Both the position numbers and the translations under genes were made by a program. Shown here in pieces: positions 1 through 64,000 of a stretch of DNA of 64,000 bases. Position 1 is the stretch's first letter. Every line of letters begins with the position of its first letter. The stretch covers positions 1-64,000 of the forward strand of contig NZ_RQWN01000001.1 of the NCBI RefSeq assembly GCF_003977755.1. Direction: 5' to 3'. Origin of the DNA: Haloterrigena salifodinae. GTDB taxonomy: Archaea > Halobacteriota > Halobacteria > Halobacteriales > Natrialbaceae. Under the pieces are notes generated by a model. That model was not told where the DNA came from, did not search any database, and was given only the letters and a program-made list of their open reading frames with translations.

Positions 1-193
1 CTGTCCGAGAGGGCACGTGCCGGGCAGCGACGCACCACGGGGTAAGAGCTGAACGCATCTAAGCTCGAAACCCACTTGGAAAAGAGATACCATCGAGATC
101 ACTCGTAGAAGACGAGTTCGATAGACTCGGGATGTACGCACCAAGGCAACGAGGTGTTGAGTCCGCGAGCACTAACCGATCAAGCCACACACT
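1..193 (+). rRNA. rrl: 23S ribosomal RNA, 3' end (partial)
   Basis: This is the last part of domain VI of 23S rRNA, cut by the left window edge. The tract reading ggtgttgagtccgcgagc followed by actaaccgatcaagcca matches the conserved haloarchaeal 23S 3' terminus. The mature 3' end is estimated near 190-195 and cannot be placed exactly by eye. It is followed on the same strand by 5S rRNA, so this is the distal part of an rRNA operon. Confidence 0.95.
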
Positions 194-311
194 CATATCG
201 CATCTGGATCAGACCCGGAAACGGGTCCAGGCGCTAACTGGACTACACGTACAATCACGGTCACATACCACCGATATTGGTATTGCGGCGGTTCGATTCC
301 GTCGATCGGCG
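194..311 (+). other. 23S-5S internal transcribed spacer
   Basis: This spacer of about 118 bases lies between the two rRNAs. It holds a GNRA-type hairpin (GACCCG, loop GAAA, CGGGTC at 212-227) whose stem continues outward after a bulge (CTG at 204-206 with CAG at 228-230). A second short hairpin (ATACCA/TGGTAT) lies near 267-285. These probably guide rRNA processing. No tRNA cloverleaf is present: the gttcgattcc string near 291-300 resembles a T-loop but no acceptor or anticodon arm pairs with it. Confidence 0.6.
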
Positions 312-432
312 TTGAGGCGGCCACAGCGGCGGGGTTCCACCCGTACCCATCCCGAACACGGTAGTTAAGCCCGCCTGCGTTTCGGTGAGTACTGGAGTGC
401 GCGAGCCTCTGGGAGACCCGATTCGCCGCCAT
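312..432 (+). rRNA. rrf: 5S ribosomal RNA
   Basis: This is a full-length 5S rRNA of about 120 bases. It starts ttgaggcggcc and ends gattcgccgcca, and these ends pair as helix I. The conserved internal block cccgtacccatcccgaacac and the segment tactggagtgcgcgagcctc are typical of haloarchaeal 5S. No tRNA-Cys or other tRNA follows, although many haloarchaeal rRNA operons carry one there. Confidence 0.95.
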
Positions 433-454
433 CCACTCATACTCTCATCATCAC

Positions 455-482
455 GCCCCGCACAGCACTGGCTGTGTGGGGC
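455..482 (+). terminator. Hairpin after 5S rRNA, probable end of the rRNA operon
   Basis: Twelve bases, gccccgcacagc, pair with gctgtgtggggc across a four-base loop, with one G-U pair. The hairpin starts about 23 bases after 5S rRNA. It is not followed by a strong T tract, so it could be a processing or stabilising structure instead of a classical terminator. Confidence 0.55.
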
Positions 483-587
483 TACTCGTATTTATTCCGT
501 AGTGATATCGCTACCAGTCGTGTTTATCTCTAGCCCTCGGCACAACGGTTCCCGTTCCAATCGGACCAAATATTTTTGGAGCGGGGC

Positions 588-593
588 TTATTC
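588..593 (+). promoter_or_regulatory. TATA-like element before the DUF7344-type regulator
   Basis: TTATTC begins 29 bases before the ATG at 617. This spacing fits a haloarchaeal leaderless transcript and supports the ATG at 617 over the upstream in-frame start at 596. Confidence 0.45.
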
Positions 594-616
594 GGGTGTG
601 TGGAAAACCGTATAAT

Positions 617-1024
617 ATGGAATCAGAACGTCTCTCCTTGGACATCGTATACGGACTTCTTTCCGAGGCGCGCTGTCGATACCTCCTCTACTACTTTTTA
701 AAGAATGACCACGCGAACATCGAGAGCATTTCCTTACAGATCGCCGCTTGGGAACAAGGCGAATCGATCGAGGTCGTCACCGAGGCGCAAAAACAACGTG
801 TGACGACATCGCTGGTCCACAGCCATCTTCCGAAGCTCGAGGACCACGATCTCATCGAACACGACAATCGGACGGGGGACGTGATCGTTAGCGACGGGTT
901 CGACGAGATCAGCGAAACCGTTCGTCAGGCGCGCGCGAGCGAAGACGAAGTCACGGTAACAGGGTCATCAATGGAATCGTTCCTGTACAGCGAACCGGTT
1001 CCCTCTTCGAACAGGGAGCAGTAG
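617..1024 (+). CDS. DUF7344-type winged-helix protein
   Basis: This predicted 135-residue protein probably acts as a DNA-binding regulator. After a short lead comes a helix-rich segment (LSEARCRYLLYYF, about residues 14-26). It is followed by a region ending in SHLPKLEDHDLIEHD, which matches the recognition and wing part of the haloarchaeal DUF7344 winged-helix family. The paralogue at 22886-23350 has the equivalent SHVPKLADVGAV. The C-terminal 30 residues are acidic and probably disordered. The family is known; the target genes are unknown. Confidence 0.75.
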   Translation: MESERLSLDIVYGLLSEARCRYLLYYFLKNDHANIESISLQIAAWEQGESIEVVTEAQKQRVTTSLVHSHLPKLEDHDLIEHDNRTGDVIVSDGFDEISETVRQARASEDEVTVTGSSMESFLYSEPVPSSNREQ

Positions 1025-1472
1025 TAGAGCACGAGCGACTCGGCTCGCGTTCGGAAACCGCGAGTCTCTACCACGAGTCGACGCCGCGGAGACGGTCGCC
1101 CAAGGGGAATGGAGCGTGTGGGTGAGATACCCACAGTGATGAATGCTAACGCACAGGGTATTACACGTTTGCTCGACTTGCAGTGGATGAAAGCGGAGCT
1201 GCCGTTCGGAAATCGGTATCGCCCGGAACACTAACGTCCAGCCTCATCCCGTGGCGGCGTGCCGCGTCGGCTGGCTAACCCTCGTGCCGGGCGGAGAAGC
1301 GGTCGTGCTCCTCGAACGGGTGGGCGAGGCCCACCGGATATCGCGTGCCCGGGTTCGCCGTGCTGTCATCGCACCCGGATGGGTAGACTCGGACGGGGAC
1401 TAAAGGCACGCACTGGCCTTAGGAGGTCGTCCGGTTTAACTCTTCCATCGTCCGATCGGTATCGGGTCCCTT
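1025..1472. other. Gene-poor intergenic stretch
   Basis: No convincing gene is seen here. A short rightward frame (GTG at 1251 to TAA at 1403, 50 residues, containing WLTLVPGGEAVVLLERVGEAH) has fairly haloarchaeal codon use but no ribosome-binding site, TATA element or recognisable family. It may be a remnant. The stretch separates the rRNA and regulator region from the 3' end of coxB. Confidence 0.4.
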
Positions 1473-2246
1473 TCAGTCGGGGTTCGGCGCTTCGGCGACG
1501 GTCCCCTCGTTTTCCGAAAGCCACTGGTCATAGGTTTCGGCGTCGACGACCACGATCTCACCTTGCATCCGCGAGTGGCCGGCGCCGCAGAACTCCGCAC
1601 AGACCACGTCATAGCGGCCGGGTTCGTCGACGACGGTCCGTGCGCGAGTGTAGTCGCCGGGGAACGCGTCCTGTTTGACACCCAGATCCGGAATGAAAAG
1701 CGAGTGGATAACGTCGTCACTGGTCAGCCAGAACGTCACGTCCTCGCCGGCGGGAATCACGATCTGGTTTTCAGTCGTGACGTTGGCGTCTGGATAGGTT
1801 GCCTGCCACTCCCACTGATAGCCGCGGACGTGGACCTCTTCGTCGCCGGTATCGGGGAGGTCTTGGAATGAGTCGAACCCCTCTTGGCTTCGATCGTCGG
1901 TGTCGATTGCCTGCGACGGCGAGATATAGGGGTTGACGAGGACGGAGTAACCGGAGAGGCCGACGAACAGCAGGATAATCGCCGTCGCGGCGGTCCAGGT
2001 GATCTCGAGCGCGGGGTCCTCGGTCGTCGGCTGCGGATCGTCGTTGTCGTGGAACTTGACGGCCGCGTAGATCAGGATCATCAGGACGAACAGCGTAAGC
2101 GGCAGGGCCGCGTAGAGCAACTGATACTCGAGGCCATCGATGAGTTCGCGGTTGGGCGACTGCGCCGCAACCGTACTGGTCAGCGCGACAAGCGCGGAGA
2201 GCGCTGCGGCGACGAACGCGACGGTCGTGCGACGGCGGCTACTCAT
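1473..2246 (-). CDS. coxB: Cytochrome c oxidase subunit II
   Basis: This 257-residue subunit carries the CuA electron-entry site of an aa3-type terminal oxidase. A signal-like N-terminal segment (residues 8-28) is followed by two membrane helices (about 45-63 and 86-104). The extracytoplasmic cupredoxin domain follows. All CuA ligands are visible: His181 (VIHSLF), Cys216, Glu218, Cys220 (CAEFC), His224 and Met227 (GHSRM). The conserved WEW aromatic patch is at 145-147. It is transcribed away from coxA, so the 2247-2460 gap holds both promoters. No haem c motif is seen. Confidence 0.96.
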   Translation of the reverse strand: MSSRRRTTVAFVAAALSALVALTSTVAAQSPNRELIDGLEYQLLYAALPLTLFVLMILIYAAVKFHDNDDPQPTTEDPALEITWTAATAIILLFVGLSGYSVLVNPYISPSQAIDTDDRSQEGFDSFQDLPDTGDEEVHVRGYQWEWQATYPDANVTTENQIVIPAGEDVTFWLTSDDVIHSLFIPDLGVKQDAFPGDYTRARTVVDEPGRYDVVCAEFCGAGHSRMQGEIVVVDAETYDQWLSENEGTVAEAPNPD

Positions 2247-2460
2247 TGACGGCGGTTCAACGACCGGCGTGTTATACGTCGTTCATCGTTCGATGAACAG
2301 TCAGCATTTCGAACCGTTTTAGACGGAGACTGGGGTCGAACGCCTATCAAAATGGGTGACAGTCACTCTCTCGTCAGTTCATATTTATTGGGGTCGGTGG
2401 TGAGCCTATCGCTATGCACGGCGACGAGCGGCGCGATCGAAACGACGGTGGTCTGCGCCG

Positions 2461-4740
2461 ATGAACCGCGCGCTCATGGAAGTCTCGTTGTTCTCGGTCG
2501 TCGTCATCGGCTGTCTCCTGACGATCGTGTTGGCGCGACGCGCTCGAGGCGAGCCGTCGCCGGACGGGGGATACGCGACGGGACACCGTCGCGAACTGAG
2601 TCTGGCCGAGGCGAAGGCGGCCGCGATTCGCTGGACGACGACGACTAATCATCGCGAAATAGGACTGCTCTACATCGCGTTCGGCACCGTCGCGGCGATC
2701 TGGGGCGGGATCGACGCGATGATGATTCGGACGCATCTGCTGACGCCGGAGGCGAACCTCTGGACGGAGCAGACGTACAACGAACTGTTTACCATGCACG
2801 GGCTGACGATGCTGATTTTCTTCGTCACGCCGGTGTTCTTCGGGATTGGAAACTACTTCCTGCCGCTGCTGATCGGCGCCGACGACATGGCGTTTCCGCG
2901 GCTCAACGCCATCGGGTTCTGGCTCCTCCCGCCGTCGCTGTTGCTCGCTCGGCTGGGAATCGTCGCCGAAGTAACGGGGGCAGTGCTCGCGGTTGCCGTC
3001 CCAAACGACTGGTTGTCAGTTCTGCTGGCGTTTCAGGAACCGGCGATCGGGTGGACGATGTATCCGCCCCTGTCGCTGGCGCCGAACCCCCAGACGAACT
3101 TCCTGCTGTTGGGCCTCCACTTGAGCGGCATCGCGACCACGATCGGCGGGATCAACTTCATCGCGACGGTCGTCTACGAGCGCGACGAGTCGATCGGGTG
3201 GGCGAACCTCGACATTTTCTCGTGGAACATGCTCATCACGAGCGCGATCATCATCTTCGCGTTCCCGTTGCTCGGCACCGCGTTGCTCATGTTGCTGCTC
3301 GACCGCAATTTCGGAACGACGTTCTTCGCGGTCGAGGGCGGCGGGCCTATCCTCTGGCAGCACCTGCTGTGGTTCTGGGGCCATCCCGAGGTATATATCA
3401 TTTTCCTCCCAGCGACCGGCCTGATGAGCCTCATACTCCCGAAATTCGTCGGCCGGAAGCTGTTCGGGTTCAAGTTCATCGTCTACTCGACGATCGCGAT
3501 CGGCGTCCTCTCCTTCGGCGTCTGGGCCCACCACATGTTCGTGACCGGCGTCGACCCCCGCATCCGGGCGAGTTTCATGGCGACGTCGATCGCGATCGCC
3601 GTTCCCAGCGCGATCAAGGTATTCAACTGGATCACGACGATGTGGAACGGCGACGTCCGGCTGGCCGCGCCGACGATCCTCTGTGTCGGCTCGGTCGGGC
3701 TGTTCATCGTCGGCGGCGTAACCGGCATCTTCCTCGCGGTCATCCCCGTCGACATCGTCTACCACGGCACCTACTACGTCGTCGGTCACTTCCACCTGAT
3801 TCTCATGGGGATCATCCCGTTCATGATGTTCGCGGCCAGTTACTACTGGTACCCCATGATTACCGGGCGGATGTACGACCGTCGGCTCGCGATCTTCCAG
3901 TCGTCGCTGCTGGTCATCGGCTCCGGACTCACGTTCATGACGCTGATGGCGCTCGGCTTCCTCGAGCAACCCCGTCGGTACGCGACCTATCCGGCGGAGT
4001 ACTCGGGGCTGCACGTCGTCGCGACCGTCGGCTCGTTCATCATCGGGATCAGCGTACTCATGTGGCTCTACAACATGCTCTGGTCGTACTTCCAGGGGGC
4101 GCGGGTCGAAACCGCGGACCCGTGGGAGCTGAAGGCGACCCAGCAGTTCACGCCCGAGTGGCAGTGGTTCGAGGACCGCCTCGAGCGCAAGCACGGGATT
4201 CCGCCGAGCGAACCAGAGGAGGTCCGGCCGTCGTACGTACCCGCCCAGGAGGAGCGGCCGCCGTCGCTGTACGGTCGCATCGTGCCGGTCGCCCGACGCG
4301 CCCTGAGCGACGCGGGCGCGGGCGCGGCCGGCGGTTTCGTCGGCACGCTACTGTTGACGGGCGTCCTCCTCGTCGCGGTCGCGTTGGGCGTCTTCGACCT
4401 CGAGTCCTTCGCGAACCTCGCGACGCTAGTAGGGTTGCCGGCGAACCTCGCGCTCGGCTACGGGCTCTTCCTCTTCGCAGGCATGACGGTCTGGCCCCTG
4501 CTGTTCCTCTCGCTCGGTGAGTACTTGCCGGGCGAACTCACGTTCATCACGGGCCTGTGGTACGCGACGGTCATCGCCTCGGGATTCGTCATCGCCTTCT
4601 ACACCGGGCAGACCGGCCTTGAGCTGGTAACCTATCTCGTCTTCACACTGCTCGCCCACTGGATCTACGGGCTGGGACTCGCCGGGATGATCACGTACCT
4701 CGGCGGTCGCCGCCCGACGTCGCCGGAGGGGCCTCGATGA
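2461..4740 (+). CDS. coxA: Cytochrome c oxidase subunit I with C-terminal membrane extension
   Basis: This 759-residue catalytic subunit is an A-type haem-copper oxidase. A His haem ligand is in TMHGL (His113). The CuB His and cross-linked Tyr lie in WGHPEVY (His308, Tyr312). The CuB pair is HH (357-358), and the two haem ligands are in VGHFHL (His443, His445). Subunit I normally ends near residue 560. Here a charged linker (560-610) leads into an extra region with about four membrane helices (615-750). This is not obviously subunit III, because coxC is separate at 7270-8223. An in-frame stop at 2401 rules out a much earlier start. The gene overlaps the next one by ATGA. Confidence 0.96.
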   Translation: MNRALMEVSLFSVVVIGCLLTIVLARRARGEPSPDGGYATGHRRELSLAEAKAAAIRWTTTTNHREIGLLYIAFGTVAAIWGGIDAMMIRTHLLTPEANLWTEQTYNELFTMHGLTMLIFFVTPVFFGIGNYFLPLLIGADDMAFPRLNAIGFWLLPPSLLLARLGIVAEVTGAVLAVAVPNDWLSVLLAFQEPAIGWTMYPPLSLAPNPQTNFLLLGLHLSGIATTIGGINFIATVVYERDESIGWANLDIFSWNMLITSAIIIFAFPLLGTALLMLLLDRNFGTTFFAVEGGGPILWQHLLWFWGHPEVYIIFLPATGLMSLILPKFVGRKLFGFKFIVYSTIAIGVLSFGVWAHHMFVTGVDPRIRASFMATSIAIAVPSAIKVFNWITTMWNGDVRLAAPTILCVGSVGLFIVGGVTGIFLAVIPVDIVYHGTYYVVGHFHLILMGIIPFMMFAASYYWYPMITGRMYDRRLAIFQSSLLVIGSGLTFMTLMALGFLEQPRRYATYPAEYSGLHVVATVGSFIIGISVLMWLYNMLWSYFQGARVETADPWELKATQQFTPEWQWFEDRLERKHGIPPSEPEEVRPSYVPAQEERPPSLYGRIVPVARRALSDAGAGAAGGFVGTLLLTGVLLVAVALGVFDLESFANLATLVGLPANLALGYGLFLFAGMTVWPLLFLSLGEYLPGELTFITGLWYATVIASGFVIAFYTGQTGLELVTYLVFTLLAHWIYGLGLAGMITYLGGRRPTSPEGPR

Positions 4741-5309
4741 GCGACGACGACGCCACGCCGTCCGACGCGGACGAGCCACCCGCCACGGACAGTACCGGTC
4801 CCGTCGAGCCGACCGCGTCGTCGGAGTCGCTCATATTGACCTACGCCGCCCCTTTTCTCGGCGTTCTGCTGATCGCCGTCGGCCTCCCCCTTTCGATCGT
4901 CGGCGGCTACGTGGTCGTTCAGGACGGCCTCGGGCTGTGTGGCGAGCCGACGATCGCGGCGACACCCGCCGACGAGTACGACGAATCGCTGGCGACCATC
5001 GACGAAATCCCCGCCGAACAGCTCTCGGCGGCCGAACGGAAGGCCCTCGAGGAAGCGATCGATAGTCCCCTACAGGAGGGGGTGGTTTCGGGCGAGGTCG
5101 AGAACCGGGCGGCGTTGCTCGAGGGCGCCGTCGTCGAGTACGAAGGGACGCGGTACTACGTGCAGATCACGTCCCAGAACTCCTGTCTCGAGGTACAGCC
5201 GTTGTTGTTCCCGATCGGCGCGGTGGCGATCTTCATGGGGATCGGCGGGGTGTTGACGCCGCCGATCTACCGAAAACTGGCGGGCTTCGAGGAACGGATG
5301 CGGCGATAA
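4737..5309 (+). CDS. Membrane protein linked to cytochrome oxidase, unknown function
   Basis: This 190-residue protein overlaps the coxA stop by four bases, so it is almost certainly co-translated with it. An acidic N-terminus (1-30) is followed by a membrane helix (about 34-62), a 90-residue external acidic domain with two Cys (CGEP and NSCLE), and a second helix (158-178) with a basic cytoplasmic tail. I do not recognise a characterised family. Its position suggests assembly or stability of the oxidase, which is inference. Confidence 0.8.
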   Translation: MSDDDATPSDADEPPATDSTGPVEPTASSESLILTYAAPFLGVLLIAVGLPLSIVGGYVVVQDGLGLCGEPTIAATPADEYDESLATIDEIPAEQLSAAERKALEEAIDSPLQEGVVSGEVENRAALLEGAVVEYEGTRYYVQITSQNSCLEVQPLLFPIGAVAIFMGIGGVLTPPIYRKLAGFEERMRR

Positions 5310-5386
5310 GGCGATTGACGGCTTTCGTCGCCGCGGTCGCGGAGTCGTCTTCTTCGAGAGCACGCGACGGTCGCCGAGCGCTCGGC

Positions 5387-6298
5387 TTACTGGTTCGAGT
5401 CGGTCGCGTTCCCGTCGGAGGGCTTCGAGTCGGTCGTCTCCGAGATTCCGGTCGCGTTCGAATCGCCGGCGGCGGCGTCGTCGGGTCGGCTCGGCGTGTC
5501 GTTCGTCATCGGACTCGGCTGCGGGGCGATGACCTCCCCGTCGCCCGGCTGCTCGGGGAGATAGGAGAACTGTCCCTTCCCGTCCGGCGCCTCGCCCTGG
5601 GTCCACGGGTAGCCGGGGTCGGGCTGCTGTTCGCGTCGGGTCGACATGAACGCGTAGTTGTACTCCTGGTTTTCCTGTTCCTGCGGGAAACTCGCGGGCA
5701 CCGGCACCGGATCGTCGAGGGACTCGAGGGCCTCGAGCCACTGGTTCTGGTGCATGGTGTCCCGGGCGATGAGATAGGCGAGCATGTCCTTCATGCCGGG
5801 ATCGTCGGTGTACTCGTAGAGTCGGGTCGCGAGCGTGCGCCCGGTCGCCTCGGACATCACGTTCGCGTAGAGGTCGCCCGCGAGGTTACCCGACGCGACG
5901 ATGTAGTTGCCGGTGAAGGGGACGCCGTTGCTGTCGACGGGCATCGCCGACTCGCCGGCCGAGAGGAACTGGCGGGGGTTTTGCCCGGTCATCGCCGCGG
6001 CCGTCGCCGCGGTCTCCTCGGCCTCGTCGCTCATCTGCTTGGCCGAGCCGCGGAGATTCTTGGTGACCGCGGTGGCGAGCATCTCGATGTGACCCAGTTC
6101 CTCCGCCGCGGTCTCCATCAGGAGGTTCCGATACTCCTCGTAGCCTTCGGGGAGCGCCCAGGCCTGGAACATGTACTGCATCGCGACGCGCATCTCCCCT
6201 TCCTGTCCGCCGATCGCCTGCTGGAGAAGCTTCGCGAAGTGCGGATCCGGTTCTTCGACGGTAACCTCGTACTGGAGCTCCGGTTCTTGGAAGAACAT
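5387..6298 (-). CDS. Manganese catalase
   Basis: This 303-residue dimanganese catalase breaks hydrogen peroxide into water and oxygen without haem. Ligand motifs are Glu35 in GGQEGEMR, the EELGH motif (Glu67 and His70), SEATGR near 157, and a later His in RDTMHQ. The C-terminal 70 residues are an acidic, Asp/Ser-rich tail. An upstream ATG at 6322 would add eight residues. I prefer 6298 because the family begins MFF and a TATA element lies 29-30 bases before this ATG. The gene lies among oxidase genes, which fits a role in respiratory oxidative stress. Confidence 0.93.
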   Translation of the reverse strand: MFFQEPELQYEVTVEEPDPHFAKLLQQAIGGQEGEMRVAMQYMFQAWALPEGYEEYRNLLMETAAEELGHIEMLATAVTKNLRGSAKQMSDEAEETAATAAAMTGQNPRQFLSAGESAMPVDSNGVPFTGNYIVASGNLAGDLYANVMSEATGRTLATRLYEYTDDPGMKDMLAYLIARDTMHQNQWLEALESLDDPVPVPASFPQEQENQEYNYAFMSTRREQQPDPGYPWTQGEAPDGKGQFSYLPEQPGDGEVIAPQPSPMTNDTPSRPDDAAAGDSNATGISETTDSKPSDGNATDSNQ

Positions 6299-6324
6299 CC
6301 AGCTCTCACTGGCCAGAGCCATTG

Positions 6325-6330
6325 AAATAA
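6325..6330 (-). promoter_or_regulatory. TATA-like element setting the catalase start
   Basis: On the minus strand TTATTT lies about 30 bases before the ATG at 6298 but overlaps the leader of the alternative ATG at 6322. This spacing favours a leaderless transcript beginning at 6298. Confidence 0.5.
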
Positions 6331-6413
6331 CGCTGTCACTTGCCAGTGCGGCGTTGTGTCAGCATGGAAAATCATTATCCCATCGTCGGTGGTCGAGAAC
6401 ACGGAGCGAACTC

Positions 6414-6908
6414 ATGCGCCAGGATACGTCAGGGTCGACGACGCGGCGAACGTTTGTCAAGTGCGGCCTCCTGTCGACCGGAGCGCTCGTCGGCACCTCG
6501 AGTACGGGTGTAGCCGACGGGTCGCGGCCCGAGTCGACCGAGAGCGCGGAGCAACCGATCGAGCAGGGCGTGATGCGTTCCTACCAGCACGTGCCCGACA
6601 GTGCGATCACGGTCGGGGAACCCGTCGACTGGCGACCCCGAGGACTCGACGAGGCGACCGGCCGCGTGGTCTCGTACGACGCCGCGCCCTCCTTTCGCGC
6701 GCTCCTGTTTACGACCGCCGGCGGTACCGGCGACGGTGGCGATGGCGGCAACGGCAATGGCGACAGCGGCGGATCCGGTTCCGATCCCCTCCAGCCGGGC
6801 GATTCGCTCTCGCTGGGTGCCGTTCGCGGATCGCCGGAGACGGCGAATTCGCAGTACGTCACCGTCGACCTCGGGGTCGACGAAACGGCCGCGCCGAGCG
6901 CCGACTAG
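6414..6908 (+). CDS. Predicted Tat-exported protein, unknown function
   Basis: This 164-residue protein has a twin-arginine signal (TRRTFVKCGLLSTGALVG, about residues 10-27), so it should be exported folded. The mature part carries a conserved-looking stretch VPDSAITVGEPVDWRPRG, then a Gly/Asp/Asn-rich flexible linker (about 105-125) and an acidic end. It is divergent from the catalase gene and shares its promoter region. I know no family. The Cys within the signal region might allow lipid attachment, but a clean lipobox is not seen. Confidence 0.65.
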   Translation: MRQDTSGSTTRRTFVKCGLLSTGALVGTSSTGVADGSRPESTESAEQPIEQGVMRSYQHVPDSAITVGEPVDWRPRGLDEATGRVVSYDAAPSFRALLFTTAGGTGDGGDGGNGNGDSGGSGSDPLQPGDSLSLGAVRGSPETANSQYVTVDLGVDETAAPSAD

Positions 6909-7002
6909 TCGACGACCGCCGATTCGGCTCCACACCCGCGGCGGCCGGCCCACCGGGGTTTTTCCCCGCTGGCTCTCGTACCCCGGACTCGAGGTGATAT
7001 CA

Positions 7003-7188
7003 GTGGCCGAACACGAGAAGCGACGGCGTGCCGCGGCGAAGTGCGCCGGCTGTGGCCGGATCGGTATCGTTCACGTCTGGCCCGATGGGACGCACAAACC
7101 GCTCGGGCAGACGAACTTCTGTGATTGTTCCGACCCGACGCTCCGACTCCTCGAGGAAGAGCGCGAGGCGGGCGACGATCTCCCGTAG
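7003..7188 (+). CDS. Small zinc-binding protein (CxxC...CxC)
   Basis: This 61-residue protein starts with GTG. A good ribosome-binding sequence, gaggtgat at 6991-6998, lies just before it and decides the start. The motif KCAGCGR followed about 20 residues later by NFCDCSD gives four Cys suited to one zinc ion. The rest is charged. Small single-zinc proteins are common in haloarchaea and mostly uncharacterised. Confidence 0.65.
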   Translation: MAEHEKRRRAAAKCAGCGRIGIVHVWPDGTHKPLGQTNFCDCSDPTLRLLEEEREAGDDLP

Positions 7189-7269
7189 CGAGGGAGACGC
7201 CGATGGGACCACAACGTAGCGCGACGGCGATAGCGGGTGTATCGTCGCGCGACCGAGTTCGCGGGCCGT

Positions 7270-8223
7270 TCAAACGGTCGCGCCCACGTAGAGGACGAGC
7301 ACGAGGAACACCCAGACGAAATCGACGAAGTGCCAGTACAGCGAGACGGTCGCGACGGAGGTGTCCTGATCGGGGCCGTAGTGACCGCGGAGCGCGCGCC
7401 AGCACAACACGGCGATCCCGCCGACGCCGAGCGCGACGTGAAAGCCGTGGAGCCCGGTCAGGCCGTAGAAGGCGGTCCCGAAGACGCCGCTAGTGATCGA
7501 GAACCCCTCGTGGACGACGAACTCGTAGTACTCGTAGACCTGACCGCCGAGGAAGACGATCCCGAGTACCAACGTCGTCCCGAGCAGTCCGAGGAAACGG
7601 CGCCGGTTCCCCTCCTCGAGCGCTTCGTGCGCGTAGTGGAACGTGACGCTGCTGGCGAGTAGGATCGCGGTGTTGACGATCACGAGCGATCCCAGCAGCG
7701 CCGGCAGTTCTTCTGGCGGCCACGCGCCGACTCTGACGAAAAAGTAGTAGATGAACAGCGCGCCGAACGTCGAGACGTCGGTCGTCAGAAAGAGCAACGT
7801 CGTCCAGACATACGACTCTCGAGACGACCCGCCGACGGCCCCCTCTCTCGCGGGCGCGAGAAAAACCTCGTCGACCCAGCCGGCGATGCCGGCCAGCAGG
7901 ACGATCGTCCCGACGACGGCGAGGGCGACGCCCACGAGCGGCGGCAGCAGGCCCGTTTCGTTCCCGAGAATCGCGATCGCGGCGCCGCCGTAGAGCCCAC
8001 CGGCGCCGACGGCGGCGACGAGCGGCCAGCGACTGCGGTGTTCGTGCTCGTCGTGATCGATGTCGGGTTGATGAGGGCTATCGGGGCCGACGGGCCCGTC
8101 CGGATCGTGCCCGGCCGTCGCGCCGTCGCTCGAGACGCCGTGGCCGCCGCCGTCGGTTCGAACCGGAGCCGTCTCGAACGCCGTGTCGTCGTCCGAACCG
8201 CTCGCGTCGGTGCGTCGATCCAT
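7270..8223 (-). CDS. coxC: Cytochrome c oxidase subunit III
   Basis: This 317-residue membrane subunit completes the oxidase. The first 65 residues are acidic and His-rich (HDEHEH) and are probably cytoplasmic. Two helices (about 67-118) are followed by the classical five-helix core. The signatures FLTTDVSTFGALF, TGLHGFHVALGV and YWHFVDFVWVFLVLVLY are diagnostic of subunit III. It lies 2.5 kb from coxA in the opposite orientation, so the oxidase locus is dispersed. Confidence 0.95.
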   Translation of the reverse strand: MDRRTDASGSDDDTAFETAPVRTDGGGHGVSSDGATAGHDPDGPVGPDSPHQPDIDHDEHEHRSRWPLVAAVGAGGLYGGAAIAILGNETGLLPPLVGVALAVVGTIVLLAGIAGWVDEVFLAPAREGAVGGSSRESYVWTTLLFLTTDVSTFGALFIYYFFVRVGAWPPEELPALLGSLVIVNTAILLASSVTFHYAHEALEEGNRRRFLGLLGTTLVLGIVFLGGQVYEYYEFVVHEGFSITSGVFGTAFYGLTGLHGFHVALGVGGIAVLCWRALRGHYGPDQDTSVATVSLYWHFVDFVWVFLVLVLYVGATV

Positions 8224-8733
8224 ATCCGCAGTCCAACGTCGAGCCGGAAAAAGGATCGCCGCTTACGCGCCGGGAGGGTGTTCGTACGAGCTCCCGCGCG
8301 TCCGTCGCCGTCGGGTCCTCGAGTATCGGTATCGATACCGTCCGTTCCGCAACCGTCAGCCGGCGTCGGATCGCGATTCCCGGTCCGTCGCTTCGCGTTC
8401 GTCCGCCGCGGCGTCGGCGCTCGGTCCCGCGGCGTCCGCGGGCGCGCCTCGCGTGGCTACCGGGTCGCGAGAATCGTGTTGCGGTTCTCGAGCAGGTCTC
8501 GAGCAGTCCCCACGAGAGGTTCCGGAGGTCGTCCAGACATCGTAGCGGGGAACGAGCAGGATGAGGGCCCCGAGTCAGGCGACGCACGCGCCGGAGAGAT
8601 ACCGACGAGTGCGGTCGCTGTCGATAGCTGGCACGTGTTCCCGTACGATCCGACTTCCCCTCAGTGCTGGTTTTCATACAACTGGCCGGGAACACGAAGT
8701 CGCGGGCGAACCGAGGCGAGCGGAACGCGAGAC
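8224..8733. other. Gene-poor stretch between coxC and the reductase
   Basis: No intact gene is supported. On the minus strand an ATG at 8540 opens a 27-residue frame (ending LLENRNTILATR) that stops at 8457. The adjoining frame down to 8356 encodes an acidic Ala/Asp-rich run ending in RESRSDAG. Together they look like one small gene with a -1 frameshift, or a remnant. The rest shows no promoter or repeat that I can support. Confidence 0.35.
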
Positions 8734-10122
8734 TCAGTAGAAGTACTCGTCCTCGCGCAACTGGACGTAGCCGCCGTCGCGGTAGGTGAACTTTCGGCGC
8801 TTGTACTCGAGGAGAACCTTCGAAGCGCCGATTCCGGCGGAGTAGCCGCGGCTGACCAGGCCCTCGCCGTCGCCGCCCTGCATCCGGTTGACGATCTCGA
8901 ACGTGCGGTCCCAGTCGGCGGGTTCGTACTCCCTGACGATGTCGGCGAAGGAGACGTTACGAAGGATCTCGTCGCCGATGGCCTGCTTCCAGACGTCGTT
9001 GTAGTTCGCAAGCGAGTCGGTTCCGGCGAGCCGGCCGGCGATCTTCCCGGTGCGGACGGCGACGTGGTAGCCGCCTTCGTGGAAGGCCGAGGTGGTCCCC
9101 ATCGCGCCGCCGGCGACGGCGATGTTGGCGCCGACGGGCGACTCGATCGGTCGCGTCGAGGAGATGGGGTACGTCTCGGTCCCCTTCGACTTCCCGCGGT
9201 CCTCGACGCGCGGGATGTCCGTCTCGATGTCGTACTCGTCGCCGTACTCGCGCTCGAGCAGGCGCCGGATGTACTCCGCGCCCGAGGGGAGCTTGTCGTC
9301 GTCGTGCTCGAGCAAGGCGTAGGCGGCGGGGTTTTCGACGTCCTCGAGTTCCATCCCGATGGGCATGGTCAGCCCGACGCGGGCGACCGTGCCGTCGTTG
9401 GGGAAGACCCACGGGTAGGCGGTCTCGCCGGGCATGTACCCCCACCAGAACTTGAGGGTGTCCTCGAACTCCTCGAACAGTTCGGGGGGGAAGTCTCGAT
9501 ACTCTTGGTAGGCGATGTGGTTTGCCTCCGGCGGCGAGAGGTAGTCGGAGACGCTGCGGCCGGGCGCGGTGAACTGGTCGAGCGCGTCGAGGGTGATCCG
9601 GCGCTGGGGGCCGTCCGCAAGGACGACGTACTGGGCCTCGAGTTCGTCACCGTTCGAGAGGGTCAGCGTGTGGGTTGGCCCCTTCGGGCTCGAGGCGCGG
9701 AGGTCAGTATCGAGGTTCTTGACGCCCGTCCCGACGCGGAGGTCGGCGCCGGCGTCTTCGGCGCGCTCGTAGAGCCAGTCGTCCATGCGCGCGCGGTGGA
9801 AGGTGTAGCCGAAGTTGGGGTAGCTGGCGTCCATCCCCGTATTCGTCAGTTCGACCGACGTCGAGGGGCCGACGAACTCGGTCGCCTCGAGTTCCCGTAA
9901 GATGACGTCGTCGGGAATCTCCCGGTAGTCGAACTCCATGATATCGATCCAGTAGTCGAGCATCCCGGCGGCGTCGGTCGAGTCGGGCCCGAGGCCGTCG
10001 CGGTCCTCCCGCGGGACGCCTTGTTCGAAGAGAACGGTCTCGGCGCCGTGGGCGGCGGCCCGCTCGGCCGCGGACGCCCCCGCGGGTCCGCCACCGACGA
10101 TCGCGACATCTACGCGTTCCAT
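8734..10122 (-). CDS. Geranylgeranyl-reductase-family flavoprotein
   Basis: This 462-residue FAD-dependent oxidoreductase starts with the dinucleotide-binding motif VAIVGGGPAGASAAE (residues 6-20). A second FAD motif, IAVAGGAMGTTSAFHEGGYHVA, lies near 340-360. This arrangement is that of the digeranylgeranylglycerophospholipid reductase family, which saturates isoprenoid chains of archaeal lipids or quinones. An AT-rich TATA-like element (minus TTTAATA, 10148-10154) lies upstream. It stands alone between arlI and coxC, and the exact substrate cannot be told. Confidence 0.85.
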   Translation of the reverse strand: MERVDVAIVGGGPAGASAAERAAAHGAETVLFEQGVPREDRDGLGPDSTDAAGMLDYWIDIMEFDYREIPDDVILRELEATEFVGPSTSVELTNTGMDASYPNFGYTFHRARMDDWLYERAEDAGADLRVGTGVKNLDTDLRASSPKGPTHTLTLSNGDELEAQYVVLADGPQRRITLDALDQFTAPGRSVSDYLSPPEANHIAYQEYRDFPPELFEEFEDTLKFWWGYMPGETAYPWVFPNDGTVARVGLTMPIGMELEDVENPAAYALLEHDDDKLPSGAEYIRRLLEREYGDEYDIETDIPRVEDRGKSKGTETYPISSTRPIESPVGANIAVAGGAMGTTSAFHEGGYHVAVRTGKIAGRLAGTDSLANYNDVWKQAIGDEILRNVSFADIVREYEPADWDRTFEIVNRMQGGDGEGLVSRGYSAGIGASKVLLEYKRRKFTYRDGGYVQLREDEYFY

Positions 10123-10217
10123 ACTCCGTAGAGGTCTCAGCCTCCCATATTAAAATGCTTGAAACAGACGGCGACTGAACTGAACGGAAACGAGCGGTAG
10201 CCGCGCCGAATCGGAGA

Positions 10218-11918
10218 TCACGTGATCGATTCCGGTTTCTCGACGTGGAAGGGGAGACTGGCGTGACCGTCCTGTTGAAACTCGGAGATGATTCGGTTGA
10301 ACTCCTCGTAGTCGACGACGTTCTTGTAGACCATCTTCTCGATGATCCGGCGCCGATACTCGAGGTCGTCGTAGATGTCGCGCGTATCCTCGTAGCCGTG
10401 CAGCGTCGCGATCTTGTCCTCCAAGAGCACCGAGTTGTTCATGCCGGTAAACTCCAGTTGGTCGTCGACGGGATCCCACTCGAAGACCTTGTTCGTGACC
10501 AGTCCGCCGAGTTCGCTCGAGAACTTGTCGATTTCGTAAATGCTCGTACAGCGCCGGTAGTCGTCGCTCTGGATGAAGTTTTGAAAGATCACGAGGTCGA
10601 GATTGTCCAGGTGGGAGTAGGGAACGTTGATCGGGTTGCCCTTCAGCCGCTGGACTAAGCTCTTGATGTTGCCGGCGTGGAAGGTCATCATCACGGGGTG
10701 GCCCGTTTGGATCGCCTGGAAGGCCATTCGAACCTCCTCGCCGCGGGCCTCGCCGATGATGATGCAGTCGGGCCGCGAGCGAAGCGCGGCGGCGACGAGG
10801 TCGAAGAGGTCGACCTCGTTGCTGGTCCCCTCCCGCGTGAGGAGCTGTTGCCAGGTGTCGTGGGGCGGGATGACCTCGGCGGTGTCCTCGGCCGTGAAAA
10901 TCTTCGCGTCGTCCGGGATGAACGACGTCAACGCGTTGAGCGTCGTCGTCTTCCCCGACGCGGTCTCCCCGGCGACGATGGCGCTGGTCTCGTTTTCCAT
11001 CGCCAGCCAGAGGTACGCTGCGGCCGTCGGCGAGAAGGTTCCGCCGCGGGTAATCGCCGTCATCGTCAGCGGGATTTCGTCCTGCTGGCGGATCGTCATC
11101 GACGGCCCCTTTACTGAGACGTCGTTGCTGAACACGACGTTGAATCGGGAGCCGTCGGGGAGGGTTCCGTCCGTGATCGGGTCGGCGTCGGAGAGCGGGT
11201 CGCCGATCCGTTCGCCCATCGACCGCAGGAAGTGCTCGTACTCGTACTCCGATCCGAAGTCGATGTCCGTCCGAACCAGGCCGAAGACGTCGTTGTAGAC
11301 GTGGAGGTTATCGTGGGCGAGTACGTGGATGTCCTCGTTACTATCGTCGAGCAAGACCGGCTCGAGGGGCCCCAGACCGAGCACGTCCCGCCGGAACTGA
11401 TACCGCAGTCGCTCGTAGGTCCGCTGGTCGACCGAGATCGGCCGCCGAGAGAGCGCGCCGCGGAGCCGACCGAGGAAGCCGTCGACGGCCGACCGCTCCT
11501 CCGGCGGCGCCTCCGTCGTCACCGAAACCACCGGCTCGAGGACCTCTTCGATGTCCTCGCGGTCCACGTCGCCGGGATCGGTCACGTTCTTGTTTAGCAC
11601 CCGGTTTTTCACCTCCCGGAACAGCGTGACCTCGTCGTAACTCAGGGAGGGTTCGATCGCGTAGTAGATCGGGTCCTGATCGGTCGACCCGTACACGTGG
11701 GCGAAGACGAGATCATCGATCTGCCAGCAGTAGTTGGGGTGGTCGACCGTCGTGTTGTGGTGGTCCTCCGGTTCGTCGATGTACCGCGGGTAGACGTTCG
11801 TTCGGTCGTGAAACGCGGTGACGTGTTCCTCGAGGTGCGGATGGCGATCCATCTGCTCCTCAAGGTCGCTCGAGAGACTCGTTTCGTCGAAGTCGCCGGG
11901 ATCGATTTGCCAGGCCAT
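10218..11918 (-). CDS. arlI: Archaellum motor and secretion ATPase ArlI (FlaI)
   Basis: This 566-residue type IV secretion-type hexameric ATPase should drive archaellum assembly and rotation. The Walker A motif is GETASGKTT (317-325). The Walker B/His-box region is CIIIGEARGEEVRMAFQAIQTGHP. The C-terminus contains the ArlI-like MNNSVLLEDKIA block. The first 160 residues are an N-terminal domain rich in acidic residues. ArlJ, the membrane partner usually directly downstream, is absent: the next gene is a flavoprotein. It follows cheD on the same strand after 136 bases. A pilus ATPase (PilB type) is the main alternative. Confidence 0.78.
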   Translation of the reverse strand: MAWQIDPGDFDETSLSSDLEEQMDRHPHLEEHVTAFHDRTNVYPRYIDEPEDHHNTTVDHPNYCWQIDDLVFAHVYGSTDQDPIYYAIEPSLSYDEVTLFREVKNRVLNKNVTDPGDVDREDIEEVLEPVVSVTTEAPPEERSAVDGFLGRLRGALSRRPISVDQRTYERLRYQFRRDVLGLGPLEPVLLDDSNEDIHVLAHDNLHVYNDVFGLVRTDIDFGSEYEYEHFLRSMGERIGDPLSDADPITDGTLPDGSRFNVVFSNDVSVKGPSMTIRQQDEIPLTMTAITRGGTFSPTAAAYLWLAMENETSAIVAGETASGKTTTLNALTSFIPDDAKIFTAEDTAEVIPPHDTWQQLLTREGTSNEVDLFDLVAAALRSRPDCIIIGEARGEEVRMAFQAIQTGHPVMMTFHAGNIKSLVQRLKGNPINVPYSHLDNLDLVIFQNFIQSDDYRRCTSIYEIDKFSSELGGLVTNKVFEWDPVDDQLEFTGMNNSVLLEDKIATLHGYEDTRDIYDDLEYRRRIIEKMVYKNVVDYEEFNRIISEFQQDGHASLPFHVEKPESIT

Positions 11919-12054
11919 CGATGCTAGGTGTTGTTCGTCTGCCGTCCGGTTCGAGAGACGCCCCGCGTCGAACTGCGAGTCGGCCCTCGAGGCCGCGGAC
12001 GGAGGTGCCGACGGGATGCCGGCCGGCGGTCCGCGGTGATCGGGTCGAGTGGCG

Positions 12055-12828
12055 TCACAGTGTTCGCTCGGTGCCGTTCGCGCCGGTCACGCGGAGTTCG
12101 TCGGTCTGCGGATCGTACCGCAGTGATCGTCCCGCGTCGCCGCCGGTATCCTCGGCGACGACCTCGACGCCGTTGTCGGACAGTTCGCGCCGGGCCGCCT
12201 CAACATTTCGGCTGCCGATCGGGGTGTCGACCCGATCGAAGTCGACCATCGTCGCGCCGCCGGCGAGCTTAGCCGAGGCCGACGAGAGGTCGCCGCCGGT
12301 CGCGACGAACGCCGAGAGCATCGCGGCGATCCCCGTGTCGGCGAACTTCGCGTCGCTGTGGTTTTGCCCGTTCGATTCCGCGGCCCGCGGGAGCATGAAG
12401 TGTAAGAGGCCGCTGACGCCCCGGACGTCGTCGTGGACGACGAGACCGAGACAGGAGCCGAGTCCGCTCGTCCGCAGCGGTCGCCCCTCGTCGGTGATCG
12501 CGTACTCCGCGACGCCGACCGAGATGGGGTCTGCCGTCGGCTCCGGGTCGTCGGAGTCGCCGAAGACCGGAATTTCGAAGTCGTCGTCATCACCGTCGCC
12601 GTTGTCGCCATCGGCGTCGCTGTCCTCGTCCGCGCTCGAGTCGTCCGCCGACTCGCCGTAGACGGGGACCTCGACCTCGTCATCGTCGCCGTCGTCCTCG
12701 TCGTCGTCGGTCGCCGGCGTGTAGACGCTGATTCCGAGGTCGTCGGCGTCGTCGCCCTCGTCGTCAGCCCCGTCGTCGGCGCCGTAGATGGTGATCCCGC
12801 CGTCCTCGTCGTTCGCGTCGTCGCTCAT
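12055..12828 (-). CDS. cheD: Chemoreceptor glutamine deamidase CheD with acidic repeat tail
   Basis: This 257-residue protein ends in a complete CheD domain (about 100-257) with the catalytic Cys126 in GLGSCLG and His143 in LLHFMLP. CheD deamidates receptor glutamines and stimulates CheC. The first 95 residues are not part of the usual family. They are Asp-rich and carry four copies of a short hydrophobic-aromatic motif: GITIYG (11-16), GISVYTP (32-38), VPVYGES (54-60) and IPVFGDS (86-92). The start overlaps the cheC stop by four bases, so the two are co-translated. Confidence 0.9.
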   Translation of the reverse strand: MSDDANDEDGGITIYGADDGADDEGDDADDLGISVYTPATDDDEDDGDDDEVEVPVYGESADDSSADEDSDADGDNGDGDDDDFEIPVFGDSDDPEPTADPISVGVAEYAITDEGRPLRTSGLGSCLGLVVHDDVRGVSGLLHFMLPRAAESNGQNHSDAKFADTGIAAMLSAFVATGGDLSSASAKLAGGATMVDFDRVDTPIGSRNVEAARRELSDNGVEVVAEDTGGDAGRSLRYDPQTDELRVTGANGTERTL

Positions 12829-13934
12829 CGTTGGGCCCAGTAGTCCGCGATTTCCTTCGGGCTGAGCAGCAGGTAGACGTCGCAGCTGAGATCGCCCGCC
12901 GTCGATTCGAGCAGCCCCTCGAGGCTGAGGACGAACCGTTCGCCCGGTCCGAGGTTCGCGACCACGTCGTTGACGATCGACGACCGCATGTCGTCGACGA
13001 TCGTCGGCTCGCCGGCCCGGACCGCTACCTCGAGCCGGTCGGCAATCTCGTCGACGAGGCTCGTCGTCACCGCGGCGCCGACCTCGTCGGTCGATCCGTC
13101 GCGGTCGTCGAAGAAGGTGATTGCGGAGCCGATCGGCGGATCGACGAGTTCGACCACCGCGCCGAAGCTCTCCTCGTCGGAAACCGTCTCCGACAGTCGC
13201 TCGGCCGGAACGATATCCAGCGTGTCGACCGCGACGTCGGCGTCGAACTCGGTCGTTTCGAGGAGGTGGTCGCCGATCGACCGCGGTTCCATCCCGTCCA
13301 GCGCCGTCAGCACCTCGAGGAGTTCGTAATCGATCGCGCTGGCGTCGGGGTCCGCGCCGAACTGGGTGCGGGACGTCGCCTCGTCGAGGAAGAGGAACAT
13401 CTGGAACTCGATCTCGTCGTCAGGCGTCACGATCGAACTACGCTGGGAGAGCACGTGCTCGGTCTCCTCGAGGAGTTCGGATCGAACGCCCTCCTCGGGG
13501 TCGAACGCGCTCGAGACGACCGACGGCGGCGACATGACGATCGACTCGCCCTGGACGTTCGCCCAGCCGTCGACATAGCCGCTGACCATCACGTTACAGA
13601 TCTCCTCGACAGCCGACTCGTGTTTCGACGTGTAGCCGTCGTCCGAGGGCAGCATCGGCATGAACGCCTCGGCGAGTTCGCGGGCGCTGGCGCTGTCGAG
13701 GACGGTGACGACCTCCCCCTCGAGATAGCCCTCGAGGGAGATGGAGATGGCGAGTACGTCGTCGCGCTCGAACTCGTCGATCACCGCCGTCGCGGCGACG
13801 ACGTGTAAGCGACTGCAGTCGACCGAGGTGTCGACCCCGGTCAGCCCGGAGAGTCGGTCGCTCGCCCCGTCGGCGCCGTCGATGGCCATCTGGTCGAATT
13901 CTTCTAGCTTTCGTAAGTCGAGTTTCATACTCAT
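12825..13934 (-). CDS. cheC: CheY-P phosphatase CheC family protein
   Basis: This 369-residue protein is longer than a simple CheC (about 210) and seems to contain two CheC-like halves. Only the first half carries the exact active-site pattern S-x3-E-x2-N-x21-P (Ser107, Glu111, Asn114, Pro136). The second half (about 240-369) keeps the fold-like pattern but not the catalytic residues. It should remove phosphate from CheY and bind CheD. It lies between cheA (two bases away) and cheD (ATGA overlap). Confidence 0.85.
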   Translation of the reverse strand: MSMKLDLRKLEEFDQMAIDGADGASDRLSGLTGVDTSVDCSRLHVVAATAVIDEFERDDVLAISISLEGYLEGEVVTVLDSASARELAEAFMPMLPSDDGYTSKHESAVEEICNVMVSGYVDGWANVQGESIVMSPPSVVSSAFDPEEGVRSELLEETEHVLSQRSSIVTPDDEIEFQMFLFLDEATSRTQFGADPDASAIDYELLEVLTALDGMEPRSIGDHLLETTEFDADVAVDTLDIVPAERLSETVSDEESFGAVVELVDPPIGSAITFFDDRDGSTDEVGAAVTTSLVDEIADRLEVAVRAGEPTIVDDMRSSIVNDVVANLGPGERFVLSLEGLLESTAGDLSCDVYLLLSPKEIADYWAQR

Positions 13935-13936
13935 GG

Positions 13937-15952
13937 TTACAGTGTCTCCACGTCGAGGATCATCACGACCTCGCCCTCGCCGAGGACGGACGCCCCGCTA
14001 ATGCCGGGCGCACCGCTCAGGATCCCCTCGAACGGTTTGATAACGACCTCCTCCTGTCCGACGACGTCCGAACAGCGGATGCAGACCTGACGGACGTCCG
14101 TCTTGATCCGGATCACCATGTCGTCGTCGGAGCGCTCGGCGTCGCCGACGTCGAGGGTGTCGTCGAGCGCGATCAGGGGGTACACGCGGTCGTCGTGCGT
14201 GATGATCTCCTGGCCCTCGATCGTCTCGATGGTGAGGTCCTCGAGTTCGGAGATCTCGTCGATGTTCTTGATCGGAATGCCGTACGTTTCGTCCCCGATC
14301 GTCACGAAGAGCACTCGGACGATCGCCACGCTGACGGGGAGCGTGAGCGTGACGCTCGTGCCCTCGTCAGGTTCGCTCTCGACGTTGATCGTCCCGTCGA
14401 CGCCGCGAACGACCTCGTTGACGACGTCCATCCCGACGCCGCGACCGCTGACTTCGGTCACCTCGTCGCGCGTCGAGAACCCCGGGTGGAAGATCAGGTC
14501 GTAGACTTCGGACTCGTCGAGGACATCGATCTCCTCCTGGGTCATGATCCCCTTCTCGACGGCCTTCTCCTTGATCCGCTCGACGTCGAGGCCGGCGCCG
14601 TCGTCCTCGACGGTGATCGACACGCGGTCGCGTTCGCGCTCGCCGGTGAGGCGGATCGTCCCCTCGCGGGGCTTGCCCTTCTCCTCGCGGACCGCCGGCG
14701 GCTCGATCCCATGGTCGACCGCGTTCCGAATGATGTGCATCAGCGGGTCGCTCAGTTCGTTGAGGATCGAGCGGTCCATCTCGTTGTCGACGCCCTCCAT
14801 CTCGAAGTCGATCTCCTTGCCCTGATCGCGCGCGAGGTCGCGGACGACCCGCGGGAAGTTGCCGACGATCTTCTCCAGCGGAACGAGGCGGATCTCGAGG
14901 ACCGTATCCTGCAGGCTCGAGGTGATCTTGCCGTGTTCCTCGAGTTCCTCCTCGGCGGAGACGAGTCCGCTCCCCTTGATGATCTTGCGGAGCTTGATCC
15001 GACTCGTGACCATCTCCTCGACCTGGTTGTAGAGGCGGTCGACCTGTTCGACGTCGACGCGGATCGATTCGACCTCCTTGTTGCGCCGCGAGGCGATCGA
15101 CGTCTCCTCGGAGTTCGATTCGTCGGAGTCGTCGTCGCCGTCCTCGCTTGACGTGTCAGGAGCGGTCTCGACTCCGCTGTCGACCGTCTGCGCGGGCGTC
15201 TCGTCGGCCGTCTCCGTCTCGGTCGCGTCGGCGACCGAATCGACGGTCACCGATTCGACGTAGCGACTCTCCTCGTAGAACGACGCGATCTCGTCGCCGT
15301 CGTCGGCGGCGTCGACTGCCAGTTCGACGTCGAACGTGCCGTCGAACTCGCCGTCCTCGATCGTGTCCCGATCGGGAACGGTGTGGACCAGCTCGAACGC
15401 GTCGGCGTCGCCCGTCGCGTCGAGGACGAACATCGCGTCGACGCGTTTGGCGTCGGTCTCGCCCACGTCGACGGTCGCACGGTAGCGAGATCGGCCGTCG
15501 TCGTCCGCCGCGTCGTCGACCGCGGTGGCGGAGTTCGCAGCTGGCTGTTCGGTCGCCGCTTGAGCGCTCTCGCCGTCGATCGAAGCGCGAATCGATTCGA
15601 TCGTCTCCGCGGGATCGGTCGTCGGCTCGCCGTTCTCGGCGATCTCGTCGACCATCAGCTCGATCTGGTCGACCGCCTCGAAGACGAGATCCATCCGCTC
15701 GGAGGTTACCTCGAGCCGGCCGTCCCGGATCTGGTCGAGGAGGTCTTCGACGGCGTGTGATAGCTCGCTGGCCGTGGCGAAGCCCATGATGCCGAAGTTC
15801 CCTTTGAGGTTGTGGGCGACCCGGAAGACGGTCTCGATCGCCTCGTTACCGTCGGGATCGTTCTCGAGGTCGAGCAGGGCGTTGTTCAGCTTCTGGATGT
15901 CCTCCTCGCTCTCGTGGACGAACGTGGTGATGGCGTCGCTCACCCGGACCAC
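13937..15952 (-). CDS. cheA: Chemotaxis histidine kinase CheA
   Basis: This 671-residue kinase phosphorylates CheY and CheB in response to receptors. The domains are P1 with the phospho-accepting His47 (AHNLKGNFG), a receiver-docking P2 region (about 155-240), an acidic linker, the P3 dimerisation helices (about 300-360), the P4 ATPase with HIIRNAVDHGIE and DDGAGLD, and a C-terminal CheW-like P5 domain. Its start overlaps the end of cheB by 13 bases, which indicates tight translational coupling. Confidence 0.96.
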   Translation of the reverse strand: MVRVSDAITTFVHESEEDIQKLNNALLDLENDPDGNEAIETVFRVAHNLKGNFGIMGFATASELSHAVEDLLDQIRDGRLEVTSERMDLVFEAVDQIELMVDEIAENGEPTTDPAETIESIRASIDGESAQAATEQPAANSATAVDDAADDDGRSRYRATVDVGETDAKRVDAMFVLDATGDADAFELVHTVPDRDTIEDGEFDGTFDVELAVDAADDGDEIASFYEESRYVESVTVDSVADATETETADETPAQTVDSGVETAPDTSSEDGDDDSDESNSEETSIASRRNKEVESIRVDVEQVDRLYNQVEEMVTSRIKLRKIIKGSGLVSAEEELEEHGKITSSLQDTVLEIRLVPLEKIVGNFPRVVRDLARDQGKEIDFEMEGVDNEMDRSILNELSDPLMHIIRNAVDHGIEPPAVREEKGKPREGTIRLTGERERDRVSITVEDDGAGLDVERIKEKAVEKGIMTQEEIDVLDESEVYDLIFHPGFSTRDEVTEVSGRGVGMDVVNEVVRGVDGTINVESEPDEGTSVTLTLPVSVAIVRVLFVTIGDETYGIPIKNIDEISELEDLTIETIEGQEIITHDDRVYPLIALDDTLDVGDAERSDDDMVIRIKTDVRQVCIRCSDVVGQEEVVIKPFEGILSGAPGISGASVLGEGEVVMILDVETL

Positions 15953-16986
15953 CCGTCGAGCGCGTTAACGATTCCTTCGGCGAGCCGTTTCTCCGGCAAC
16001 ACCATGTCGACGTCGCCGGTTTCGACCGCGCGGCCGGGCATGCCGAAGACTCTGGAGGTCTCCTCGTCCTGCGCGATGGTCTTTCCGCCGGCGGCCTTGA
16101 TCGCGGAGAGTCCGGCCGCGCCGTCGGCGCCCATACCGGTAAACACCGCCCCGACGAGGGGCCCGGAGACCGCCTCGGCGGCCGACCGCATCGTGACGTC
16201 GATCGCGGGTTTGACGTTGTGGATCTTGGGCCCGTCGTCGTGGGCGACCGCGAGCTCGCCGTCGCGATCGGCCGTCACCTCGAGGTGGCGACCGCCCTTT
16301 GCGACGACCGCGTCGCCCGCCCCAACCGTATCGCCGTCCGATGCTTCTCGACACTCGTATGCTGTTCGCTCGTTCAGACGCATTGCAAAACGTCCGGTGT
16401 AGTGGTCTGTCATGTGTTGTACGATGAGAACTCGTAACTTCGCTTCTCGCGGCAGTTCTGCGAGCACCCGTTCGAGGACCTGCGGTCCGCCGGTCGACGA
16501 CCCGATGACGACCGTCGATCCGTCCGGGACCCGGTCGGCCGGAACCGTCGACTGAACCGGCTCCGCGCCGGCGTCCTGGGTAAGCGTCGTCGGATCGACC
16601 GCGGCCGCGGCCCGAACCTTCTCGACGATCTCGTCACGCTGGGACCAGATGTCGACCGAGAGCTGCCCGCTCGGCTTCGCGATGAAGTCGACGGCCCCCC
16701 GGTCGAGGGCCTCGAACGTCTCCGACGCCCCGTCGTTTGCTCGAGCGCTGATCACCAGCATCGGCGTCGGTCGCTCGGCCATGACCTCTTCGATCACTTC
16801 CAGGCCGTTCTTGTCCGGCATGCTGATGTCGATCGTCGCGACGTCGGGATCGCGCTCTAAGATCGCGCGGACGGCGCTGGTCCCGTCCTCGACCGCCTCG
16901 ACGACGTCGATTCCGGCCGCCGTGAGAATCTCGGAGAGAATCTCGCGCATAACGCCGGAATCGTCCGCGATAACGGCGCGAACCAT
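15940..16986 (-). CDS. cheB: Chemotaxis methylesterase CheB
   Basis: This 348-residue protein removes methyl groups from, and deamidates, chemoreceptors. The receiver domain has phospho-acceptor Asp53 (TIDISMPD). The catalytic domain has the Ser of GSSTGGP (163-164), His191 (VQHM) and a C-terminal Asp in TGMGADGA. Its ATG shares one base with the cheY stop, and its end overlaps the cheA start. Confidence 0.96.
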   Translation of the reverse strand: MVRAVIADDSGVMREILSEILTAAGIDVVEAVEDGTSAVRAILERDPDVATIDISMPDKNGLEVIEEVMAERPTPMLVISARANDGASETFEALDRGAVDFIAKPSGQLSVDIWSQRDEIVEKVRAAAAVDPTTLTQDAGAEPVQSTVPADRVPDGSTVVIGSSTGGPQVLERVLAELPREAKLRVLIVQHMTDHYTGRFAMRLNERTAYECREASDGDTVGAGDAVVAKGGRHLEVTADRDGELAVAHDDGPKIHNVKPAIDVTMRSAAEAVSGPLVGAVFTGMGADGAAGLSAIKAAGGKTIAQDEETSRVFGMPGRAVETGDVDMVLPEKRLAEGIVNALDGWSG

Positions 16987-17345
16987 CAGGAGACGACATC
17001 GTGAATCGCTTCTCGGATCGTGCTGTTCTCGAACGGCTTCATGATGTAGCCGTCAGCCCCGGCCTCGATCGCCGGCTTCATCCGCTCCTGTTGGGTCACG
17101 CTCGTACAGAAGATGACCTTGATACCGGGAGCTTTCTCCTTGATCGTGGCCGTCGCCTCGACGCCGTCGATGCCCGGCATCACCATGTCCATCATGATGA
17201 CGTCGACGTCGTAGGTGTCGACCGCTTCGATCGCTTCCGCTCCGTTTTCGGCCTCCGCGACGACGGAAAACTCCTCCTTGATCGCTTCTTCCAACACTTC
17301 TCGCATCACTTCGGAGTTATCGACGATCAGTACCTTCACTGTCAT
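16986..17345 (-). CDS. cheY: Chemotaxis response regulator CheY
   Basis: This 119-residue single receiver domain signals from CheA to the archaellum switch. The phospho-acceptor is Asp53 (MMDMVMPG), with acidic Asp9 before it and Lys near 104 (MKPFEN). It is the first gene of the leftward che operon and has a clear TATA element upstream. Confidence 0.95.
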   Translation of the reverse strand: MTVKVLIVDNSEVMREVLEEAIKEEFSVVAEAENGAEAIEAVDTYDVDVIMMDMVMPGIDGVEATATIKEKAPGIKVIFCTSVTQQERMKPAIEAGADGYIMKPFENSTIREAIHDVVS

Positions 17346-17370
17346 AGTGGTGGCCTTCTAACGACACCCG

Positions 17371-17376
17371 TATAAA
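17371..17376 (-). promoter_or_regulatory. TATA element of the cheY-cheB-cheA-cheC-cheD operon
   Basis: On the minus strand TTTATA begins 31 bases before the cheY ATG (17345), as for a leaderless or very short-leader transcript. The rest of the 17346-17547 gap is AT-rich and should also hold the rightward parA promoter; TTATGTA at 17517-17523 has matching spacing for that gene. Confidence 0.55.
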
Positions 17377-17547
17377 GAATACGGCTAACTACTATGATTT
17401 CTTACCATATAGGTTTGGACTCAAATCTCGATACGAGGTTTGAGTTGATATCGTCTCCATATACGGTTACTTAGAACGCGTTTGTCCAGTTATCGGCCTT
17501 TCAACAGCCATCGGAGTTATGTAGTATGCGGCAGAACCGTTGACCGA

Positions 17548-18336
17548 ATGGCGCGACTCGCGCGGCTCTGTGTAACCAATCAGAAAGGGGGCGTCGGAAA
17601 GACGACAGTGGCGATCACTCTCGCTGGCGCGCTCAGTCAGCGAAACAGGAACGTCCTCTTCGTCGATCTCGATCCCCAAGGCAACGGCACTGAGGGGCTC
17701 GGCCTCACCGACGCGTACGACGCGGCTCCGCCGACGTTGTTCGACGCGCTCGTCGACGACTCGTCGGTCTCGTTCGACGAGCTCGTCTGGCATCACGACG
17801 AGATGGACGTGCTCCCGAGCAACATCGACATGACGGCCGCCGAAGCGTCGCTGTTGCAACTGGACGACGGCGAACGGCGGCTCGCAAAGCTGCTCGACAC
17901 CGCGGATTACGGCTACGACTACGTGATCGTCGACTGCCCGCCCCACCTCGGGATGCTCACCGACAACGCGCTGTATGCCGCGCCCAACCTCGTCATTCCG
18001 GCGCTGGCCGAATCGACGAGCAAGCGCTCCCTTGAGTTGCTGTTCGACTACACGCGGGCGTTCGAGATGGAACACGACGTGCAGATCGACGCCAAATCGC
18101 TGGTCGTCAACCGGATCGAAAACACCGGCGAGGCGACCGAGATGCTCGAGTGGTTCGAGGAGGCCGTCCCCGACGTCCCTACGTTCGAGGTCCGGAAACG
18201 CGTCGCCCTCCAGCGGGCGTTCTCGAGCGGCCGGTCGATCTTCGCGGCCGACGAGGAGATCGACATGTGCGAGCGGTTCCGAGCGGTCGCGGCCTCGCTC
18301 GACGAGGAGTTTTCCACCACGGAGATGACAGTATGA
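17548..18336 (+). CDS. ParA/MinD-family ATPase coupled to cheW
   Basis: This 262-residue ATPase has the deviant Walker A NQKGGVGKTT (residues 12-21), the Walker A' DLDPQGNGTEGLG and the Walker B VIVDCPPHLGM. These are typical of ParA-type positioning or segregation proteins. It overlaps the following cheW by ATGA and is divergent from the cheY operon. No ParB or centromere-like repeats are seen, so a role in placing chemosensory arrays, as known for bacterial ParC and PpfA, is more likely than plasmid partition. That role is inference. The start at 17548 directly precedes the conserved N-terminus. Confidence 0.9.
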   Translation: MARLARLCVTNQKGGVGKTTVAITLAGALSQRNRNVLFVDLDPQGNGTEGLGLTDAYDAAPPTLFDALVDDSSVSFDELVWHHDEMDVLPSNIDMTAAEASLLQLDDGERRLAKLLDTADYGYDYVIVDCPPHLGMLTDNALYAAPNLVIPALAESTSKRSLELLFDYTRAFEMEHDVQIDAKSLVVNRIENTGEATEMLEWFEEAVPDVPTFEVRKRVALQRAFSSGRSIFAADEEIDMCERFRAVAASLDEEFSTTEMTV

Positions 18337-19490
18337 CTGACGAACGAGCAGAACGAATCAAACGGATCCGGAACCGATCCCGATCGCAGGCGACTGCGAA
18401 CGCGAACAACGGCGACGAAGACGAATCGGCGGCGGACGACGCCGCCGACGCGGACGCCGCGCCCGAGACGGACGATTCTGGGACGAACGACCCCGACTCG
18501 AGGGATCCCGAACCGACCGCGACCGACGCCGCCGCCGGCAGCGCCGATCGGTCCGACGACGGTGTCGAAACGGCTGCCGCCGCCGAGTCCGGTTCCGGTG
18601 ACGTCTCCGAACCGGCTTCCCACGACGTCCCCGAGCACTCCGGCGGTTCGGCCGAGCGAGCGACCGAGCCGACCGGACAGACGACGCAGCCTCGGGCCCG
18701 GGCCGCCGAACCGGCCGCACGGACGGGTTCTCACGCGGCGTCCGCCCCGGGACGGGGCGCCGAACCAGAAGCGTACGGCGGCGGGCAGGCCGCCCGCGCC
18801 GATCCGGCGACCCGCGCGAACAACCCACTCACTCCGGCCGCGGAATCGGCAGCCGCGGGCGACGGAGCTGCGGCGGGTCGCGTCCAGCAGTTCGATGCGG
18901 CCGACGGAATGGAACCGATCGTGGACGCGACGGCGCTGGAAACCGACACGGCGTCCGGGGACGGGTCGGTCCTCCGGGGTGCGGTCGGCGCTGAAGACGG
19001 GATGTTCGCCGACGACACCGCGTTGAACCACTCGGCTCGCAGCGACGAGAGCACCGTTCAGGTCCTCGAGTTCTCGCTCAACAACGACCGGTACGCGATC
19101 GCGATCGATCGCATCAGCGCGATCGTGGAGATGAAAGAGATCACCCGGTTCCCGCGCGGTCCGGAGGCGATCGACGGCGTCACGGACCTCCGCGGTGAGA
19201 TCACGGCGGTCGTCGATCCGACGGCCCTGTTGAACATCGAGCGGAGCGAACCTTCGGACGAGCAGTACATTGTCGTGCTCAACCGCGGCGACGACAAGCA
19301 GAAACTCGGCATCAGGGTGACCGAAGTCCGTCAGGCCGCGACGTATCACGAGGACCAGATTGACGAGTCTCGGGGCGCCGACGACAACGGCCACGAGTTC
19401 GTCGACTCGGTCATCAAGAAACCCAACGGCGATCACACGAGCCTGATCTCGTGGCTGGATATCGACAGCATCATCGAGCAGATCAAGTAA
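18333..19490 (+). CDS. cheW: CheW coupling protein with long disordered N-terminus
   Basis: This 385-residue protein carries one CheW domain at the C-terminus (about 245-385: VQVLEFSLNNDRYAIAID, then GVTDLRGEITAVVDP). A plain CheW is about 140-170 residues. The first 240 residues here are low-complexity, rich in Ala, Asp, Glu, Ser and Thr, and begin with a basic patch (RIKRIRNRSRSQ). It should link receptors to CheA. It is translationally coupled to the ParA gene. Confidence 0.9.
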   Translation: MTDERAERIKRIRNRSRSQATANANNGDEDESAADDAADADAAPETDDSGTNDPDSRDPEPTATDAAAGSADRSDDGVETAAAAESGSGDVSEPASHDVPEHSGGSAERATEPTGQTTQPRARAAEPAARTGSHAASAPGRGAEPEAYGGGQAARADPATRANNPLTPAAESAAAGDGAAAGRVQQFDAADGMEPIVDATALETDTASGDGSVLRGAVGAEDGMFADDTALNHSARSDESTVQVLEFSLNNDRYAIAIDRISAIVEMKEITRFPRGPEAIDGVTDLRGEITAVVDPTALLNIERSEPSDEQYIVVLNRGDDKQKLGIRVTEVRQAATYHEDQIDESRGADDNGHEFVDSVIKKPNGDHTSLISWLDIDSIIEQIK

Positions 19491-19793
19491 CGTCCGCGAC
19501 CTCCATATCGGCCTGCATATCTACGCGATTTTAGACTTCTAATCAGATTCTCATCATAGATAAATATCCGTCATATCTCCTGTTACGGGTGTATATTAGC
19601 GTTTTGGCCGCCATTCGAATACTGATATTCGTATAGCAAAAATATTTAACTTGTTGTATATCAGCCTAGCTACTATGATACGAGAGTGCGGACTATCGAA
19701 CGACGCCGCCAGCGTAGTGCCCGACCGACGGCCGTCGATGGGCGACGAGACTTCGACCGACCGACGGCGATCCGCCGGCGACGAACAGTGACC
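19491..19793. other. AT-rich intergenic region before cheW2
   Basis: No gene is seen. The region is clearly richer in A and T than its surroundings. It contains a dyad (CGAATA, CTGA, TATTCG at 19616-19631) followed by an AT-rich run (aaaaatatttaac at 19638-19650) that could serve as a core promoter for cheW2 and cheR with a leader of over 100 bases. A regulator binding the dyad is possible but unproven. Confidence 0.4.
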
Positions 19794-20225
19794 ATGGCGA
19801 CGAAGTCGCTCCAGTCCGACGCCGACGGAACGCACGTCCTCGAGTTCGACCTCGGCGAGAACCGCTACTGCGTCGAGATCGGTTACATCGCCGAGATCGT
19901 CAACTCCGACGAACTGACCGCGATCCCGAACACGCCGGCCCACGTCGAGGGTGTCATGGACCTCCGCGGCGAGACGACCAGGATCGTGAACCTCAAGACG
20001 CTTCTCGGGCTCGAGGACGACGGATTCGGGGATCGGATCATCGTCTTCAAACGTAAACGGGGAGCACCCGAACGGATCGGCTGGTTCGCCGACGAAGTCC
20101 ACCAGGTGCAGGCGCTGGCGTCCGACGTCGTCAACACGGCGGTCGACGGTGACGGGATCGCCGGCGTCATCCGACGAGAAGACGAGTTCGTCGTCTGGGT
20201 CGATCCGACCGCGATCAGGATCTGA
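19794..20225 (+). CDS. cheW2: CheW coupling protein, single-domain
   Basis: This 143-residue protein is a standalone CheW (HVLEFDLGENRYCVEIGYIAEIV, then GVMDLRGETTRIVNLKTLL). It lacks the long tail of the first CheW. The ATG at 19794 is chosen because the family begins just after it and the upstream in-frame part is Arg-rich non-coding sequence. cheR follows after 49 bases, probably in the same transcript. Confidence 0.9.
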   Translation: MATKSLQSDADGTHVLEFDLGENRYCVEIGYIAEIVNSDELTAIPNTPAHVEGVMDLRGETTRIVNLKTLLGLEDDGFGDRIIVFKRKRGAPERIGWFADEVHQVQALASDVVNTAVDGDGIAGVIRREDEFVVWVDPTAIRI

Positions 20226-20274
20226 CGCGGACCCGAGCGCATTCGAGACCGACTCTCACGACGGAGCTGACTCC

Positions 20275-21114
20275 ATGACACACACCGACGATTTCGACCG
20301 CCTCCTTTCGCACATCGAATCCCGGTACGGGTTCGCGACGAGTTACTACGCCGATCGGTATCTCCGCCGCCGAATCCGATCCCGGCTGTCGAGAAACGGT
20401 CTCGAGCGAGACGCCTACAGCAGCTACCTCTCGTTGCTCGAGGACGACGACGGCGCCGAGCAGACGGCGTTGCTCGATACGCTGAGCGTCAACGTCACGT
20501 CGTTCTTCCGCGACACCTCCGTCTGGGACGAGCTTCGAGGCGTCCTCGAGACGCTCCAGGAACGGCGGGACCGATCGCTTTCGGCGTGGAGCGTCCCCTG
20601 CTCCGACGGTCGCGAGCCGTACTCGCTGGCGATGCTCGCTCGGGAAAGCGCGGGGATCTCGTCCCATCGCCTCTCTATTCGCGCCAGCGACATCGACGAA
20701 AACGCGCTCGAACGGGCGCGAAACGGCGTCTACGAACAGCAACGAACGTCCAACCTCGAGACGGAGCTGTCGTATCTCGACGCGTACCGCTCCTACCTCG
20801 ACTGTCCGGACGATCGAGACGACGACGACGACGTGGAATCCTACCGAGTGGGGTCCTCGATCAAGCGAATGGTCGACTTCGATCGGTTCGATCTGATCAC
20901 CGATTCGATCGGATCGACCTACGATCTGGTGCTCTGTCGGAACTTCTTCATCTATGTCGACGACCGCCACCACCGAACCGTGCTCGAGAAGCTCGCCGAC
21001 GCGATCCGTCCGGGCGGCTATCTGGTTATCGGCAAGTCGGAATCGCTGACGCGGAACATCGAGAACGCGTTCGAGCCGGCCGACAGGGCGTCGCGGATCT
21101 ACCGGCGGCAGTGA
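20275..21114 (+). CDS. cheR: Chemotaxis protein methyltransferase CheR
   Basis: This 279-residue enzyme methylates receptor glutamates using S-adenosylmethionine. The N-terminal helical domain (about 1-75) is followed by the Rossmann domain. The motifs are NVTSFFRD, the SAM loop CSDGREPYSLAML (usually SxGEEPYS; here Arg replaces the first Glu), ASDIDENAL and LVLCRNFFIYVD. It completes the adaptation set with cheB. Confidence 0.93.
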   Translation: MTHTDDFDRLLSHIESRYGFATSYYADRYLRRRIRSRLSRNGLERDAYSSYLSLLEDDDGAEQTALLDTLSVNVTSFFRDTSVWDELRGVLETLQERRDRSLSAWSVPCSDGREPYSLAMLARESAGISSHRLSIRASDIDENALERARNGVYEQQRTSNLETELSYLDAYRSYLDCPDDRDDDDDVESYRVGSSIKRMVDFDRFDLITDSIGSTYDLVLCRNFFIYVDDRHHRTVLEKLADAIRPGGYLVIGKSESLTRNIENAFEPADRASRIYRRQ

Positions 21115-21210
21115 TCGCCGGCGGAGACGACTGCCGAACGGGGTGCGGCGTCGCCCGTTCGCCGCTATCCATCGGGATGATTGATGTGTCTCGCACGCGT
21201 CGACAGCGAT

Positions 21211-22176
21211 ATGTCCACGCCGACCGACGTTCTGGTGCTCCGGAAGGGAACTCACGGCATGCCGATCGAACGGTACGCGGGCGCGCTCCGCGACCGGCTG
21301 CCCGACGGCACCGTCGACCTCGCCCGCACGCCGACGGCGGAGCGCGACCGGATTCGGGACGCCCGCTTCGTCACCGGGATGACCCTCGAGGACGGGCTGC
21401 TCGAGGCCGCCGAGAACCTCGAGGTCTTTGCCTGCGCCTACGCGGGGACCGGCCACCTTCCCCTCGAGGAACTCGAGGAGCGCGGCGTCGCCGTAACGAA
21501 CGCCTCGGGCGTCCACGGACCCAACATCGGCGAGCACGTGCTGGGCGCGATCCTCCGCTTCACCCGCCGGTTCCACGTCGGCGCGCGCCAGCAGCGCCGC
21601 CGGAAGTGGCGCCACTACCAGGCCGAGGAACTGCAGGGGTCGACGGTGACGATCGTCGGCCTCGGCGCGATCGGCGAGTCGGTCGCCGACCGCCTCGAGC
21701 CCTTCGGCGTCGAGACGATCGGCGTCCGATACACGCCCGAGAAGGGCGGTCCGACCGACGAGGTAGTCGGTTTCGAGGGCGACGGGTTCGAGGACGCGCT
21801 CGCACAAACCGACTATCTGGTGCTCGCGTGTCCGCTCACGGAGACTACGCGCGGGCTGATCGACCGCGAGGCGTTCGTGACGATGGATCCCGGCGCGGTC
21901 CTCGTCAACGTCGCCCGCGGGCCGGTCGTCGACACCGACGCGCTCGTCGAGGCGCTGCGTTCGAGCTGGATCCGCGGCGCGTCGCTGGACGTCACCGATC
22001 CCGAACCGCTGCCGGAGGACCACCCGCTGTGGACCTTCGAAAACGTCCAGATCACGCCCCACAACGCCGGCCACACCCCCGAGTACTACGAGCGACTCGC
22101 CGATATCGTGGCCGAGAACGCCCGCCGGTTCGCCGACGATCCCGACGCGGCCCTCGAGAATCAGGTCTGCCCCTGA
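21211..22176 (+). CDS. D-2-hydroxyacid dehydrogenase
   Basis: This 321-residue NAD(P)-dependent enzyme interconverts 2-keto and D-2-hydroxy acids. The Rossmann motif is VGLGAIGES (about 151-159). The catalytic Arg lies in NVARGPVVD, Glu in DVTDPEPLPEDHPLW, and His in TPHNAGHTPE. The ATG at 21211 is preferred over upstream TTG/ATG codons because the fold starts with TDVLVLRK. The substrate is not determined. Confidence 0.88.
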   Translation: MSTPTDVLVLRKGTHGMPIERYAGALRDRLPDGTVDLARTPTAERDRIRDARFVTGMTLEDGLLEAAENLEVFACAYAGTGHLPLEELEERGVAVTNASGVHGPNIGEHVLGAILRFTRRFHVGARQQRRRKWRHYQAEELQGSTVTIVGLGAIGESVADRLEPFGVETIGVRYTPEKGGPTDEVVGFEGDGFEDALAQTDYLVLACPLTETTRGLIDREAFVTMDPGAVLVNVARGPVVDTDALVEALRSSWIRGASLDVTDPEPLPEDHPLWTFENVQITPHNAGHTPEYYERLADIVAENARRFADDPDAALENQVCP

Positions 22177-22355
22177 ACGCCGTCCGGTTCCGTTTACCGG
22201 AGGATTCGACTGCAGTTTTTTCACGGTACCGCACCAATTCCCGGTATGAAACCAGCAGTCGCCCGTCGATCCCGCGGTCGGAACGCTCGCGATCGAACGA
22301 AACCGTTGTCTAGAGCGGACCGAAACCGAACGAACCGGGCTCGAGCGAAGGACCA

Positions 22356-22799
22356 ATGACGCTCTCGTTCGACGGACCGATCCTCGTCCCCGTCGCGACC
22401 CCCGAAGACGGCGAGCGAACAGCCGCGGCGCTCGCCCCGTATCTCGCCGACTCGAGTCGGACGATCGTCGTCAACGTGATCGAGAAGGCCGGCGGCGCGC
22501 CCGACAAGGCCGGCGTGGAACAGCGAAAGGAGTACGCCGAGGAGATCTTCGATCGTGCGCGCGGGCCGCTCGAGGCGACCGACGCGACCGTCGAGACGGC
22601 AGTCCTCTACGGCACCGATATCGTCGAGCGGATCTTCGCCGAAGCGGAGGACCGCGAGGTCGACGCCGTCGTCTTCGCGGCTCGAAAGGGGAACCGGCTG
22701 GCGGAACTGCTGACCGGCGACGTGGCGCGACGGCTGGTCAAGGAGGCGTCAGTTCCGGTGGTCGCGCTACCGCTCGAGTCGGCCCCGCAGGAGTCGTGA
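22356..22799 (+). CDS. Universal stress protein UspA family
   Basis: This 147-residue protein has the UspA fold: PILVPVATPEDGERT at the start, VNVIEKAG on the second strand, and the C-terminal GDVARRLVKEASVPVVALP. The nucleotide-binding loop is degenerate (ARKGNRLAELLTGDV instead of GxxGxxxxxxGS), so ATP binding is uncertain. Confidence 0.85.
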   Translation: MTLSFDGPILVPVATPEDGERTAAALAPYLADSSRTIVVNVIEKAGGAPDKAGVEQRKEYAEEIFDRARGPLEATDATVETAVLYGTDIVERIFAEAEDREVDAVVFAARKGNRLAELLTGDVARRLVKEASVPVVALPLESAPQES

Positions 22800-22885
22800 G
22801 TGCGCGGTGCCGACCGTTCGCGTCCCGAGCTTGCAGTACTCAGCGGTTCGAGGATACGTCTCGCGTTTTTGCGACTCTTCTGCGA

Positions 22886-23350
22886 TTACGACGTCGACGT
22901 TCCGGCGGCACGACCACGGGCTGTGCCGGTCGCATTCCGATCAGCCTCGCTTTCGGCGTCCGGCTCCGCGTCGATATCGTCCGCTCGAGCGAGCAACTGT
23001 TCGCCGCGCTCGGTCAGCGCGACGGTGTTCGAATCGATATCGAACGCGACGGCCCCGACGTCCGCCAGCTTCGGCACGTGGCTGTGTCGGAGCGTGATCG
23101 CGACGCGTCGCCGCGTCCCGAACAGGGCGTCGCCGCAACTGGCCAGCGCGCCGCCGTCGTCCGCGTCGTCCTCGAGCACGAGGTGATCCGCAAGGTCGGA
23201 CAGCGAGACGGACTCCTCGTCGCGGGCGTCCAGATATCGGAGAACGGCCCGGCGACGCCGATCCGCGAGCGCGTCGAACTGTGAGCCGTCCCCGGGGGTC
23301 TCGCCGGTAACGGGGGTCAGCGACTCGGGATCGGAGATGACTGGGAGCAT
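22886..23350 (-). CDS. DUF7344-type winged-helix regulator
   Basis: This 154-residue probable transcription factor has the motif FDALADRRRRAVLRYLDAR (about 25-43) and, near residue 88, SHVPKLADVGAVAFD, both marks of the haloarchaeal DUF7344 winged helix. It is the second member in the window after 617-1024. The C-terminal 30 residues are low-complexity and rich in Ala, Asp, Glu and Thr. It points convergently toward the uspA-like gene. Confidence 0.8.
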   Translation of the reverse strand: MLPVISDPESLTPVTGETPGDGSQFDALADRRRRAVLRYLDARDEESVSLSDLADHLVLEDDADDGGALASCGDALFGTRRRVAITLRHSHVPKLADVGAVAFDIDSNTVALTERGEQLLARADDIDAEPDAESEADRNATGTARGRAAGTSTS

Positions 23351-23460
23351 ACCTGTCGTAGGGGTCGTCCCTACTTGTGCCCCCCGCCAAATCAGTCAGG
23401 TATTCTCGCGAACGGACTGATCGAAAATGGGCGGCCGACGTCGGCGAGCGCCCTCAGCAG

Positions 23461-24495
23461 TTAGATATAGCCCTGCTCGAGCAGGAGTTCGCCGTTCAGG
23501 ACGCTGGCGCCCGCGGCGCCGCGGATGGTGTTGTGCGCGAGGCAGTTGTACTGGAGCCCGAAGGGCGTCTCCTGGAGGCCGCCCGCGGCGATGGCCATCC
23601 CGTCGCCGAGCGTGCGGTCCATCCGGGGCTGGGGCCGGTCGGGTTCCTCGAAGACGTGGATGAGCGGGTCGGGCGAGGAGCGTAGGTCGAGCGAGGGGTA
23701 CTCGCGCATGGCCTTTGCGGCCGCGTCGACGGTCAGTTCCTCTTCGGTCTCGACCCAGACGTTTTCGAGGTGGCCGTCGATCGTTGGGATGCGGTTACAG
23801 GAGGCCGAGACCGCCATGCTGTTGTGACTCAGTTCGGCACCGTCGAACTCGCCGAGGAGCTTGCGGGACTCGGTCTCGAGTTTGTCCTCCTCGCTGCCGA
23901 TGTAGGGGATGGCGTTGTCGATGATCTCCATCGAACTGACGCCGTCGTAGCCCGCGCCGGAGACGGCCTGCAGCGTCGAGACGTGGACCTTCTCGAGGCC
24001 GAACTCCGCGAGGGCGGCCAGCGTGGGGACGAAGGTGATCGTCGAGCAGTTGGGGTTCTTGACCATCGCGCCGTCCCAGCCGCGCTCGTCGCGCTGGACC
24101 TCGAGCAGGTCGATGTGTCCGGGGTTGACCTCCGGGATCACGAGCGGGATGTCGTCGTCCATCCGGCCGTTCGAGGAGTTCGACGAGACGACGTAGCCCG
24201 CTTCACAGAAGCCGGGTTCGACTTCCGCGCCGACGCTCGAGGGGAGCGACGAGAAGATCAGGTCGACGTCGTCGGGGACCTCGTCGGGGTCGGTCGCCGT
24301 GACGGTCATGTCGGCGACGTCGTCGGGGATGGGGCTGTTAACGCGCCACTTCGCGGCCTGTCGGTAGCTCTTGCCGGCGCTGGAGTCGCTGGCGGTCAGT
24401 GCTGCGATCTCGAACTCCGGGTGAGGGTCGAGAAGCTGGATTAGTCGCTGTCCAACGGCACCGGTCGCGCCGAGGACGCCTGCTCGTACTGCCAT
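23461..24495 (-). CDS. asd: Aspartate-semialdehyde dehydrogenase
   Basis: This 344-residue enzyme reduces aspartyl phosphate to aspartate semialdehyde, for lysine, threonine and methionine synthesis. The NADP motif is GATGAVGQRL (9-18). The catalytic Cys150 is in KNPNCST. Further motifs are SGAGYDG and a C-terminal catalytic His. The start at 24495 is chosen because upstream in-frame codons give unrelated sequence. Confidence 0.94.
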   Translation of the reverse strand: MAVRAGVLGATGAVGQRLIQLLDPHPEFEIAALTASDSSAGKSYRQAAKWRVNSPIPDDVADMTVTATDPDEVPDDVDLIFSSLPSSVGAEVEPGFCEAGYVVSSNSSNGRMDDDIPLVIPEVNPGHIDLLEVQRDERGWDGAMVKNPNCSTITFVPTLAALAEFGLEKVHVSTLQAVSGAGYDGVSSMEIIDNAIPYIGSEEDKLETESRKLLGEFDGAELSHNSMAVSASCNRIPTIDGHLENVWVETEEELTVDAAAKAMREYPSLDLRSSPDPLIHVFEEPDRPQPRMDRTLGDGMAIAAGGLQETPFGLQYNCLAHNTIRGAAGASVLNGELLLEQGYI

Positions 24496-24658
24496 TTTCC
24501 CGCACTCGGTGGCGTATCCGCAAAACCGTTTGGGTTTTCGTCGCACGAGCGGCGCCCGCTCGACGCGGCGCATAGAAGACGTTAAGAAAACGGAGTGAAA
24601 TTGATTTACCGATGCACACGCAATACGTTCGATTCGACTCGGACGCGGGGTGGTCCCG

Positions 24659-24916
24659 ATGACGAGTTCGACCGCGAACTCGAGCGGCATCGGCCCGTTC
24701 GACGGCCTGTTCCAGACCGGGGCCGCGATCGTCTCGGTACTCCTGTTTCTCGTCGCCGTCGTCTTCGCCTGGACGGGATTTCAGAGGATGACACTGTTCG
24801 TCGTCGGCACGGAGATGAACATCGTCACCGGCGCGGTCGGCTTTATGCTGACCATGTTCTTCGCCATCGGCGCGCTCATCGTCGCCCTGTTCATGGACTC
24901 CGGCTTCGACCACTGA
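24659..24916 (+). CDS. Small two-helix membrane protein
   Basis: This 85-residue hypothetical protein has two strongly hydrophobic helices: about 22-42 (TGAAIVSVLLFLVAVVFAWTG) and 56-80 (IVTGAVGFMLTMFFAIGALIVAL). A Ser/Asn-rich N-terminus precedes them. It is divergent from asd. An in-frame GTG at 24650 is an alternative start. No function is known to me. Confidence 0.65.
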   Translation: MTSSTANSSGIGPFDGLFQTGAAIVSVLLFLVAVVFAWTGFQRMTLFVVGTEMNIVTGAVGFMLTMFFAIGALIVALFMDSGFDH

Positions 24917-25058
24917 CCGTTCTGCCGACTCGAACTCGACTCGACGCGCCGTCCGTTCGTCGACGGCTCTCCCGCTCACCTCTAACGTTACCCAGTACTA
25001 CCGGATCGTCGCAATACAGGCGGCTCGCGGCCGCGGAACTCGAGAGAAAACGCTCCGA

Positions 25059-25253
25059 TTACGCTGCGGCTGCCTGCGAACTCTTCTTGCGGGTGACGTA
25101 GCCCGCGATGCGGTTGCGAACGCCCTTGGATTCGACGTTCGTGAGCTTTTCGACGCTTTCCTTGTTCTGCTCGAAGTCGGTCGTGAACGCGTCCGGGTAC
25201 CGCTCCAGGAGGATGGTCCCCGTCTTCTTGACGTAGGCCGGTTTGATTGCCAT
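25059..25253 (-). CDS. rps17e: 30S ribosomal protein eS17
   Basis: This 64-residue archaeal/eukaryotic small-subunit protein has the hallmark pattern [20 protein letters not shown], then [15 protein letters not shown] and [10 protein letters not shown]. The length is normal for archaeal eS17. A TATA element (minus TTAAGA, 25277-25282) lies 29 bases before the ATG, consistent with a leaderless mRNA. Confidence 0.95.
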
Positions 25254-25355
25254 GTAGGGAGGTTCCGTCCAGAGGCTCTTAATGCCTTTCTCTTTCGTTG
25301 TCGGTCGCGGACGAAGTCGCGGGTCGGCTCCGACGGCGTCGTCGCGCGTCCGGTA

Positions 25356-26030
25356 TCACCACGAAGAGTGCTCGCGCACGCGCTCGAGCGCCTCACGCTC
25401 GCGCGGACCGCCCGCGCGGTCGACGACCGAAGCGTAGTACTCGAGGCGCTCTCGGAGGTCCTCGTCGTCGTAGCCGGCGACGCCCAGCCGCGAGGCGGCG
25501 ACGGTGGCCTCGACGACGGCGCCGAACCCGCGGTCGATCGTCGGTACCGCCGTCGATTCGACGGCGGCCTCGACGGGCCGGAGGGCCCACCGTTCCCACT
25601 CGGTTCCCTCGTCGACGCCCGTCTCGAGCGACTCGACGGCGATGCGGGCCCACGCGTTCGCGGCGTCAGGAACCGGCGTTTCGCGCTCCACGATCGAGAG
25701 CGCGGCGTCGGCGAAGCGGACGGGATCGTCGACGAACAGCACGTACCCTTCCCCCTGCCGGCGGAAGTTCCCGCGGGTGCGGGTGGACCCCCACGTGCGC
25801 GCGGTAACGGGATCAGGGGTTTCGCTCGAGTCGCCCTCGGGACCCTCGTTCGCGACGTCGCTCCACTCCGGCGCGAACAGGCCGAGCGCGGCGAGGTTCC
25901 ACAGCCCGTTCGGCCCGCGCGTGGCGACGACGGTCTCGGTGACTCCCGACAGCGAGACGGGCCACGCGACGGAGTCGCCGTCCTCGCCGCTCGTTTCGAG
26001 GGCGTCGGATCCCGACTCGTCGCCGGTCAT
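25356..26030 (-). CDS. DUF447 family protein
   Basis: This 224-residue protein matches the archaeal DUF447 (COG2457) family, thought to have an FMN-binding split-barrel-like fold. Visible landmarks are ETVVATRGPNGLWNLAALG near the N-terminus, ARTWGSTRTRGNF and the middle VDDPVRFADAAL. The enzymatic role is not known. From memory, homologues occur in C1-carrier cofactor gene sets of methanogens and methylotrophs. It overlaps the upstream CitG-like gene by four bases, a conserved partnership. Confidence 0.8.
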   Translation of the reverse strand: MTGDESGSDALETSGEDGDSVAWPVSLSGVTETVVATRGPNGLWNLAALGLFAPEWSDVANEGPEGDSSETPDPVTARTWGSTRTRGNFRRQGEGYVLFVDDPVRFADAALSIVERETPVPDAANAWARIAVESLETGVDEGTEWERWALRPVEAAVESTAVPTIDRGFGAVVEATVAASRLGVAGYDDEDLRERLEYYASVVDRAGGPREREALERVREHSSW

Positions 26031-26878
26031 ACGTCGATCGCCTCGTGCTCGAGGGCGACGAACAGCCCTGCGGCCGTGATGTCAGCGGTCGTCCCCGGGT
26101 TGACGCCGCGGACGACGAGGTCCTCGGCGAAGGCTTCGACTGCCTCGGGGTCGGTCTCGAGCGCGTCGCGCTCGACCAACTCGGCCGCGCGGTCGGTGAC
26201 CTCCCGCGCGACGGCCTCGCCGCTGCGGTTCGCGACGAGCGTGTCCGGCCGCTCGGCGAGTTCGGCGAGGAAGACGGCCGCGGTGCGGTCACCCAGCGGG
26301 CCGTCGGCCGCGGCGAGGCGTTCGGCGGCCCGAAAGGAGCGCTCGAAGCCGTCGACCCACTCGCGCGCGACGTCGTCGCCCGGGACGCTCCGACTCATGA
26401 TATCCAGCAGCGTCAGCCCTCGGTCCTCGACGGCCGGGACGGCGTCGCTCCCGCGGCGGACGTCCAGGGGCTCCATATCCGCGGGCGGATCGTCGACGAA
26501 GACGTCGACGTGGTCGAACGCCCGATAAAAGTTCGCTGCGTCGGCGACGGTGGTGTCCTCGCAGACGGCCTCGACGACGGGCGCGGAGAGTTCCTCGCGG
26601 GCCGCGCGGACGAGCGGCACGAGCAATAGCAGCGAGCCGAACTGGGTGTTGCCACCGCGCTGGCCGGCCATCCCCGCCACGGCGCGTTCGAAGGCAGCGC
26701 CGACCGCACCGCCGTTCGCCGCCATCTCGAGGCCGTCGCGGGCGCCGACGGCCCCCGCGAGGAAGTGTTCGAATCGCAGGTCATCGAGGTCGCGGCACCG
26801 GTCGACGTTGCCCGGTTTAGGCGTGCCCGCGACCTCGAGGAGGAGAGCCAGTTGTGCGTTTGCGGCTGGCGTTCGCAT
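26027..26878 (-). CDS. Triphosphoribosyl-dephospho-CoA synthase-like protein (CitG family)
   Basis: This 283-residue protein of the COG1767 family shows GTPKPGNVDR (18-27), QRGGNTQFGSLLLLVPL, and VRGVNPGTTADITAAGLF at the end. These are the substrate-binding loops of CitG/MdcB enzymes, which attach ribosyl groups from ATP to dephospho-CoA. No citrate or malonate lyase acyl-carrier gene is near, so another nucleotide-derived cofactor is more likely. It is co-translated with the DUF447 gene. Confidence 0.82.
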   Translation of the reverse strand: MRTPAANAQLALLLEVAGTPKPGNVDRCRDLDDLRFEHFLAGAVGARDGLEMAANGGAVGAAFERAVAGMAGQRGGNTQFGSLLLLVPLVRAAREELSAPVVEAVCEDTTVADAANFYRAFDHVDVFVDDPPADMEPLDVRRGSDAVPAVEDRGLTLLDIMSRSVPGDDVAREWVDGFERSFRAAERLAAADGPLGDRTAAVFLAELAERPDTLVANRSGEAVAREVTDRAAELVERDALETDPEAVEAFAEDLVVRGVNPGTTADITAAGLFVALEHEAIDV

Positions 26879-27273
26879 GCGTCTCGATACGCACGGGGAG
26901 GGTTTATGGATGTACGTCTTCGGACGGGGGCGTCCCGCGACTGCTCCCCTCGAGAGTCCGTACGGCCGTCTCTCTCGCTCTCTCGGTTCGCGGTGTCGCT
27001 ATCGGCCGTCGTCGTCCGCGACCTGTCAGATGACCGGTTCGGTTACCTCTCTATGAACGGAACTGGAACCGACCACAAAGAGGAGTCTAACCCGAAGCGC
27101 TCCGCTCACCTGGCGGCTATGGGTTGCCACGCTCTCTCCGACCAACTCGCTCCCCGGAGTCGCTCGCTCGTCCACTGGAAGACGCATTCGGAGTGAACTC
27201 TTTGGTTTCGATTATTTTCGGGAAGGCAAAGCGGAAGAACGCGACCGAAGACGGACGCCCGGAGAAACTGCGT
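26879..27273. other. Gene-poor intergenic stretch
   Basis: I see no supported gene. A TATA-like element (minus CATAAA, 26904-26909) probably serves the CitG-like gene. A short rightward frame, ATG 27053 to 27196, encodes 47 polar residues without a family signature or promoter and is left out. Confidence 0.4.
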
Positions 27274-27495
27274 TCAGCGGTAGATGTTCTGGTAGGCCTC
27301 GCGGTACTCGCGAAGGGCGAGGCGCGCCCGACGCCGGGAGGTGAACCCGAACCCGACCGACGGGCAGTCCTCGGTGGGGCACACCCAGTGAAACGTCTCC
27401 GACCCGGGGTCTCTGGCGACCGATACGTCCACGTCGCAGCGGGGACACTCCCATCCCCAGCGCATATCGCCGGCATACTCGTTGGGACGGCCCAT
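27274..27495 (-). CDS. Small zinc-ribbon protein
   Basis: This 73-residue protein has two Cys pairs (WECPRCDVDV and WVCPTEDCPS) forming a likely zinc ribbon. It ends with a basic helix (SRRRARLALREYREAYQNIYR) suited to nucleic-acid contact. The ATG at 27495 is followed directly by the conserved domain, while upstream in-frame codons look non-coding. Its function is not known. Confidence 0.7.
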   Translation of the reverse strand: MGRPNEYAGDMRWGWECPRCDVDVSVARDPGSETFHWVCPTEDCPSVGFGFTSRRRARLALREYREAYQNIYR

Positions 27496-27705
27496 GCTGG
27501 TTCTACGTCGGAGTTGTACGTCGCACTGAAAAGTCTCCGTCCGAACATAGTGACGCTTTATTACGTCGGCAGGGCTCGAGGCGACGCCGAGGCGTCGCGG
27601 TCGCGCTATCGCGACGGGGTTCCTCGAAAGCGAGGCGTCGATCGACGGCCTCGCGGACGCCGTCGGCGGCGTGGCGATCATGAAGGGGTCGCGAGCCGAG
27701 ACGCG

Positions 27706-28077
27706 TCACCGCTCGTAGCTGTGGCCGTCACTGAGCGGCGGGGCGCCTACTCCGATCACCCGCACGTCGCCGGCGGCGTCGGCCGCGTTATGTGCGCGGT
27801 GTGGACTCTCCGGTTCGGCGATGAAGAACTGACCCGCTTCGACCCGGTACGTTCGATCGGGCGTCTCGACGCTGAGCGCGCCCTCGAGGACGTAGAATGC
27901 CTCCTCCTGTTCGTCGTGGTAGTGTAGCCCCGAGAGCGGAATCTCTTCGCCGGGTTCGACGCGGTAGACGCGCAGTCCCATCCGGTCCATCGCCGCCGCC
28001 TCGCTGACGTAACGCATCTCCGACGGGCGGTTCGGTTCCGGTTCGAGGTTGTTCGGATCGATCACGTGGTAGCCCAT
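27706..28077 (-). CDS. Cupin-domain protein
   Basis: This 123-residue single cupin has motif 1 GLHYHDEQEEAFYVLEG (HxH...E, metal ligands) and motif 2 FFIAEPESPHRAHN (metal His). Small cupins of this type bind a metal and act as isomerases, dioxygenases or sensors. The substrate is unknown. A TATA element (minus TTATTT, 28101-28106) lies 29 bases before the ATG. Confidence 0.85.
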   Translation of the reverse strand: MGYHVIDPNNLEPEPNRPSEMRYVSEAAAMDRMGLRVYRVEPGEEIPLSGLHYHDEQEEAFYVLEGALSVETPDRTYRVEAGQFFIAEPESPHRAHNAADAAGDVRVIGVGAPPLSDGHSYER

Positions 28078-28143
28078 GGGATCACGGACTGGTGCGACGA
28101 AAATAACTGTTCGGCCGACCGGAGAGCGAACGAGTGATCGGAG

Positions 28144-28890
28144 TTACGGGCACGCTTCCGCGCCGAGTCGCCGCTCTACTGCCTCGCGGACGCGCTCGAG
28201 AACGACCGGGTTGTCACTGGGGCGACCGACGCTGACCGCGTCGGCGCCGTACTCGACGTACTCGCGGACGGTCGCGTCGTCGCGGACGCCGTTGTTGGCG
28301 ATAATGAACAGGTCGGTGGCGTCGGCGATATCGCGGACGACCGACTCGGTGTCCATCGCGTCGACGTGGACGTAGTCGGCGCCTGCAGTCTCGAGCGCGG
28401 CCGCGAGCGCGGGGAGGTCGACGGCGGAGATCTCGGCGCGGACCTTCACGCCGACGGTGGCGCCGGTGTCGGCGGCCCGCCGGACGTAGTCGCAGAGGCG
28501 CTCGCGGTCCCGCAGAAGCGTCTCGCCGCAGCCGACCGCGCAGAGTTCGTCCTGTCGGCAGTGGGCGTTGATCTCGAGGAACGCGTCCCGGTCCCGGCAG
28601 ACGCGGGCGGCGTCGGGGATCGGATCGGGCGTCGTGCTCCGGACGTTGAACGCCGGCTGGATCGGCGCGTCCTCGAGGGCGGCGAGTTGCCGGTCGATGA
28701 AGGCGATGGGATCGTCGGGGAGGAACTCGGTTCGGTCGCGCTCGACGAGTTCCCGAGCCGCTGCGCGGGACCCCGCGTCGATGGCGATGCCGCCGAGAAT
28801 GGCGGCGCCCGCGTAGTCGGCGCCCGCTCGAGCCCACTCGGCGTCGGCTTCCCCGCTGAGGCTGGCCAGGGCGAGCGGCGGCGTGAACAT
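28144..28890 (-). CDS. Dihydrouridine-synthase-like TIM-barrel protein
   Basis: This 248-residue protein resembles the FMN-binding Dus/dihydroorotate-dehydrogenase barrel. Landmarks are FLEINAHCRQDELCAVGCG in the middle, VGVKVRAE, YVHVDAMD and, at the phosphate-binding end, IIANNGVRDDATVREYVEYGADAVSVGR. It is short (Dus enzymes are about 310-350 residues) and lacks the C-terminal helical tRNA-binding domain, so it may act on a small molecule instead of tRNA. It lies next to cofD. The three Cys (HC, LC, GC) are notable. Confidence 0.7.
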   Translation of the reverse strand: MFTPPLALASLSGEADAEWARAGADYAGAAILGGIAIDAGSRAAARELVERDRTEFLPDDPIAFIDRQLAALEDAPIQPAFNVRSTTPDPIPDAARVCRDRDAFLEINAHCRQDELCAVGCGETLLRDRERLCDYVRRAADTGATVGVKVRAEISAVDLPALAAALETAGADYVHVDAMDTESVVRDIADATDLFIIANNGVRDDATVREYVEYGADAVSVGRPSDNPVVLERVREAVERRLGAEACP

Positions 28891-28992
28891 ACTCGAGTGT
28901 CGGCGCCGGGGGGCCTTGAACGTAGTCGTTCGCGGCTGACGGTCGACTGCGCTCGGTCGAGAATCGGACGACGACGAGACGGAGCCTGACGC

Positions 28993-29985
28993 TCAGTCCA
29001 CGATATCGATCGCTTCCTTGACCGTTCGGGCGACGCGCGCGGCGTCGTCGGAGGAGTCGATCTCGATGTCGGTCCGGATCGTCGGCCGGTCGAACTCGGC
29101 GTCGTCGCCCTCGTCGATGACGAAGGCGTCGGCGAACGGATAGGCCGTCGCGAGCCCTTCGGTGCTGGGGTCGGCGTTGACCGCCGACATGAGATCGCCC
29201 GCCGGCCCTGAGAAGGCGTCGTCGCCGAGGAACGGCGAGACCGCGATGACCGTCGACTGGCTGAGCGTGTCGGCCACGCCCGGCAGCGTCAGCATCGGCC
29301 CGATACTCGTGACGGGGTTCGACGGGCCGATGACGACGGTGTCCTCGAGCGCGTCGATGACGCCCGGCGCCGGCTCGGCGTTCGAGGACCCGCGGAACTC
29401 GACGGTCTCGACGGTCGGTTCGCCGCGGTGGGCCACCCAGTACTCCTGGAAGTGCATCATTCCCTGTTCGGTGTGGACGAGGCTTGCGACGGGATCGTCG
29501 CTCATCGGCAGGAGATCGATCGTCAGCCCGAAGGCGTCCGCGAGTCGCTGGGTCGCCTCGCTCAACGACAGTCCCTGGTCGAGGAGGCTCGTCCGCGTGA
29601 TGTGGACGGCCCGGTCGCGGTCGCCGATCGTCATGAACTCGGCGACCCCCGAGAAGCGTCGCCAGTCCGCGAGGTCGCGCCCCTCGGTCTGTCGCTCCTC
29701 CGAGAGGAACTGCGGGCCGTCGGGCAGTCCCGCGGCCGACGCGATATCCGACAGCGCAGCGTTGGTCCGGTGCGTGTCCCCGTCGATTCCCCACCACATC
29801 TCGCGGTCGAGCACGCCGCCGCCCTGGAACAGCAGCGTATCGACGTCCGGCGAGACGAACAGCCCACCGATTTCGATGTCGTCGCCCGTGTTGGCGACGA
29901 CGGTGGTCTCCTCCGGCGAGAACGCGGCGGCGGCACCGTCCAACAGCTTCGGCGTTCCGGTGCCTCCGGAGAGGAAAGTTACCAT
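28993..29985 (-). CDS. cofD: 2-phospho-L-lactate transferase CofD
   Basis: This 330-residue enzyme joins the lactyl phosphate unit to the deazaflavin Fo, making F420-0. The N-terminal [17 protein letters not shown] is the conserved nucleotide-binding loop. [20 protein letters not shown] and [11 protein letters not shown], then [15 protein letters not shown], are further family blocks. The ATG at 29985 fits both the family start and a TATA element 29 bases upstream. Confidence 0.95.
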
Positions 29986-30007
29986 ACGCAACACTCTCGA
30001 GCGTGAA

Positions 30008-30014
30008 TACTTAA
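30008..30014 (-). promoter_or_regulatory. TATA-like element of cofD
   Basis: Minus-strand TTAAGTA begins 29 bases before the cofD ATG at 29985. It lies so close to the alternative upstream ATG (30018) that only the downstream start is compatible with this promoter. Confidence 0.5.
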
Positions 30015-30081
30015 TCACTTGTGGCTGGTTCCGGGGCGAGGAGATCCGGCGTCAGGCTGGGGTGGTTCCGCCGAAATCGCG

Positions 30082-31578
30082 TCAGTCGTCGCCGACGCTT
30101 CCGCTGCTCTCGGCGCCGACCGCGGCGCCGGTTTCGACCGACGCCGAATCGAGCCAGTCGCCCCAGTTGAACCAGGCGTAGGCGATCCCGCCGCCGATGA
30201 CGGTCGAAACGGCGAAGGCGGCCCAGACGCCGTTCGAGCCGACCCTTTGGGCGCCGATCCACGCGAGCGGGAAGCGGATCACACCGAGGGTGAGCACGGA
30301 GATCGCCGCGGCGATCAGCGTCTTGCCGGCCCCACGGAACCCGCCGCTGTAGGCTCTCATCACGCCCATGAACCCGAACGTCAGAGACGTATACCGGAGG
30401 AAGGTCGCGCCTTCGGCGACGACCGCGGCGTCGGTCGTGAACACCGAGACGATCGGCGCGGCGGCCAGGAAGACCACCACGCCGAGGCCGGTGAGCGTGA
30501 TCAGCATGACCTTCGCGCCGAAGTGGTTCGTCCGCTCGGCGCGCCCGCGCTTCCCGGCGCCGATGTTCTGGCCGGTCATCGTTTCGATCCCCTGGGAGAA
30601 GGCGATCGCGGGGAGGAAGATCACCGAGAACACGCGGGTCCCGATCCCGAATGCGGCGACGACCGTCTCGGGGAACATCGCGATGATGACCAACAGCAGG
30701 TTGATCGAGAGGGCCCGCGCGGTCCCCTCGATCGACGCCGGCGTCCCGATCTCGACGAGTTTCCGCGCGTACTCGAGGTCGGGTTTCATCTGCGAGAGGC
30801 GGATCCGGACGCCGTGCGTGCCACGGAACATGATCGCGAGGCCGACGGCGAACGCCAACGCCCGCGAGAAGACGGTCGCGATCGCGGCGCCCTCGATCCC
30901 CGACCCGGCGTAGCCGGTGGCGGCGAACAACTCGGCCTCGAGGCCGCGAAGACCGAGGTAGCCGAACAGCGGGTTCCCCTCGAACCCGAAGATGAGGAAC
31001 GGGTCGAGGACGATGTTGAGCACGACCGAGCCGAACATGACGAGCATCGGCGTGACGGTGTCGCCGTACCCCCGCATGAGCGCGAGGAAGACGAGGAAGC
31101 CGAAGACGGCCACCAGCCCCACGGAGAAAACCTCCATGTAGGCGGTGACCAGCGGCTCGATGTCGGCCTCGGCGCCGAACAACGCGAGGATATCGCCGGC
31201 GAAGCGGTAGCCGACGGCGCCGAGCACGAGCGACGCGAGGATCGCGTACATGACCGTCTGCGAGGCGGCGTACTCCGCTCGCTCGGGGTTATCCGCGCCG
31301 GTGTGCTGGGCGACGAGGACGCTCCCGGCGACGGAGACGCCGAGCGCCAGCGCGATGAGGAAAAAGACCATCGGGAACGCGAAGCTGATCGCCGCCAGCG
31401 ACGTCGTGCTGTACTGGCCGAGCCAGAACGTGTCCGCGAGGTTGTAGGTGACCTGCAACACGTTCGTGATGATCAGCGGAATCGAGAGGTAAATCAGCGG
31501 CCGCGCGATCCCGCCCTCGGTTAGGTCGAGCTCGTCGGCCGATTTGAAGATCGCCTCGAGGTGATCGCGCACCGTCAC
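30082..31578 (-). CDS. MATE family efflux transporter
   Basis: This 498-residue multidrug or organic-cation exporter has twelve hydrophobic helices in two homologous bundles. MATE signatures include YNLADTFWLGQY, VAQHTGADNPERAEYAASQT, GFMGVMRAYSGGFRGAGKT and a matching FLVFLALMRGYGDTVTPM in the first half. It overlaps the upstream tetR-type gene by four bases, so its expression is probably controlled by that repressor. Confidence 0.93.
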   Translation of the reverse strand: MTVRDHLEAIFKSADELDLTEGGIARPLIYLSIPLIITNVLQVTYNLADTFWLGQYSTTSLAAISFAFPMVFFLIALALGVSVAGSVLVAQHTGADNPERAEYAASQTVMYAILASLVLGAVGYRFAGDILALFGAEADIEPLVTAYMEVFSVGLVAVFGFLVFLALMRGYGDTVTPMLVMFGSVVLNIVLDPFLIFGFEGNPLFGYLGLRGLEAELFAATGYAGSGIEGAAIATVFSRALAFAVGLAIMFRGTHGVRIRLSQMKPDLEYARKLVEIGTPASIEGTARALSINLLLVIIAMFPETVVAAFGIGTRVFSVIFLPAIAFSQGIETMTGQNIGAGKRGRAERTNHFGAKVMLITLTGLGVVVFLAAAPIVSVFTTDAAVVAEGATFLRYTSLTFGFMGVMRAYSGGFRGAGKTLIAAAISVLTLGVIRFPLAWIGAQRVGSNGVWAAFAVSTVIGGGIAYAWFNWGDWLDSASVETGAAVGAESSGSVGDD

Positions 31579-32189
31579 TCGAATCGCTCCTCCGTCTCGT
31601 CGGCGTCGGCTGCGAGCAGTTCGCGGCGGACGTAGGTCTCGAGCGCGCGCCGGGTCCGCTCGATCGGGTGATCGACGGCCACGTGGCGCGTCTGGGCGCC
31701 GTTGAGCGCGGTGACGATGAACTCGGCGGTTTCGTCGGGGTCGACGTCCGGCCGGAAGACGCCCTCGTCCTGTCCGTCCTCGATCAGCGATCGGATCCGT
31801 CCGCGAAGCATCCGGTCGAACTCAGCGAGTTCGGCACGGAACCGGTCGTCGTACGGCCCCTGGGCTTTGATCTCGAGCAGCGCGGTCCGAAATTCGGGCA
31901 GCGAATCGTCCGCGGCGGGCTCGAGGTAGATATCGACGAGCGCCAGAATCCGTTCGGCCGGCGTCTCGCCCTCGAGGGTCTCGACTCGCTCCGCGAAGGA
32001 GTCGGTAAGATAGTCCAGCAGCGCGTAGAGGAGGTTCTGCTTGCTCTCGTAGTGATAGTGGAGCGTGGCCTTGCTCTTGGACGATTCGGCGGCGATGTCT
32101 CGCATTCGGAGCGACGCGTAGCCGTGCTTGCAGAGCGCGGCGTAGGTCGCCTCCATGAGTTCGTCGGTAGTTGCTGTCGTCTCAGTCAT
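31575..32189 (-). CDS. TetR-family repressor of the efflux operon
   Basis: This 204-residue regulator has the TetR helix-turn-helix at residues 9-55 (LMEATYAALCKHGYASL, then SKATLHYHYESKQNLLYALL). A variable ligand-binding C-terminal half follows. It is the first gene of the operon with the MATE exporter. A near-perfect 18-base palindrome lies between its TATA-like element and its start, so it should repress its own operon until ligand binds. Confidence 0.92.
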   Translation of the reverse strand: MTETTATTDELMEATYAALCKHGYASLRMRDIAAESSKSKATLHYHYESKQNLLYALLDYLTDSFAERVETLEGETPAERILALVDIYLEPAADDSLPEFRTALLEIKAQGPYDDRFRAELAEFDRMLRGRIRSLIEDGQDEGVFRPDVDPDETAEFIVTALNGAQTRHVAVDHPIERTRRALETYVRRELLAADADETEERFE

Positions 32190-32223
32190 TAGGGTCCTGG
32201 ATCCGAAGGGGTCGTTCTCGTCG

Positions 32224-32241
32224 TAACTGACCGGCCAGTTA
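32224..32241. promoter_or_regulatory. Palindromic operator of the TetR-MATE operon
   Basis: TAACTGACCGGCCAGTTA is symmetric at 16 of 18 positions. It lies 35 bases before the tetR ATG and just downstream of a TATA-like element (minus AGATACTT, near 32246-32253). It therefore covers the likely transcription start, an ideal place for repression by TetR. Confidence 0.7.
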
Positions 32242-32440
32242 GGGAAGTATCTTGGGATTCGAATTCGCCCACCGAGCGGGCTGCGAGCCCTTCACACGGC
32301 TGATTCGCCGACCCGGGGGCGGGCCAGTAAGCGTTCGTCGTCGCCGGATCGCTCGAGCCGAGTCACGCGATCAAATCACCGAATCGCCCGCCGCGAGACG
32401 GGTCGAAGAACTACCAGACGCGAGATGGTTCCGAGACCGA

Positions 32441-33994
32441 CTAGTCGCCGATCCAGTCGGCGAAACTTCCGTCGAGGAGCGTCTCCGACTGTCGGTGAAT
32501 GTACGCCTGCTGCATCGCCTCGATCGCCGCGTCGAGGTCGGCGCCGTCAGCGAGCGCCGACCGGACCTGCTCGCGTTTCCAGCTGGCGGGCGTCACCTCC
32601 TGGCGGACCCGTCGCCGGAGCGGATAAAGGTACTTCGCGGCCTCTTCCTCGCTCAGTCCGCGGTTCGTCAGCCCGTCCTCGGCGTGGGCCAGCAGGTCCT
32701 CGTAGAGCGCGAGCTTGTCGGCGGTCTCCTTGCCATCGTTGGTGATCCAGTTCAACTCGGCCTCGAGGCCGTCGACCATCGCCGCGTAGAAGTTCTCCCG
32801 GGCGAGCTGCCAGTCGAGCTCGAGGACGGGGTGCTCGAGGCGGGTCAGGCTCTCCATCAGGCCGGCGAAGGCGGCGAGGAAGGCCGTGGAGTCGCGGACG
32901 GTCGGCTGGGCGGGGATAGGGCGGAACTCAATGCGGGCGTTGGCGGCCGAGCGCGTCGGTCCGCCGAACACCGGGCGGATCCACCGCCAGTAGGTGCCGT
33001 GTTTGCGGCTGAAGTGGGGAAACCGGTCGTCGAAGCGCTCGCCGGAGTCGACGGGCATCGGGACGATAGTGTCGTCGTCGGCGACACGGTCGATCGCGTC
33101 CTCGACGGTCCCTAGATCGCGGGGAAAGCGGACCTTCCCTTCGCCGGTCGTCGGATCGTTGAGCACGGTCTCGAAGACGCTGATGCGGTGCTCCATCCAG
33201 CCGTCCCGGAGGATCTCCTCGGGGGTCGCCTCGTCGTCGTAGAGGTCGGCCGGGAAGAACGGCGAGTTGACGCCGAGTGCGAGCAGCGGCCCCGCGATGC
33301 GCAGTGCGTAGTTGAAGTAGTCCGGGAGATCCGGCGCGTGGGGCACCTGATAGTGGGGTTGGATCGAGGTGATGAGGCTCTCGGGCATGACGGTGTCCGC
33401 CTGGAGCGATACATTGGGGGCCTGGATACACATGCCGGCGGACTCGGCCTGGTCCGTGTTGGCCATCGCGTGGTAGCGCGCCGAGTCGCTCATGTTCGTC
33501 GCGATGCGAAACGAGCGCTCGGTGCCGTCGTCGTCGGTCGTCGTCCGCTCGACGCTGTCGGTGAGGTACGTCGTCGCGTCCTCACCCTCCGGCGGCAGCG
33601 TCCAGAGCGCGTCGCTAACCAGCCGCATCCGCTCGGACTGGGTGACGTTCAGCGCCGTCTGCAGTCGCGCCTTCACTTCCGACTCCTGGGCCGCCAGCCC
33701 GTGGGCGTTCATCGGCTGCGGACTAGTCGTCATCTCCGCGTTGTGCAGCCCGAGTTCCTTCTCGAACCCGATCAGTTCGAGCAACCGGCGGGGAACCCGC
33801 CGCAGCGCGCAGTCGTCGTTCTTGACCGCGTAGAACTCGTACTCGAGGCCGACGATCGCCTGCGGGTTATCGAAGACGCCCTCGTCGACGGCGTCTTTGA
33901 TCACCTCGGCGTCCACCTGCGCCTGTTCGCGAAACCCCGCGGCGTCGACGGCCAGCACGTCGGCGACTCGCTCGGCGAGTTCCTCCTCTGGCAT
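32441..33994 (-). CDS. GshA-like glutamate-cysteine ligase family protein, copy 1
   Basis: This 517-residue protein belongs to a haloarchaeal group resembling the GCS2/carboxylate-amine ligase fold. Probable metal-binding acidic residues lie in GLEYEFYAV (49-57) and HNAEM (84-88). Further blocks are NMSDSARYHAM, SIQPHYQVP, HGTYWRWIRP and IEFRPIPAQPTV. All are shared with the paralogue at 53600-55141. Haloarchaea use gamma-glutamylcysteine as their main thiol, so a role in peptide-bond formation to glutamate is plausible, but the substrate is inferred. Confidence 0.75.
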   Translation of the reverse strand: MPEEELAERVADVLAVDAAGFREQAQVDAEVIKDAVDEGVFDNPQAIVGLEYEFYAVKNDDCALRRVPRRLLELIGFEKELGLHNAEMTTSPQPMNAHGLAAQESEVKARLQTALNVTQSERMRLVSDALWTLPPEGEDATTYLTDSVERTTTDDDGTERSFRIATNMSDSARYHAMANTDQAESAGMCIQAPNVSLQADTVMPESLITSIQPHYQVPHAPDLPDYFNYALRIAGPLLALGVNSPFFPADLYDDEATPEEILRDGWMEHRISVFETVLNDPTTGEGKVRFPRDLGTVEDAIDRVADDDTIVPMPVDSGERFDDRFPHFSRKHGTYWRWIRPVFGGPTRSAANARIEFRPIPAQPTVRDSTAFLAAFAGLMESLTRLEHPVLELDWQLARENFYAAMVDGLEAELNWITNDGKETADKLALYEDLLAHAEDGLTNRGLSEEEAAKYLYPLRRRVRQEVTPASWKREQVRSALADGADLDAAIEAMQQAYIHRQSETLLDGSFADWIGD

Positions 33995-34086
33995 ACCTCC
34001 GAGTGCGAGCGCGATCGCCTTTAAAGCACAGCCTCGTGCCCGCGGCGAGGCGCTCGGGACCCGACACTCGAGCGGTCTCAGAACCG

Positions 34087-34091
34087 TTTTA
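34087..34091 (+). promoter_or_regulatory. TATA-like element of the DNA ligase gene
   Basis: TTTTA begins 30 bases before the ATG at 34117. This supports that start for a leaderless mRNA. Confidence 0.45.
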
Positions 34092-34116
34092 CTCCCGCCA
34101 CCGGTACACCCCGCCG

Positions 34117-35883
34117 ATGGAGTTCGCCACGTTCGCCGACCGCGCCGCCGCGATCGAAGCCGAGCCGGCCGATCTCGAGATCGTCGCTCGAACCAGCGAG
34201 TTGCTCGCGGACGCGGGCGACGACAGCGAGGACCGACGTTCCGCTGGCTCTGCGGTGGATCCGCAGACCGTCGAGATCGTCGCCCGGTTCGTCCAGGGAC
34301 GCGTCTTCCCGGCCTGGGACTCGACGAAACTCGACATCGGCCCGGCGACGTGCTACGAGGCGATCGCCCGCGCGGCGGGGACGAACGTGAGCGGCGACGA
34401 CGTCGAGGAGCGACTGGCCGAGGTCGGCGAGATCGGCGAGGTGGCCGCCGGCTACGACTTTGGCGGCCAGCAGGGTCTGGGCGCGTTCACCGGCGGGGGC
34501 GGAAACGGTGGCGGCGGTGCCGACGAGAACGATCTCACCGTTCGCGAGGTCTACGAGACGCTCGCCGACCTCGCCGCCGCGGAGGGGTCGGGCAGTCAGG
34601 ACCGCAGGGTCGACCTGCTGTTCGGCCTCTTCAACCGCTGCTCGAGCAAGGAGGCCCGCTACCTCGCGCGGCTCGTCCTCTCGGAGATGCGCATCGGCGT
34701 CGGCGAGGGCACCGTCCGGGACGCGATCGCCGAGGCCTTCGACGTCCCCGTCGAGCGCGTCGAGCGCGCCCTGCAGGTCTCGAACGACTACGGGCAGGTC
34801 GCCCGCGTCGCCCGCGACGAGGGCCGCGAGGGACTCGACGAACTGGACCTCGAGGTCGGCCGACCCGTCCAGGCGATGCTCGCCCAGGCGGGGACAGTGA
34901 CCGACGCGCTCGAGGAGTGGGACGAGGCCGTCGTGGAATGGAAGTACGACGGGGCTAGAATCCAGTTGCACTACGATCCCGAGGCCGCCAAGGCGGACGC
35001 CGAGACCCGCGTCTTCTCGAGAAACATGGAGGAAGTCACCGACGCCCTCCCCGAAGTCGCCGAGTTCGCCGAGGCGACCATCGAGGAACCCGCGATTCTG
35101 GACGGCGAGGTCGTCGCAATCGACGAGAACGACGATCCGCTCCCGTTCCAGGAGGTGCTCAAGCGCTTCCGCCGGAAACACGACGTCGCGAAGGCCCGCG
35201 AGGACGTGACGGTGCGACCGGTCTTCTTCGACTGCCTGCACGCCGGCGGCGAGGACCTGCTTGCGGAGTCGCTGACGACGCGCCACGAGCGGCTGCGGAC
35301 GGTGCTGGCGGACGGCGAGTCGCTGGAGCAGGACGAGGACGAGATTGAGGGACTCTCGCTGCTCTGGACGACCGACGACCCCGACGAGATCGAGGTAATC
35401 GACGCCGACGCCCTCGAGGCGGGCCACGAGGGGATCATGCTCAAGGACCCCGACTCGGCGTACTCGCCGGGCCGGCGGGGCAAACACTGGCGCAAGCGCA
35501 AACCCGACGTGGAGACGCTGGACTGCGTGGTGACCGGCGCGGAGTGGGGCGAGGGTCGGCGCGCGACGTTTTTGGGCACCTTCGAGCTCTCCGTGCGCGC
35601 GGGCGACGACTTGGAGACCGTCGGCAAGGTCGCGACGGGTATCACCGACGAGAAACTCGAGGAACTCACGGAACTCCTCGAGCCCCACATCGCCGCCGAG
35701 GAGGGCCAGGCGGTGGACATAGAGCCCGCGATCGTCTTCGAGGTCGGCTACGAGGAGATCCAGAGCTCGCCGACCTACTCGTCGGGCTACGCGCTTCGCT
35801 TCCCGCGGTTCCTCAGCGTTCGCTCCGACAAGAACCCCGAGGACGCGGACACGCTCGAGCGCGTCGAACGGCTGCGAGCGTAG
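34117..35883 (+). CDS. lig: ATP-dependent DNA ligase
   Basis: This 588-residue replicative ligase has the adenylation Lys276 in motif I (EWKYDGAR), motif III FFDCLHAGG, motif IV EGIMLKDPDS and motif V WRKRKPD. The N-terminal DNA-binding domain (1-250) carries a Gly-rich insert (125-135) typical of halophile linkers. The C-terminal OB domain ends in FPRFLSVRSDKNPEDADT. The length is normal for archaeal Lig1-type enzymes. Confidence 0.95.
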   Translation: MEFATFADRAAAIEAEPADLEIVARTSELLADAGDDSEDRRSAGSAVDPQTVEIVARFVQGRVFPAWDSTKLDIGPATCYEAIARAAGTNVSGDDVEERLAEVGEIGEVAAGYDFGGQQGLGAFTGGGGNGGGGADENDLTVREVYETLADLAAAEGSGSQDRRVDLLFGLFNRCSSKEARYLARLVLSEMRIGVGEGTVRDAIAEAFDVPVERVERALQVSNDYGQVARVARDEGREGLDELDLEVGRPVQAMLAQAGTVTDALEEWDEAVVEWKYDGARIQLHYDPEAAKADAETRVFSRNMEEVTDALPEVAEFAEATIEEPAILDGEVVAIDENDDPLPFQEVLKRFRRKHDVAKAREDVTVRPVFFDCLHAGGEDLLAESLTTRHERLRTVLADGESLEQDEDEIEGLSLLWTTDDPDEIEVIDADALEAGHEGIMLKDPDSAYSPGRRGKHWRKRKPDVETLDCVVTGAEWGEGRRATFLGTFELSVRAGDDLETVGKVATGITDEKLEELTELLEPHIAAEEGQAVDIEPAIVFEVGYEEIQSSPTYSSGYALRFPRFLSVRSDKNPEDADTLERVERLRA

Positions 35884-35976
35884 CGATCGACGAGGGAGGT
35901 ATCGTCGAGGACGACTCAGCGAATAGTGTACTGATAGTTCCGCTTTCGGAACGCTTGAGAGCGACTATCGGAAAGC

Positions 35977-37140
35977 GTGACCGTGTCCCGCACCCGACTC
36001 TTCGCGTCTCTCTGCGGTCTCGTCTTTCTTCTCAACCTCGCCAGAATCATCTTCGCGCCGCTGCTGGACGTCTTCATCGCCGAGTTCGGGATCGGCGAGG
36101 CGACGGCGGGGCTCATCGTGACCCTCGTGTGGGTCGGGAGCGCCTCCCCGCGGCTGCCGACGGGGTGGCTGCTCACGAGAGTTCCGAGACACCACGTCGC
36201 GATCGGCTCCGGGACGATTCTCGCGATCTCCGCGGCGCTCGCCGCGAACGCGACGACCGTTCGACACCTGCTGATCGGCGCCTTCCTCATGGGCATCGCC
36301 TCCGGCGTCTACTTCGTCGCGGCGAACCCGCTGCTGAGCGAACTCTTCCCGTCGCGGGTCGGCCGCGCGATGGGGATCCACGGCGCCGCCGCCCAGATCG
36401 GCGCGGTGGCCGCTGCCCCGTTCGTCGCGCTCACGCTGCTCGTCGACTGGCGGCTCTCGCTGTGGACGATCGCCGCCAGCGCGGCGCTGTTGACGGCCGT
36501 CACGTGGGCCACCGCGCGACGGACCGAGATGCCGGCGGCGGGCGAGGCCGACCGCGACTTCGTCGCCGGCGCGCTCTCGGAGTGGAAGCTCATCGTGACG
36601 GCGCTGGCGATCGTCGGCGCGACCTCGTTCGTCTGGCAGGGGCTGTTCAACTTCTACGAACTGTACATGCAGTCGAAGGGCCTCTCGGACGGCGCGGCGG
36701 GCACGCTGCTCACGATCGTCTTCGCGGCCGGCGTCCCCGCGTTCTTTTTCAGCGGGAATCTAGCCGATCGGTTCCCCTACGTTCCGTACCTGCTCGGCGT
36801 CGTCGGAACGTTCGCCGCGACGCTACTCCTGTTGACGGCCGTCGAGGGCTTCCTCGCGTTGGCCGTTCTCAGCGCGGTTGTCGGACTCGTCATCCACGCG
36901 CTGTTCCCGGCCACCGACGCGTATCTCCTCGATACGCTCCCGGACTCGACGCGGAGCAGCGCCTACGCCGTGTTCAGCTCCGCCTGGATGCTCGCGCAGG
37001 CGCTGGGCTCGTCCGCCCTGGGATGGATCCTCGAGCGCGGCTACACCTATGACGGCGTGTTCGCCGGCGCCGCGCTCCTCCTCGGAGCCTCGGCCGTCGT
37101 CCTCCTGGGACTCGAGCGAATCGGGCGGCTCCCGAACTGA
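35977..37140 (+). CDS. Major facilitator superfamily transporter
   Basis: This 387-residue transporter has twelve predicted helices and an MFS signature in the 2-3 loop (GRLPTGWLL-like: SPRLPTGWLLTRVPRH) and LADRFPY in the second half. The substrate is unknown. The start is GTG at 35977, with a second GTG six bases later. It lies 93 bases after the ligase gene on the same strand. Confidence 0.85.
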   Translation: MTVSRTRLFASLCGLVFLLNLARIIFAPLLDVFIAEFGIGEATAGLIVTLVWVGSASPRLPTGWLLTRVPRHHVAIGSGTILAISAALAANATTVRHLLIGAFLMGIASGVYFVAANPLLSELFPSRVGRAMGIHGAAAQIGAVAAAPFVALTLLVDWRLSLWTIAASAALLTAVTWATARRTEMPAAGEADRDFVAGALSEWKLIVTALAIVGATSFVWQGLFNFYELYMQSKGLSDGAAGTLLTIVFAAGVPAFFFSGNLADRFPYVPYLLGVVGTFAATLLLLTAVEGFLALAVLSAVVGLVIHALFPATDAYLLDTLPDSTRSSAYAVFSSAWMLAQALGSSALGWILERGYTYDGVFAGAALLLGASAVVLLGLERIGRLPN

Positions 37141-37237
37141 ATCGGCACCGTTCGGGGGTCGGCTGTTGTGACGGGAAAACTCCCCGCGTCGAAGACAGGT
37201 AAGCACCCTTAAGACCCACGCCCGACAGGATGCTCGT

Positions 37238-38383
37238 ATGCAACCGCGCGACCTGTCCGACCACGTCGCCTACGAGGCGGGTCGAGGCATCGAGGAAGTC
37301 GCCCGCGAACTCGGGCGCGACCCCTCGGAATTCGTCAAACTCGCCTCCAACGAGAACCCGCACGGCCCCTCCCCCGCGGCCGCCGTGGCGCTTCGCGACG
37401 CCGCCTCGAGCGTCAGTTCCTACCCGAAAGCCGCCCACGCCGACCTGACCGCCGCCGTCGCCGACCGCTGGAACGTCGACGACCAGCAGGTCTGGCTGGC
37501 CAACGGCGGCGACGGGGCGATCGACTACCTCCACCGGGCGACCCTCGATCCCAGCGACACCGTCTGCGTCCCGACGCCGGGTTTCGCCTACTACGGGATG
37601 AGCGCCCGCTACCACCACGGCGAGGTCCGGGAGTACGCCATCGAGCGCGAGGACGACTTCGCACAGACCGCTGAGGGCGTCCTCGACTCGTACGACGGCG
37701 ACCGCGTCGTCTGGGTCACCAGTCCCCATAACCCGACGGGATCGACGATGCCGCTGTCCGAGATCGAGCGACTCGCCGACGAGACCGACGACGAGACGCT
37801 GCTCGTCGTCGACGAGGCCTACGGCGAGTTCGCCGACCGCGACAGCGCCGTCGCCCTGATCGAGGGCCGCGAGGGGTACGACGCTCGCGACGACATCGCC
37901 GTCCTGCGGACGTTCTCCAAGGCCTACGGGCTGGCCGGCGTCCGCCTCGGCTACGCCGTCGTCCCCGGTGAGTGGAGCGAGGCCTACGCCCGCGTGAACA
38001 CTCCCTTCGCGGCCAGCGAACTTGCCTGCCGGGCCGGGCTCGCCGCGATGGACGACGAGGAACACGTCGAGCGAACCGTCGAGACGGCTCGTGAATCGCG
38101 CAAACACATGCGCGACGCGATCGACGCACACGTCTGGGAGAGCGAGGGCAACTTCGTGCTCGTCGACGTCGGCGACGCCTCGGCTGTCGCCGAGGAGATG
38201 CAACGGCGCGGCGTCATCGTCCGCGACTGCTCGAGTTTCGGCCTCCCGGCCTGTATCCGCATCACCTGCGGCACCGACGAGGAGACCGAGCGCGCGGTCG
38301 AGACAGTAAACGACGTGCTCGCGGACCTCGATGCCGACGGTGAACCCGCGATGGACTCGGAAGCAGAGGTGTCCGACACGTGA
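37238..38383 (+). CDS. hisC: Histidinol-phosphate aminotransferase
   Basis: This 381-residue PLP enzyme makes histidinol phosphate in histidine synthesis. The motifs are KLASNENPHGPSP (34-46), SPHNPTG (162-168), VDEAYGEF (191-198) and PLP Lys228 in TFSKAYGLAGVRLGY. The C-terminal 15 residues are an acidic extension. It overlaps the next gene by four bases. Confidence 0.93.
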   Translation: MQPRDLSDHVAYEAGRGIEEVARELGRDPSEFVKLASNENPHGPSPAAAVALRDAASSVSSYPKAAHADLTAAVADRWNVDDQQVWLANGGDGAIDYLHRATLDPSDTVCVPTPGFAYYGMSARYHHGEVREYAIEREDDFAQTAEGVLDSYDGDRVVWVTSPHNPTGSTMPLSEIERLADETDDETLLVVDEAYGEFADRDSAVALIEGREGYDARDDIAVLRTFSKAYGLAGVRLGYAVVPGEWSEAYARVNTPFAASELACRAGLAAMDDEEHVERTVETARESRKHMRDAIDAHVWESEGNFVLVDVGDASAVAEEMQRRGVIVRDCSSFGLPACIRITCGTDEETERAVETVNDVLADLDADGEPAMDSEAEVSDT

Positions 38384-38916
38384 GGATCGCCGTCACCGGG
38401 ACCCCGGGCACCGGGAAGACCACCGCGACCGAACTCCTCGAGTCGCGGTTCACGGACGACGACGCGGCGCCCGACTTCGACGTCGTCCACCTCAACCGCG
38501 TCCTCGAGGACGAGGGCCTCTACACCGAGGTCGACGCCGACCGCGAGAGCAAGATCGCGGACCTCGACGCACTCGCGGCCTGGCTCGAGGGCCGGGACGA
38601 CGTCGTGATCGAGTCCCATCTCGCCCACCACTTCGCGGCCGACCGGGTCGCCGTCCTGCGGTGTGCGCCGGAGCAACTCGAGGCGCGACTCCGCGAGCGC
38701 GGCGAGACCGAGGCGAAGGCGACGGAAAACGCCGAAAGCGAGGCGCTGGACGTCATCCTCTCGGAAGCGGTCGACGAATACGGCCTCGAGTCGGTCTACG
38801 AAATCGATACGACCGACCGTGACCCCGAGGCCGTCGCGGACGCCCTCGAGGCGGTCGCGACGGGCGAACGAGAGCCGAGCGCCGGCGAGGTCGACTACGT
38901 GGGGTACCTGGCATGA
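38380..38916 (+). CDS. AK6/Fap7-type adenylate kinase
   Basis: This 178-residue P-loop kinase has Walker A VTGTPGTGKTT (5-15), HLNRVLEDEGLY and the NMP-binding VIESHLAHH, typical of the archaeal/eukaryotic AK6 family linked to small-subunit ribosome maturation. It starts with GTG overlapping the hisC stop. The cotranslated downstream gene makes a phospholipid, so the operon mixes functions. Confidence 0.88.
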   Translation: MRIAVTGTPGTGKTTATELLESRFTDDDAAPDFDVVHLNRVLEDEGLYTEVDADRESKIADLDALAAWLEGRDDVVIESHLAHHFAADRVAVLRCAPEQLEARLRERGETEAKATENAESEALDVILSEAVDEYGLESVYEIDTTDRDPEAVADALEAVATGEREPSAGEVDYVGYLA

Positions 38917-39527
38917 CGCTGGATAAACTCAGACCGTACGTCTCCCGATTCTTGGATCCGTTCGTCAGAGGCTTCGACCGCGTCGGGCTGACTCCCGACG
39001 GCGTGAGCGTGCTGGCCTTTGGCATGGCCGTCCTCGCGGCGGCCGCGTTCGCGCTGGGCGGTCGCGCCGATCCGATCTGGTACGTCGCGGCCGCGACGCT
39101 AGTCTTCCTCAACGGCTGGCTGGACATCATCGACGGCGCGCTCGCACGCGAACAACAGGTCGCCTCCGCGGGCGGCGACCTCCTCGATCACGTCCTCGAC
39201 CGCTACGCCGACATCGTCGTCATCGCCGGCCTCGCCGCGGGCGTCGACGACTACCTGCTGGGCTTCCTGGCCGTGACGGGCGTCGTGATGACCTCCTACC
39301 TCGGCACGCAGGCCCAGGCCGTCGGCCTCGACCGCGTCTACGGTGGCCTCGTCGGCCGCGCGGACCGGCTGGCGATCATCGGGATCGTCGGCTTCGTCGC
39401 TTACCCGCTGGCCGACCTCGAGCCGGGCGGAGTCACGGTGATCGGCTGGCTGCTCATCTTCCTCGCGGTCGTCGGCCACCTGACCGCGCTCCAGCGGTTC
39501 GCCTACTCCTGGGCGGCGCTGGACTGA
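38913..39527 (+). CDS. CDP-alcohol phosphatidyltransferase (archaetidyl-inositol-phosphate synthase type)
   Basis: This 204-residue membrane enzyme transfers an archaetidyl group from CDP-archaeol to an alcohol head group. The family motif D-x2-DG-x2-AR-x8-G-x3-D-x3-D is seen as DIIDGALAREQQVASAGGDLLDHVLD (two adjacent parts, about 71-96). About six helices follow. Inositol phosphate or glycerol phosphate is the likely acceptor; I cannot tell which. Confidence 0.88.
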   Translation: MTLDKLRPYVSRFLDPFVRGFDRVGLTPDGVSVLAFGMAVLAAAAFALGGRADPIWYVAAATLVFLNGWLDIIDGALAREQQVASAGGDLLDHVLDRYADIVVIAGLAAGVDDYLLGFLAVTGVVMTSYLGTQAQAVGLDRVYGGLVGRADRLAIIGIVGFVAYPLADLEPGGVTVIGWLLIFLAVVGHLTALQRFAYSWAALD

Positions 39528-39686
39528 TTTTCGCGCTCTCGGAGTCGCGTTTCGCTTTCCCGTTCTCGTTTTCGTGCCATCTCGCTCGAGTTTGCAGTCG
39601 TCCCTGGGCTTCGAGCAGCGACCGACGCGTCACCGACTACTGAGTCACCAGTGCCAACTCCAACCCATCGAGACCGCGCCGCATGG

Positions 39687-39693
39687 TTTATGG
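39687..39693 (+). promoter_or_regulatory. TATA element of the MBF1 gene
   Basis: TTTATGG begins 30 bases before the ATG at 39717, which decides between that start and the in-frame upstream ATG at 39651. Confidence 0.55.
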
Positions 39694-39716
39694 CTCGCCG
39701 GAATATACGTACCCCT

Positions 39717-40265
39717 ATGGTCCAGTGCGAGATGTGTGGCGCCGAGACGTCGTCTCCGAAGACAATCAAGGTCGAGGGCGCGAAGCTCGACGTGTGTTCA
39801 GACTGTACCGATTTCGGTACTGAGGTCAAGCAGACCTCCAGCTCGAGCTCCTCGACGAAGTACTCGACCGGATCGAGTTCGTCGTCCAGCTCCGGGGGTA
39901 GTTCGGGTGGCTCTGCATCGAGTTCGTCGTCCCGTTCGGGCGGCTCGAGTTCCCAGCGTCGGTCGGACATGTTCGACGACATGGACGAACTCGCGACCGA
40001 CTACGACGACCGCGTCCGCAACGCCCGCGAGCAGAAGGGGCTCAGCCAGTCGGACCTGGCCAATGAACTCAACGAGAAGGCGAGCCTGATCCGTAAGATC
40101 GAACGTGGGGACACGCTCCCCAGCGACCGCGTTCAGTCGGAACTCGAGAGCTTCCTCGAGATCGACCTGAGCGCCGAGGGGAGCTCCGGCGACGATTCGG
40201 AGTGGTCGGGCGGGTCGGCCTCGGGCAGTTACACGCTCGGCGACGTCGTCAAGCGAAAGGACTGA
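39717..40265 (+). CDS. Multiprotein bridging factor 1 homologue
   Basis: This 182-residue archaeal MBF1 has an N-terminal zinc ribbon (CEMCGAE near 4-10 and CSDCTD near 27-32). A low-complexity Ser/Gly linker (about 42-85) follows, then a Cro-type helix-turn-helix (about 100-150: RNAREQKGLSQSDLANELN, then IRKIERGDTLPSD). MBF1 bridges TBP and activators in eukaryotes; in archaea it binds ribosomes or affects transcription. The serine linker is longer than usual in my experience. Confidence 0.93.
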   Translation: MVQCEMCGAETSSPKTIKVEGAKLDVCSDCTDFGTEVKQTSSSSSSTKYSTGSSSSSSSGGSSGGSASSSSSRSGGSSSQRRSDMFDDMDELATDYDDRVRNAREQKGLSQSDLANELNEKASLIRKIERGDTLPSDRVQSELESFLEIDLSAEGSSGDDSEWSGGSASGSYTLGDVVKRKD

Positions 40266-40346
40266 CGGGCGACCGATCCGGGTACCGACGCCAATTCGCG
40301 CCGGCGACTCGCAAGCTATTTCTTCCGTGCGGATGGCTGTGCTCGT

Positions 40347-40991
40347 ATGTTCGTTCTCGTTAACCTGAAGACGTATCCCTGTGACCCCGTCGCAGTCGCC
40401 GAAGCCGTCCGCGACGTCGACGAATCGACCGACGCGCGCCTCGCGGTCGCGCCGCAGGCGGCCGACCTCGCCCGTGTCGCCGAGACGGGCGTCGAGACGT
40501 GGGCCCAGCACGTCGACCCGATCGAACACGGGAGCAACACCGGCCACACGCTCGCCGAATCGGTCGCTGACGCGGGCGCGGTCGGGACGCTGATCAACCA
40601 CTCCGAGAAGCGGCTGAAACTGGCCGATATCGACGGCTCCGTCCAAGCCGCCGAGCGCGCGGGCCTCGAGACGGTCGTCTGCGCGAACAACCCCGAACAG
40701 ATCGGCGCGGCGGCGGCGCTGGGTCCGGACGCGGTCGCCGTCGAGCCGCCGGAACTGATCGGCACCGGGACGCCGGTCAGCCAGGCCGATCCCGATATCG
40801 TCGAGGACGCCGTCGAGGCGGCTGACAACGTCGATAGCGAGGTGTCGGTCCTCTGCGGTGCCGGCATCAGCACCGGCGACGACGTCGTCGCGGCCGGCGA
40901 CCTCGGCGCCGAGGGCGTCCTGCTGGCCAGCGGCGTCGCGAAGGCCGACGACCCGCAGGCGGCCCTGGAGGACCTCGTCGAGCCGCTCTGA
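40347..40991 (+). CDS. tpiA: Triosephosphate isomerase
   Basis: This 214-residue archaeal-type TIM barrel interconverts dihydroxyacetone phosphate and glyceraldehyde 3-phosphate. Catalytic Lys8 is in NLKTY, His85 in INHSEKR and Glu133 in [12 protein letters not shown]. The phosphate-binding VLCGAGIS and [10 protein letters not shown] close the barrel. The length fits the short archaeal form. Confidence 0.96.
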
Positions 40992-41092
40992 GCGGCGTCG
41001 AGCGATTCAACGGCGACGTAACCCGAGCCCGACCGCCGGCAGAACCGAATCTCAACCGACGACTTTTCCCCCTGGTTGCGGTAGCGTACCGC

Positions 41093-41518
41093 ATGACCGA
41101 CGAGCGTCCCCTCGACGTCGCTCTCGAGAACCGTTTGATGGGCCAGGGAATCTACGTGACGGACTGCGAGTATCGTCCGCCCGATAGCGAGGTGACCGAT
41201 GGTAGCGATTCGTTCGACGAGGGAGCCACGCCACCGGACGGCACCGGACTCACCCTCGAGTACGAGACCGTCTCCGAAACGGCAGGGATAGAGAGCGGTG
41301 AGGTCGGCGTCGTCGTCCGGACGCTGCTCGACGTCGCCGCCGAGCGCGAGTGGTCGCCGGGTCGCCTCGAGGCGACGTCGCTGACGACAGACGAGGACGT
41401 CCGCGGCCGCTGGCACGTCGAACGGGAGTGGTTCGACGGGCTCGGCATCGAGTTGGACGACCTCGAGTTCTCCCAGCGCGTGCTCGAGACGCGGCGGCCG
41501 GTGACTGGTACCGAGTAG
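41093..41518 (+). CDS. Conserved haloarchaeal hypothetical protein
   Basis: This 141-residue acidic soluble protein has no membrane segment. The middle part (GLTLEYETVSETAGIESGEVGVVVRTLL) and the end (WFDGLGIELDDLEFSQRVLET) look conserved and folded. I do not recognise a characterised family. It ends only eight bases before the TIR gene, so the two may be co-transcribed. Confidence 0.65.
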   Translation: MTDERPLDVALENRLMGQGIYVTDCEYRPPDSEVTDGSDSFDEGATPPDGTGLTLEYETVSETAGIESGEVGVVVRTLLDVAAEREWSPGRLEATSLTTDEDVRGRWHVEREWFDGLGIELDDLEFSQRVLETRRPVTGTE

Positions 41519-41526
41519 ATAGATTA

Positions 41527-42174
41527 ATGATGTCTCACAAACCAGTCGTTGTAGATTCGCAGATGACCGGAGAACAGATCTACGTCTCGCACGCCCCCGG
41601 CGACCTCGATCTCGTCCAGGAACTGTTCTCGACGGTCAAGAACTTCCCCTTCGGCGTCCACATCGCCCTCGAGGAGGTCGAATCCGGCCGCCCGCGGAAG
41701 CGACTCGAGGGACGACTCGCGAACAGCGACGTCGTCGTCGCGGTGATAACCGACGACGCGGCGACCGATCGGTGGATCAACCAGGAGATCGGCTACGCGC
41801 GGGCCAAGGGAATTCCGGTGCTCCCGCTCCACGAGGACGAACGCCAGCGGGACGGGTACGTAAGCGACGTCGACGGTGTGGCGATTGATCGGGAGAACCC
41901 GTCGTTTACGATCTTCAATCTGCTCAGTCGCCTCCGGAGCGAACTCGCGCCCCTCGGGGCGCTCTCGGTGCCCAACTGGTACATCCGGTTTCCCTGTACG
42001 ATTCCCGACTGCGGCCACCCGGTCACGCTGGATATCGAACGGGACCAGACGAAGCTGTGGAAACAGTACAAACACGGGAAGCTGTTGACGGCCTCGTGTG
42101 CGGACTGTCGCTCGACGTACTACTTCGATCCGGCGACGATCGGCTTCGTTCGCCGGGAGGAGCAGCCCGGATAG
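41527..42174 (+). CDS. TIR-domain protein with C-terminal zinc ribbon
   Basis: This 215-residue protein has a TIR fold (about 17-125: IYVSHAPGDLDLV, then VVVAVITDDAATDRWINQEIGYARAKGIPVLPL). Glu87 in WINQE sits where catalytic Glu lies in NAD-cleaving TIR domains. A separate zinc ribbon follows, with Cys157, Cys162, Cys191 and Cys194. Whether it is an NAD hydrolase or a scaffold is unknown. Two ATGs occur in a row at 41527 and 41530. No defence-type partner (caspase, SAVED, membrane effector) is next to it. Confidence 0.82.
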   Translation: MMSHKPVVVDSQMTGEQIYVSHAPGDLDLVQELFSTVKNFPFGVHIALEEVESGRPRKRLEGRLANSDVVVAVITDDAATDRWINQEIGYARAKGIPVLPLHEDERQRDGYVSDVDGVAIDRENPSFTIFNLLSRLRSELAPLGALSVPNWYIRFPCTIPDCGHPVTLDIERDQTKLWKQYKHGKLLTASCADCRSTYYFDPATIGFVRREEQPG

Positions 42175-42215
42175 CGGTCGTTGGGTTGCCCGGAGCTCAC
42201 CTTGCCCGGCTCGAG

Positions 42216-43115
42216 TCAGGTCCGATCGACGAACTCGACGATGCGTTCGGCGATCTCCTCGCCGGCGTCCTCCTGTAGGAAGTGTGCCGCCTCGTCGATC
42301 CAGACGTCGGGCTGCTCGGTCGCGGTCGGGATGTGGTGTCGGAGCGGATCGCGGTCGTGAGACGTGATCGGATCCTCTCTTCCGAACAGCACGAACGCCG
42401 GTTTCTCCCACTCGCCGAGGCGCTCTTGCGTTTCCGCCATCAGGTCCGCGCCGGGATCGTCGGGTGATGTCGGAACGAGGCCCGGAAACGTTCGCGCGGC
42501 AGCCATGTATCGCTCGTCAGGGAATGGCGCGCGATAGGCGTCGACAACCTCCTCAGAGAGGTCCCGGTAACAGCCGTTCCGGACGAGTCTACCGATGTCG
42601 AGATCGTCGGCGGTCGCCACCATCTCGGCGAACTCGTGCCACCGGTCGCTCATCTCCTGAGTTCCGTCCGGGACGCCGGTGTTCATCGGGACGAGACGCG
42701 CGAACCGCTCGGGCCGGTGGACCGCGAGCGGGAGTCCGAGGACGCCACCCCAGTCTTGGCAGACGAGCGTGACGTTCGTCAGATCGAGTTCCTCGACGAA
42801 CGTCTCGAGCGCGTCGTAGTGCATCTCGACGGAGTAGGCGTCGCGGTCCTCGTACCTGTCGGAGCGCCCGCAGCCGATCAGATCGGGGACGACGACACGA
42901 CCGCGCTCGGCCAGGATCGGCATCATCTTCCGGTAGAGAAACGACCACGTCGGTTCGCCGTGGAGACAGAGGAACGTCTCCTCATCTCCGCCGTCGTCCC
43001 CGCTCCCGCCGGTTTCGACGTACGCCATTCGCAACTCGCCGACGTCGACGTACTTCGGTTCGTAGTCGAAATTGGGCACATCGGCGAACCGTTCCTCCGA
43101 GATGCGTACTACCAT
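42216..43115 (-). CDS. Haloalkane dehalogenase-type alpha/beta hydrolase
   Basis: This 299-residue enzyme resembles HLD-I dehalogenases. The oxyanion motif is HGEPTWSFLYRKM (52-64), and the nucleophile Asp121 with the halide-binding Trp122 lies in CQDWGG. The catalytic His is in DEAAHFLQED. Such enzymes replace a carbon-bound halogen with hydroxyl. Epoxide hydrolase is the alternative, but an Asp-Trp nucleophile elbow favours dehalogenase. The ATG at 43115 has a TATA element upstream. Confidence 0.85.
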   Translation of the reverse strand: MVVRISEERFADVPNFDYEPKYVDVGELRMAYVETGGSGDDGGDEETFLCLHGEPTWSFLYRKMMPILAERGRVVVPDLIGCGRSDRYEDRDAYSVEMHYDALETFVEELDLTNVTLVCQDWGGVLGLPLAVHRPERFARLVPMNTGVPDGTQEMSDRWHEFAEMVATADDLDIGRLVRNGCYRDLSEEVVDAYRAPFPDERYMAAARTFPGLVPTSPDDPGADLMAETQERLGEWEKPAFVLFGREDPITSHDRDPLRHHIPTATEQPDVWIDEAAHFLQEDAGEEIAERIVEFVDRT

Positions 43116-43137
43116 GAACCGTGTGACCACACACCAA

Positions 43138-43144
43138 TATTAAA
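43138..43144 (-). promoter_or_regulatory. TATA element of the dehalogenase gene
   Basis: Minus-strand TTTAATA lies 29 bases before the ATG at 43115 (first base to first base), which supports that start over the in-frame ATG at 43130. Confidence 0.5.
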
Positions 43145-43300
43145 TAGTTGGGGAACCGACGTAAACGGGCCGCGCGTTGTCAGCGCTCGACCCCCCAAGT
43201 CTCGAAACGGAGCGCGTTCGTACGGCGCTCTATGGGACGCAACCGGCGCCTTTAGACGCTCGCTCCGTCCGTTTTCTCTCGAAGCGAACATCCAAAAACG

Positions 43301-43309
43301 TTATATTTT
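43301..43309 (+). promoter_or_regulatory. TATA element of the biotin operon
   Basis: TTATATTTT begins 29 bases before the GTG at 43330. It is the strongest AT-rich element in the area and fixes bioB at the GTG instead of upstream codons. Confidence 0.6.
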
Positions 43310-43329
43310 CGTTAACCTCCTCTAGAAAC

Positions 43330-44436
43330 GTGGTTTACGAGACGAACAACCGGACGGTCGACGACGCGCTCGAGCGGGTGCTGGCCGGCGAGCGACTGGA
43401 TCGGACCGACGGGCTCGCGTTACTAGCCCAGCCCGTCGAACCGCTCGCGGAGGCCGGCGCCGTCGTGCGAGACCATTTCGGCGACGGCACGGTCGACGCC
43501 TGTTCGATCGTCAACGCGAAGGCCGGCAACTGTGCCGAGGACTGCGGCTTCTGCGCCCAGTCGGTCCACTTCGACACCGGCATCGACACCTACGGCTTCC
43601 TCGGTCCCGAGAAGATTCTCGAGGCGGCCAAGCGCGCGGAGGCCGACGGCGCCCAGCGCTTCGGCATCGTCGTCGCCGAGAAGGGCGTCTCGAAGGAACG
43701 CCGTCCCGAGGAGTGGGCGGAAGTTCTCGAGTCGATCCGGCTCGTCCGCGACGAGTGCGATCTCGAGGTCGACGCCTCGCTGGGTATTCTGACCGAGGAG
43801 GAGGCCGCAATCCTCGCCGACGAGGGGATCAACCACTACAATCACAACATCGAGACCTCGCCGCGGTACTTCCCTGAGATCGTCGACACCCACAGCTTCG
43901 AGGATCGCGTCGAGACTCTCGAGGTGGCGAAGGAGGCGGGGATGGACCTCTGTGCCGGCGTCATCCTCGGAATGGGCGAGACGCCGGCCGACCGCGTCGA
44001 GGCCGCGATCGCCCTCCAGGACATCGGCATCTCCTCGCTGCCGGTGAACGTGTTGAACCCGGTCGAGGGGACGCCGCTGTACGAACGGGGTGCCGACATC
44101 ACCACTGAGGAGATCGTGAAGACGGTCGCGGTCTACAAACTGCTCCACCCCGAGTCGCGGGTGCGCCTGACCGGCGGTCGCGAAGCGAACCTCGCGCCTG
44201 AGGAGCAGCACCTGCCCCTCGAGGCCGGCGCCGACGGGCTGCTCACGGGCGATTACCTGACCACAGAGGGCCAGTCGCCCGGCGACGACCTCGCGATCGT
44301 CGAGCGGGCCGGACTCGAGCCCAACATGGAGGTCAACGAGTACGACCCCGAGACGGTCAAGGCCCGCCACGACGACGCTGCGGAATCGTCGACCGAGACG
44401 TCGGCGAGTACGGGCGCGGAACCGAGCGACGACTGA
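43330..44436 (+). CDS. bioB: Biotin synthase
   Basis: This 368-residue radical-SAM enzyme inserts sulfur into dethiobiotin. The 4Fe-4S ligands are Cys68, Cys72 and Cys75 (GNCAEDCGFCAQS). NHYNHNIETS, GVILGMGET and NVLNPVEGTPL are further family blocks, and the cluster Arg lies in RVRLTGGRE. The C-terminal 40 residues form an acidic tail. It starts with GTG and is first in a run with the bioU-like gene, bioF and bioD. Confidence 0.96.
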   Translation: MVYETNNRTVDDALERVLAGERLDRTDGLALLAQPVEPLAEAGAVVRDHFGDGTVDACSIVNAKAGNCAEDCGFCAQSVHFDTGIDTYGFLGPEKILEAAKRAEADGAQRFGIVVAEKGVSKERRPEEWAEVLESIRLVRDECDLEVDASLGILTEEEAAILADEGINHYNHNIETSPRYFPEIVDTHSFEDRVETLEVAKEAGMDLCAGVILGMGETPADRVEAAIALQDIGISSLPVNVLNPVEGTPLYERGADITTEEIVKTVAVYKLLHPESRVRLTGGREANLAPEEQHLPLEAGADGLLTGDYLTTEGQSPGDDLAIVERAGLEPNMEVNEYDPETVKARHDDAAESSTETSASTGAEPSDD

Positions 44437-44460
44437 CGAACGAGAGACGCGAGTACACTC

Positions 44461-45522
44461 ATGGACGAAGTCACGTTTGCAGTACTTGGAACGGGAGGTA
44501 TCGGCCGACGAGCGCTCGAAGTGAGCCAGCACAAAGCGGAGTTGACGCCGGTCGCGGCCTGCGACCGCCACGGCACCGCGATCGACTTCGACGGGCTGGA
44601 CGTCGACGAACTGCTGGCGGCGACGGAGGGGAATATCGACAACGAAGTCGCAACCGACGGCGGGGGATCGACTACCCTCGACAGCGAGGGCGGCGTCAAA
44701 CAACACGGCGAGGACAGGGGCGTCATCGCCTCCGAGCAGGCTCGCCCCAGCGAGGACCCCATTCAGGACGTCATCGATCGCGGCGACGGGATCGACGCCG
44801 TCCTGCTCGCGCTGCCGAACTACGAACACGACTTCATCCCGCGGGTCGCCGACCGCTTCCTCGAGGGCGGCTACTCGGGCGTGCTGATCGACGTGCTCAA
44901 ACGCTCGCGCGTGATCGACATGTTGGACGAGCGCAGCGCGGCTTTCGAGGACGCGGGCATCACCTTCATCTGCGGCGCCGGCGCGACGCCCGGTCTCCTG
45001 ACGGGCGCCGCGGCGCTCGCCGCCCAGTCGTTCGTCGAGGTCACTGACGTCGACATCTGGTGGGGCGTCGGACTCAAGTCGGGCTACGAGGACAACCGTG
45101 GCACCGTCCGCGAGGACATCGCCCACCTCCCCGACTACGACATCGAGACCGCGCGCAACCTCTCCGACGAGGAAATCGAGGCGATCATCGACGACCGCGA
45201 CGGCGTCATCGAGTTCGAAGACATGGAACACGCCGACGACGTCCTGCTCGAGCGCGCGGGGGTCTGCGACGCCGAGGACGTCACGGTGGGCGGCATCCTC
45301 GACGTGCAAAGCGACGAGAAGCCGACGACCACGACAGTCCGCGTGACGGGCCGGACGTTCGACGGCGAGACGTCGACGAACACGTTCCAACTCGGCGACG
45401 AGACGAGCATGGAAGCCAACGTCAACGGACCGGCGCTTGGCTACCTGAAAGCCGGCGCTCGCCGAAACCGTGCGGGCGAGTACGGCGTCTTTGGTCCCGC
45501 CGAGTTGATGCCCGGCTTCTGA
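44461..45522 (+). CDS. bioU: BioU-like oxidoreductase in the biotin operon
   Basis: This 353-residue protein has a Rossmann start (FAVLGTGGIGRRALE, 6-20) and the fold of the saccharopine/aspartate dehydrogenase group. It lies 24 bases after bioB and before bioF and bioD. No bioA aminotransferase is present. BioU, found first in cyanobacteria, makes diaminopelargonate from KAPA using NAD(P)H and a lysine amino group. Haloarchaeal members are reported, as I recall. Lys147 in DVLKRSR is a candidate for the donor Lys, but I cannot align it by eye. An unassigned dehydrogenase is the alternative. Confidence 0.7.
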   Translation: MDEVTFAVLGTGGIGRRALEVSQHKAELTPVAACDRHGTAIDFDGLDVDELLAATEGNIDNEVATDGGGSTTLDSEGGVKQHGEDRGVIASEQARPSEDPIQDVIDRGDGIDAVLLALPNYEHDFIPRVADRFLEGGYSGVLIDVLKRSRVIDMLDERSAAFEDAGITFICGAGATPGLLTGAAALAAQSFVEVTDVDIWWGVGLKSGYEDNRGTVREDIAHLPDYDIETARNLSDEEIEAIIDDRDGVIEFEDMEHADDVLLERAGVCDAEDVTVGGILDVQSDEKPTTTTVRVTGRTFDGETSTNTFQLGDETSMEANVNGPALGYLKAGARRNRAGEYGVFGPAELMPGF

Positions 45523-45636
45523 ACCGCTCGGGCGTCCCGTCCGCTCCGCCGACGCAGCCACAGCAGTGCCCGAGCCGTCCTCCCGGATGGTATCGCGGGG
45601 AACGGCCGCTCCGAACGGAACCGTGAGAGTGAAACC

Positions 45637-46869
45637 ATGGCAATGTCACCCTTTACCCGAATGGAAGATCGCGGGTTCGACCTCGAGGACCGGCTCCGAT
45701 CGCTCGAGGACACCGATCTGAAACGATCGCTTTCGCCCGTCGACCGAGTCGCCGAGCGTGGCTACTTCGCCCCGCCGTCGGGCGGCGAGCTACCGGTCCT
45801 CGACTCGACCGAGGCGCTGGTTTTCGCCTCGAACAATTACTTGGGGCTGACCGACGACCAGCGCGTCGAGAACGCCGCCCGGCAGGCCGCCGCGACCGTC
45901 GGCACGGGCGCCGGCGCGAGCCGGCTCGTGACCGGCGATACGATGGTCCACCGGGACTTAGAGCGCCAGCTCGCCGAGACGAAAGACGCTGAGCGCGCGC
46001 TCGTCTTCTCCTCGGGGTACGCCGCCAACGTCGGGACGATCGCGGCCTTAGCGCCGGACGTGATCTTCTCCGACGAGCTCAATCACGCGAGCATCATCGA
46101 CGGCTGTCGACTCGCCGACGCCGAGACGGTCGTCTACGACCACTGCGACGCCGCGGACCTGCGGTCGAAACTCGAGGACCGGGCCGACCGCGCCGGCTCG
46201 AGCGAGGAGTCCTGGCTGGTCGTCACCGACTCCGTGTTCAGCATGGACGGCACCGTCGCGCCCCTCGAGGCGATTTGCGACGCCGCCGAGGCCCACGGCG
46301 CGTGGGTGATGGTCGACGAGGCCCACGCGACCGGGCTCTACGTCGACGGCGGCGGCGTCGTCCAGGCCGAGGGCATCGCGGACCGCGTCCACATCCAGCT
46401 GGGAACGCTCTCGAAGGCGCTGGCGAGTCAGGGCGGCTACGTCGCGGGCAGCGAGGACCTAATCGAGTGTCTCGTCAACGACGCCCGCTCGTTCGTCTTC
46501 TCGACCGGCCTCGCCCCGCCCGCCGCCGCCGCCGCCAGCGAGGCGCTGCACGTCGCCCGTCACAGCGACGTCCGCGAGCGTCTCTGGGAGAACGTCTCGC
46601 ACCTCCGAGACGGCCTCGAGTCGATGGGTCTGGAGGTGCTCGGCGACTCGCAGATCCTCCCGGTCATCGTCGGCGATCGAACCGACGCGCTCGCGCTCGC
46701 GGAGGGCGTGCGAGAACGAAACGTCGTCGCGCCCGCGATCAGGCCCCCCACGGTTCCCGAGGGAACCAGTCGCATCCGGGTCGTTCCGATGGCGACCCAC
46801 GATCGCGACGACATCGTCGCCTGCCTTGAGGCGTTCCGGGCGACCGGGGACGAACTCGGACTCCTATGA
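45637..46869 (+). CDS. bioF: 8-amino-7-oxononanoate synthase
   Basis: This 410-residue PLP enzyme condenses pimeloyl-thioester and alanine to KAPA. Motifs are ASNNYLGL, GTGAGASRLVTGD, DELNHASIIDG, DEAHATGLYV and the PLP Lys in GTLSKALASQGG. It overlaps bioD by four bases. Other alpha-oxoamine synthases (2-amino-3-ketobutyrate ligase) look alike, but the bio neighbours decide. Confidence 0.93.
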   Translation: MAMSPFTRMEDRGFDLEDRLRSLEDTDLKRSLSPVDRVAERGYFAPPSGGELPVLDSTEALVFASNNYLGLTDDQRVENAARQAAATVGTGAGASRLVTGDTMVHRDLERQLAETKDAERALVFSSGYAANVGTIAALAPDVIFSDELNHASIIDGCRLADAETVVYDHCDAADLRSKLEDRADRAGSSEESWLVVTDSVFSMDGTVAPLEAICDAAEAHGAWVMVDEAHATGLYVDGGGVVQAEGIADRVHIQLGTLSKALASQGGYVAGSEDLIECLVNDARSFVFSTGLAPPAAAAASEALHVARHSDVRERLWENVSHLRDGLESMGLEVLGDSQILPVIVGDRTDALALAEGVRERNVVAPAIRPPTVPEGTSRIRVVPMATHDRDDIVACLEAFRATGDELGLL

Positions 46870-47549
46870 CCGACCCCATCGCAGTCGTTGGCACCGGAAC
46901 CGGAATCGGAAAGACCGTCGTCACCGCGGGGATCACCCGCTGGTTTCGCGAGCGAGGCGTCGACACCCGAGCGATCAAACCTGCCCAGACGGGGCATCCG
47001 CCGGACGACGACGCTGCGTTCGTCGCCGACGCCTGTGGGGACTCGGAGGCGGCGACCTGTCCCCACTATCTCGAGCCCGCGCTGGCGCCGCGAGTCGCGG
47101 CCGAGATGGCCGACGAGGAACTCTCCTACGAGGAACTTCGGGTGGCCTGCGAGGACGCCGTCGCCGAGACGGCCGCCCCGATCGTCGAGGGGATCGGCGG
47201 GCTCCGCGTCCCGCTGGCCGGCGACCGCGAGGTGATCGATCTCGTCGCCGACCTCGAGGCGACGGCCGTCGTCGTCACCCGCTCAGGGCTGGGCACGCTG
47301 AACCACACCGCGCTCTCGATCGAGGCCCTAGAGCGTCGCGGCGTCGACATCGCGGGGATCGTCTGCAACGAGTACGCCGGTGCGACGGTCGCCGAGCGGA
47401 CGAACCCCGACGAACTCGAGCGTATGACCGGCTACGGCGTCGAGACGGTGCCGCCGCTCGACGGCGAGTCGCCGGCGGCGCTGGCCACCGGCGTCGCCGA
47501 CGCGCTCTCGGCTTCGTTCCTCGAGCGACTCTCGACTGCGGACGACTGA
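46866..47549 (+). CDS. bioD: Dethiobiotin synthetase
   Basis: This 227-residue enzyme closes the ureido ring of dethiobiotin using CO2 and ATP. The P-loop is GTGTGIGKTVV (9-19), the substrate loop is IKPAQTG, and further motifs are EGIGGLRVPL and GIVCNEY. It is the last gene of the biotin run. Confidence 0.94.
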   Translation: MTDPIAVVGTGTGIGKTVVTAGITRWFRERGVDTRAIKPAQTGHPPDDDAAFVADACGDSEAATCPHYLEPALAPRVAAEMADEELSYEELRVACEDAVAETAAPIVEGIGGLRVPLAGDREVIDLVADLEATAVVVTRSGLGTLNHTALSIEALERRGVDIAGIVCNEYAGATVAERTNPDELERMTGYGVETVPPLDGESPAALATGVADALSASFLERLSTADD

Positions 47550-47613
47550 AGTCTGTTCGAGTCAGCCGACGCTCGACGTGGGCGGGGAGAACGGGAAGGA
47601 CAGAACGGGAACC

Positions 47614-47814
47614 TCAGTCGGCCGACGGCGCCTGTCGGTCCTCTCCGACGACCGTTGGATCGCCGTCGACCCGGCTCCCGGCGCCGGCGGCGTGCAGGTC
47701 GACGAACTCGGAGACGATCTCCGACTTCCGGTGTTCGACCTCGAGGTGAACCCGGAGGCTCGTTCGATCGTCGTACGCGTCCGTACAGAGGGGACAGGTG
47801 TGTTGGCCAGTCAT
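47614..47814 (-). CDS. C2H2-type zinc finger protein
   Basis: This 66-residue protein has one finger: HTCPLCTDAYDDRTSLRVHLEVEH (residues 4-27), with Cys-x2-Cys and His-x4-His spacing. A short acidic tail follows. The start is at 47814, with an alternative ATG at 47826. Single C2H2 microproteins are common in haloarchaea and may bind DNA or proteins. Confidence 0.75.
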   Translation of the reverse strand: MTGQHTCPLCTDAYDDRTSLRVHLEVEHRKSEIVSEFVDLHAAGAGSRVDGDPTVVGEDRQAPSAD

Positions 47815-47939
47815 TCGGTCGGTCACCGAGAGTAACTGTCGTCGTTCTCCGAAGTAATAGTGCCGGTAGTACTACACGGTGGTATATCAGTGTCCGTAGA
47901 CTCTCTCGAAGATCGACTGGTTCGCATCGTTGCGGTCGG

Positions 47940-49457
47940 CTAGAGGAAGTCGGATAGTCCCGACTGGTCGTCGTCGGCGTCGGGATCCTCGCCGCCGTCC
48001 GCGTCGGGTTCGTCGGTCGCCGACTCCGCCGCTCCGTTCGCGTCGTCCGCCGACCCGGCCGTCGCGAGAGTCTCTTGCCCATCGGCCTCGTCGCTCGAGT
48101 CCGCGGCATCGGGATCGTCCTCGCCGTCACCGTCGCCGGCGTCCTCGGGTTCGAAGAAGGCCGAGCCGGAGTGTTCGACGGTCTCCTCGGTTCGTCGCTC
48201 CTCGGCCTCCTCGACGATGGACTCGACCTTGTTGGTATCTTTCCCGCTGCCGGTGACGAACGAAACTTCCTTCTCGTCAAGTTCGTACACCGCGGCCATC
48301 CGGACCGTCAGATCCCGGTTTTTGCAGTGGTGGGTCATCGCCGAGAGGAACGGGAGTATCTCCCGCCGGGCGGTCCCGACGCTGGTGCCCTCGCGTTCGG
48401 CGATGCGTTCCGCGATGGCGTCGCGGGTGTTACGGGTCCCCTTGGTGCGGCCGAGTTTCGACCAGTAGCTCGGCGGCCCGTAGCGGGTCCAACCGCCCTT
48501 GGGCTCGCGGCGCGAGGCGGCGACTCCGGCGGTCATGTTGTCCGACGCGTAGCGCCAGTAGGAGTAGTCCTGGGTCGCCCGCACCCGGCCCAGCCACCGG
48601 TCGGCGTTCGCGAGGAACTCGTAGGCGTCGGCCAGCTCCGCGCCCGCGTAGTCCTTGGGGACGTTGTCCTCGATCCAGTTCAGCATCTCGTCGGGGTTCT
48701 CGTCGACGTCGTACGATGCGCGAAGGGCGCCCTCGGCGTCTTCCTCCTTGATGAGCGCGTCGAGGAAGTCGAAGATTCCCTCAGTGGTGTCGCGCTGGCC
48801 GGTGACGACGTCCTCGACGGTCAGCCGCTCGGCTTCCTCGGCGACCGCTTGCAGGTCGTTGACTGCCGACCGCAGGTCGCCACTGGTGTCCTCGGCGATC
48901 TTCTCCAAGGCCTCCTCCTCGAACTCGACGTCCTCGCGCCGGCAGATATCGCGCAACACGGGGACGATCGAGCGCTTCGAGACGTCGCGAAATTCGATGG
49001 TCTCGCAGCTGTTGCGCAGCGACTGGCTCATGTCGTAGAACTCGTTGGCCACGAGGACGATCGGCTGGTTGGCGTCCTTGACGACCCGCGTGACCTCGGC
49101 CGAACCGCCGTAGTCGGCGTTGCCGTGGAAGTTGTCCGCCTCGTCTAAGATCACCAGTCGCCGGCCGGCCTCGCCGCCCGTGAGCGTCCCGCTCTTCGAG
49201 GCCTCGCCCGCGACGCGCTCGATGACGTCGGCCCCCCGGCTGTCGCTGGCGTTGAGCTCCATCACCGGCCACCCCATGTCGCCGGCCAGCGCGTGGGCCG
49301 CGGAGGTCTTCCCCACGCCCGGGCTCCCGTGGACGATCACCGCATCCCGGTGGTCGTCCCAGCTCTCGGCCCAGTCCTCGAGTTTGTCGCGGGCCTTGTT
49401 GTTTCCGCGTACCTCCGACAGTGTCGTCGGACGGTACTTCTCGGTCCAGTCGGTCAT
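47940..49457 (-). CDS. rfcL: Replication factor C large subunit
   Basis: This 505-residue clamp loader subunit opens the PCNA ring. Motifs are the N-terminal TEKYRPTTLSEVRGN, Walker A HGSPGVGKTS (43-52), Walker B VILDEADNF and sensor 1 ANEFYD. The long acidic C-terminal tail ends in QSGLSDFL, a PCNA-binding PIP box. It starts at 49457 with ATGACTGACTGG. The small subunit is not in this window. Confidence 0.96.
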   Translation of the reverse strand: MTDWTEKYRPTTLSEVRGNNKARDKLEDWAESWDDHRDAVIVHGSPGVGKTSAAHALAGDMGWPVMELNASDSRGADVIERVAGEASKSGTLTGGEAGRRLVILDEADNFHGNADYGGSAEVTRVVKDANQPIVLVANEFYDMSQSLRNSCETIEFRDVSKRSIVPVLRDICRREDVEFEEEALEKIAEDTSGDLRSAVNDLQAVAEEAERLTVEDVVTGQRDTTEGIFDFLDALIKEEDAEGALRASYDVDENPDEMLNWIEDNVPKDYAGAELADAYEFLANADRWLGRVRATQDYSYWRYASDNMTAGVAASRREPKGGWTRYGPPSYWSKLGRTKGTRNTRDAIAERIAEREGTSVGTARREILPFLSAMTHHCKNRDLTVRMAAVYELDEKEVSFVTGSGKDTNKVESIVEEAEERRTEETVEHSGSAFFEPEDAGDGDGEDDPDAADSSDEADGQETLATAGSADDANGAAESATDEPDADGGEDPDADDDQSGLSDFL

Positions 49458-49520
49458 TGTGACGTCGTTGGGCCGTTCGGCGTTTAGTGGTTGCGGAGCG
49501 TGCGTTCGAAAGCGCCGGGT

Positions 49521-49542
49521 CGACCGTCGAAGTCGACGGTCG
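49521..49542. repeat. Perfect ten-base inverted repeat
   Basis: CGACCGTCGA and TCGACGGTCG are exact complements around two bases. It lies between the rfcL start and the end of the histidine kinase gene, 34 bases after that gene's stop. It could be a terminator hairpin for the kinase transcript or an operator in front of rfcL. Confidence 0.55.
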
Positions 49543-49575
49543 TTCAGGGCCGCAGCGGACCGTACGGCCGCGGAC

Positions 49576-52494
49576 TCACTGCGTCGGATTCCGCGTCGCA
49601 GGAAGCGTAAATGAGAACGTCGCCCCCTCGCCGGGTTCGGACTCGACCCAGATTTCGCCGCCGTGATTATTGACGATCTTCTGGCAGAGCGAGAGTCCGA
49701 CTCCCGTCCCCGAGTACTCGTCGTCGTGGTGGAGCCGCTTGAAAACGTCGAATATCTTGTCCGCTTCGTCCGGCGCGATCCCGATCCCGTTATCGGTAAC
49801 CGAGAATTCCCAGCTGTTAGCCCGCTGATCGGCCGAGATTTCGACGCACGGCGGATCACTCTCGTTATACTTGATAGCGTTCGAGACGAGATTACTGAAC
49901 AGGTGCTCGAGTTGCTCGTGGTCGCCGCTCACCGTCGGCAGTGACTCGCTGCTGATCTCCGCGTCGTTCTCCTCGATCTGCATCCGGAGATCGTCGGTGA
50001 CGTGGTCGAGGACCGCGTCACAGTCGACCGAATCGAACTCATCGTCGGCGTGTTCGACCCGCGAGAACGCGAGCAGATCGTCGACCATCTCCCGCATCCG
50101 GTCGGCTCCGTTGACTGCGAAATCGATGAAGTCCTTCGCGTCCCCGTCGAGGTCCTCCTTGTACCGGTTTTCCAGCAGCTGTAGATACGTCGAAACCATC
50201 CGGAGCGGTTCCTGCAGGTCGTGCGAGGCGGCGTACGCGAACTGCCGCAGCCGGTCGTTGGATCGTTCCAGTTGCTCGATCGTGTCCTTGAGGTCTGCCT
50301 CGTGCTGTTGGCGCTCGATTTCGTAGCTCACACATTGGCCGAGGATATCGAGAAACACCTGCTCCGCCTCGGTGAACTCCTCTCGAGTCCCCAGATCGGT
50401 GAAACAGACGGTGCCGTAGTTCTCGCCGCGGACGAACACCTGCGTCCCGGCGTAACACTTGAGATCGAATTCGTGGTAGAGCGCGTCGCCGTCCCACCCG
50501 GCCGCCTCGGCGTCGCCGACGCTAATCGAGTCCCCGGTGTTGACGACGCGACGGCAGTAGTTGTCCGTCAACGGCGGGGTGAGCGTCCCTTCGTCGAGTT
50601 CGGGATGCGTACCGTGCATATGCTCGATCTCGAACGCCCGCTCGCGTTTGCGAGTGAGCATCCCGATGGGGAGGTTCAGCCGCTTGCAGCCGACTGCTAG
50701 CAATTGATCGATCTTCTCGTCTGGATCGAGATCGGGATCGGCGGTGATTTCGTAGAGTTTCCGCTGGGAGTCGTTGTTTTCGCGGCGCTCGATCTCGTAG
50801 CTGACCCACTGTCCCATCAACTCGATAAACGAGCGTTCGGTCTCCGAAAACGGTCGCTCCCGCGGTTCGGTACTCCCGAACCAGAGCGTGCCGTACGGCG
50901 CGGCTCCGGTCGACACTTTCGTCCCGAGGTAGCTCGTCAGGCCGAACTCCTGGTAGATCGCGTCCTCGGCCCAATGAGTGCCGCGCACGTCGAGCATCTC
51001 GACCGGACTATCCTCGGTCACGGTCTGACGGCAGTAACAGCCGTTGTCCGGGTCGGTCCACAGCTCCTCGTCGGCATCTAAGCCGAGTCCGATACCCTTC
51101 TCGAGTCGGAATTTGCCGTCCCACGACGGCAAGTGATTCAGGCCGGCGATCTCGAGGTCGAACCGGTCGCATCCGAGTTCGAGTAACTGCTCGAGTTTCT
51201 CCTCGAAGCCGAGGGCGGGATCGGACGTGATCTCGTAACACTCGTGGAGGAACCGTTCGCGCTGCTGGCGTTCGAGTTCGTACTTGACCCACTGCCCCAG
51301 CAACCGCTGGAACGTGCGCTCGTTAGCCGAGAAGTCCTCGTCGCGGGGCTTCTCGGACACGAAGAAGAACGTTCGGTTGTCGTCGCCCTCGACCTCGATA
51401 TAGGTGCCGAGATACGTTTTGATGCCGAACTCGTTGTGAACGTGGATATCGTCGTACCCGGCCGCAACGGGGTCGGCCACGCTCCCGATCCCGCCGGTGT
51501 CGGTCGCCGCGGTGCAGTACGTTTCCGACAGCGGGAGTTCGAGACCCGCCTCGAAGTACTCGTGATCGTCGCTCACAAATTCGACCTCGAACTGATCGGC
51601 GTCGGGATCGACCGTGGCCATCGCTCCAAGTTCGAGGCCGAACTGCCCGCATCCGAGATCGAACAGCGCCTGCAATTTCTCCTCGAACGAGCGCGTGGGA
51701 TCGGACGAGACCTCGTACAGATTCTGCAGGAATCGTTCGCGGCGGTGGAGTTGGGCCTTCGCCGTGGTCCGGTCCCGGAGCGTCCGGAGCATGCGCTCGT
51801 TTTCGCGGGCCGGTGCGTCGGCACCGAAGAACTCCTCCGGCGGCGTGTAGTAGACGTTGTGGCACGCGGCGCCGTCGTAGATGAGATGCGGGTGCGTCTG
51901 GACGACGTTCCGGATGACCTCCGGTGCGAACAAGTCACGGTTGTACTGACAGACCGCAAGCGAATCCGTCTGGTCGAAGAGATCGTTGATTTTCTGCTCG
52001 TACTCGATGAACTGCTTGACCGGCGTCTCGTCGTCGTCGAGCCACGTCATCTCGGCGACGATCCGGAGCGCCTCGTAGTCCTTCGTAGCCTCGGTGACCA
52101 TCTCACCGTAGAAGTCGATCATCTCGTCGGGCTCGAACGATCCGTCTCGGAGATAGGTCTCCTGTGCGGTGTGGAACGTCAGTGCGCCCGCGGCGAGCGC
52201 GGGATCGACATCGAGTCCGGCGTCGCGCATCGCGTCCCGCACCTCGGCTTCGGTACTCTCGTCGATGACATACATGACGCGCTCGCCGCGCTCGAGCCCG
52301 TGCCGAATAAACGGGATGGCGGCCCCGAACTTCTCCGCAGGAGTCTCGTAGATGTGTGCAAAGTGATCGTTGCAGGTGTGCTCGTCGAGCGGTTCGACTG
52401 GACCACGGAACTCGGAACTGGACTGAAACGCCTCGAGACCGTTCTCGAGGCCCAGTACCTCCGGCTGGTCATAGCGTCCGGCGGCTTGATTCAT
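49576..52494 (-). CDS. Sensor histidine kinase: MEDS domain, three GAF domains, HisKA, HATPase
   Basis: This 972-residue soluble kinase starts with an MEDS sensory domain (about 40-230, FAHIYETPAEKFGAAIPFI). Three tandem GAF-like repeats follow (about 265-410, 425-570, 580-735). Each opens with a DP..EEKL/DEKI LxxxGC pattern and has a central conserved Cys (TYC, CYC, NYC). A short coiled coil and the HisKA box with phospho-His758 (AASHDLQEP) lead into the ATPase (SNAIKYNE, DNGIGI, GTGVGLSL). A TATA element (minus TTTAA, 52521-52525) is 31 bases upstream. No response regulator is adjacent. Confidence 0.92.
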   Translation of the reverse strand: MNQAAGRYDQPEVLGLENGLEAFQSSSEFRGPVEPLDEHTCNDHFAHIYETPAEKFGAAIPFIRHGLERGERVMYVIDESTEAEVRDAMRDAGLDVDPALAAGALTFHTAQETYLRDGSFEPDEMIDFYGEMVTEATKDYEALRIVAEMTWLDDDETPVKQFIEYEQKINDLFDQTDSLAVCQYNRDLFAPEVIRNVVQTHPHLIYDGAACHNVYYTPPEEFFGADAPARENERMLRTLRDRTTAKAQLHRRERFLQNLYEVSSDPTRSFEEKLQALFDLGCGQFGLELGAMATVDPDADQFEVEFVSDDHEYFEAGLELPLSETYCTAATDTGGIGSVADPVAAGYDDIHVHNEFGIKTYLGTYIEVEGDDNRTFFFVSEKPRDEDFSANERTFQRLLGQWVKYELERQQRERFLHECYEITSDPALGFEEKLEQLLELGCDRFDLEIAGLNHLPSWDGKFRLEKGIGLGLDADEELWTDPDNGCYCRQTVTEDSPVEMLDVRGTHWAEDAIYQEFGLTSYLGTKVSTGAAPYGTLWFGSTEPRERPFSETERSFIELMGQWVSYEIERRENNDSQRKLYEITADPDLDPDEKIDQLLAVGCKRLNLPIGMLTRKRERAFEIEHMHGTHPELDEGTLTPPLTDNYCRRVVNTGDSISVGDAEAAGWDGDALYHEFDLKCYAGTQVFVRGENYGTVCFTDLGTREEFTEAEQVFLDILGQCVSYEIERQQHEADLKDTIEQLERSNDRLRQFAYAASHDLQEPLRMVSTYLQLLENRYKEDLDGDAKDFIDFAVNGADRMREMVDDLLAFSRVEHADDEFDSVDCDAVLDHVTDDLRMQIEENDAEISSESLPTVSGDHEQLEHLFSNLVSNAIKYNESDPPCVEISADQRANSWEFSVTDNGIGIAPDEADKIFDVFKRLHHDDEYSGTGVGLSLCQKIVNNHGGEIWVESEPGEGATFSFTLPATRNPTQ

Positions 52495-52678
52495 TAGACC
52501 GGGATATTCGATTCAGACGGTTAAAGATCGGCATTATCGAGATAGTGATAACCACCCACGAGGACTGTGGCTGAGGGATTTAACGCTGCCGACTAAAGCC
52601 CTCTACGAGTGAATATTCAGCATCTCAAGCGCGCATAAGTCTATTCGTATCGCGTAGGTAATCCCGACGCCAAGCAGT

Positions 52679-53479
52679 ATGGCCCTCGAGAGCGAACCGC
52701 TCGGTATGGGAGAGCACTCGAGTCACGGCGACGGATCGACCGACGCGAATCGGGGGCACGCACCCGGGGGACACGCCGCGCCGGGCGGACTGTCGCTCGC
52801 GGCGAACGGGCTCCGCCTCGAGCCGTCGGAGACGCGATTCGAACCCAAGACGCCCGTCCACTGGACGTTCCAGATCGTCGACGAGGACGGAGCGGTCGTG
52901 ACCGACTTCGAGGAGGCGCACGGCCGGCCGAGTCACCTCGTCGTCGTGCGGCGGGATCTGACCCGATTCCAGCACCGCCACCCGGAACTGCAGTCGGACG
53001 GGACGTGGCTCGTCGAGGATCTCGCGGTGCCGGATCCGGGCGTCTACCGCGCGTTCGTGGACGTCGTCGTCGACGGGAACCCGACCACGTTGGGTTTCGA
53101 TCTGCTCGCACCCGGGACGGTGACCCACGACGAGCGCCCGGACGCCTCGCGTCGCGCGACCGCGGGGAACTACGGGATTGAACTGCTCACCGACGACATC
53201 GTCGCCGACGAACGCGGCCGCTTGTCGTTCGCGGTTCGGCGCGACAGCGATCCGGAGCCGGAACTCGAGTCGTACCTCGGTGCGCTCGGGCATCTCGTCG
53301 CGCTCCGCGAGGGCGACCTCGCGTACCTGCACGTCCATCCCGAAGCGACGGCCCCCGACAGCGGCCGCGTCGAATTCGGGGCCCGATTTCCAACTCCGGG
53401 TCGGTATCGGCTGTTCTTACAGACCAGGCCGGAGGGGACCCTGATCACGGCGCAGTTCGACGTTCGCGTCGATCCGTAG
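52679..53479 (+). CDS. His-rich two-domain beta protein, possible metal binder
   Basis: This 266-residue protein has a His/Gly-rich head (residues 10-38: MGEHSSHGDG, then GHAPGGHAAPGG). Two related beta domains follow. The first has HLVVVRRDLTRFQHRHPE and PGVYRAFVDV; the second has HLVALREGDLAYLHVHPE and PGRYRLFLQT. The doubled HxHPE motif suggests metal (perhaps copper) binding in immunoglobulin-like folds. No signal peptide is clear at the N-terminus. A similar layout is seen in bacterial proteins of unknown role. Confidence 0.7.
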   Translation: MALESEPLGMGEHSSHGDGSTDANRGHAPGGHAAPGGLSLAANGLRLEPSETRFEPKTPVHWTFQIVDEDGAVVTDFEEAHGRPSHLVVVRRDLTRFQHRHPELQSDGTWLVEDLAVPDPGVYRAFVDVVVDGNPTTLGFDLLAPGTVTHDERPDASRRATAGNYGIELLTDDIVADERGRLSFAVRRDSDPEPELESYLGALGHLVALREGDLAYLHVHPEATAPDSGRVEFGARFPTPGRYRLFLQTRPEGTLITAQFDVRVDP

Positions 53480-53599
53480 CGCCAATTCGGCGCGCCGAAC
53501 GGGCGGTCGCCGTCGCGGCGATAGCGGCGGATACGCGACGTGGGTTCCGGCGGACGACCACACCCCGGTTTGATGCAACTGGCTCGAGTCGGTTCCGTA

Positions 53600-55141
53600 A
53601 TGACGGATCCCGTCGCCCTCGTCGCGCGATCGCTGGCCGACGAGACGCGCCGCGAGTTCGACCGGCGCGTCGACGAGCAGGCCGCGCGGGTCACCGACGC
53701 CCTCCGAGCCGGCCGATTTGACAGTCCCGGCTTCGGACTGGGGCTCGAGCTCGAGGCCTACGCCGTCGACGAGGCGGGACGTCTCGCTCGCGTCCCGGAC
53801 GCCGTCTTCGAGGGCCGCTGCGAGCGAGAACTCGGGCGACACAACGTCGAGTTCAACACCGAACCGACGCCGTTCGACGGGGCGGGAATCGCCGCGCAGG
53901 CGGCCCAACTCGAGCGTCGCGTCCGGAAGGCGCAATCGGACGCCGAAGCGGACGGCCTCGAGATCGTACTGGACGCGATGTGGACGCGGCCGCCGTCGGA
54001 GGGTACCCGCGAGTACCTCGCGGCCACCGCGGAGCGGGAGGGCGTGACGCTCGCAGAGAACATGACGGAATCGGCGCGATACTACGCGATCGACAACGAT
54101 GTGCTGGCGCGAACGGGGGGCGAAATCGCGCTCTCGGTGCCGGGCGTCGAGGAGACGTTCCCGTCGCTCCTGTTCGAGTCGCTGACGAGTTCCGTCCAGC
54201 CCCACGTCCAGATCCCCGACGTCGAGGCGTTTCCACGGTACTACAACACCGCGCTCGGGACCCTCGGTCCGGTGCTGGCGCTCGCGACGAACTCGCCGCT
54301 GTTGCCGCCCGATCTATACGATTTTGAGAAACGGGACGAGTCCGCGGGTCCCACTGATCCGTACGCGCTCCTCGAGGCGACCCACCACGAACTCCGGATC
54401 CCGGTGTTCGAACAGTCCGTCAATCGGGCCTGGGAAAAGGTTCGCGTTCCCCGGCGGATCGAGCGCACGACAGACGCCATCGACAGGCTCGTCGCCGACC
54501 AGACCTGTGCACCGTTCCTCCGCGAGTGGCTCGCCGCCGGCGACCGAGAGGAGTTCGCCGATCGGTTCTGGGAACTCGACCACAAGCGCGGGACCTACTG
54601 GCGGTGGCTCCGCACCGTCGTCGGCGGCCAGCCGGTCGCGGAGGGGGATCGCTGGTCGGTCCGACTCGAGTACCGACCGCTGCCGACCCAGCCGACGGTC
54701 GCCGAAACCGTCGGCCTCCAGTGTCTCGTCGCCGGCCTCCTCCGCGGGCTCGTCGGGGCCGCCCATCCGATCGCGACCCTCGAGCGCGAGGCCGCCGCGG
54801 CGAGTTTCTACGACGCGGTCGCGAACGGCCTCGAGGCCGATCTCGCGTGGATCACCGCCGACGGCGATCGCACATCCGATCGGGACGTGATATACGACGA
54901 ACTCTTCGCGTTCGCCCGCCGCGGCCTCCGGGAGCAAGGCGTGTCCGACGAGACGATCGAGACGTATCTCAGTCCCCTCGAAGCGCGCTGGACCGAGCGA
55001 ACGACACCTAGCCGCTGGAAGCTCGAGCGAGTGTGCGACCGTCTGGATGCCGGCGAGCGATTCGTCGACGCGGTCACCGGGATGCAGTCCGAATACGTCC
55101 GTCGAGCGGGAGCCAACGAACCAATCACGCGGTGGTCGTGA
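53600..55141 (+). CDS. GshA-like glutamate-cysteine ligase family protein, copy 2
   Basis: This 513-residue paralogue of the 32441-33994 gene is nearly the same length. Matching blocks are GLELEAYAV with HNVEFNTEP, NMTESARYYAI, SVQPHVQIP, RGTYWRWLRTVVGG and LEYRPLPTQPTV, and the end EAAAASFYDAVANGLEADLAWI. The sequence has diverged strongly, so the two copies may use different substrates. The start at 53600 gives a length matching the other copy. Confidence 0.75.
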   Translation: MTDPVALVARSLADETRREFDRRVDEQAARVTDALRAGRFDSPGFGLGLELEAYAVDEAGRLARVPDAVFEGRCERELGRHNVEFNTEPTPFDGAGIAAQAAQLERRVRKAQSDAEADGLEIVLDAMWTRPPSEGTREYLAATAEREGVTLAENMTESARYYAIDNDVLARTGGEIALSVPGVEETFPSLLFESLTSSVQPHVQIPDVEAFPRYYNTALGTLGPVLALATNSPLLPPDLYDFEKRDESAGPTDPYALLEATHHELRIPVFEQSVNRAWEKVRVPRRIERTTDAIDRLVADQTCAPFLREWLAAGDREEFADRFWELDHKRGTYWRWLRTVVGGQPVAEGDRWSVRLEYRPLPTQPTVAETVGLQCLVAGLLRGLVGAAHPIATLEREAAAASFYDAVANGLEADLAWITADGDRTSDRDVIYDELFAFARRGLREQGVSDETIETYLSPLEARWTERTTPSRWKLERVCDRLDAGERFVDAVTGMQSEYVRRAGANEPITRWS

Positions 55142-55247
55142 CGGCACCCGCCTCCGCCAGTCCGAGACGGAGTATCGGCTCGGCATCGTCCCCAATTTCG
55201 ATCGAGTTCCGCGGGCGGAGCGGCTAACTCGAGGTCGAACGGCGGCT

Positions 55248-55710
55248 ATGCACGCCGTGATCGTCACCGTCGGCGACGAGTTGCTGGCCGGAGCGACGAC
55301 GAACACGAACGCCTCGTGGCTGGCCGAGCAGATCACCGAGCGCGGGAGTTCGTCGTCCACGGCGAGATCCGGGCGCGGCTGGCCGAGAAGGTGGCCGCGT
55401 TCCGCGAGGCGAACCTCGAGATGGTCGCAGAGTACGATCTCCAGCTCGACATCGCGCCGCGGCCTCGATCCCCGAGGGTGCGACGCCGATCGTCGTCGAC
55501 GAGGGGTGGGCCCCAGGCTGCATCGTCGAGAACGTCTCCGTCTTCGCCGGCATCCCCGACGAGATAACGGCGATGTTCGAGGCGGTCGCCGACGAGTTTC
55601 AGAGGGGACTCCACCGCGGAGACGCTGTACACACCGGCACCCGAGGGATCGCTCCACGAGGTGCTCGAGGGCGTCACCGAGCGGTTCGACGTTTCGATAG
55701 GGAACTATCT
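55248..55710 (+). pseudogene. Decayed copy of the CinA-like molybdopterin-binding gene
   Basis: The segment repeats the intact gene at 57765-58511: its start, its upstream cgaacggcggct and its first 35 codons are nearly the same. An internal deletion of about 160 bases joins the gcgggag codons to the region coding EFVV. Frameshifts follow (for example near 55460 and 55600). The alignment stops at about 55710, so the last 43 codons are missing. The promoter of the M48 gene begins right there. It cannot encode the full protein. Confidence 0.85.
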
Positions 55711-55740
55711 TTTTTTAGACAGTACGGAAAATAGTCCGAT

Positions 55741-56706
55741 ATGCGACTGACGGGCCCGGCTGGACTCGCAACCCGTGCGGTCCTCGCGGCAGCCATTAGT
55801 GGGATGGTACTCGCTTGCAGCTTCGCTATTGTGGCCGTAATGGCAGTCACTGGTGGAATGATCCTCTCCGCGTATGGATCAGATCTCCTGGGGTTCGTTC
55901 AAATCACTCCTCCTCAGATGTTCTGGCCGATCGTCTGGTTACTCTGTGCGCTCGGCGCAACAGGCTTGTTCGTTCGAGCGATCGTACGCATTATTCGAAC
56001 CGAACGTGCCGCCTTCCTCGAGCGAACGACGCCGCTCTCAGAGACCACGATGGCCGAGACGTCGTATATCGACTCTTCAGCCGAGCGGCTCGCGAGGCAG
56101 GTAGGGATTGCGACACCGACGGTCCGGATCGACTCGACGGCCACTCCGCTTGCATATACGACGTATCGGCCAGATACGTCCATTATCAACGCTGACCGCG
56201 ACGAGACGCCGGTTATCGTACTCTCGACGGGGCTTATCGAGACGCTGTCACAGTCCGAGCTGTCGGCAGTGCTCGCACACGAGATCGGTCATATCGCCAA
56301 CGACGATCTTCGACTGATCTCGGTCCTACTAATGCCGCTCATCGCCGCTGAGACGCTCACGGAAGACGAGGGTCGCACGTCGAACGTCTTCGAGCTCTGT
56401 GGCCATCACCTCTCGTTTATCGCCTTGATTGGTGTCAGCATCTTTTCGCGTGGTCGAGAGTTGGCCGCCGACCGCGCCGCCGCTGTGATGACCGGTGAGC
56501 CCGCTGCACTCGCCAGCGCACTCGAGACACTCGACGAGTCGGCGACTCCGAAACCGACTGCGGATCTCCGAGACCACGCTCGATCGACGAACGCGATCAA
56601 CGTGCTTCCGACTCTTGGACCCGCGAACAGTGGGACGGGACCCCGATCGACGCATCCATCCCTCGAGACACGTCTCGAACAGCTTCGCTCGCTCGCACGC
56701 AGTTGA
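55741..56706 (+). CDS. M48 (HtpX-like) membrane metallopeptidase
   Basis: This 321-residue zinc protease has two N-terminal membrane helices (about 12-42 and 60-86). The active site is HEIGH (180-184), with the third ligand Glu in RGRELAADRAA (about 240) and a further hydrophobic stretch at 190-235. HtpX-type proteins degrade misfolded membrane proteins. A TTTTTTA element begins 30 bases before the ATG. The gene is less GC-rich than its neighbours and lies between the two cinA-like copies. Confidence 0.88.
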   Translation: MRLTGPAGLATRAVLAAAISGMVLACSFAIVAVMAVTGGMILSAYGSDLLGFVQITPPQMFWPIVWLLCALGATGLFVRAIVRIIRTERAAFLERTTPLSETTMAETSYIDSSAERLARQVGIATPTVRIDSTATPLAYTTYRPDTSIINADRDETPVIVLSTGLIETLSQSELSAVLAHEIGHIANDDLRLISVLLMPLIAAETLTEDEGRTSNVFELCGHHLSFIALIGVSIFSRGRELAADRAAAVMTGEPAALASALETLDESATPKPTADLRDHARSTNAINVLPTLGPANSGTGPRSTHPSLETRLEQLRSLARS

Positions 56707-57593
56707 TGAAGTCGAGCACGCGAGTCGGTCTCTCGACGGTCGCTGCTCGATCCCGCCGAGCGATAGCGGTGGCACGAGCGACACGGACCACACCGAAACC
56801 GAATTCTCGAGATTGGGGCCGCCGATTCCGGCGTCATCGCGGCACCGTCTCGACCGAAGTCCGTCTCACGCCGACCGTCGATCCTCGACGATTCGCGCGA
56901 CGACTGCCGTATAGCCGGCGAGAGCCAGCACGAACCGCTCGCCGGTCGCCACGATGGGGAAGATCCGTTCGATCCCTGTCGCCGATTCGCCGCGAGTTGG
57001 ATCGAATCCCGTTCTGTAGTGGGTGTTCTCGGTCGTCCCGCGCCGTCGACTCGACGACGCTGCAGAATATCCTCGTTCTCACAGGGACGGTTCCACCCTC
57101 CGATCTACTCGGAGACCCGATCGAGATCATTCTTCCTCTGAACGTGGTGTTCCTCACAGTCCTTCTTGGGACGTTCTATCTGATCCCTGCGGCGCTCGCG
57201 AATTACGCCGTTCACCGAACGCTTCGGTCCGGATTTTCACTGCGGGAAATTTCGACTGTCACTCGCCAGTACCGGTACCTAAAAAGCTGGTCGCTGGCGC
57301 TTGGATTGTGGACAATCGGTGGATTACTGTTCGTCGCGTGGAACGTCTGGCGGGCGGAGATTCCAGAGTTCGACTGGACGACCCAGACAAGAGGATTCAT
57401 CCTCGTCGTCTACGTTCCCACACAAACCGGTGCAATTAGCACGACTGCCCTATTCGCGGCGGGCATCGTGTCGTTCTATCTGCTCGTCTACAGCTATCGA
57501 ACCATCGGGACAACGTTGCACGAACTCCGGTCGAACGACGACACTGTCTACCAACAGAAGGCGGTAGATGGTACGGAAGTGAAAGACGATTGA
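56706..57593 (+). CDS. Membrane protein with unresolved, probably chimeric N-terminus
   Basis: The open frame runs 295 residues, but only the part after about residue 113 (from about 57045) looks like real protein. It has helices at about 140-170 (ILPLNVVFLTVLLGTFYLIPAALANY), 198-214, 226-240 and 245-270, and a polar C-terminus ending VDGTEVKDD. The first 110 residues are Arg/Ser/Pro-rich, as expected from reading a gene backwards, and a coding-like minus-strand frame overlaps them. The true start may be a TTG at 56997 or a GTG at 57144. No family is recognised. Confidence 0.5.
   Translation: MKSSTRVGLSTVAARSRRAIAVARATRTTPKPNSRDWGRRFRRHRGTVSTEVRLTPTVDPRRFARRLPYSRREPARTARRSPRWGRSVRSLSPIRRELDRIPFCSGCSRSSRAVDSTTLQNILVLTGTVPPSDLLGDPIEIILPLNVVFLTVLLGTFYLIPAALANYAVHRTLRSGFSLREISTVTRQYRYLKSWSLALGLWTIGGLLFVAWNVWRAEIPEFDWTTQTRGFILVVYVPTQTGAISTTALFAAGIVSFYLLVYSYRTIGTTLHELRSNDDTVYQQKAVDGTEVKDD
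56866..57030 (-). pseudogene. Possible 3' remnant of a minus-strand gene
   Basis: A 54-residue minus-strand reading (ENTHYRTGFDPTRGES, then IERIFPIVATGERFVLALAGYTAVVARI) has good haloarchaeal codon use and ends in TGA. It has no start codon and loses its quality beyond about 57035, where the rightward membrane protein begins. It could be the tail of a gene truncated by the same rearrangement. The family is unknown. Confidence 0.35.
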
Positions 57594-57764
57594 GCGAGTA
57601 CCGAACGCCGAACTACTCATCATGTCGCCTCCCTGATGGTGGAACCTCGAGTTGCCAGTCGGTCGTCGCCGTGCCGTTGTACACGAAGCGTCCGACCGTC
57701 ACCGTCGAGTGAGGGCGACCCGTGCGAGCGGAGGCGCTAACTGTCGGGAGACCGAACGGCGGCT

Positions 57765-58511
57765 ATGCACGTCGCGATCGTCACCGTCGGCGACGAGTTG
57801 CTGGCCGGAGCAACGACGAACACGAACGCCTCGTGGCTGGCCGAGCGGATCACCGAACGCGGGAGCAGCGTCGATCGCATCCTGACGATTCCCGACGACC
57901 GAGCGCTGATCGCCGACTACGCCGCCCGCTGGAACGACGCGTTCGACGCCGTGATCGTCACCGGCGGGATCGGCGGCACGCCTGATGACGTGACTGTCGA
58001 AGCCGTCGCGGACGGCCTCGACCGCGAGTTCGTCGTCTTCGATCGCATTCGAGAGCGATTGTTCGAGAAGGCGGCCGAGTTCCGCGACGAGAATCCGGAC
58101 TTAGTCGAGGAGTACGACCTCGAGCTCGATCTCGACGCCGCGGCGTCGCTGCCCGAGGGCGCGACGCCGATCGTGACCGACGCGGGCTGGGCACCGGGCT
58201 GTATCGTCGAGAACGTCTACGTCTTCGCCGGCATCCCCGACGAGATGCAGGCCATGTTCCGCGCGGTCGAAGACGAGTTTCGTGGCGACGCCGTCGCCAA
58301 GACGATCTACACGCCCGCTCCCGAGGGATCGCTGCACGAGGTGCTCGAGGGGGTCACTGAAACGTTCGACGTCAGCGTCGGCAGCTATCCGCGGGGCGAG
58401 AATCGGCCGGGGCGGATCCGCGTGCGAGGGACCGACGAGGCAGCCGTCGAGGACGCGATCGCCTGGCTCGAGGACCGCGTCGAAACGACCGCGCCGCCGT
58501 CGGCCAAGTAG
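57765..58511 (+). CDS. CinA-like molybdopterin-binding domain protein
   Basis: This 248-residue protein has the MoaB/Mog/CinA N-terminal fold: VTVGDELLAGATTNTNASWLAERI (6-29), VIVTGGIGGTPDDVT (about 65-79) and GCIVENVYVFAGIPDEM. It lacks the C-terminal deamidase domain of full CinA. Homologues may bind molybdopterin or act in nicotinamide nucleotide repair. It is the intact parent of the pseudogene at 55248-55710. Confidence 0.88.
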   Translation: MHVAIVTVGDELLAGATTNTNASWLAERITERGSSVDRILTIPDDRALIADYAARWNDAFDAVIVTGGIGGTPDDVTVEAVADGLDREFVVFDRIRERLFEKAAEFRDENPDLVEEYDLELDLDAAASLPEGATPIVTDAGWAPGCIVENVYVFAGIPDEMQAMFRAVEDEFRGDAVAKTIYTPAPEGSLHEVLEGVTETFDVSVGSYPRGENRPGRIRVRGTDEAAVEDAIAWLEDRVETTAPPSAK

Positions 58512-58517
58512 TCAGCG

Positions 58518-58796
58518 TTACCGGTACAGCGAGACGTAGAGCATGCCGAAACCGACGATAAACGGCACCGTCTCGACGACGCGAAACAGCGTCATCGGAT
58601 CGGGGAGTTGCGAAACGATCGTCGTGAGTCCGACACCCATACTGAGAAACGCGAAGCCGATGAACGCGGACTCCAGGCGCTTGGACTGGCGTTGGCGGTA
58701 GGACTGGAAGCTGATGAGCGTCAGCCCGAGCGAGAGCGCGAAGACGGCCATCTGCATCACCATGAGCAGCGCCTGACTGAGCCCGGCGACGGTCAT
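58518..58796 (-). CDS. DUF7521-type small membrane protein
   Basis: This 92-residue protein has three helices: ALLMVMQMAVFALSLGLTLIS (8-28), SAFIGFAFLSMGVGLTTIV (43-61) and TVPFIVGFGMLYVSLY (76-91). It lies 61 bases downstream of a winged-helix regulator on the same strand, a frequent haloarchaeal pair. Its role is unknown, possibly a membrane signal partner of the regulator. Confidence 0.75.
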   Translation of the reverse strand: MTVAGLSQALLMVMQMAVFALSLGLTLISFQSYRQRQSKRLESAFIGFAFLSMGVGLTTIVSQLPDPMTLFRVVETVPFIVGFGMLYVSLYR

Positions 58797-58857
58797 CGGG
58801 TCTCACCGGCGCGTGCGGTCGGTGTCGCTGTGTCTCCTGTCATGTTATCTCGAGTCG

Positions 58858-59208
58858 TTAGTTCACGCCGAGTTCGTCCCAGAGCTGTGAAAACCGATCG
58901 GGGAGGTTCTCCTCCCGGAAGATACGAACGTCGTACTCGTCGTCGTCGAGCGAGATGACCGTGCTGTTGAAGTTACACGTGTACTCCTTGTAGTGGTTCC
59001 CGTCGTCCGCGACGAGGGTGCGGTACTCGATAAGATCGTTCGCTTCGAGGAGCTCGAGGCGGCGATAGATCGTCGGTTGGGAGAGATCGAGCCGCTCGGC
59101 CAACTCCTTCGCGGAGCCGGGCTCGCGGCTGATCGAGGCGAGGACGGTCCGGGCGTGCTCGTCCCCGATCGTATTGAGAATCTCCTCGATGGAGGATTCG
59201 TCGTCCAT
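58858..59208 (-). CDS. ArsR-like winged-helix regulator
   Basis: This 116-residue protein has a clear winged helix (residues 6-65: LNTIGDEHARTVLASI, KELAERLDLSQPTIYRRLELLEANDLI). The C-terminal part (NHYKEYTCNFNSTVISLDDDEYDVRI) is typical of haloarchaeal regulators paired with DUF7521 membrane proteins. It probably controls its own operon. Confidence 0.85.
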   Translation of the reverse strand: MDDESSIEEILNTIGDEHARTVLASISREPGSAKELAERLDLSQPTIYRRLELLEANDLIEYRTLVADDGNHYKEYTCNFNSTVISLDDDEYDVRIFREENLPDRFSQLWDELGVN

Positions 59209-59492
59209 ACGTGACCGCTTTGGAGATTCATCGCTAAATGTTTTCCGAGTAGTAGAGAGTGTCTTTGACGCTGATAAATCTCATCGCCCGGTCATCGTCA
59301 CCGCTCGAGAGCGGTGTGAGACAGCCACAAAAGCGTCGTTATCGCCGACGAAGCGACCGAGACCGGTTCATATCGATTGTCACCGCGATCGTCACGTCGC
59401 GTCTTCAATTTGCGAAAATACCTATATATACCCCTTCTCCTGATCCGCAGTCGCTGTCGACGATATATGGTGGTGCAGTGTAAGGTCCGAAT

Positions 59493-59693
59493 ATGGCAAC
59501 GACGAACGGCGTATCAGACGGGATGACCGAACCGTGTGCGGTCTGCGGAACCGATACGCTTCACGAGGTTTCGATCCAACTGATAACCGAGGGCGACGAC
59601 GACGAAACCGCTCAGTACTCCCGCGAACCCTACCGCGTCCGCGAGTGCTCGCGCTGTGGCAACCGCGAGAGCAAGCGGATGAACAACGCGTGA
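59493..59693 (+). CDS. DUF7835-type zinc beta-ribbon protein
   Basis: This 66-residue protein has two CxxC pairs (CAVCGT at 15-20 and CSRCGN at 52-57) framing an acidic insert. TATATG begins 29 bases before the ATG at 59493, supporting this start over a later in-frame ATG at 59523. Its role is unknown. Confidence 0.75.
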   Translation: MATTNGVSDGMTEPCAVCGTDTLHEVSIQLITEGDDDETAQYSREPYRVRECSRCGNRESKRMNNA

Positions 59694-60285
59694 CGCAACT
59701 GGTGCGGTCCTGACGAGTCGGTCGCGTCGATCCGCTTCGTTTCGAGGATTCGATTTGCGACCATCCGGAGCCTGACGACGACGAGACGAGTTATTTTCCT
59801 GCTTGGCGACCGGGGCTGTTCGCTCGGCCTCCGACGTGGTTTCGCTGGCATCGAATCACTGCAGACCGCGTACTCCGTGTTTTCCGTCGCACCGCGAACT
59901 GGCCATCGTCGACCGTTCGATCGAGCGTATCGAATACGACAATCGTCTTTGATTACCGCCGGCTGGCCCCCGTCTGCAGGTTTCGTTTCGGTTGGTCGGT
60001 CCCGTGACTTATCACAAACGGGATAAACTATCTCGAGGTGGAGATTATAATAATGTACGATAATTATATACGATCCGTGGTGTGATCCACTTCGCTTAGT
60101 TCAGAGTCCCGATTACGTCCTGCGATTAGCAACGTTGGATATTAAAATCATATAATCTGTATTACCGTAACTAGTCGCAAACGCGGCCAAATTACCGATC
60201 TCGAGAGCGCAGATAATGATCTCATAAGTTATGCAAATCCACCACGCTATATACGGATGAGAAATGAATCCAGTATCGGCTAATT
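59694..60285. other. AT-rich gene-free stretch
   Basis: No gene is seen. From about 60000 the composition turns sharply AT-rich with repeated tataat/attata runs (for example 60046-60072 and 60138-60165). It could hold a promoter, a non-coding RNA or old foreign DNA. A CTATATA element at 60247-60253 precedes the small membrane gene. Confidence 0.45.
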
Positions 60286-60546
60286 ATGGAAAACGCTTAT
60301 ATGGCTATTCCTCATATGATAGTACAGATTATGACTGGATATTACGACATTGTTCTCGGCCTCATCCCAGTCGCACTGCTCGGTATCACTGCAGCCCTCA
60401 CGCTCGTGGGACTCTCGTTGACGGCTGCGGTGCCTGTCGGCGCGTTCGTCGCGATGGCGATCATCGGGCACGCGATGTTCGTCAATACGCCCGCAGACGG
60501 TGCGGACGAACCCAAGTCCACGCGGCCGCCGATGAACGCCGACTGA
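60286..60546 (+). CDS. Small two-helix membrane protein
   Basis: This 86-residue protein has two helices: YDIVLGLIPVALLGITAALT (about 20-39) and TAAVPVGAFVAMAIIGHAMF (46-65), and an acidic, proline-containing tail. The start is uncertain: ATG codons at 60286, 60301, 60316 and 60331 are in frame, and a TTATAT element at 60297 would favour the shortest form (MTGYYD at 60331). No function is known. Confidence 0.65.
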   Translation: MENAYMAIPHMIVQIMTGYYDIVLGLIPVALLGITAALTLVGLSLTAAVPVGAFVAMAIIGHAMFVNTPADGADEPKSTRPPMNAD

Positions 60547-60566
60547 GGTCGTTCTTGTCTCCCCGG

Positions 60567-60573
60567 TTTTTAT
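60567..60573 (+). promoter_or_regulatory. TATA element of the cyclodeaminase-like gene
   Basis: TTTTTAT at 60567-60573 has its TTTAT core about 30 bases before the ATG at 60599. This fits a leaderless transcript. Confidence 0.55.
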
Positions 60574-60598
60574 CTCCGCTCGCGTCCCGTTTTCTGCT

Positions 60599-61597
60599 AT
60601 GACTGCGACCCTGTTTCTCTCCAGTGAGGACGTCAGTGACCTTGCATCACCGGCTGACTACGTCGCCACCGTCCGCGAGGGGTACCGCCAGCGCGGCGAG
60701 GGCGCGCCAGCCCAGCCGCGGTCGAAGTTCTTCCGCGCCGATCCCGAGGGGATGCTGACGAGCTACGCCGCCGTCCTCCCCGAGACCGGAGCGATGGGCG
60801 GCTACATGTACAGTGCCGGCTTCGGCGCCGGAGACGCGTGGTTCATGACGCCGCTGTTCGACGCCGACAGCGGTGCGCCGCTCGCCCTGCTCGACGGCGC
60901 CAGCATGAACCCCCACAAGACCGGCGCGGCGGGCGCCGTCGCGGTCGACGAACTCGCGCGTGAGGACGCGACCGTCCTCGCCGTCATCGGCAGCGGCGCG
61001 CAGGCGCGGGGCCAACTGCGCGCGACGGCGACCGTCCGCGACTTCGCCGAGGTTCGCGTCTACTCCCCAACCCCCGAGAGCCGCGAATCCTTCGCCGCCG
61101 ACTTCGACGCGGACCTCGAGGCCGACGTCCGAGCGGTCGACTCGAGTGAAGCCGCGGTTACCGACGCAGACGTCGTCATCACGGCAACGAAAGCCAGCGA
61201 GCCGGTCTTCAACGGCGACGACCTCGAGCCGGGCACCCACGTGACGGCGATGGGTCAGTACTCGCCGGACAAGCGGGAGGTGGACGCGCAGACGGTCAAA
61301 CGCGCGACCTACGTTCCCGACCTGCGAGAGCGCGCGACCTTCGACTCCGGCGAGTTCATGCTAGCCGTCCAGGAGGGCGCCGTGACGGAGGAGGATATCC
61401 ACGCCGAACTCGGGGAGATCGTCGCCGGGAACGAGCCCGGGCGGACCGGCGACGACGAGATCACGCTCTTCGACAGCGGCGGGACGGGCATCGAGACCGT
61501 CGCCGCGGCACACATGCTCTACGAGCGCGCCGAGCGCGAGGGCCGCGGACAGACGATCGAGTTCGCGCCTGCGAGCGAGGCGCTGACCGGCGACTAG
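60599..61597 (+). CDS. Ornithine cyclodeaminase / alanine dehydrogenase family protein
   Basis: This 332-residue NAD(P)-dependent enzyme of the mu-crystallin family has the Rossmann motif VIGSGAQARGQL (about 128-139), MNPHKTGAAGAVAVDEL before it and DSGGTGIETVAA near the end. Members act as ornithine cyclodeaminase, archaeal alanine dehydrogenase or ketimine reductase. The sequence alone does not decide which. Confidence 0.88.
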   Translation: MTATLFLSSEDVSDLASPADYVATVREGYRQRGEGAPAQPRSKFFRADPEGMLTSYAAVLPETGAMGGYMYSAGFGAGDAWFMTPLFDADSGAPLALLDGASMNPHKTGAAGAVAVDELAREDATVLAVIGSGAQARGQLRATATVRDFAEVRVYSPTPESRESFAADFDADLEADVRAVDSSEAAVTDADVVITATKASEPVFNGDDLEPGTHVTAMGQYSPDKREVDAQTVKRATYVPDLRERATFDSGEFMLAVQEGAVTEEDIHAELGEIVAGNEPGRTGDDEITLFDSGGTGIETVAAAHMLYERAEREGRGQTIEFAPASEALTGD

Positions 61598-61712
61598 GCG
61601 AATCGATCGTTCCCTCGGGGCCGTTCTCATAGGAACTATCGCGAGGAACGACTCAAAGAAGCGTTTTAGCTTGGGGTACAGTTACTTTTCCCCACATATT
61701 CGGGCCTATTCG

Positions 61713-62369
61713 ATGCAACGACGATCATACATGGCCAGTTTCGCCGGATTCCTCGGCGTTGGACTCGCCGAAGGGACGCCGCTCACCGATCGTTCGACCA
61801 CCAGTACGGATCCGCAGGACGAATCGGAACGTCTCGACGATCCCCCGATTCCCGATCGCTCGACGACGCCGTCGTCCCGCGCGCTTCGGAACGGTTCGTT
61901 CGAATCGTACCTCGACGGATGGACCGTCGGAACGGACCTCCCGTCGGTGCCGGGCGAATCGACGGATCCGGTCGCGCATTCCGTCTCGATAACGTCCGAA
62001 CGAGCGTCTGACGGCGACCACTCGTTGGCGCTGTACATCGACGGAACCGCCGATGACGGAACGATCTGGGTCGAACAGCCGGTGAACGTCAGCCGGGTAC
62101 GGACGGTAACCGTCGACGTCTACAGTCAGCAGGAATCGTTCAACCGGATGTCGCAGGTCGCGTTCTTCGCCGGGAAGAAACCGCGCAGCGGACTCGAGGA
62201 GAGCGACTTCGATCGAGAAAAAGACATCGAAGACCATTCTGGGTGGAAAACCTACTCGTACTCGGTAGACGATCTCAGCGGAACGGTGACGCTCGCCGTC
62301 GGCATGAACGTCGTCTGGGAAACGGGCGTTCGTCGGTACTTCGACGACGTTCGGCTCGTCACCGAGTAA
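61713..62369 (+). CDS. Exported protein with carbohydrate-binding-like domain
   Basis: This 218-residue protein begins MQRRSYMASFAGFLGVGLAEG, a twin-arginine-like export signal. A Thr/Asp/Pro-rich linker leads into a jelly-roll-like domain (about 60-218) opening with NGSFESYLDGWTVGTDLP and closing with RRYFDDVRLVTE. That pattern is seen in many secreted sugar- or polymer-binding modules. The ligand is unknown. An upstream in-frame ATG at 61671 would hide the signal peptide and is less likely. Confidence 0.7.
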   Translation: MQRRSYMASFAGFLGVGLAEGTPLTDRSTTSTDPQDESERLDDPPIPDRSTTPSSRALRNGSFESYLDGWTVGTDLPSVPGESTDPVAHSVSITSERASDGDHSLALYIDGTADDGTIWVEQPVNVSRVRTVTVDVYSQQESFNRMSQVAFFAGKKPRSGLEESDFDREKDIEDHSGWKTYSYSVDDLSGTVTLAVGMNVVWETGVRRYFDDVRLVTE

Positions 62370-62444
62370 GGGGAGCGCCGTTCGAACGCCTCGAACTCGG
62401 CCGTTCGGGGCTCCGTACCCGTTGTCGACGCGAGCGCGAGCCTG

Positions 62445-63872
62445 CTATTCGTCCGCCGGCCGGACCTTGAACCCGTACCGCGTCACGCCTTCCTGCGTGT
62501 AGATTCGGCGAATCGTCGTTTCGATCCGCTCGCCGACCGCGAACGCCTCGGGGGCCGCGTCGGTGCCCATCGCGGAGACGCTAACCGACTCGGTGCCGGA
62601 CTCGTCCTCGAGGGCAACGATCGCTGCCGCGTAGTCGCCCGACCGGGCCTGCTGTTCTGCGAACTCCGGCGGGGCGCCACCCTGGGAGATAGTTGTGACG
62701 GCCTCGACAGTCCCCGTCCCGGGTAGCTCGACCGGCTCGTACTCCACGAGCGAGCCGCAGTCGCCGCAGGCACCTTCCGGCGGGAACGAGAGCGCGCCGC
62801 AGTCGGGACAGCGGCCGGCCTCGAGCCGGTAGCGCTGGGGGATCGACCGGCGCCACGAGGGGACGCTGACGTAGGCGCCGCCGCCCGACGGCGGGCCGGT
62901 CGTGACGACGCCGCGCTGGCGCAGGTACTCGGCGTAGGAAAGGGTGTCGTCGCCCTCGAGAGCCGTTTTCGCGGGGACTGCGCCGTCGGCATCGACCATG
63001 AGCGCGTCCGCGCCCGCGCCGCTACCGTGGGCGACCGCGAGAACGGACTCGACGCCGTCCTCGAGGGCCGTCGCGAGCGAGACGGGGACGCTCGCGGCGC
63101 CAAGATCGCCCAATTCGTGGACCGTCGCGGCGGCCCGGATCTCGTCGGTACCGACGCCCGCCGCGCCCGCAGCGCGATAGGGGAGTTTGCCGTCGGGCGC
63201 CTGAATCGCGACGGCGTCGGGATCGGGTTCGGTCTCGAGGCCGTCGACGGCGCCGCCGATCGTCTCGGTGAACGCGGCGCGGTCGTACTGGGTGACGCCC
63301 AGTCCTTGCGTCTCGTCCTCGCCGGTGTTGCGAAACCGCGTTCCCGGGTAGGGCGTCGTGTACTCGGCGCGGTCGACGATCTCGGCGGGCCCGTCGCGCT
63401 CGAGGACGAACGCGGCGGCGCCGGCGCCCGCGGCGTGATCCACGCCGCCGTCGGGGTCGCCCTTCGGAGCGTCGGCCGCGATGACGAGCCCGACGGTCGC
63501 GTCCGCGCCGATCGCATCCATGCCGGCCCAGAGCGCACGGGTGCCGGCGCGCGTGCTGCCGGTGAACAGCTGCCGGGTCGTCGATTCGTCGAGGGCGAGC
63601 ATCTCACCCAGCCGGGCGGTCAGATCTTCCTCGGCCTCCGGCGGCCGCGAGGAGGCGAAGGCGAGCCAGTCGACGCTCGAGGGGTCGACGGCGGCGGCCT
63701 CGACCGCCCGCGTGGCGGCCTCGTAGCCCATCGTCAGCGCGTCCTCGTCGGCCGCGGGAACGGCCTTCTCGGTGATGCCGGCCGCGTGGAACTGGCCCCA
63801 GGCCTCCTCGAAGGCCTCGGCCGTGATGCGGAACCGCGGCGCGTAGGCGCCGACGCCGGTGATCGCGGTCAT
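62445..63872 (-). CDS. HMG-CoA synthase-like condensing protein fused to DUF35 zinc/OB domain
   Basis: This 475-residue fusion has an N-terminal thiolase/HMG-CoA-synthase fold (about 1-335: ITGVGAYAPRFRI, VDWLAFASSRPPEAEEDL, LYTGSTRAGT-like QLFTGSTRAGTRAL). The DUF35 zinc ribbon (CPDCGALSFPPEGACGDCG, about 363-381) and an OB fold come after it. Where HMG-CoA synthase has its nucleophile Cys (ACKAGT), this protein has STRAGT, so it seems to lack it. It shares one base with the thiolase stop, so it likely forms a complex with that enzyme, as known for archaeal thiolase-DUF35-HMGCS. Confidence 0.82.
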   Translation of the reverse strand: MTAITGVGAYAPRFRITAEAFEEAWGQFHAAGITEKAVPAADEDALTMGYEAATRAVEAAAVDPSSVDWLAFASSRPPEAEEDLTARLGEMLALDESTTRQLFTGSTRAGTRALWAGMDAIGADATVGLVIAADAPKGDPDGGVDHAAGAGAAAFVLERDGPAEIVDRAEYTTPYPGTRFRNTGEDETQGLGVTQYDRAAFTETIGGAVDGLETEPDPDAVAIQAPDGKLPYRAAGAAGVGTDEIRAAATVHELGDLGAASVPVSLATALEDGVESVLAVAHGSGAGADALMVDADGAVPAKTALEGDDTLSYAEYLRQRGVVTTGPPSGGGAYVSVPSWRRSIPQRYRLEAGRCPDCGALSFPPEGACGDCGSLVEYEPVELPGTGTVEAVTTISQGGAPPEFAEQQARSGDYAAAIVALEDESGTESVSVSAMGTDAAPEAFAVGERIETTIRRIYTQEGVTRYGFKVRPADE

Positions 63873-64000
63873 TAGGCGCTCACCTCCCGTTCTCTCTCAA
63901 ATACGTGAACGACGGCCGCACCGCCGCTGCCGCCGACGTTGTGAGTCAGGCCACGGGTCGGGTTCTCGACCTGCCGTTCGCCCGCCTTCCCGCAGAGCTG
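63872..64000 (-). CDS. Thiolase family protein, C-terminal end (partial)
   Basis: The last 42 codons of a gene continue beyond the right window edge. [23 protein letters not shown] and a charged tail match the C-terminal GG-rich motif of archaeal acetyl-CoA acetyltransferases (thiolase/SCPx type). The stop shares one base with the start of the DUF35 fusion gene, forming TAATG. Confidence 0.85.

Follow-up and report, generated by a model that had tools for sequence, protein, structure and literature searches.

The window, here the whole stretch of 64,000 nucleotides from the haloarchaeon Haloterrigena salifodinae that was analysed, carries a gene for a ParA-type ATPase followed by a gene for an unusually long CheW, both divergent to a chemotaxis (che) operon, in the following arrangement:

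12055..12828, minus strand: cheD
12825..13934, minus strand: CheC/CheX-type gene
13937..15952, minus strand: cheA
15940..16986, minus strand: cheB
16986..17345, minus strand: cheY, the gene of the divergent che operon nearest to parA
17548..18336, plus strand: parA, a ParA-type ATPase of 262 aa with the Walker motif QKGGVGKTT, grouping with haloarchaeal plasmid ParAs
18333..19490, plus strand: cheW-long, 385 aa, with a ParP-like architecture (Pfam, conservation, AF2)
19794..20225, plus strand: cheW2, a short CheW without extension, 3' of cheW-long

At the ATGA junction the parA TGA shares bases with the cheW-long ATG (4-bp overlap), and the coordinates bear out the layout given in a preliminary description of this DNA, in which the overlapping pair stands divergent to cheY-B-A-C-D. 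That description had also reported the absence of a parB and of centromere repeats. No parB adjoins parA, its neighbours being cheY and cheW, and a repeat search of 17340–17560 returned no repeat array; it gave an inverted repeat of 12 nt, another of 10 nt with arms 36 nt apart, and one direct pair of 12 nt with 83% likeness. The remaining three CheW-domain matches of the genome all fall in one other che locus (L161), and no ParA-like ORF occurs in the 19 kb fetched of it. In the main text of the Natrialba magadii genome paper (PMC3403918), the word 'para' appears only in para-aminobenzoate, and che loci with two cheW genes are described.

Matches of the ParA to the Pfam families AAA_31 (2e-42) and CbiA (1.9e-20), both above cut-offs, place it in the ParA/MinD superfamily, and curated NCBIfam MinD models score far below their cut-offs (minD_arch 52.1 against 201.75 bits; minD_bact 41.5 against 212.9). 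The Walker residues are kept, with K13, G14, G15, G17 and K18 invariant in a 19-sequence alignment with relatives, as likewise are the arginines R160, R189, R216 and R218; profile alignments to the Soj chains 6iub and 8jmj, made to map DNA-contacting residues, end at residue 183. The ParA of Haloterrigena salina JCM 13891 (locus L015) shares 98% identity with it.

The partner protein is divided into three parts:

18333..18377, plus strand: codons 1–15 of cheW-long, a basic N-terminal peptide shared with plasmid adaptors and proposed as the ParA-binding element
18378..19052, plus strand: codons 16–240 of cheW-long, an acidic linker of low conservation, predicted to be disordered
19059..19481, plus strand: CheW domain, residues 243–383 (Pfam), in place of the shared C-terminal domain of the plasmid adaptors

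CheW is the sole Pfam domain found in cheW-long at E ≤ 0.01 (residues 243–383, 7.8e-25), leaving a 242-residue extension before a single CheW domain; what the preliminary description called a tail is an N-terminal extension. Among 15 aligned CheW-long proteins, invariant columns number 8/15 in residues 1–15, 0/160 in residues 16–175 and 73/145 in residues 241–385, and the mean frequency of the top residue is 0.85 for residues 1–15 and again for the CheW domain, as against 0.27 for residues 16–175. Net charge runs from +4 over residues 1–20 to −27 over residues 21–200, and a motif resembling 'TVSYDE' recurs within the linker in 10/20 CheW-long proteins. An AF2 model of low confidence (mean pLDDT 42), used solely for the N-terminal helix and for disorder, places a helix at residues 3–18, pLDDT below 50 over 19–239, and CheW strands thereafter. 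A ParP-type layout of N-terminal part, linker and C-terminal CheW is thus seen by Pfam, conservation and AF2 alike.

Three elements lie in the intergenic region between cheY and parA:

17371..17386, minus strand: element like GGCCG-N6-TTATG, window variant, before the divergent cheY
17419..17445, no strand: 12-nt inverted repeat with a 3-nt loop, from the repeat search
17506..17521, plus strand: window variant of GGCCG-N6-TTATG, 42 nt before the parA ATG

This motif, found after the fact, is present in its looser form about 43 nt upstream of parA in 20/20 che1 loci and on the cheY strand in 16/20, one of the four loci without the cheY-strand element being L018, which has no cheY there. The exact form TTGGCCGNNTNNNTTATG occurs six times in four of six genomes, always in the cheY–parA intergenic region, with 0 control matches. 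The element common to parA and cheY suggests that parA–cheW is expressed along with the che operon. When one mismatch was allowed, in three genomes, further sites (6) were about as frequent as control sites (5), and no wider regulon is claimed. Judged by eye over the 150 nt upstream of parA, the 12-nt inverted repeat is present in the window and at L015 and absent from the other 18 loci.

Relatives of the ParA were sought in named genomes, the best 80 of 141 being examined, and the 19 nearest among the matches listed (L015–L033) all belong to Natrialbaceae by record or taxonomy label, share 63–98% identity with the window ParA and have the pair, which adjoins cheB in 18 of the 19; at L018 no cheB, cheA or cheY lies within the fetched stretch. 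The overlap, whose conservation the preliminary description had proposed as a check, recurs throughout, with the CheW start at −4 in 20/20 (the window and L015–L033, with the CheW of L028 incomplete as its contig ends inside the gene), and the parA–cheW-long pair is therefore not a product of chance. A class-wide sample of 194 genomes yielded 16 with a ParA at E ≤ 1e-105, all of the window's family. Within 117 Natrialbaceae genomes, window-type ParA (E ≤ 1e-105) was detected in 28 and che1-type CheB (E ≤ 1e-124) in 29, every one of the 28 ParA-bearing genomes belonging to these 29, and the two genes lie within 1 kb of each other in 27/28 (on separate contigs in G077), so the pairing with one che type is evident from gene content and position.

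The 29th genome with che1-type CheB, G247, gave no ParA match at E ≤ 1e-75, and the 15 kb fetched of its che locus (L141) contain no ParA-like ORF; cheY there is directly divergent to cheW2, and distant ParAs are encoded on other contigs. Its CheW grouping with the second kind of CheW-long, described below, starts MTDEHTDPTTG when counted from the first ATG, and there is no basic motif at that start. Among 39 che loci hand-picked, non-randomly, from CheB matches (about 15–19 kb each, including that of G247 and the second locus of the window's genome), the window ParA as query (E ≤ 1e-4) detected a ParA-like ORF in one (L145), and most of the haloarchaeal che loci examined are therefore without the pair. 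CheB at E ≤ 1e-40 is present in 110/117 Natrialbaceae genomes, and either kind of parA–cheW pair in just 32/117.

Outside che loci, the nearest ParA relatives include the partition ATPases of haloarchaeal plasmids and of the phages phiCh1 and phiH, and ParAs in 52 plasmid records match the window ParA at E ≤ 1e-40, with identity of up to 60%. Both identity and tree position make the window ParA homologous to plasmid partition ATPases, a defining feature of type I Par systems. Of 25 class-1 non-che loci (L034–L042, L095–L110), 23 have an adaptor gene next after parA, starting at −4 in 20, at −8 in two (L107, L108) and at +52 in one (L099); none follows the ParA at L106 and L110, which comes after gas vesicle genes. 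The ATGA overlap is therefore not special to che loci, since plasmid relatives also have it. These small adaptors comprise an N-terminal peptide, an acidic linker and a shared C-terminal domain; the N-terminus is CheW-long-like in 19/23 (L034–L042, L095–L104), and 7/7 adaptors scanned match PHROG 29165/26668, entries without known function. An HMM of the C-terminal domain detects it in 29/31 non-che loci (25 of these in the training set), and in 18/18 regions with a readable ParA out of 20 further non-che regions, a set in which two have no recognised ParA ORF and several repeat genomes already counted. At che loci the count is 0/24, and an adaptor in the ParB role of type I Par is thereby missing.

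The preliminary description had held that its reading would be undermined if relatives carried a parB or a plasmid origin beside parA. Such relatives do exist outside che loci, on plasmids, beside a ParB-like adaptor and in some cases near orc1/cdc6; they are read here as the source of the pair and not as its refutation, because the che loci are without the adaptor C-terminal domain. A ribbon-helix-helix (RHH) fold is a candidate for that domain, in which a strand and two helices had been noted by eye, and the searches made did not decide for or against it: the AF2 model is helical following a YLP stretch, no Pfam family rose above cut-off for 20 adaptors, Foldseek returned no match under E 3, a VIA search gave no RHH row (top rows of no evident relation, best Z 6.3), and a search of the adaptor profile against solved structures gave four rows at E 1.4–4.2, none significant. 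The adaptor is termed DNA-binding on the ground of its operon context.

The resemblance between the N-termini of CheW-long and of the adaptors is captured by the short motif [DESG]R[AS].R[LI][RKS]..R, a regular expression composed after both sets had been seen, which is present near the start of 20/20 CheW-long and 19/19 class-1 plasmid adaptors, a set that leaves out five more distant plasmid or phage adaptors with other N-termini (L002, L105, L107–L109), and in 0/9,504 control starts (Met starts in 129 haloarchaeal loci). With 22 or 32 residues, an HMM of the adaptor N-terminus scores 13/20 CheW-long higher than any control, and with 26 residues 11/20; the rest fall among the controls, none of which reaches the CheW-long median. 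The reverse comparison, from CheW-long to adaptors, is weak, with 3/19 above the best control at 18 residues and 0/19 at 22 residues. The proposal of the preliminary description, a dedicated ParA for array positioning with the basic patch at the start of CheW as the ParA-binding part, fits this comparative evidence and is supported by it, because the patch is conserved within an otherwise unconserved extension and common to plasmid adaptors, and because a second lineage has another type of patch along with another ParA.

This second lineage is a Natrialbaceae genus (g3) whose four genomes among the 117 all have a different ParA preceding a different long CheW beside cheB. The genes stand in a row with a ParA–CheW overlap of −4 in G057, G087 and G209, as against a CheW start 12 nt on from parA at L145 (G020), where genes nearby look, by eye, presumably archaellum-like. 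The G020 ParA shares 35% identity with the window ParA, 68% with a plasmid ParA of Halocatena salina and 69% with three others, and when residues 1–53 of its CheW were compared with 72,556 plasmid records (E ≤ 10), the single record matched was that of the adaptor adjoining this Halocatena salina ParA (E 2e-11, 72% over 39 residues). In the second lineage, therefore, ParA and peptide are both of another, matching plasmid type. Sites of the form TTTCTAANNTTAGAAA (up to three mismatches) lie upstream of parA in 7/10 class-2 non-che loci, two of these being copies of others, and in 0/4 che loci of the second lineage; the nearest non-che loci (L182, L190, L191) likewise have none.

In a quick tree of 69 ParAs, built without ParC or a named MinD, and in which the rows marked as plasmid are all otherwise unmarked non-che rows (including the chromosomal L036 and contigs of unspecified kind), all 20 che1-linked ParAs are united in a single clade with an SH-aLRT of 100; 17 non-che rows adjoin it, and others branch farther out. 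Those of the second lineage (che2) fall within a different class, grouped with four non-che rows (support 99), and a single origin for them is not rejected (p-AU 0.46). Placing che1 and che2 ParAs in one clade was rejected on this tree (lnL 231 lower, p-AU 1.6e-42). The CheW domains of both long kinds group together (SH-aLRT 91) in a tree made without ORFs above 600 aa and matches below 45 bits, and for this reason two histories are equally possible: two separate fusions, or a single one whose ParA and peptide were later exchanged for those of another plasmid cassette. Under either history ParA and peptide would have arrived as a pair.

The plasmid origin of the ParA and peptide, and the pairing of ParA with che, are well supported by these comparisons, and the explanation considered very probable is that plasmid partition cassettes have become a system like that of ParP, by which chemosensory arrays are positioned. 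In the plasmid version, ParA-ATP on the nucleoid would be contacted by the basic N-terminal peptide of the small adaptor, whose C-terminal domain would hold the plasmid, presumably by binding DNA. In the che version the C-terminal domain would have been exchanged for a CheW domain, so that the array of chemoreceptors and CheA, and no longer DNA, would be the cargo. Through its CheW domain CheW-long would be part of the array, the flexible acidic linker of about 220 residues would let it reach ParA, and its arginine-rich N-terminal helix may bind ParA-ATP and stimulate the ATPase; localisation of the ParA would depend on DNA, with the nucleoid used as its support, and arrays could in this way be spaced out, carried along or retained at a pole, and passed on at division. 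The array-positioning function is what we infer for ParA and CheW-long from analogy: ParP enters arrays by a C-terminal CheW-like (AIF) domain while its N-terminal part binds ParC (PMC5706961), and for ParA/MinD ATPases a disordered N-terminus of positive charge has been shown, or suggested, to be the part by which their partners bind or act (PMC10241942), so CheW-long would couple arrays to ParA. The cell probably uses a borrowed partition pair to place its chemosensors.

That the pair remains a DNA partition module, in which ParA segregates a replicon and CheW-long binds DNA or some other adaptor, would accord with the plasmid partition ATPases among the closest non-che relatives and with retention of the Walker residues and of the four arginines; however, the adaptor C-terminal domain is found at none of the 24 che loci, the partner is a CheW beside che genes whose presence tracks one che type, and the TTTCTAANNTTAGAAA sites of most class-2 non-che loci are missing from the che loci (as they are from the nearest non-che loci), all of which leaves this reading very improbable. 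Somewhat less remote, although still unlikely, is a ParA that regulates array assembly, receptor clustering or che expression through CheW-long without moving or spacing arrays. The upstream element common to parA and cheY would suit such a role, and ParP furthers the formation of arrays in addition to their localisation (PMC5706961); ParA/MinD ATPases with partners of this kind are, however, described as cargo positioners (PMC10241942), and the locus offers no sequence feature specific to pure regulation.

A role of the ParA as a membrane ATPase of the MinD or FlhG kind, marking the pole for archaellum and arrays alike, would be in keeping with the genes, taken by eye to be archaellum-like, near the second-kind locus. 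It would also recall MinD4 and MinD2 of Haloferax volcanii, which affect archaellum and arrays (PMC11588486), but the low scores against MinD models, the overlapping partner being a CheW, and the position of the ParA among plasmid ParAs in the tree described above make it extremely improbable. Positioning of arrays by a ParA and peptide of plasmid descent accordingly remains the preferred reading.

Protein cargo positioned by ParA-type ATPases is known from bacteria. To our knowledge, the route by which a DNA segregation ATPase gains new cargo is mostly a matter of conjecture, and here sequence comparison brings out the likely donors, the recipient and a relative that does without the pair; in each of two lineages, moreover, the plasmid type of the ATPase is also that of the peptide. 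A broader proposition, held to be reasonably probable, is that haloarchaeal plasmid partition cassettes are modular kits in which a new cellular domain makes a new positioning system, Natrialbaceae chemosensing having taken up two unrelated cassettes, each with matched ParA and peptide; if true, the two uptakes record a path from selfish-element partition to cellular positioning. A specific claim also becomes testable, namely that the choice of the ParA that moves the array lies with a peptide of 15 residues, and the comparisons point to a large family of putative partition adaptors carried by plasmids and phages of haloarchaea.

Active array placement through MinD/ParA homologues has been proposed for archaea (PMC6509185), and MinD4 and MinD2, ParA/MinD-superfamily ATPases like the present one, affect array placement in a haloarchaeon; these are, however, MinD proteins, for which no che-linked gene or dedicated CheW partner is described in the passages covered (PMC11588486). 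The statement of the preliminary description that such an ATPase is little described in archaea needs the Haloferax volcanii proteins as a qualifier, and no earlier description of the parA–cheW-long pair appears in the titles and abstract openings among the open-access matches listed. What the locus suggests is an archaeal positioning ATPase that is linked with, and dedicated to, a che system; in the literature covered, MinD proteins alone have been tied to array placement in archaea.

The cassettes carried by haloarchaeal plasmids and by phages phiCh1 and phiH resemble the pair in ParA family, in the mostly present ATGA overlap and in the acidic linker, and the plasmid ones also, among the nearer adaptors, in the basic N-terminal motif; the adaptor, however, ends in the shared C-terminal domain (PHROG 29165/26668) and cheW-long in CheW, and because the adaptor domain is gone the window pair is not a partition system by membership. 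In the bacterial PpfA system the partner TlpT is a receptor-like protein, whereas the partner here is a CheW with a plasmid-type N-terminus. TlpT has been considered as a possible bridge in Rhodobacter sphaeroides (PMC5706961). Among the closest known designs is the array-localising ParC/ParP of Vibrio, in which a ParA-like ATPase has a partner that binds it by an N-terminal part and, across a long linker, enters arrays by a C-terminal CheW-like (AIF) domain (PMC5706961). It looks as if the archaeal pair, with its similar layout, works in the same manner, the linker being acidic in cheW-long and proline-rich in ParP, and the ParA grouping with haloarchaeal plasmid ParAs in the quick tree described above. 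Unlike ParC/ParP, the pair described here is archaeal, and its ParA and N-terminal peptide are related to haloarchaeal plasmid cassettes.

A GGCCG-N6-TTATG-type element is common to the upstream regions of the divergent cheY and parA genes in the window, and is also found upstream of parA in the 19 nearest relatives of the locus (L015–L033, Natrialbaceae with a che-linked parA-cheW pair), its exact form being confined to the cheY–parA intergenic region in the six genomes searched. The window features concerned, together with candidate frames lying after the short cheW gene (cheW2), are as follows.

17371–17386, minus strand: GGCCG-N6-TTATG-type element, cheY side
17506–17521, plus strand: GGCCG-N6-TTATG-type element, parA side
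20215–22356, both strands: overlapping candidate ORFs of 713 aa (minus) and 575 aa (plus), after cheW2

Neither of these overlapping ORFs has a Pfam match. The second che locus of the H. salifodinae genome (L161, G000:C2:473000-492000) features a very long CheA frame of 1,359 codons, and no ParA-like ORF was found within that interval. In many genomes of a single genus (g22; for example, G170, G103 and G038), one TGA falls within the matched CheB stretch, perhaps simply reflecting an alignment that extends beyond the stop.

Outside che loci, plasmid and phage partition adaptors with an acidic linker and a shared C-domain form a widespread family encoded 3′ of parA (L181–L186, L095–L105 and L107–L109); the records examined list them as hypothetical proteins. 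Multiple copies of the palindrome TTTCTAANNTTAGAAA lie 5′ of parA of the second plasmid type (class-2, distinct from that of the window) in L184, L186, L193 and L194; a haloarchaeal centromere or operator is a possible role. On plasmid PHS1 of Halobacterium salinarum (L106) and a plasmid of Haloplanus sp. GDY1 (L110), the gas vesicle gene cluster includes gvpO, and within ∼30 nt after this gene comes a ParA belonging to the same broad family as the window's; neither gene reading nor the adaptor C-domain check found an adaptor gene after this ParA; gas vesicles are possibly a third cargo of such ParAs, or the two may be plasmid neighbours by chance.
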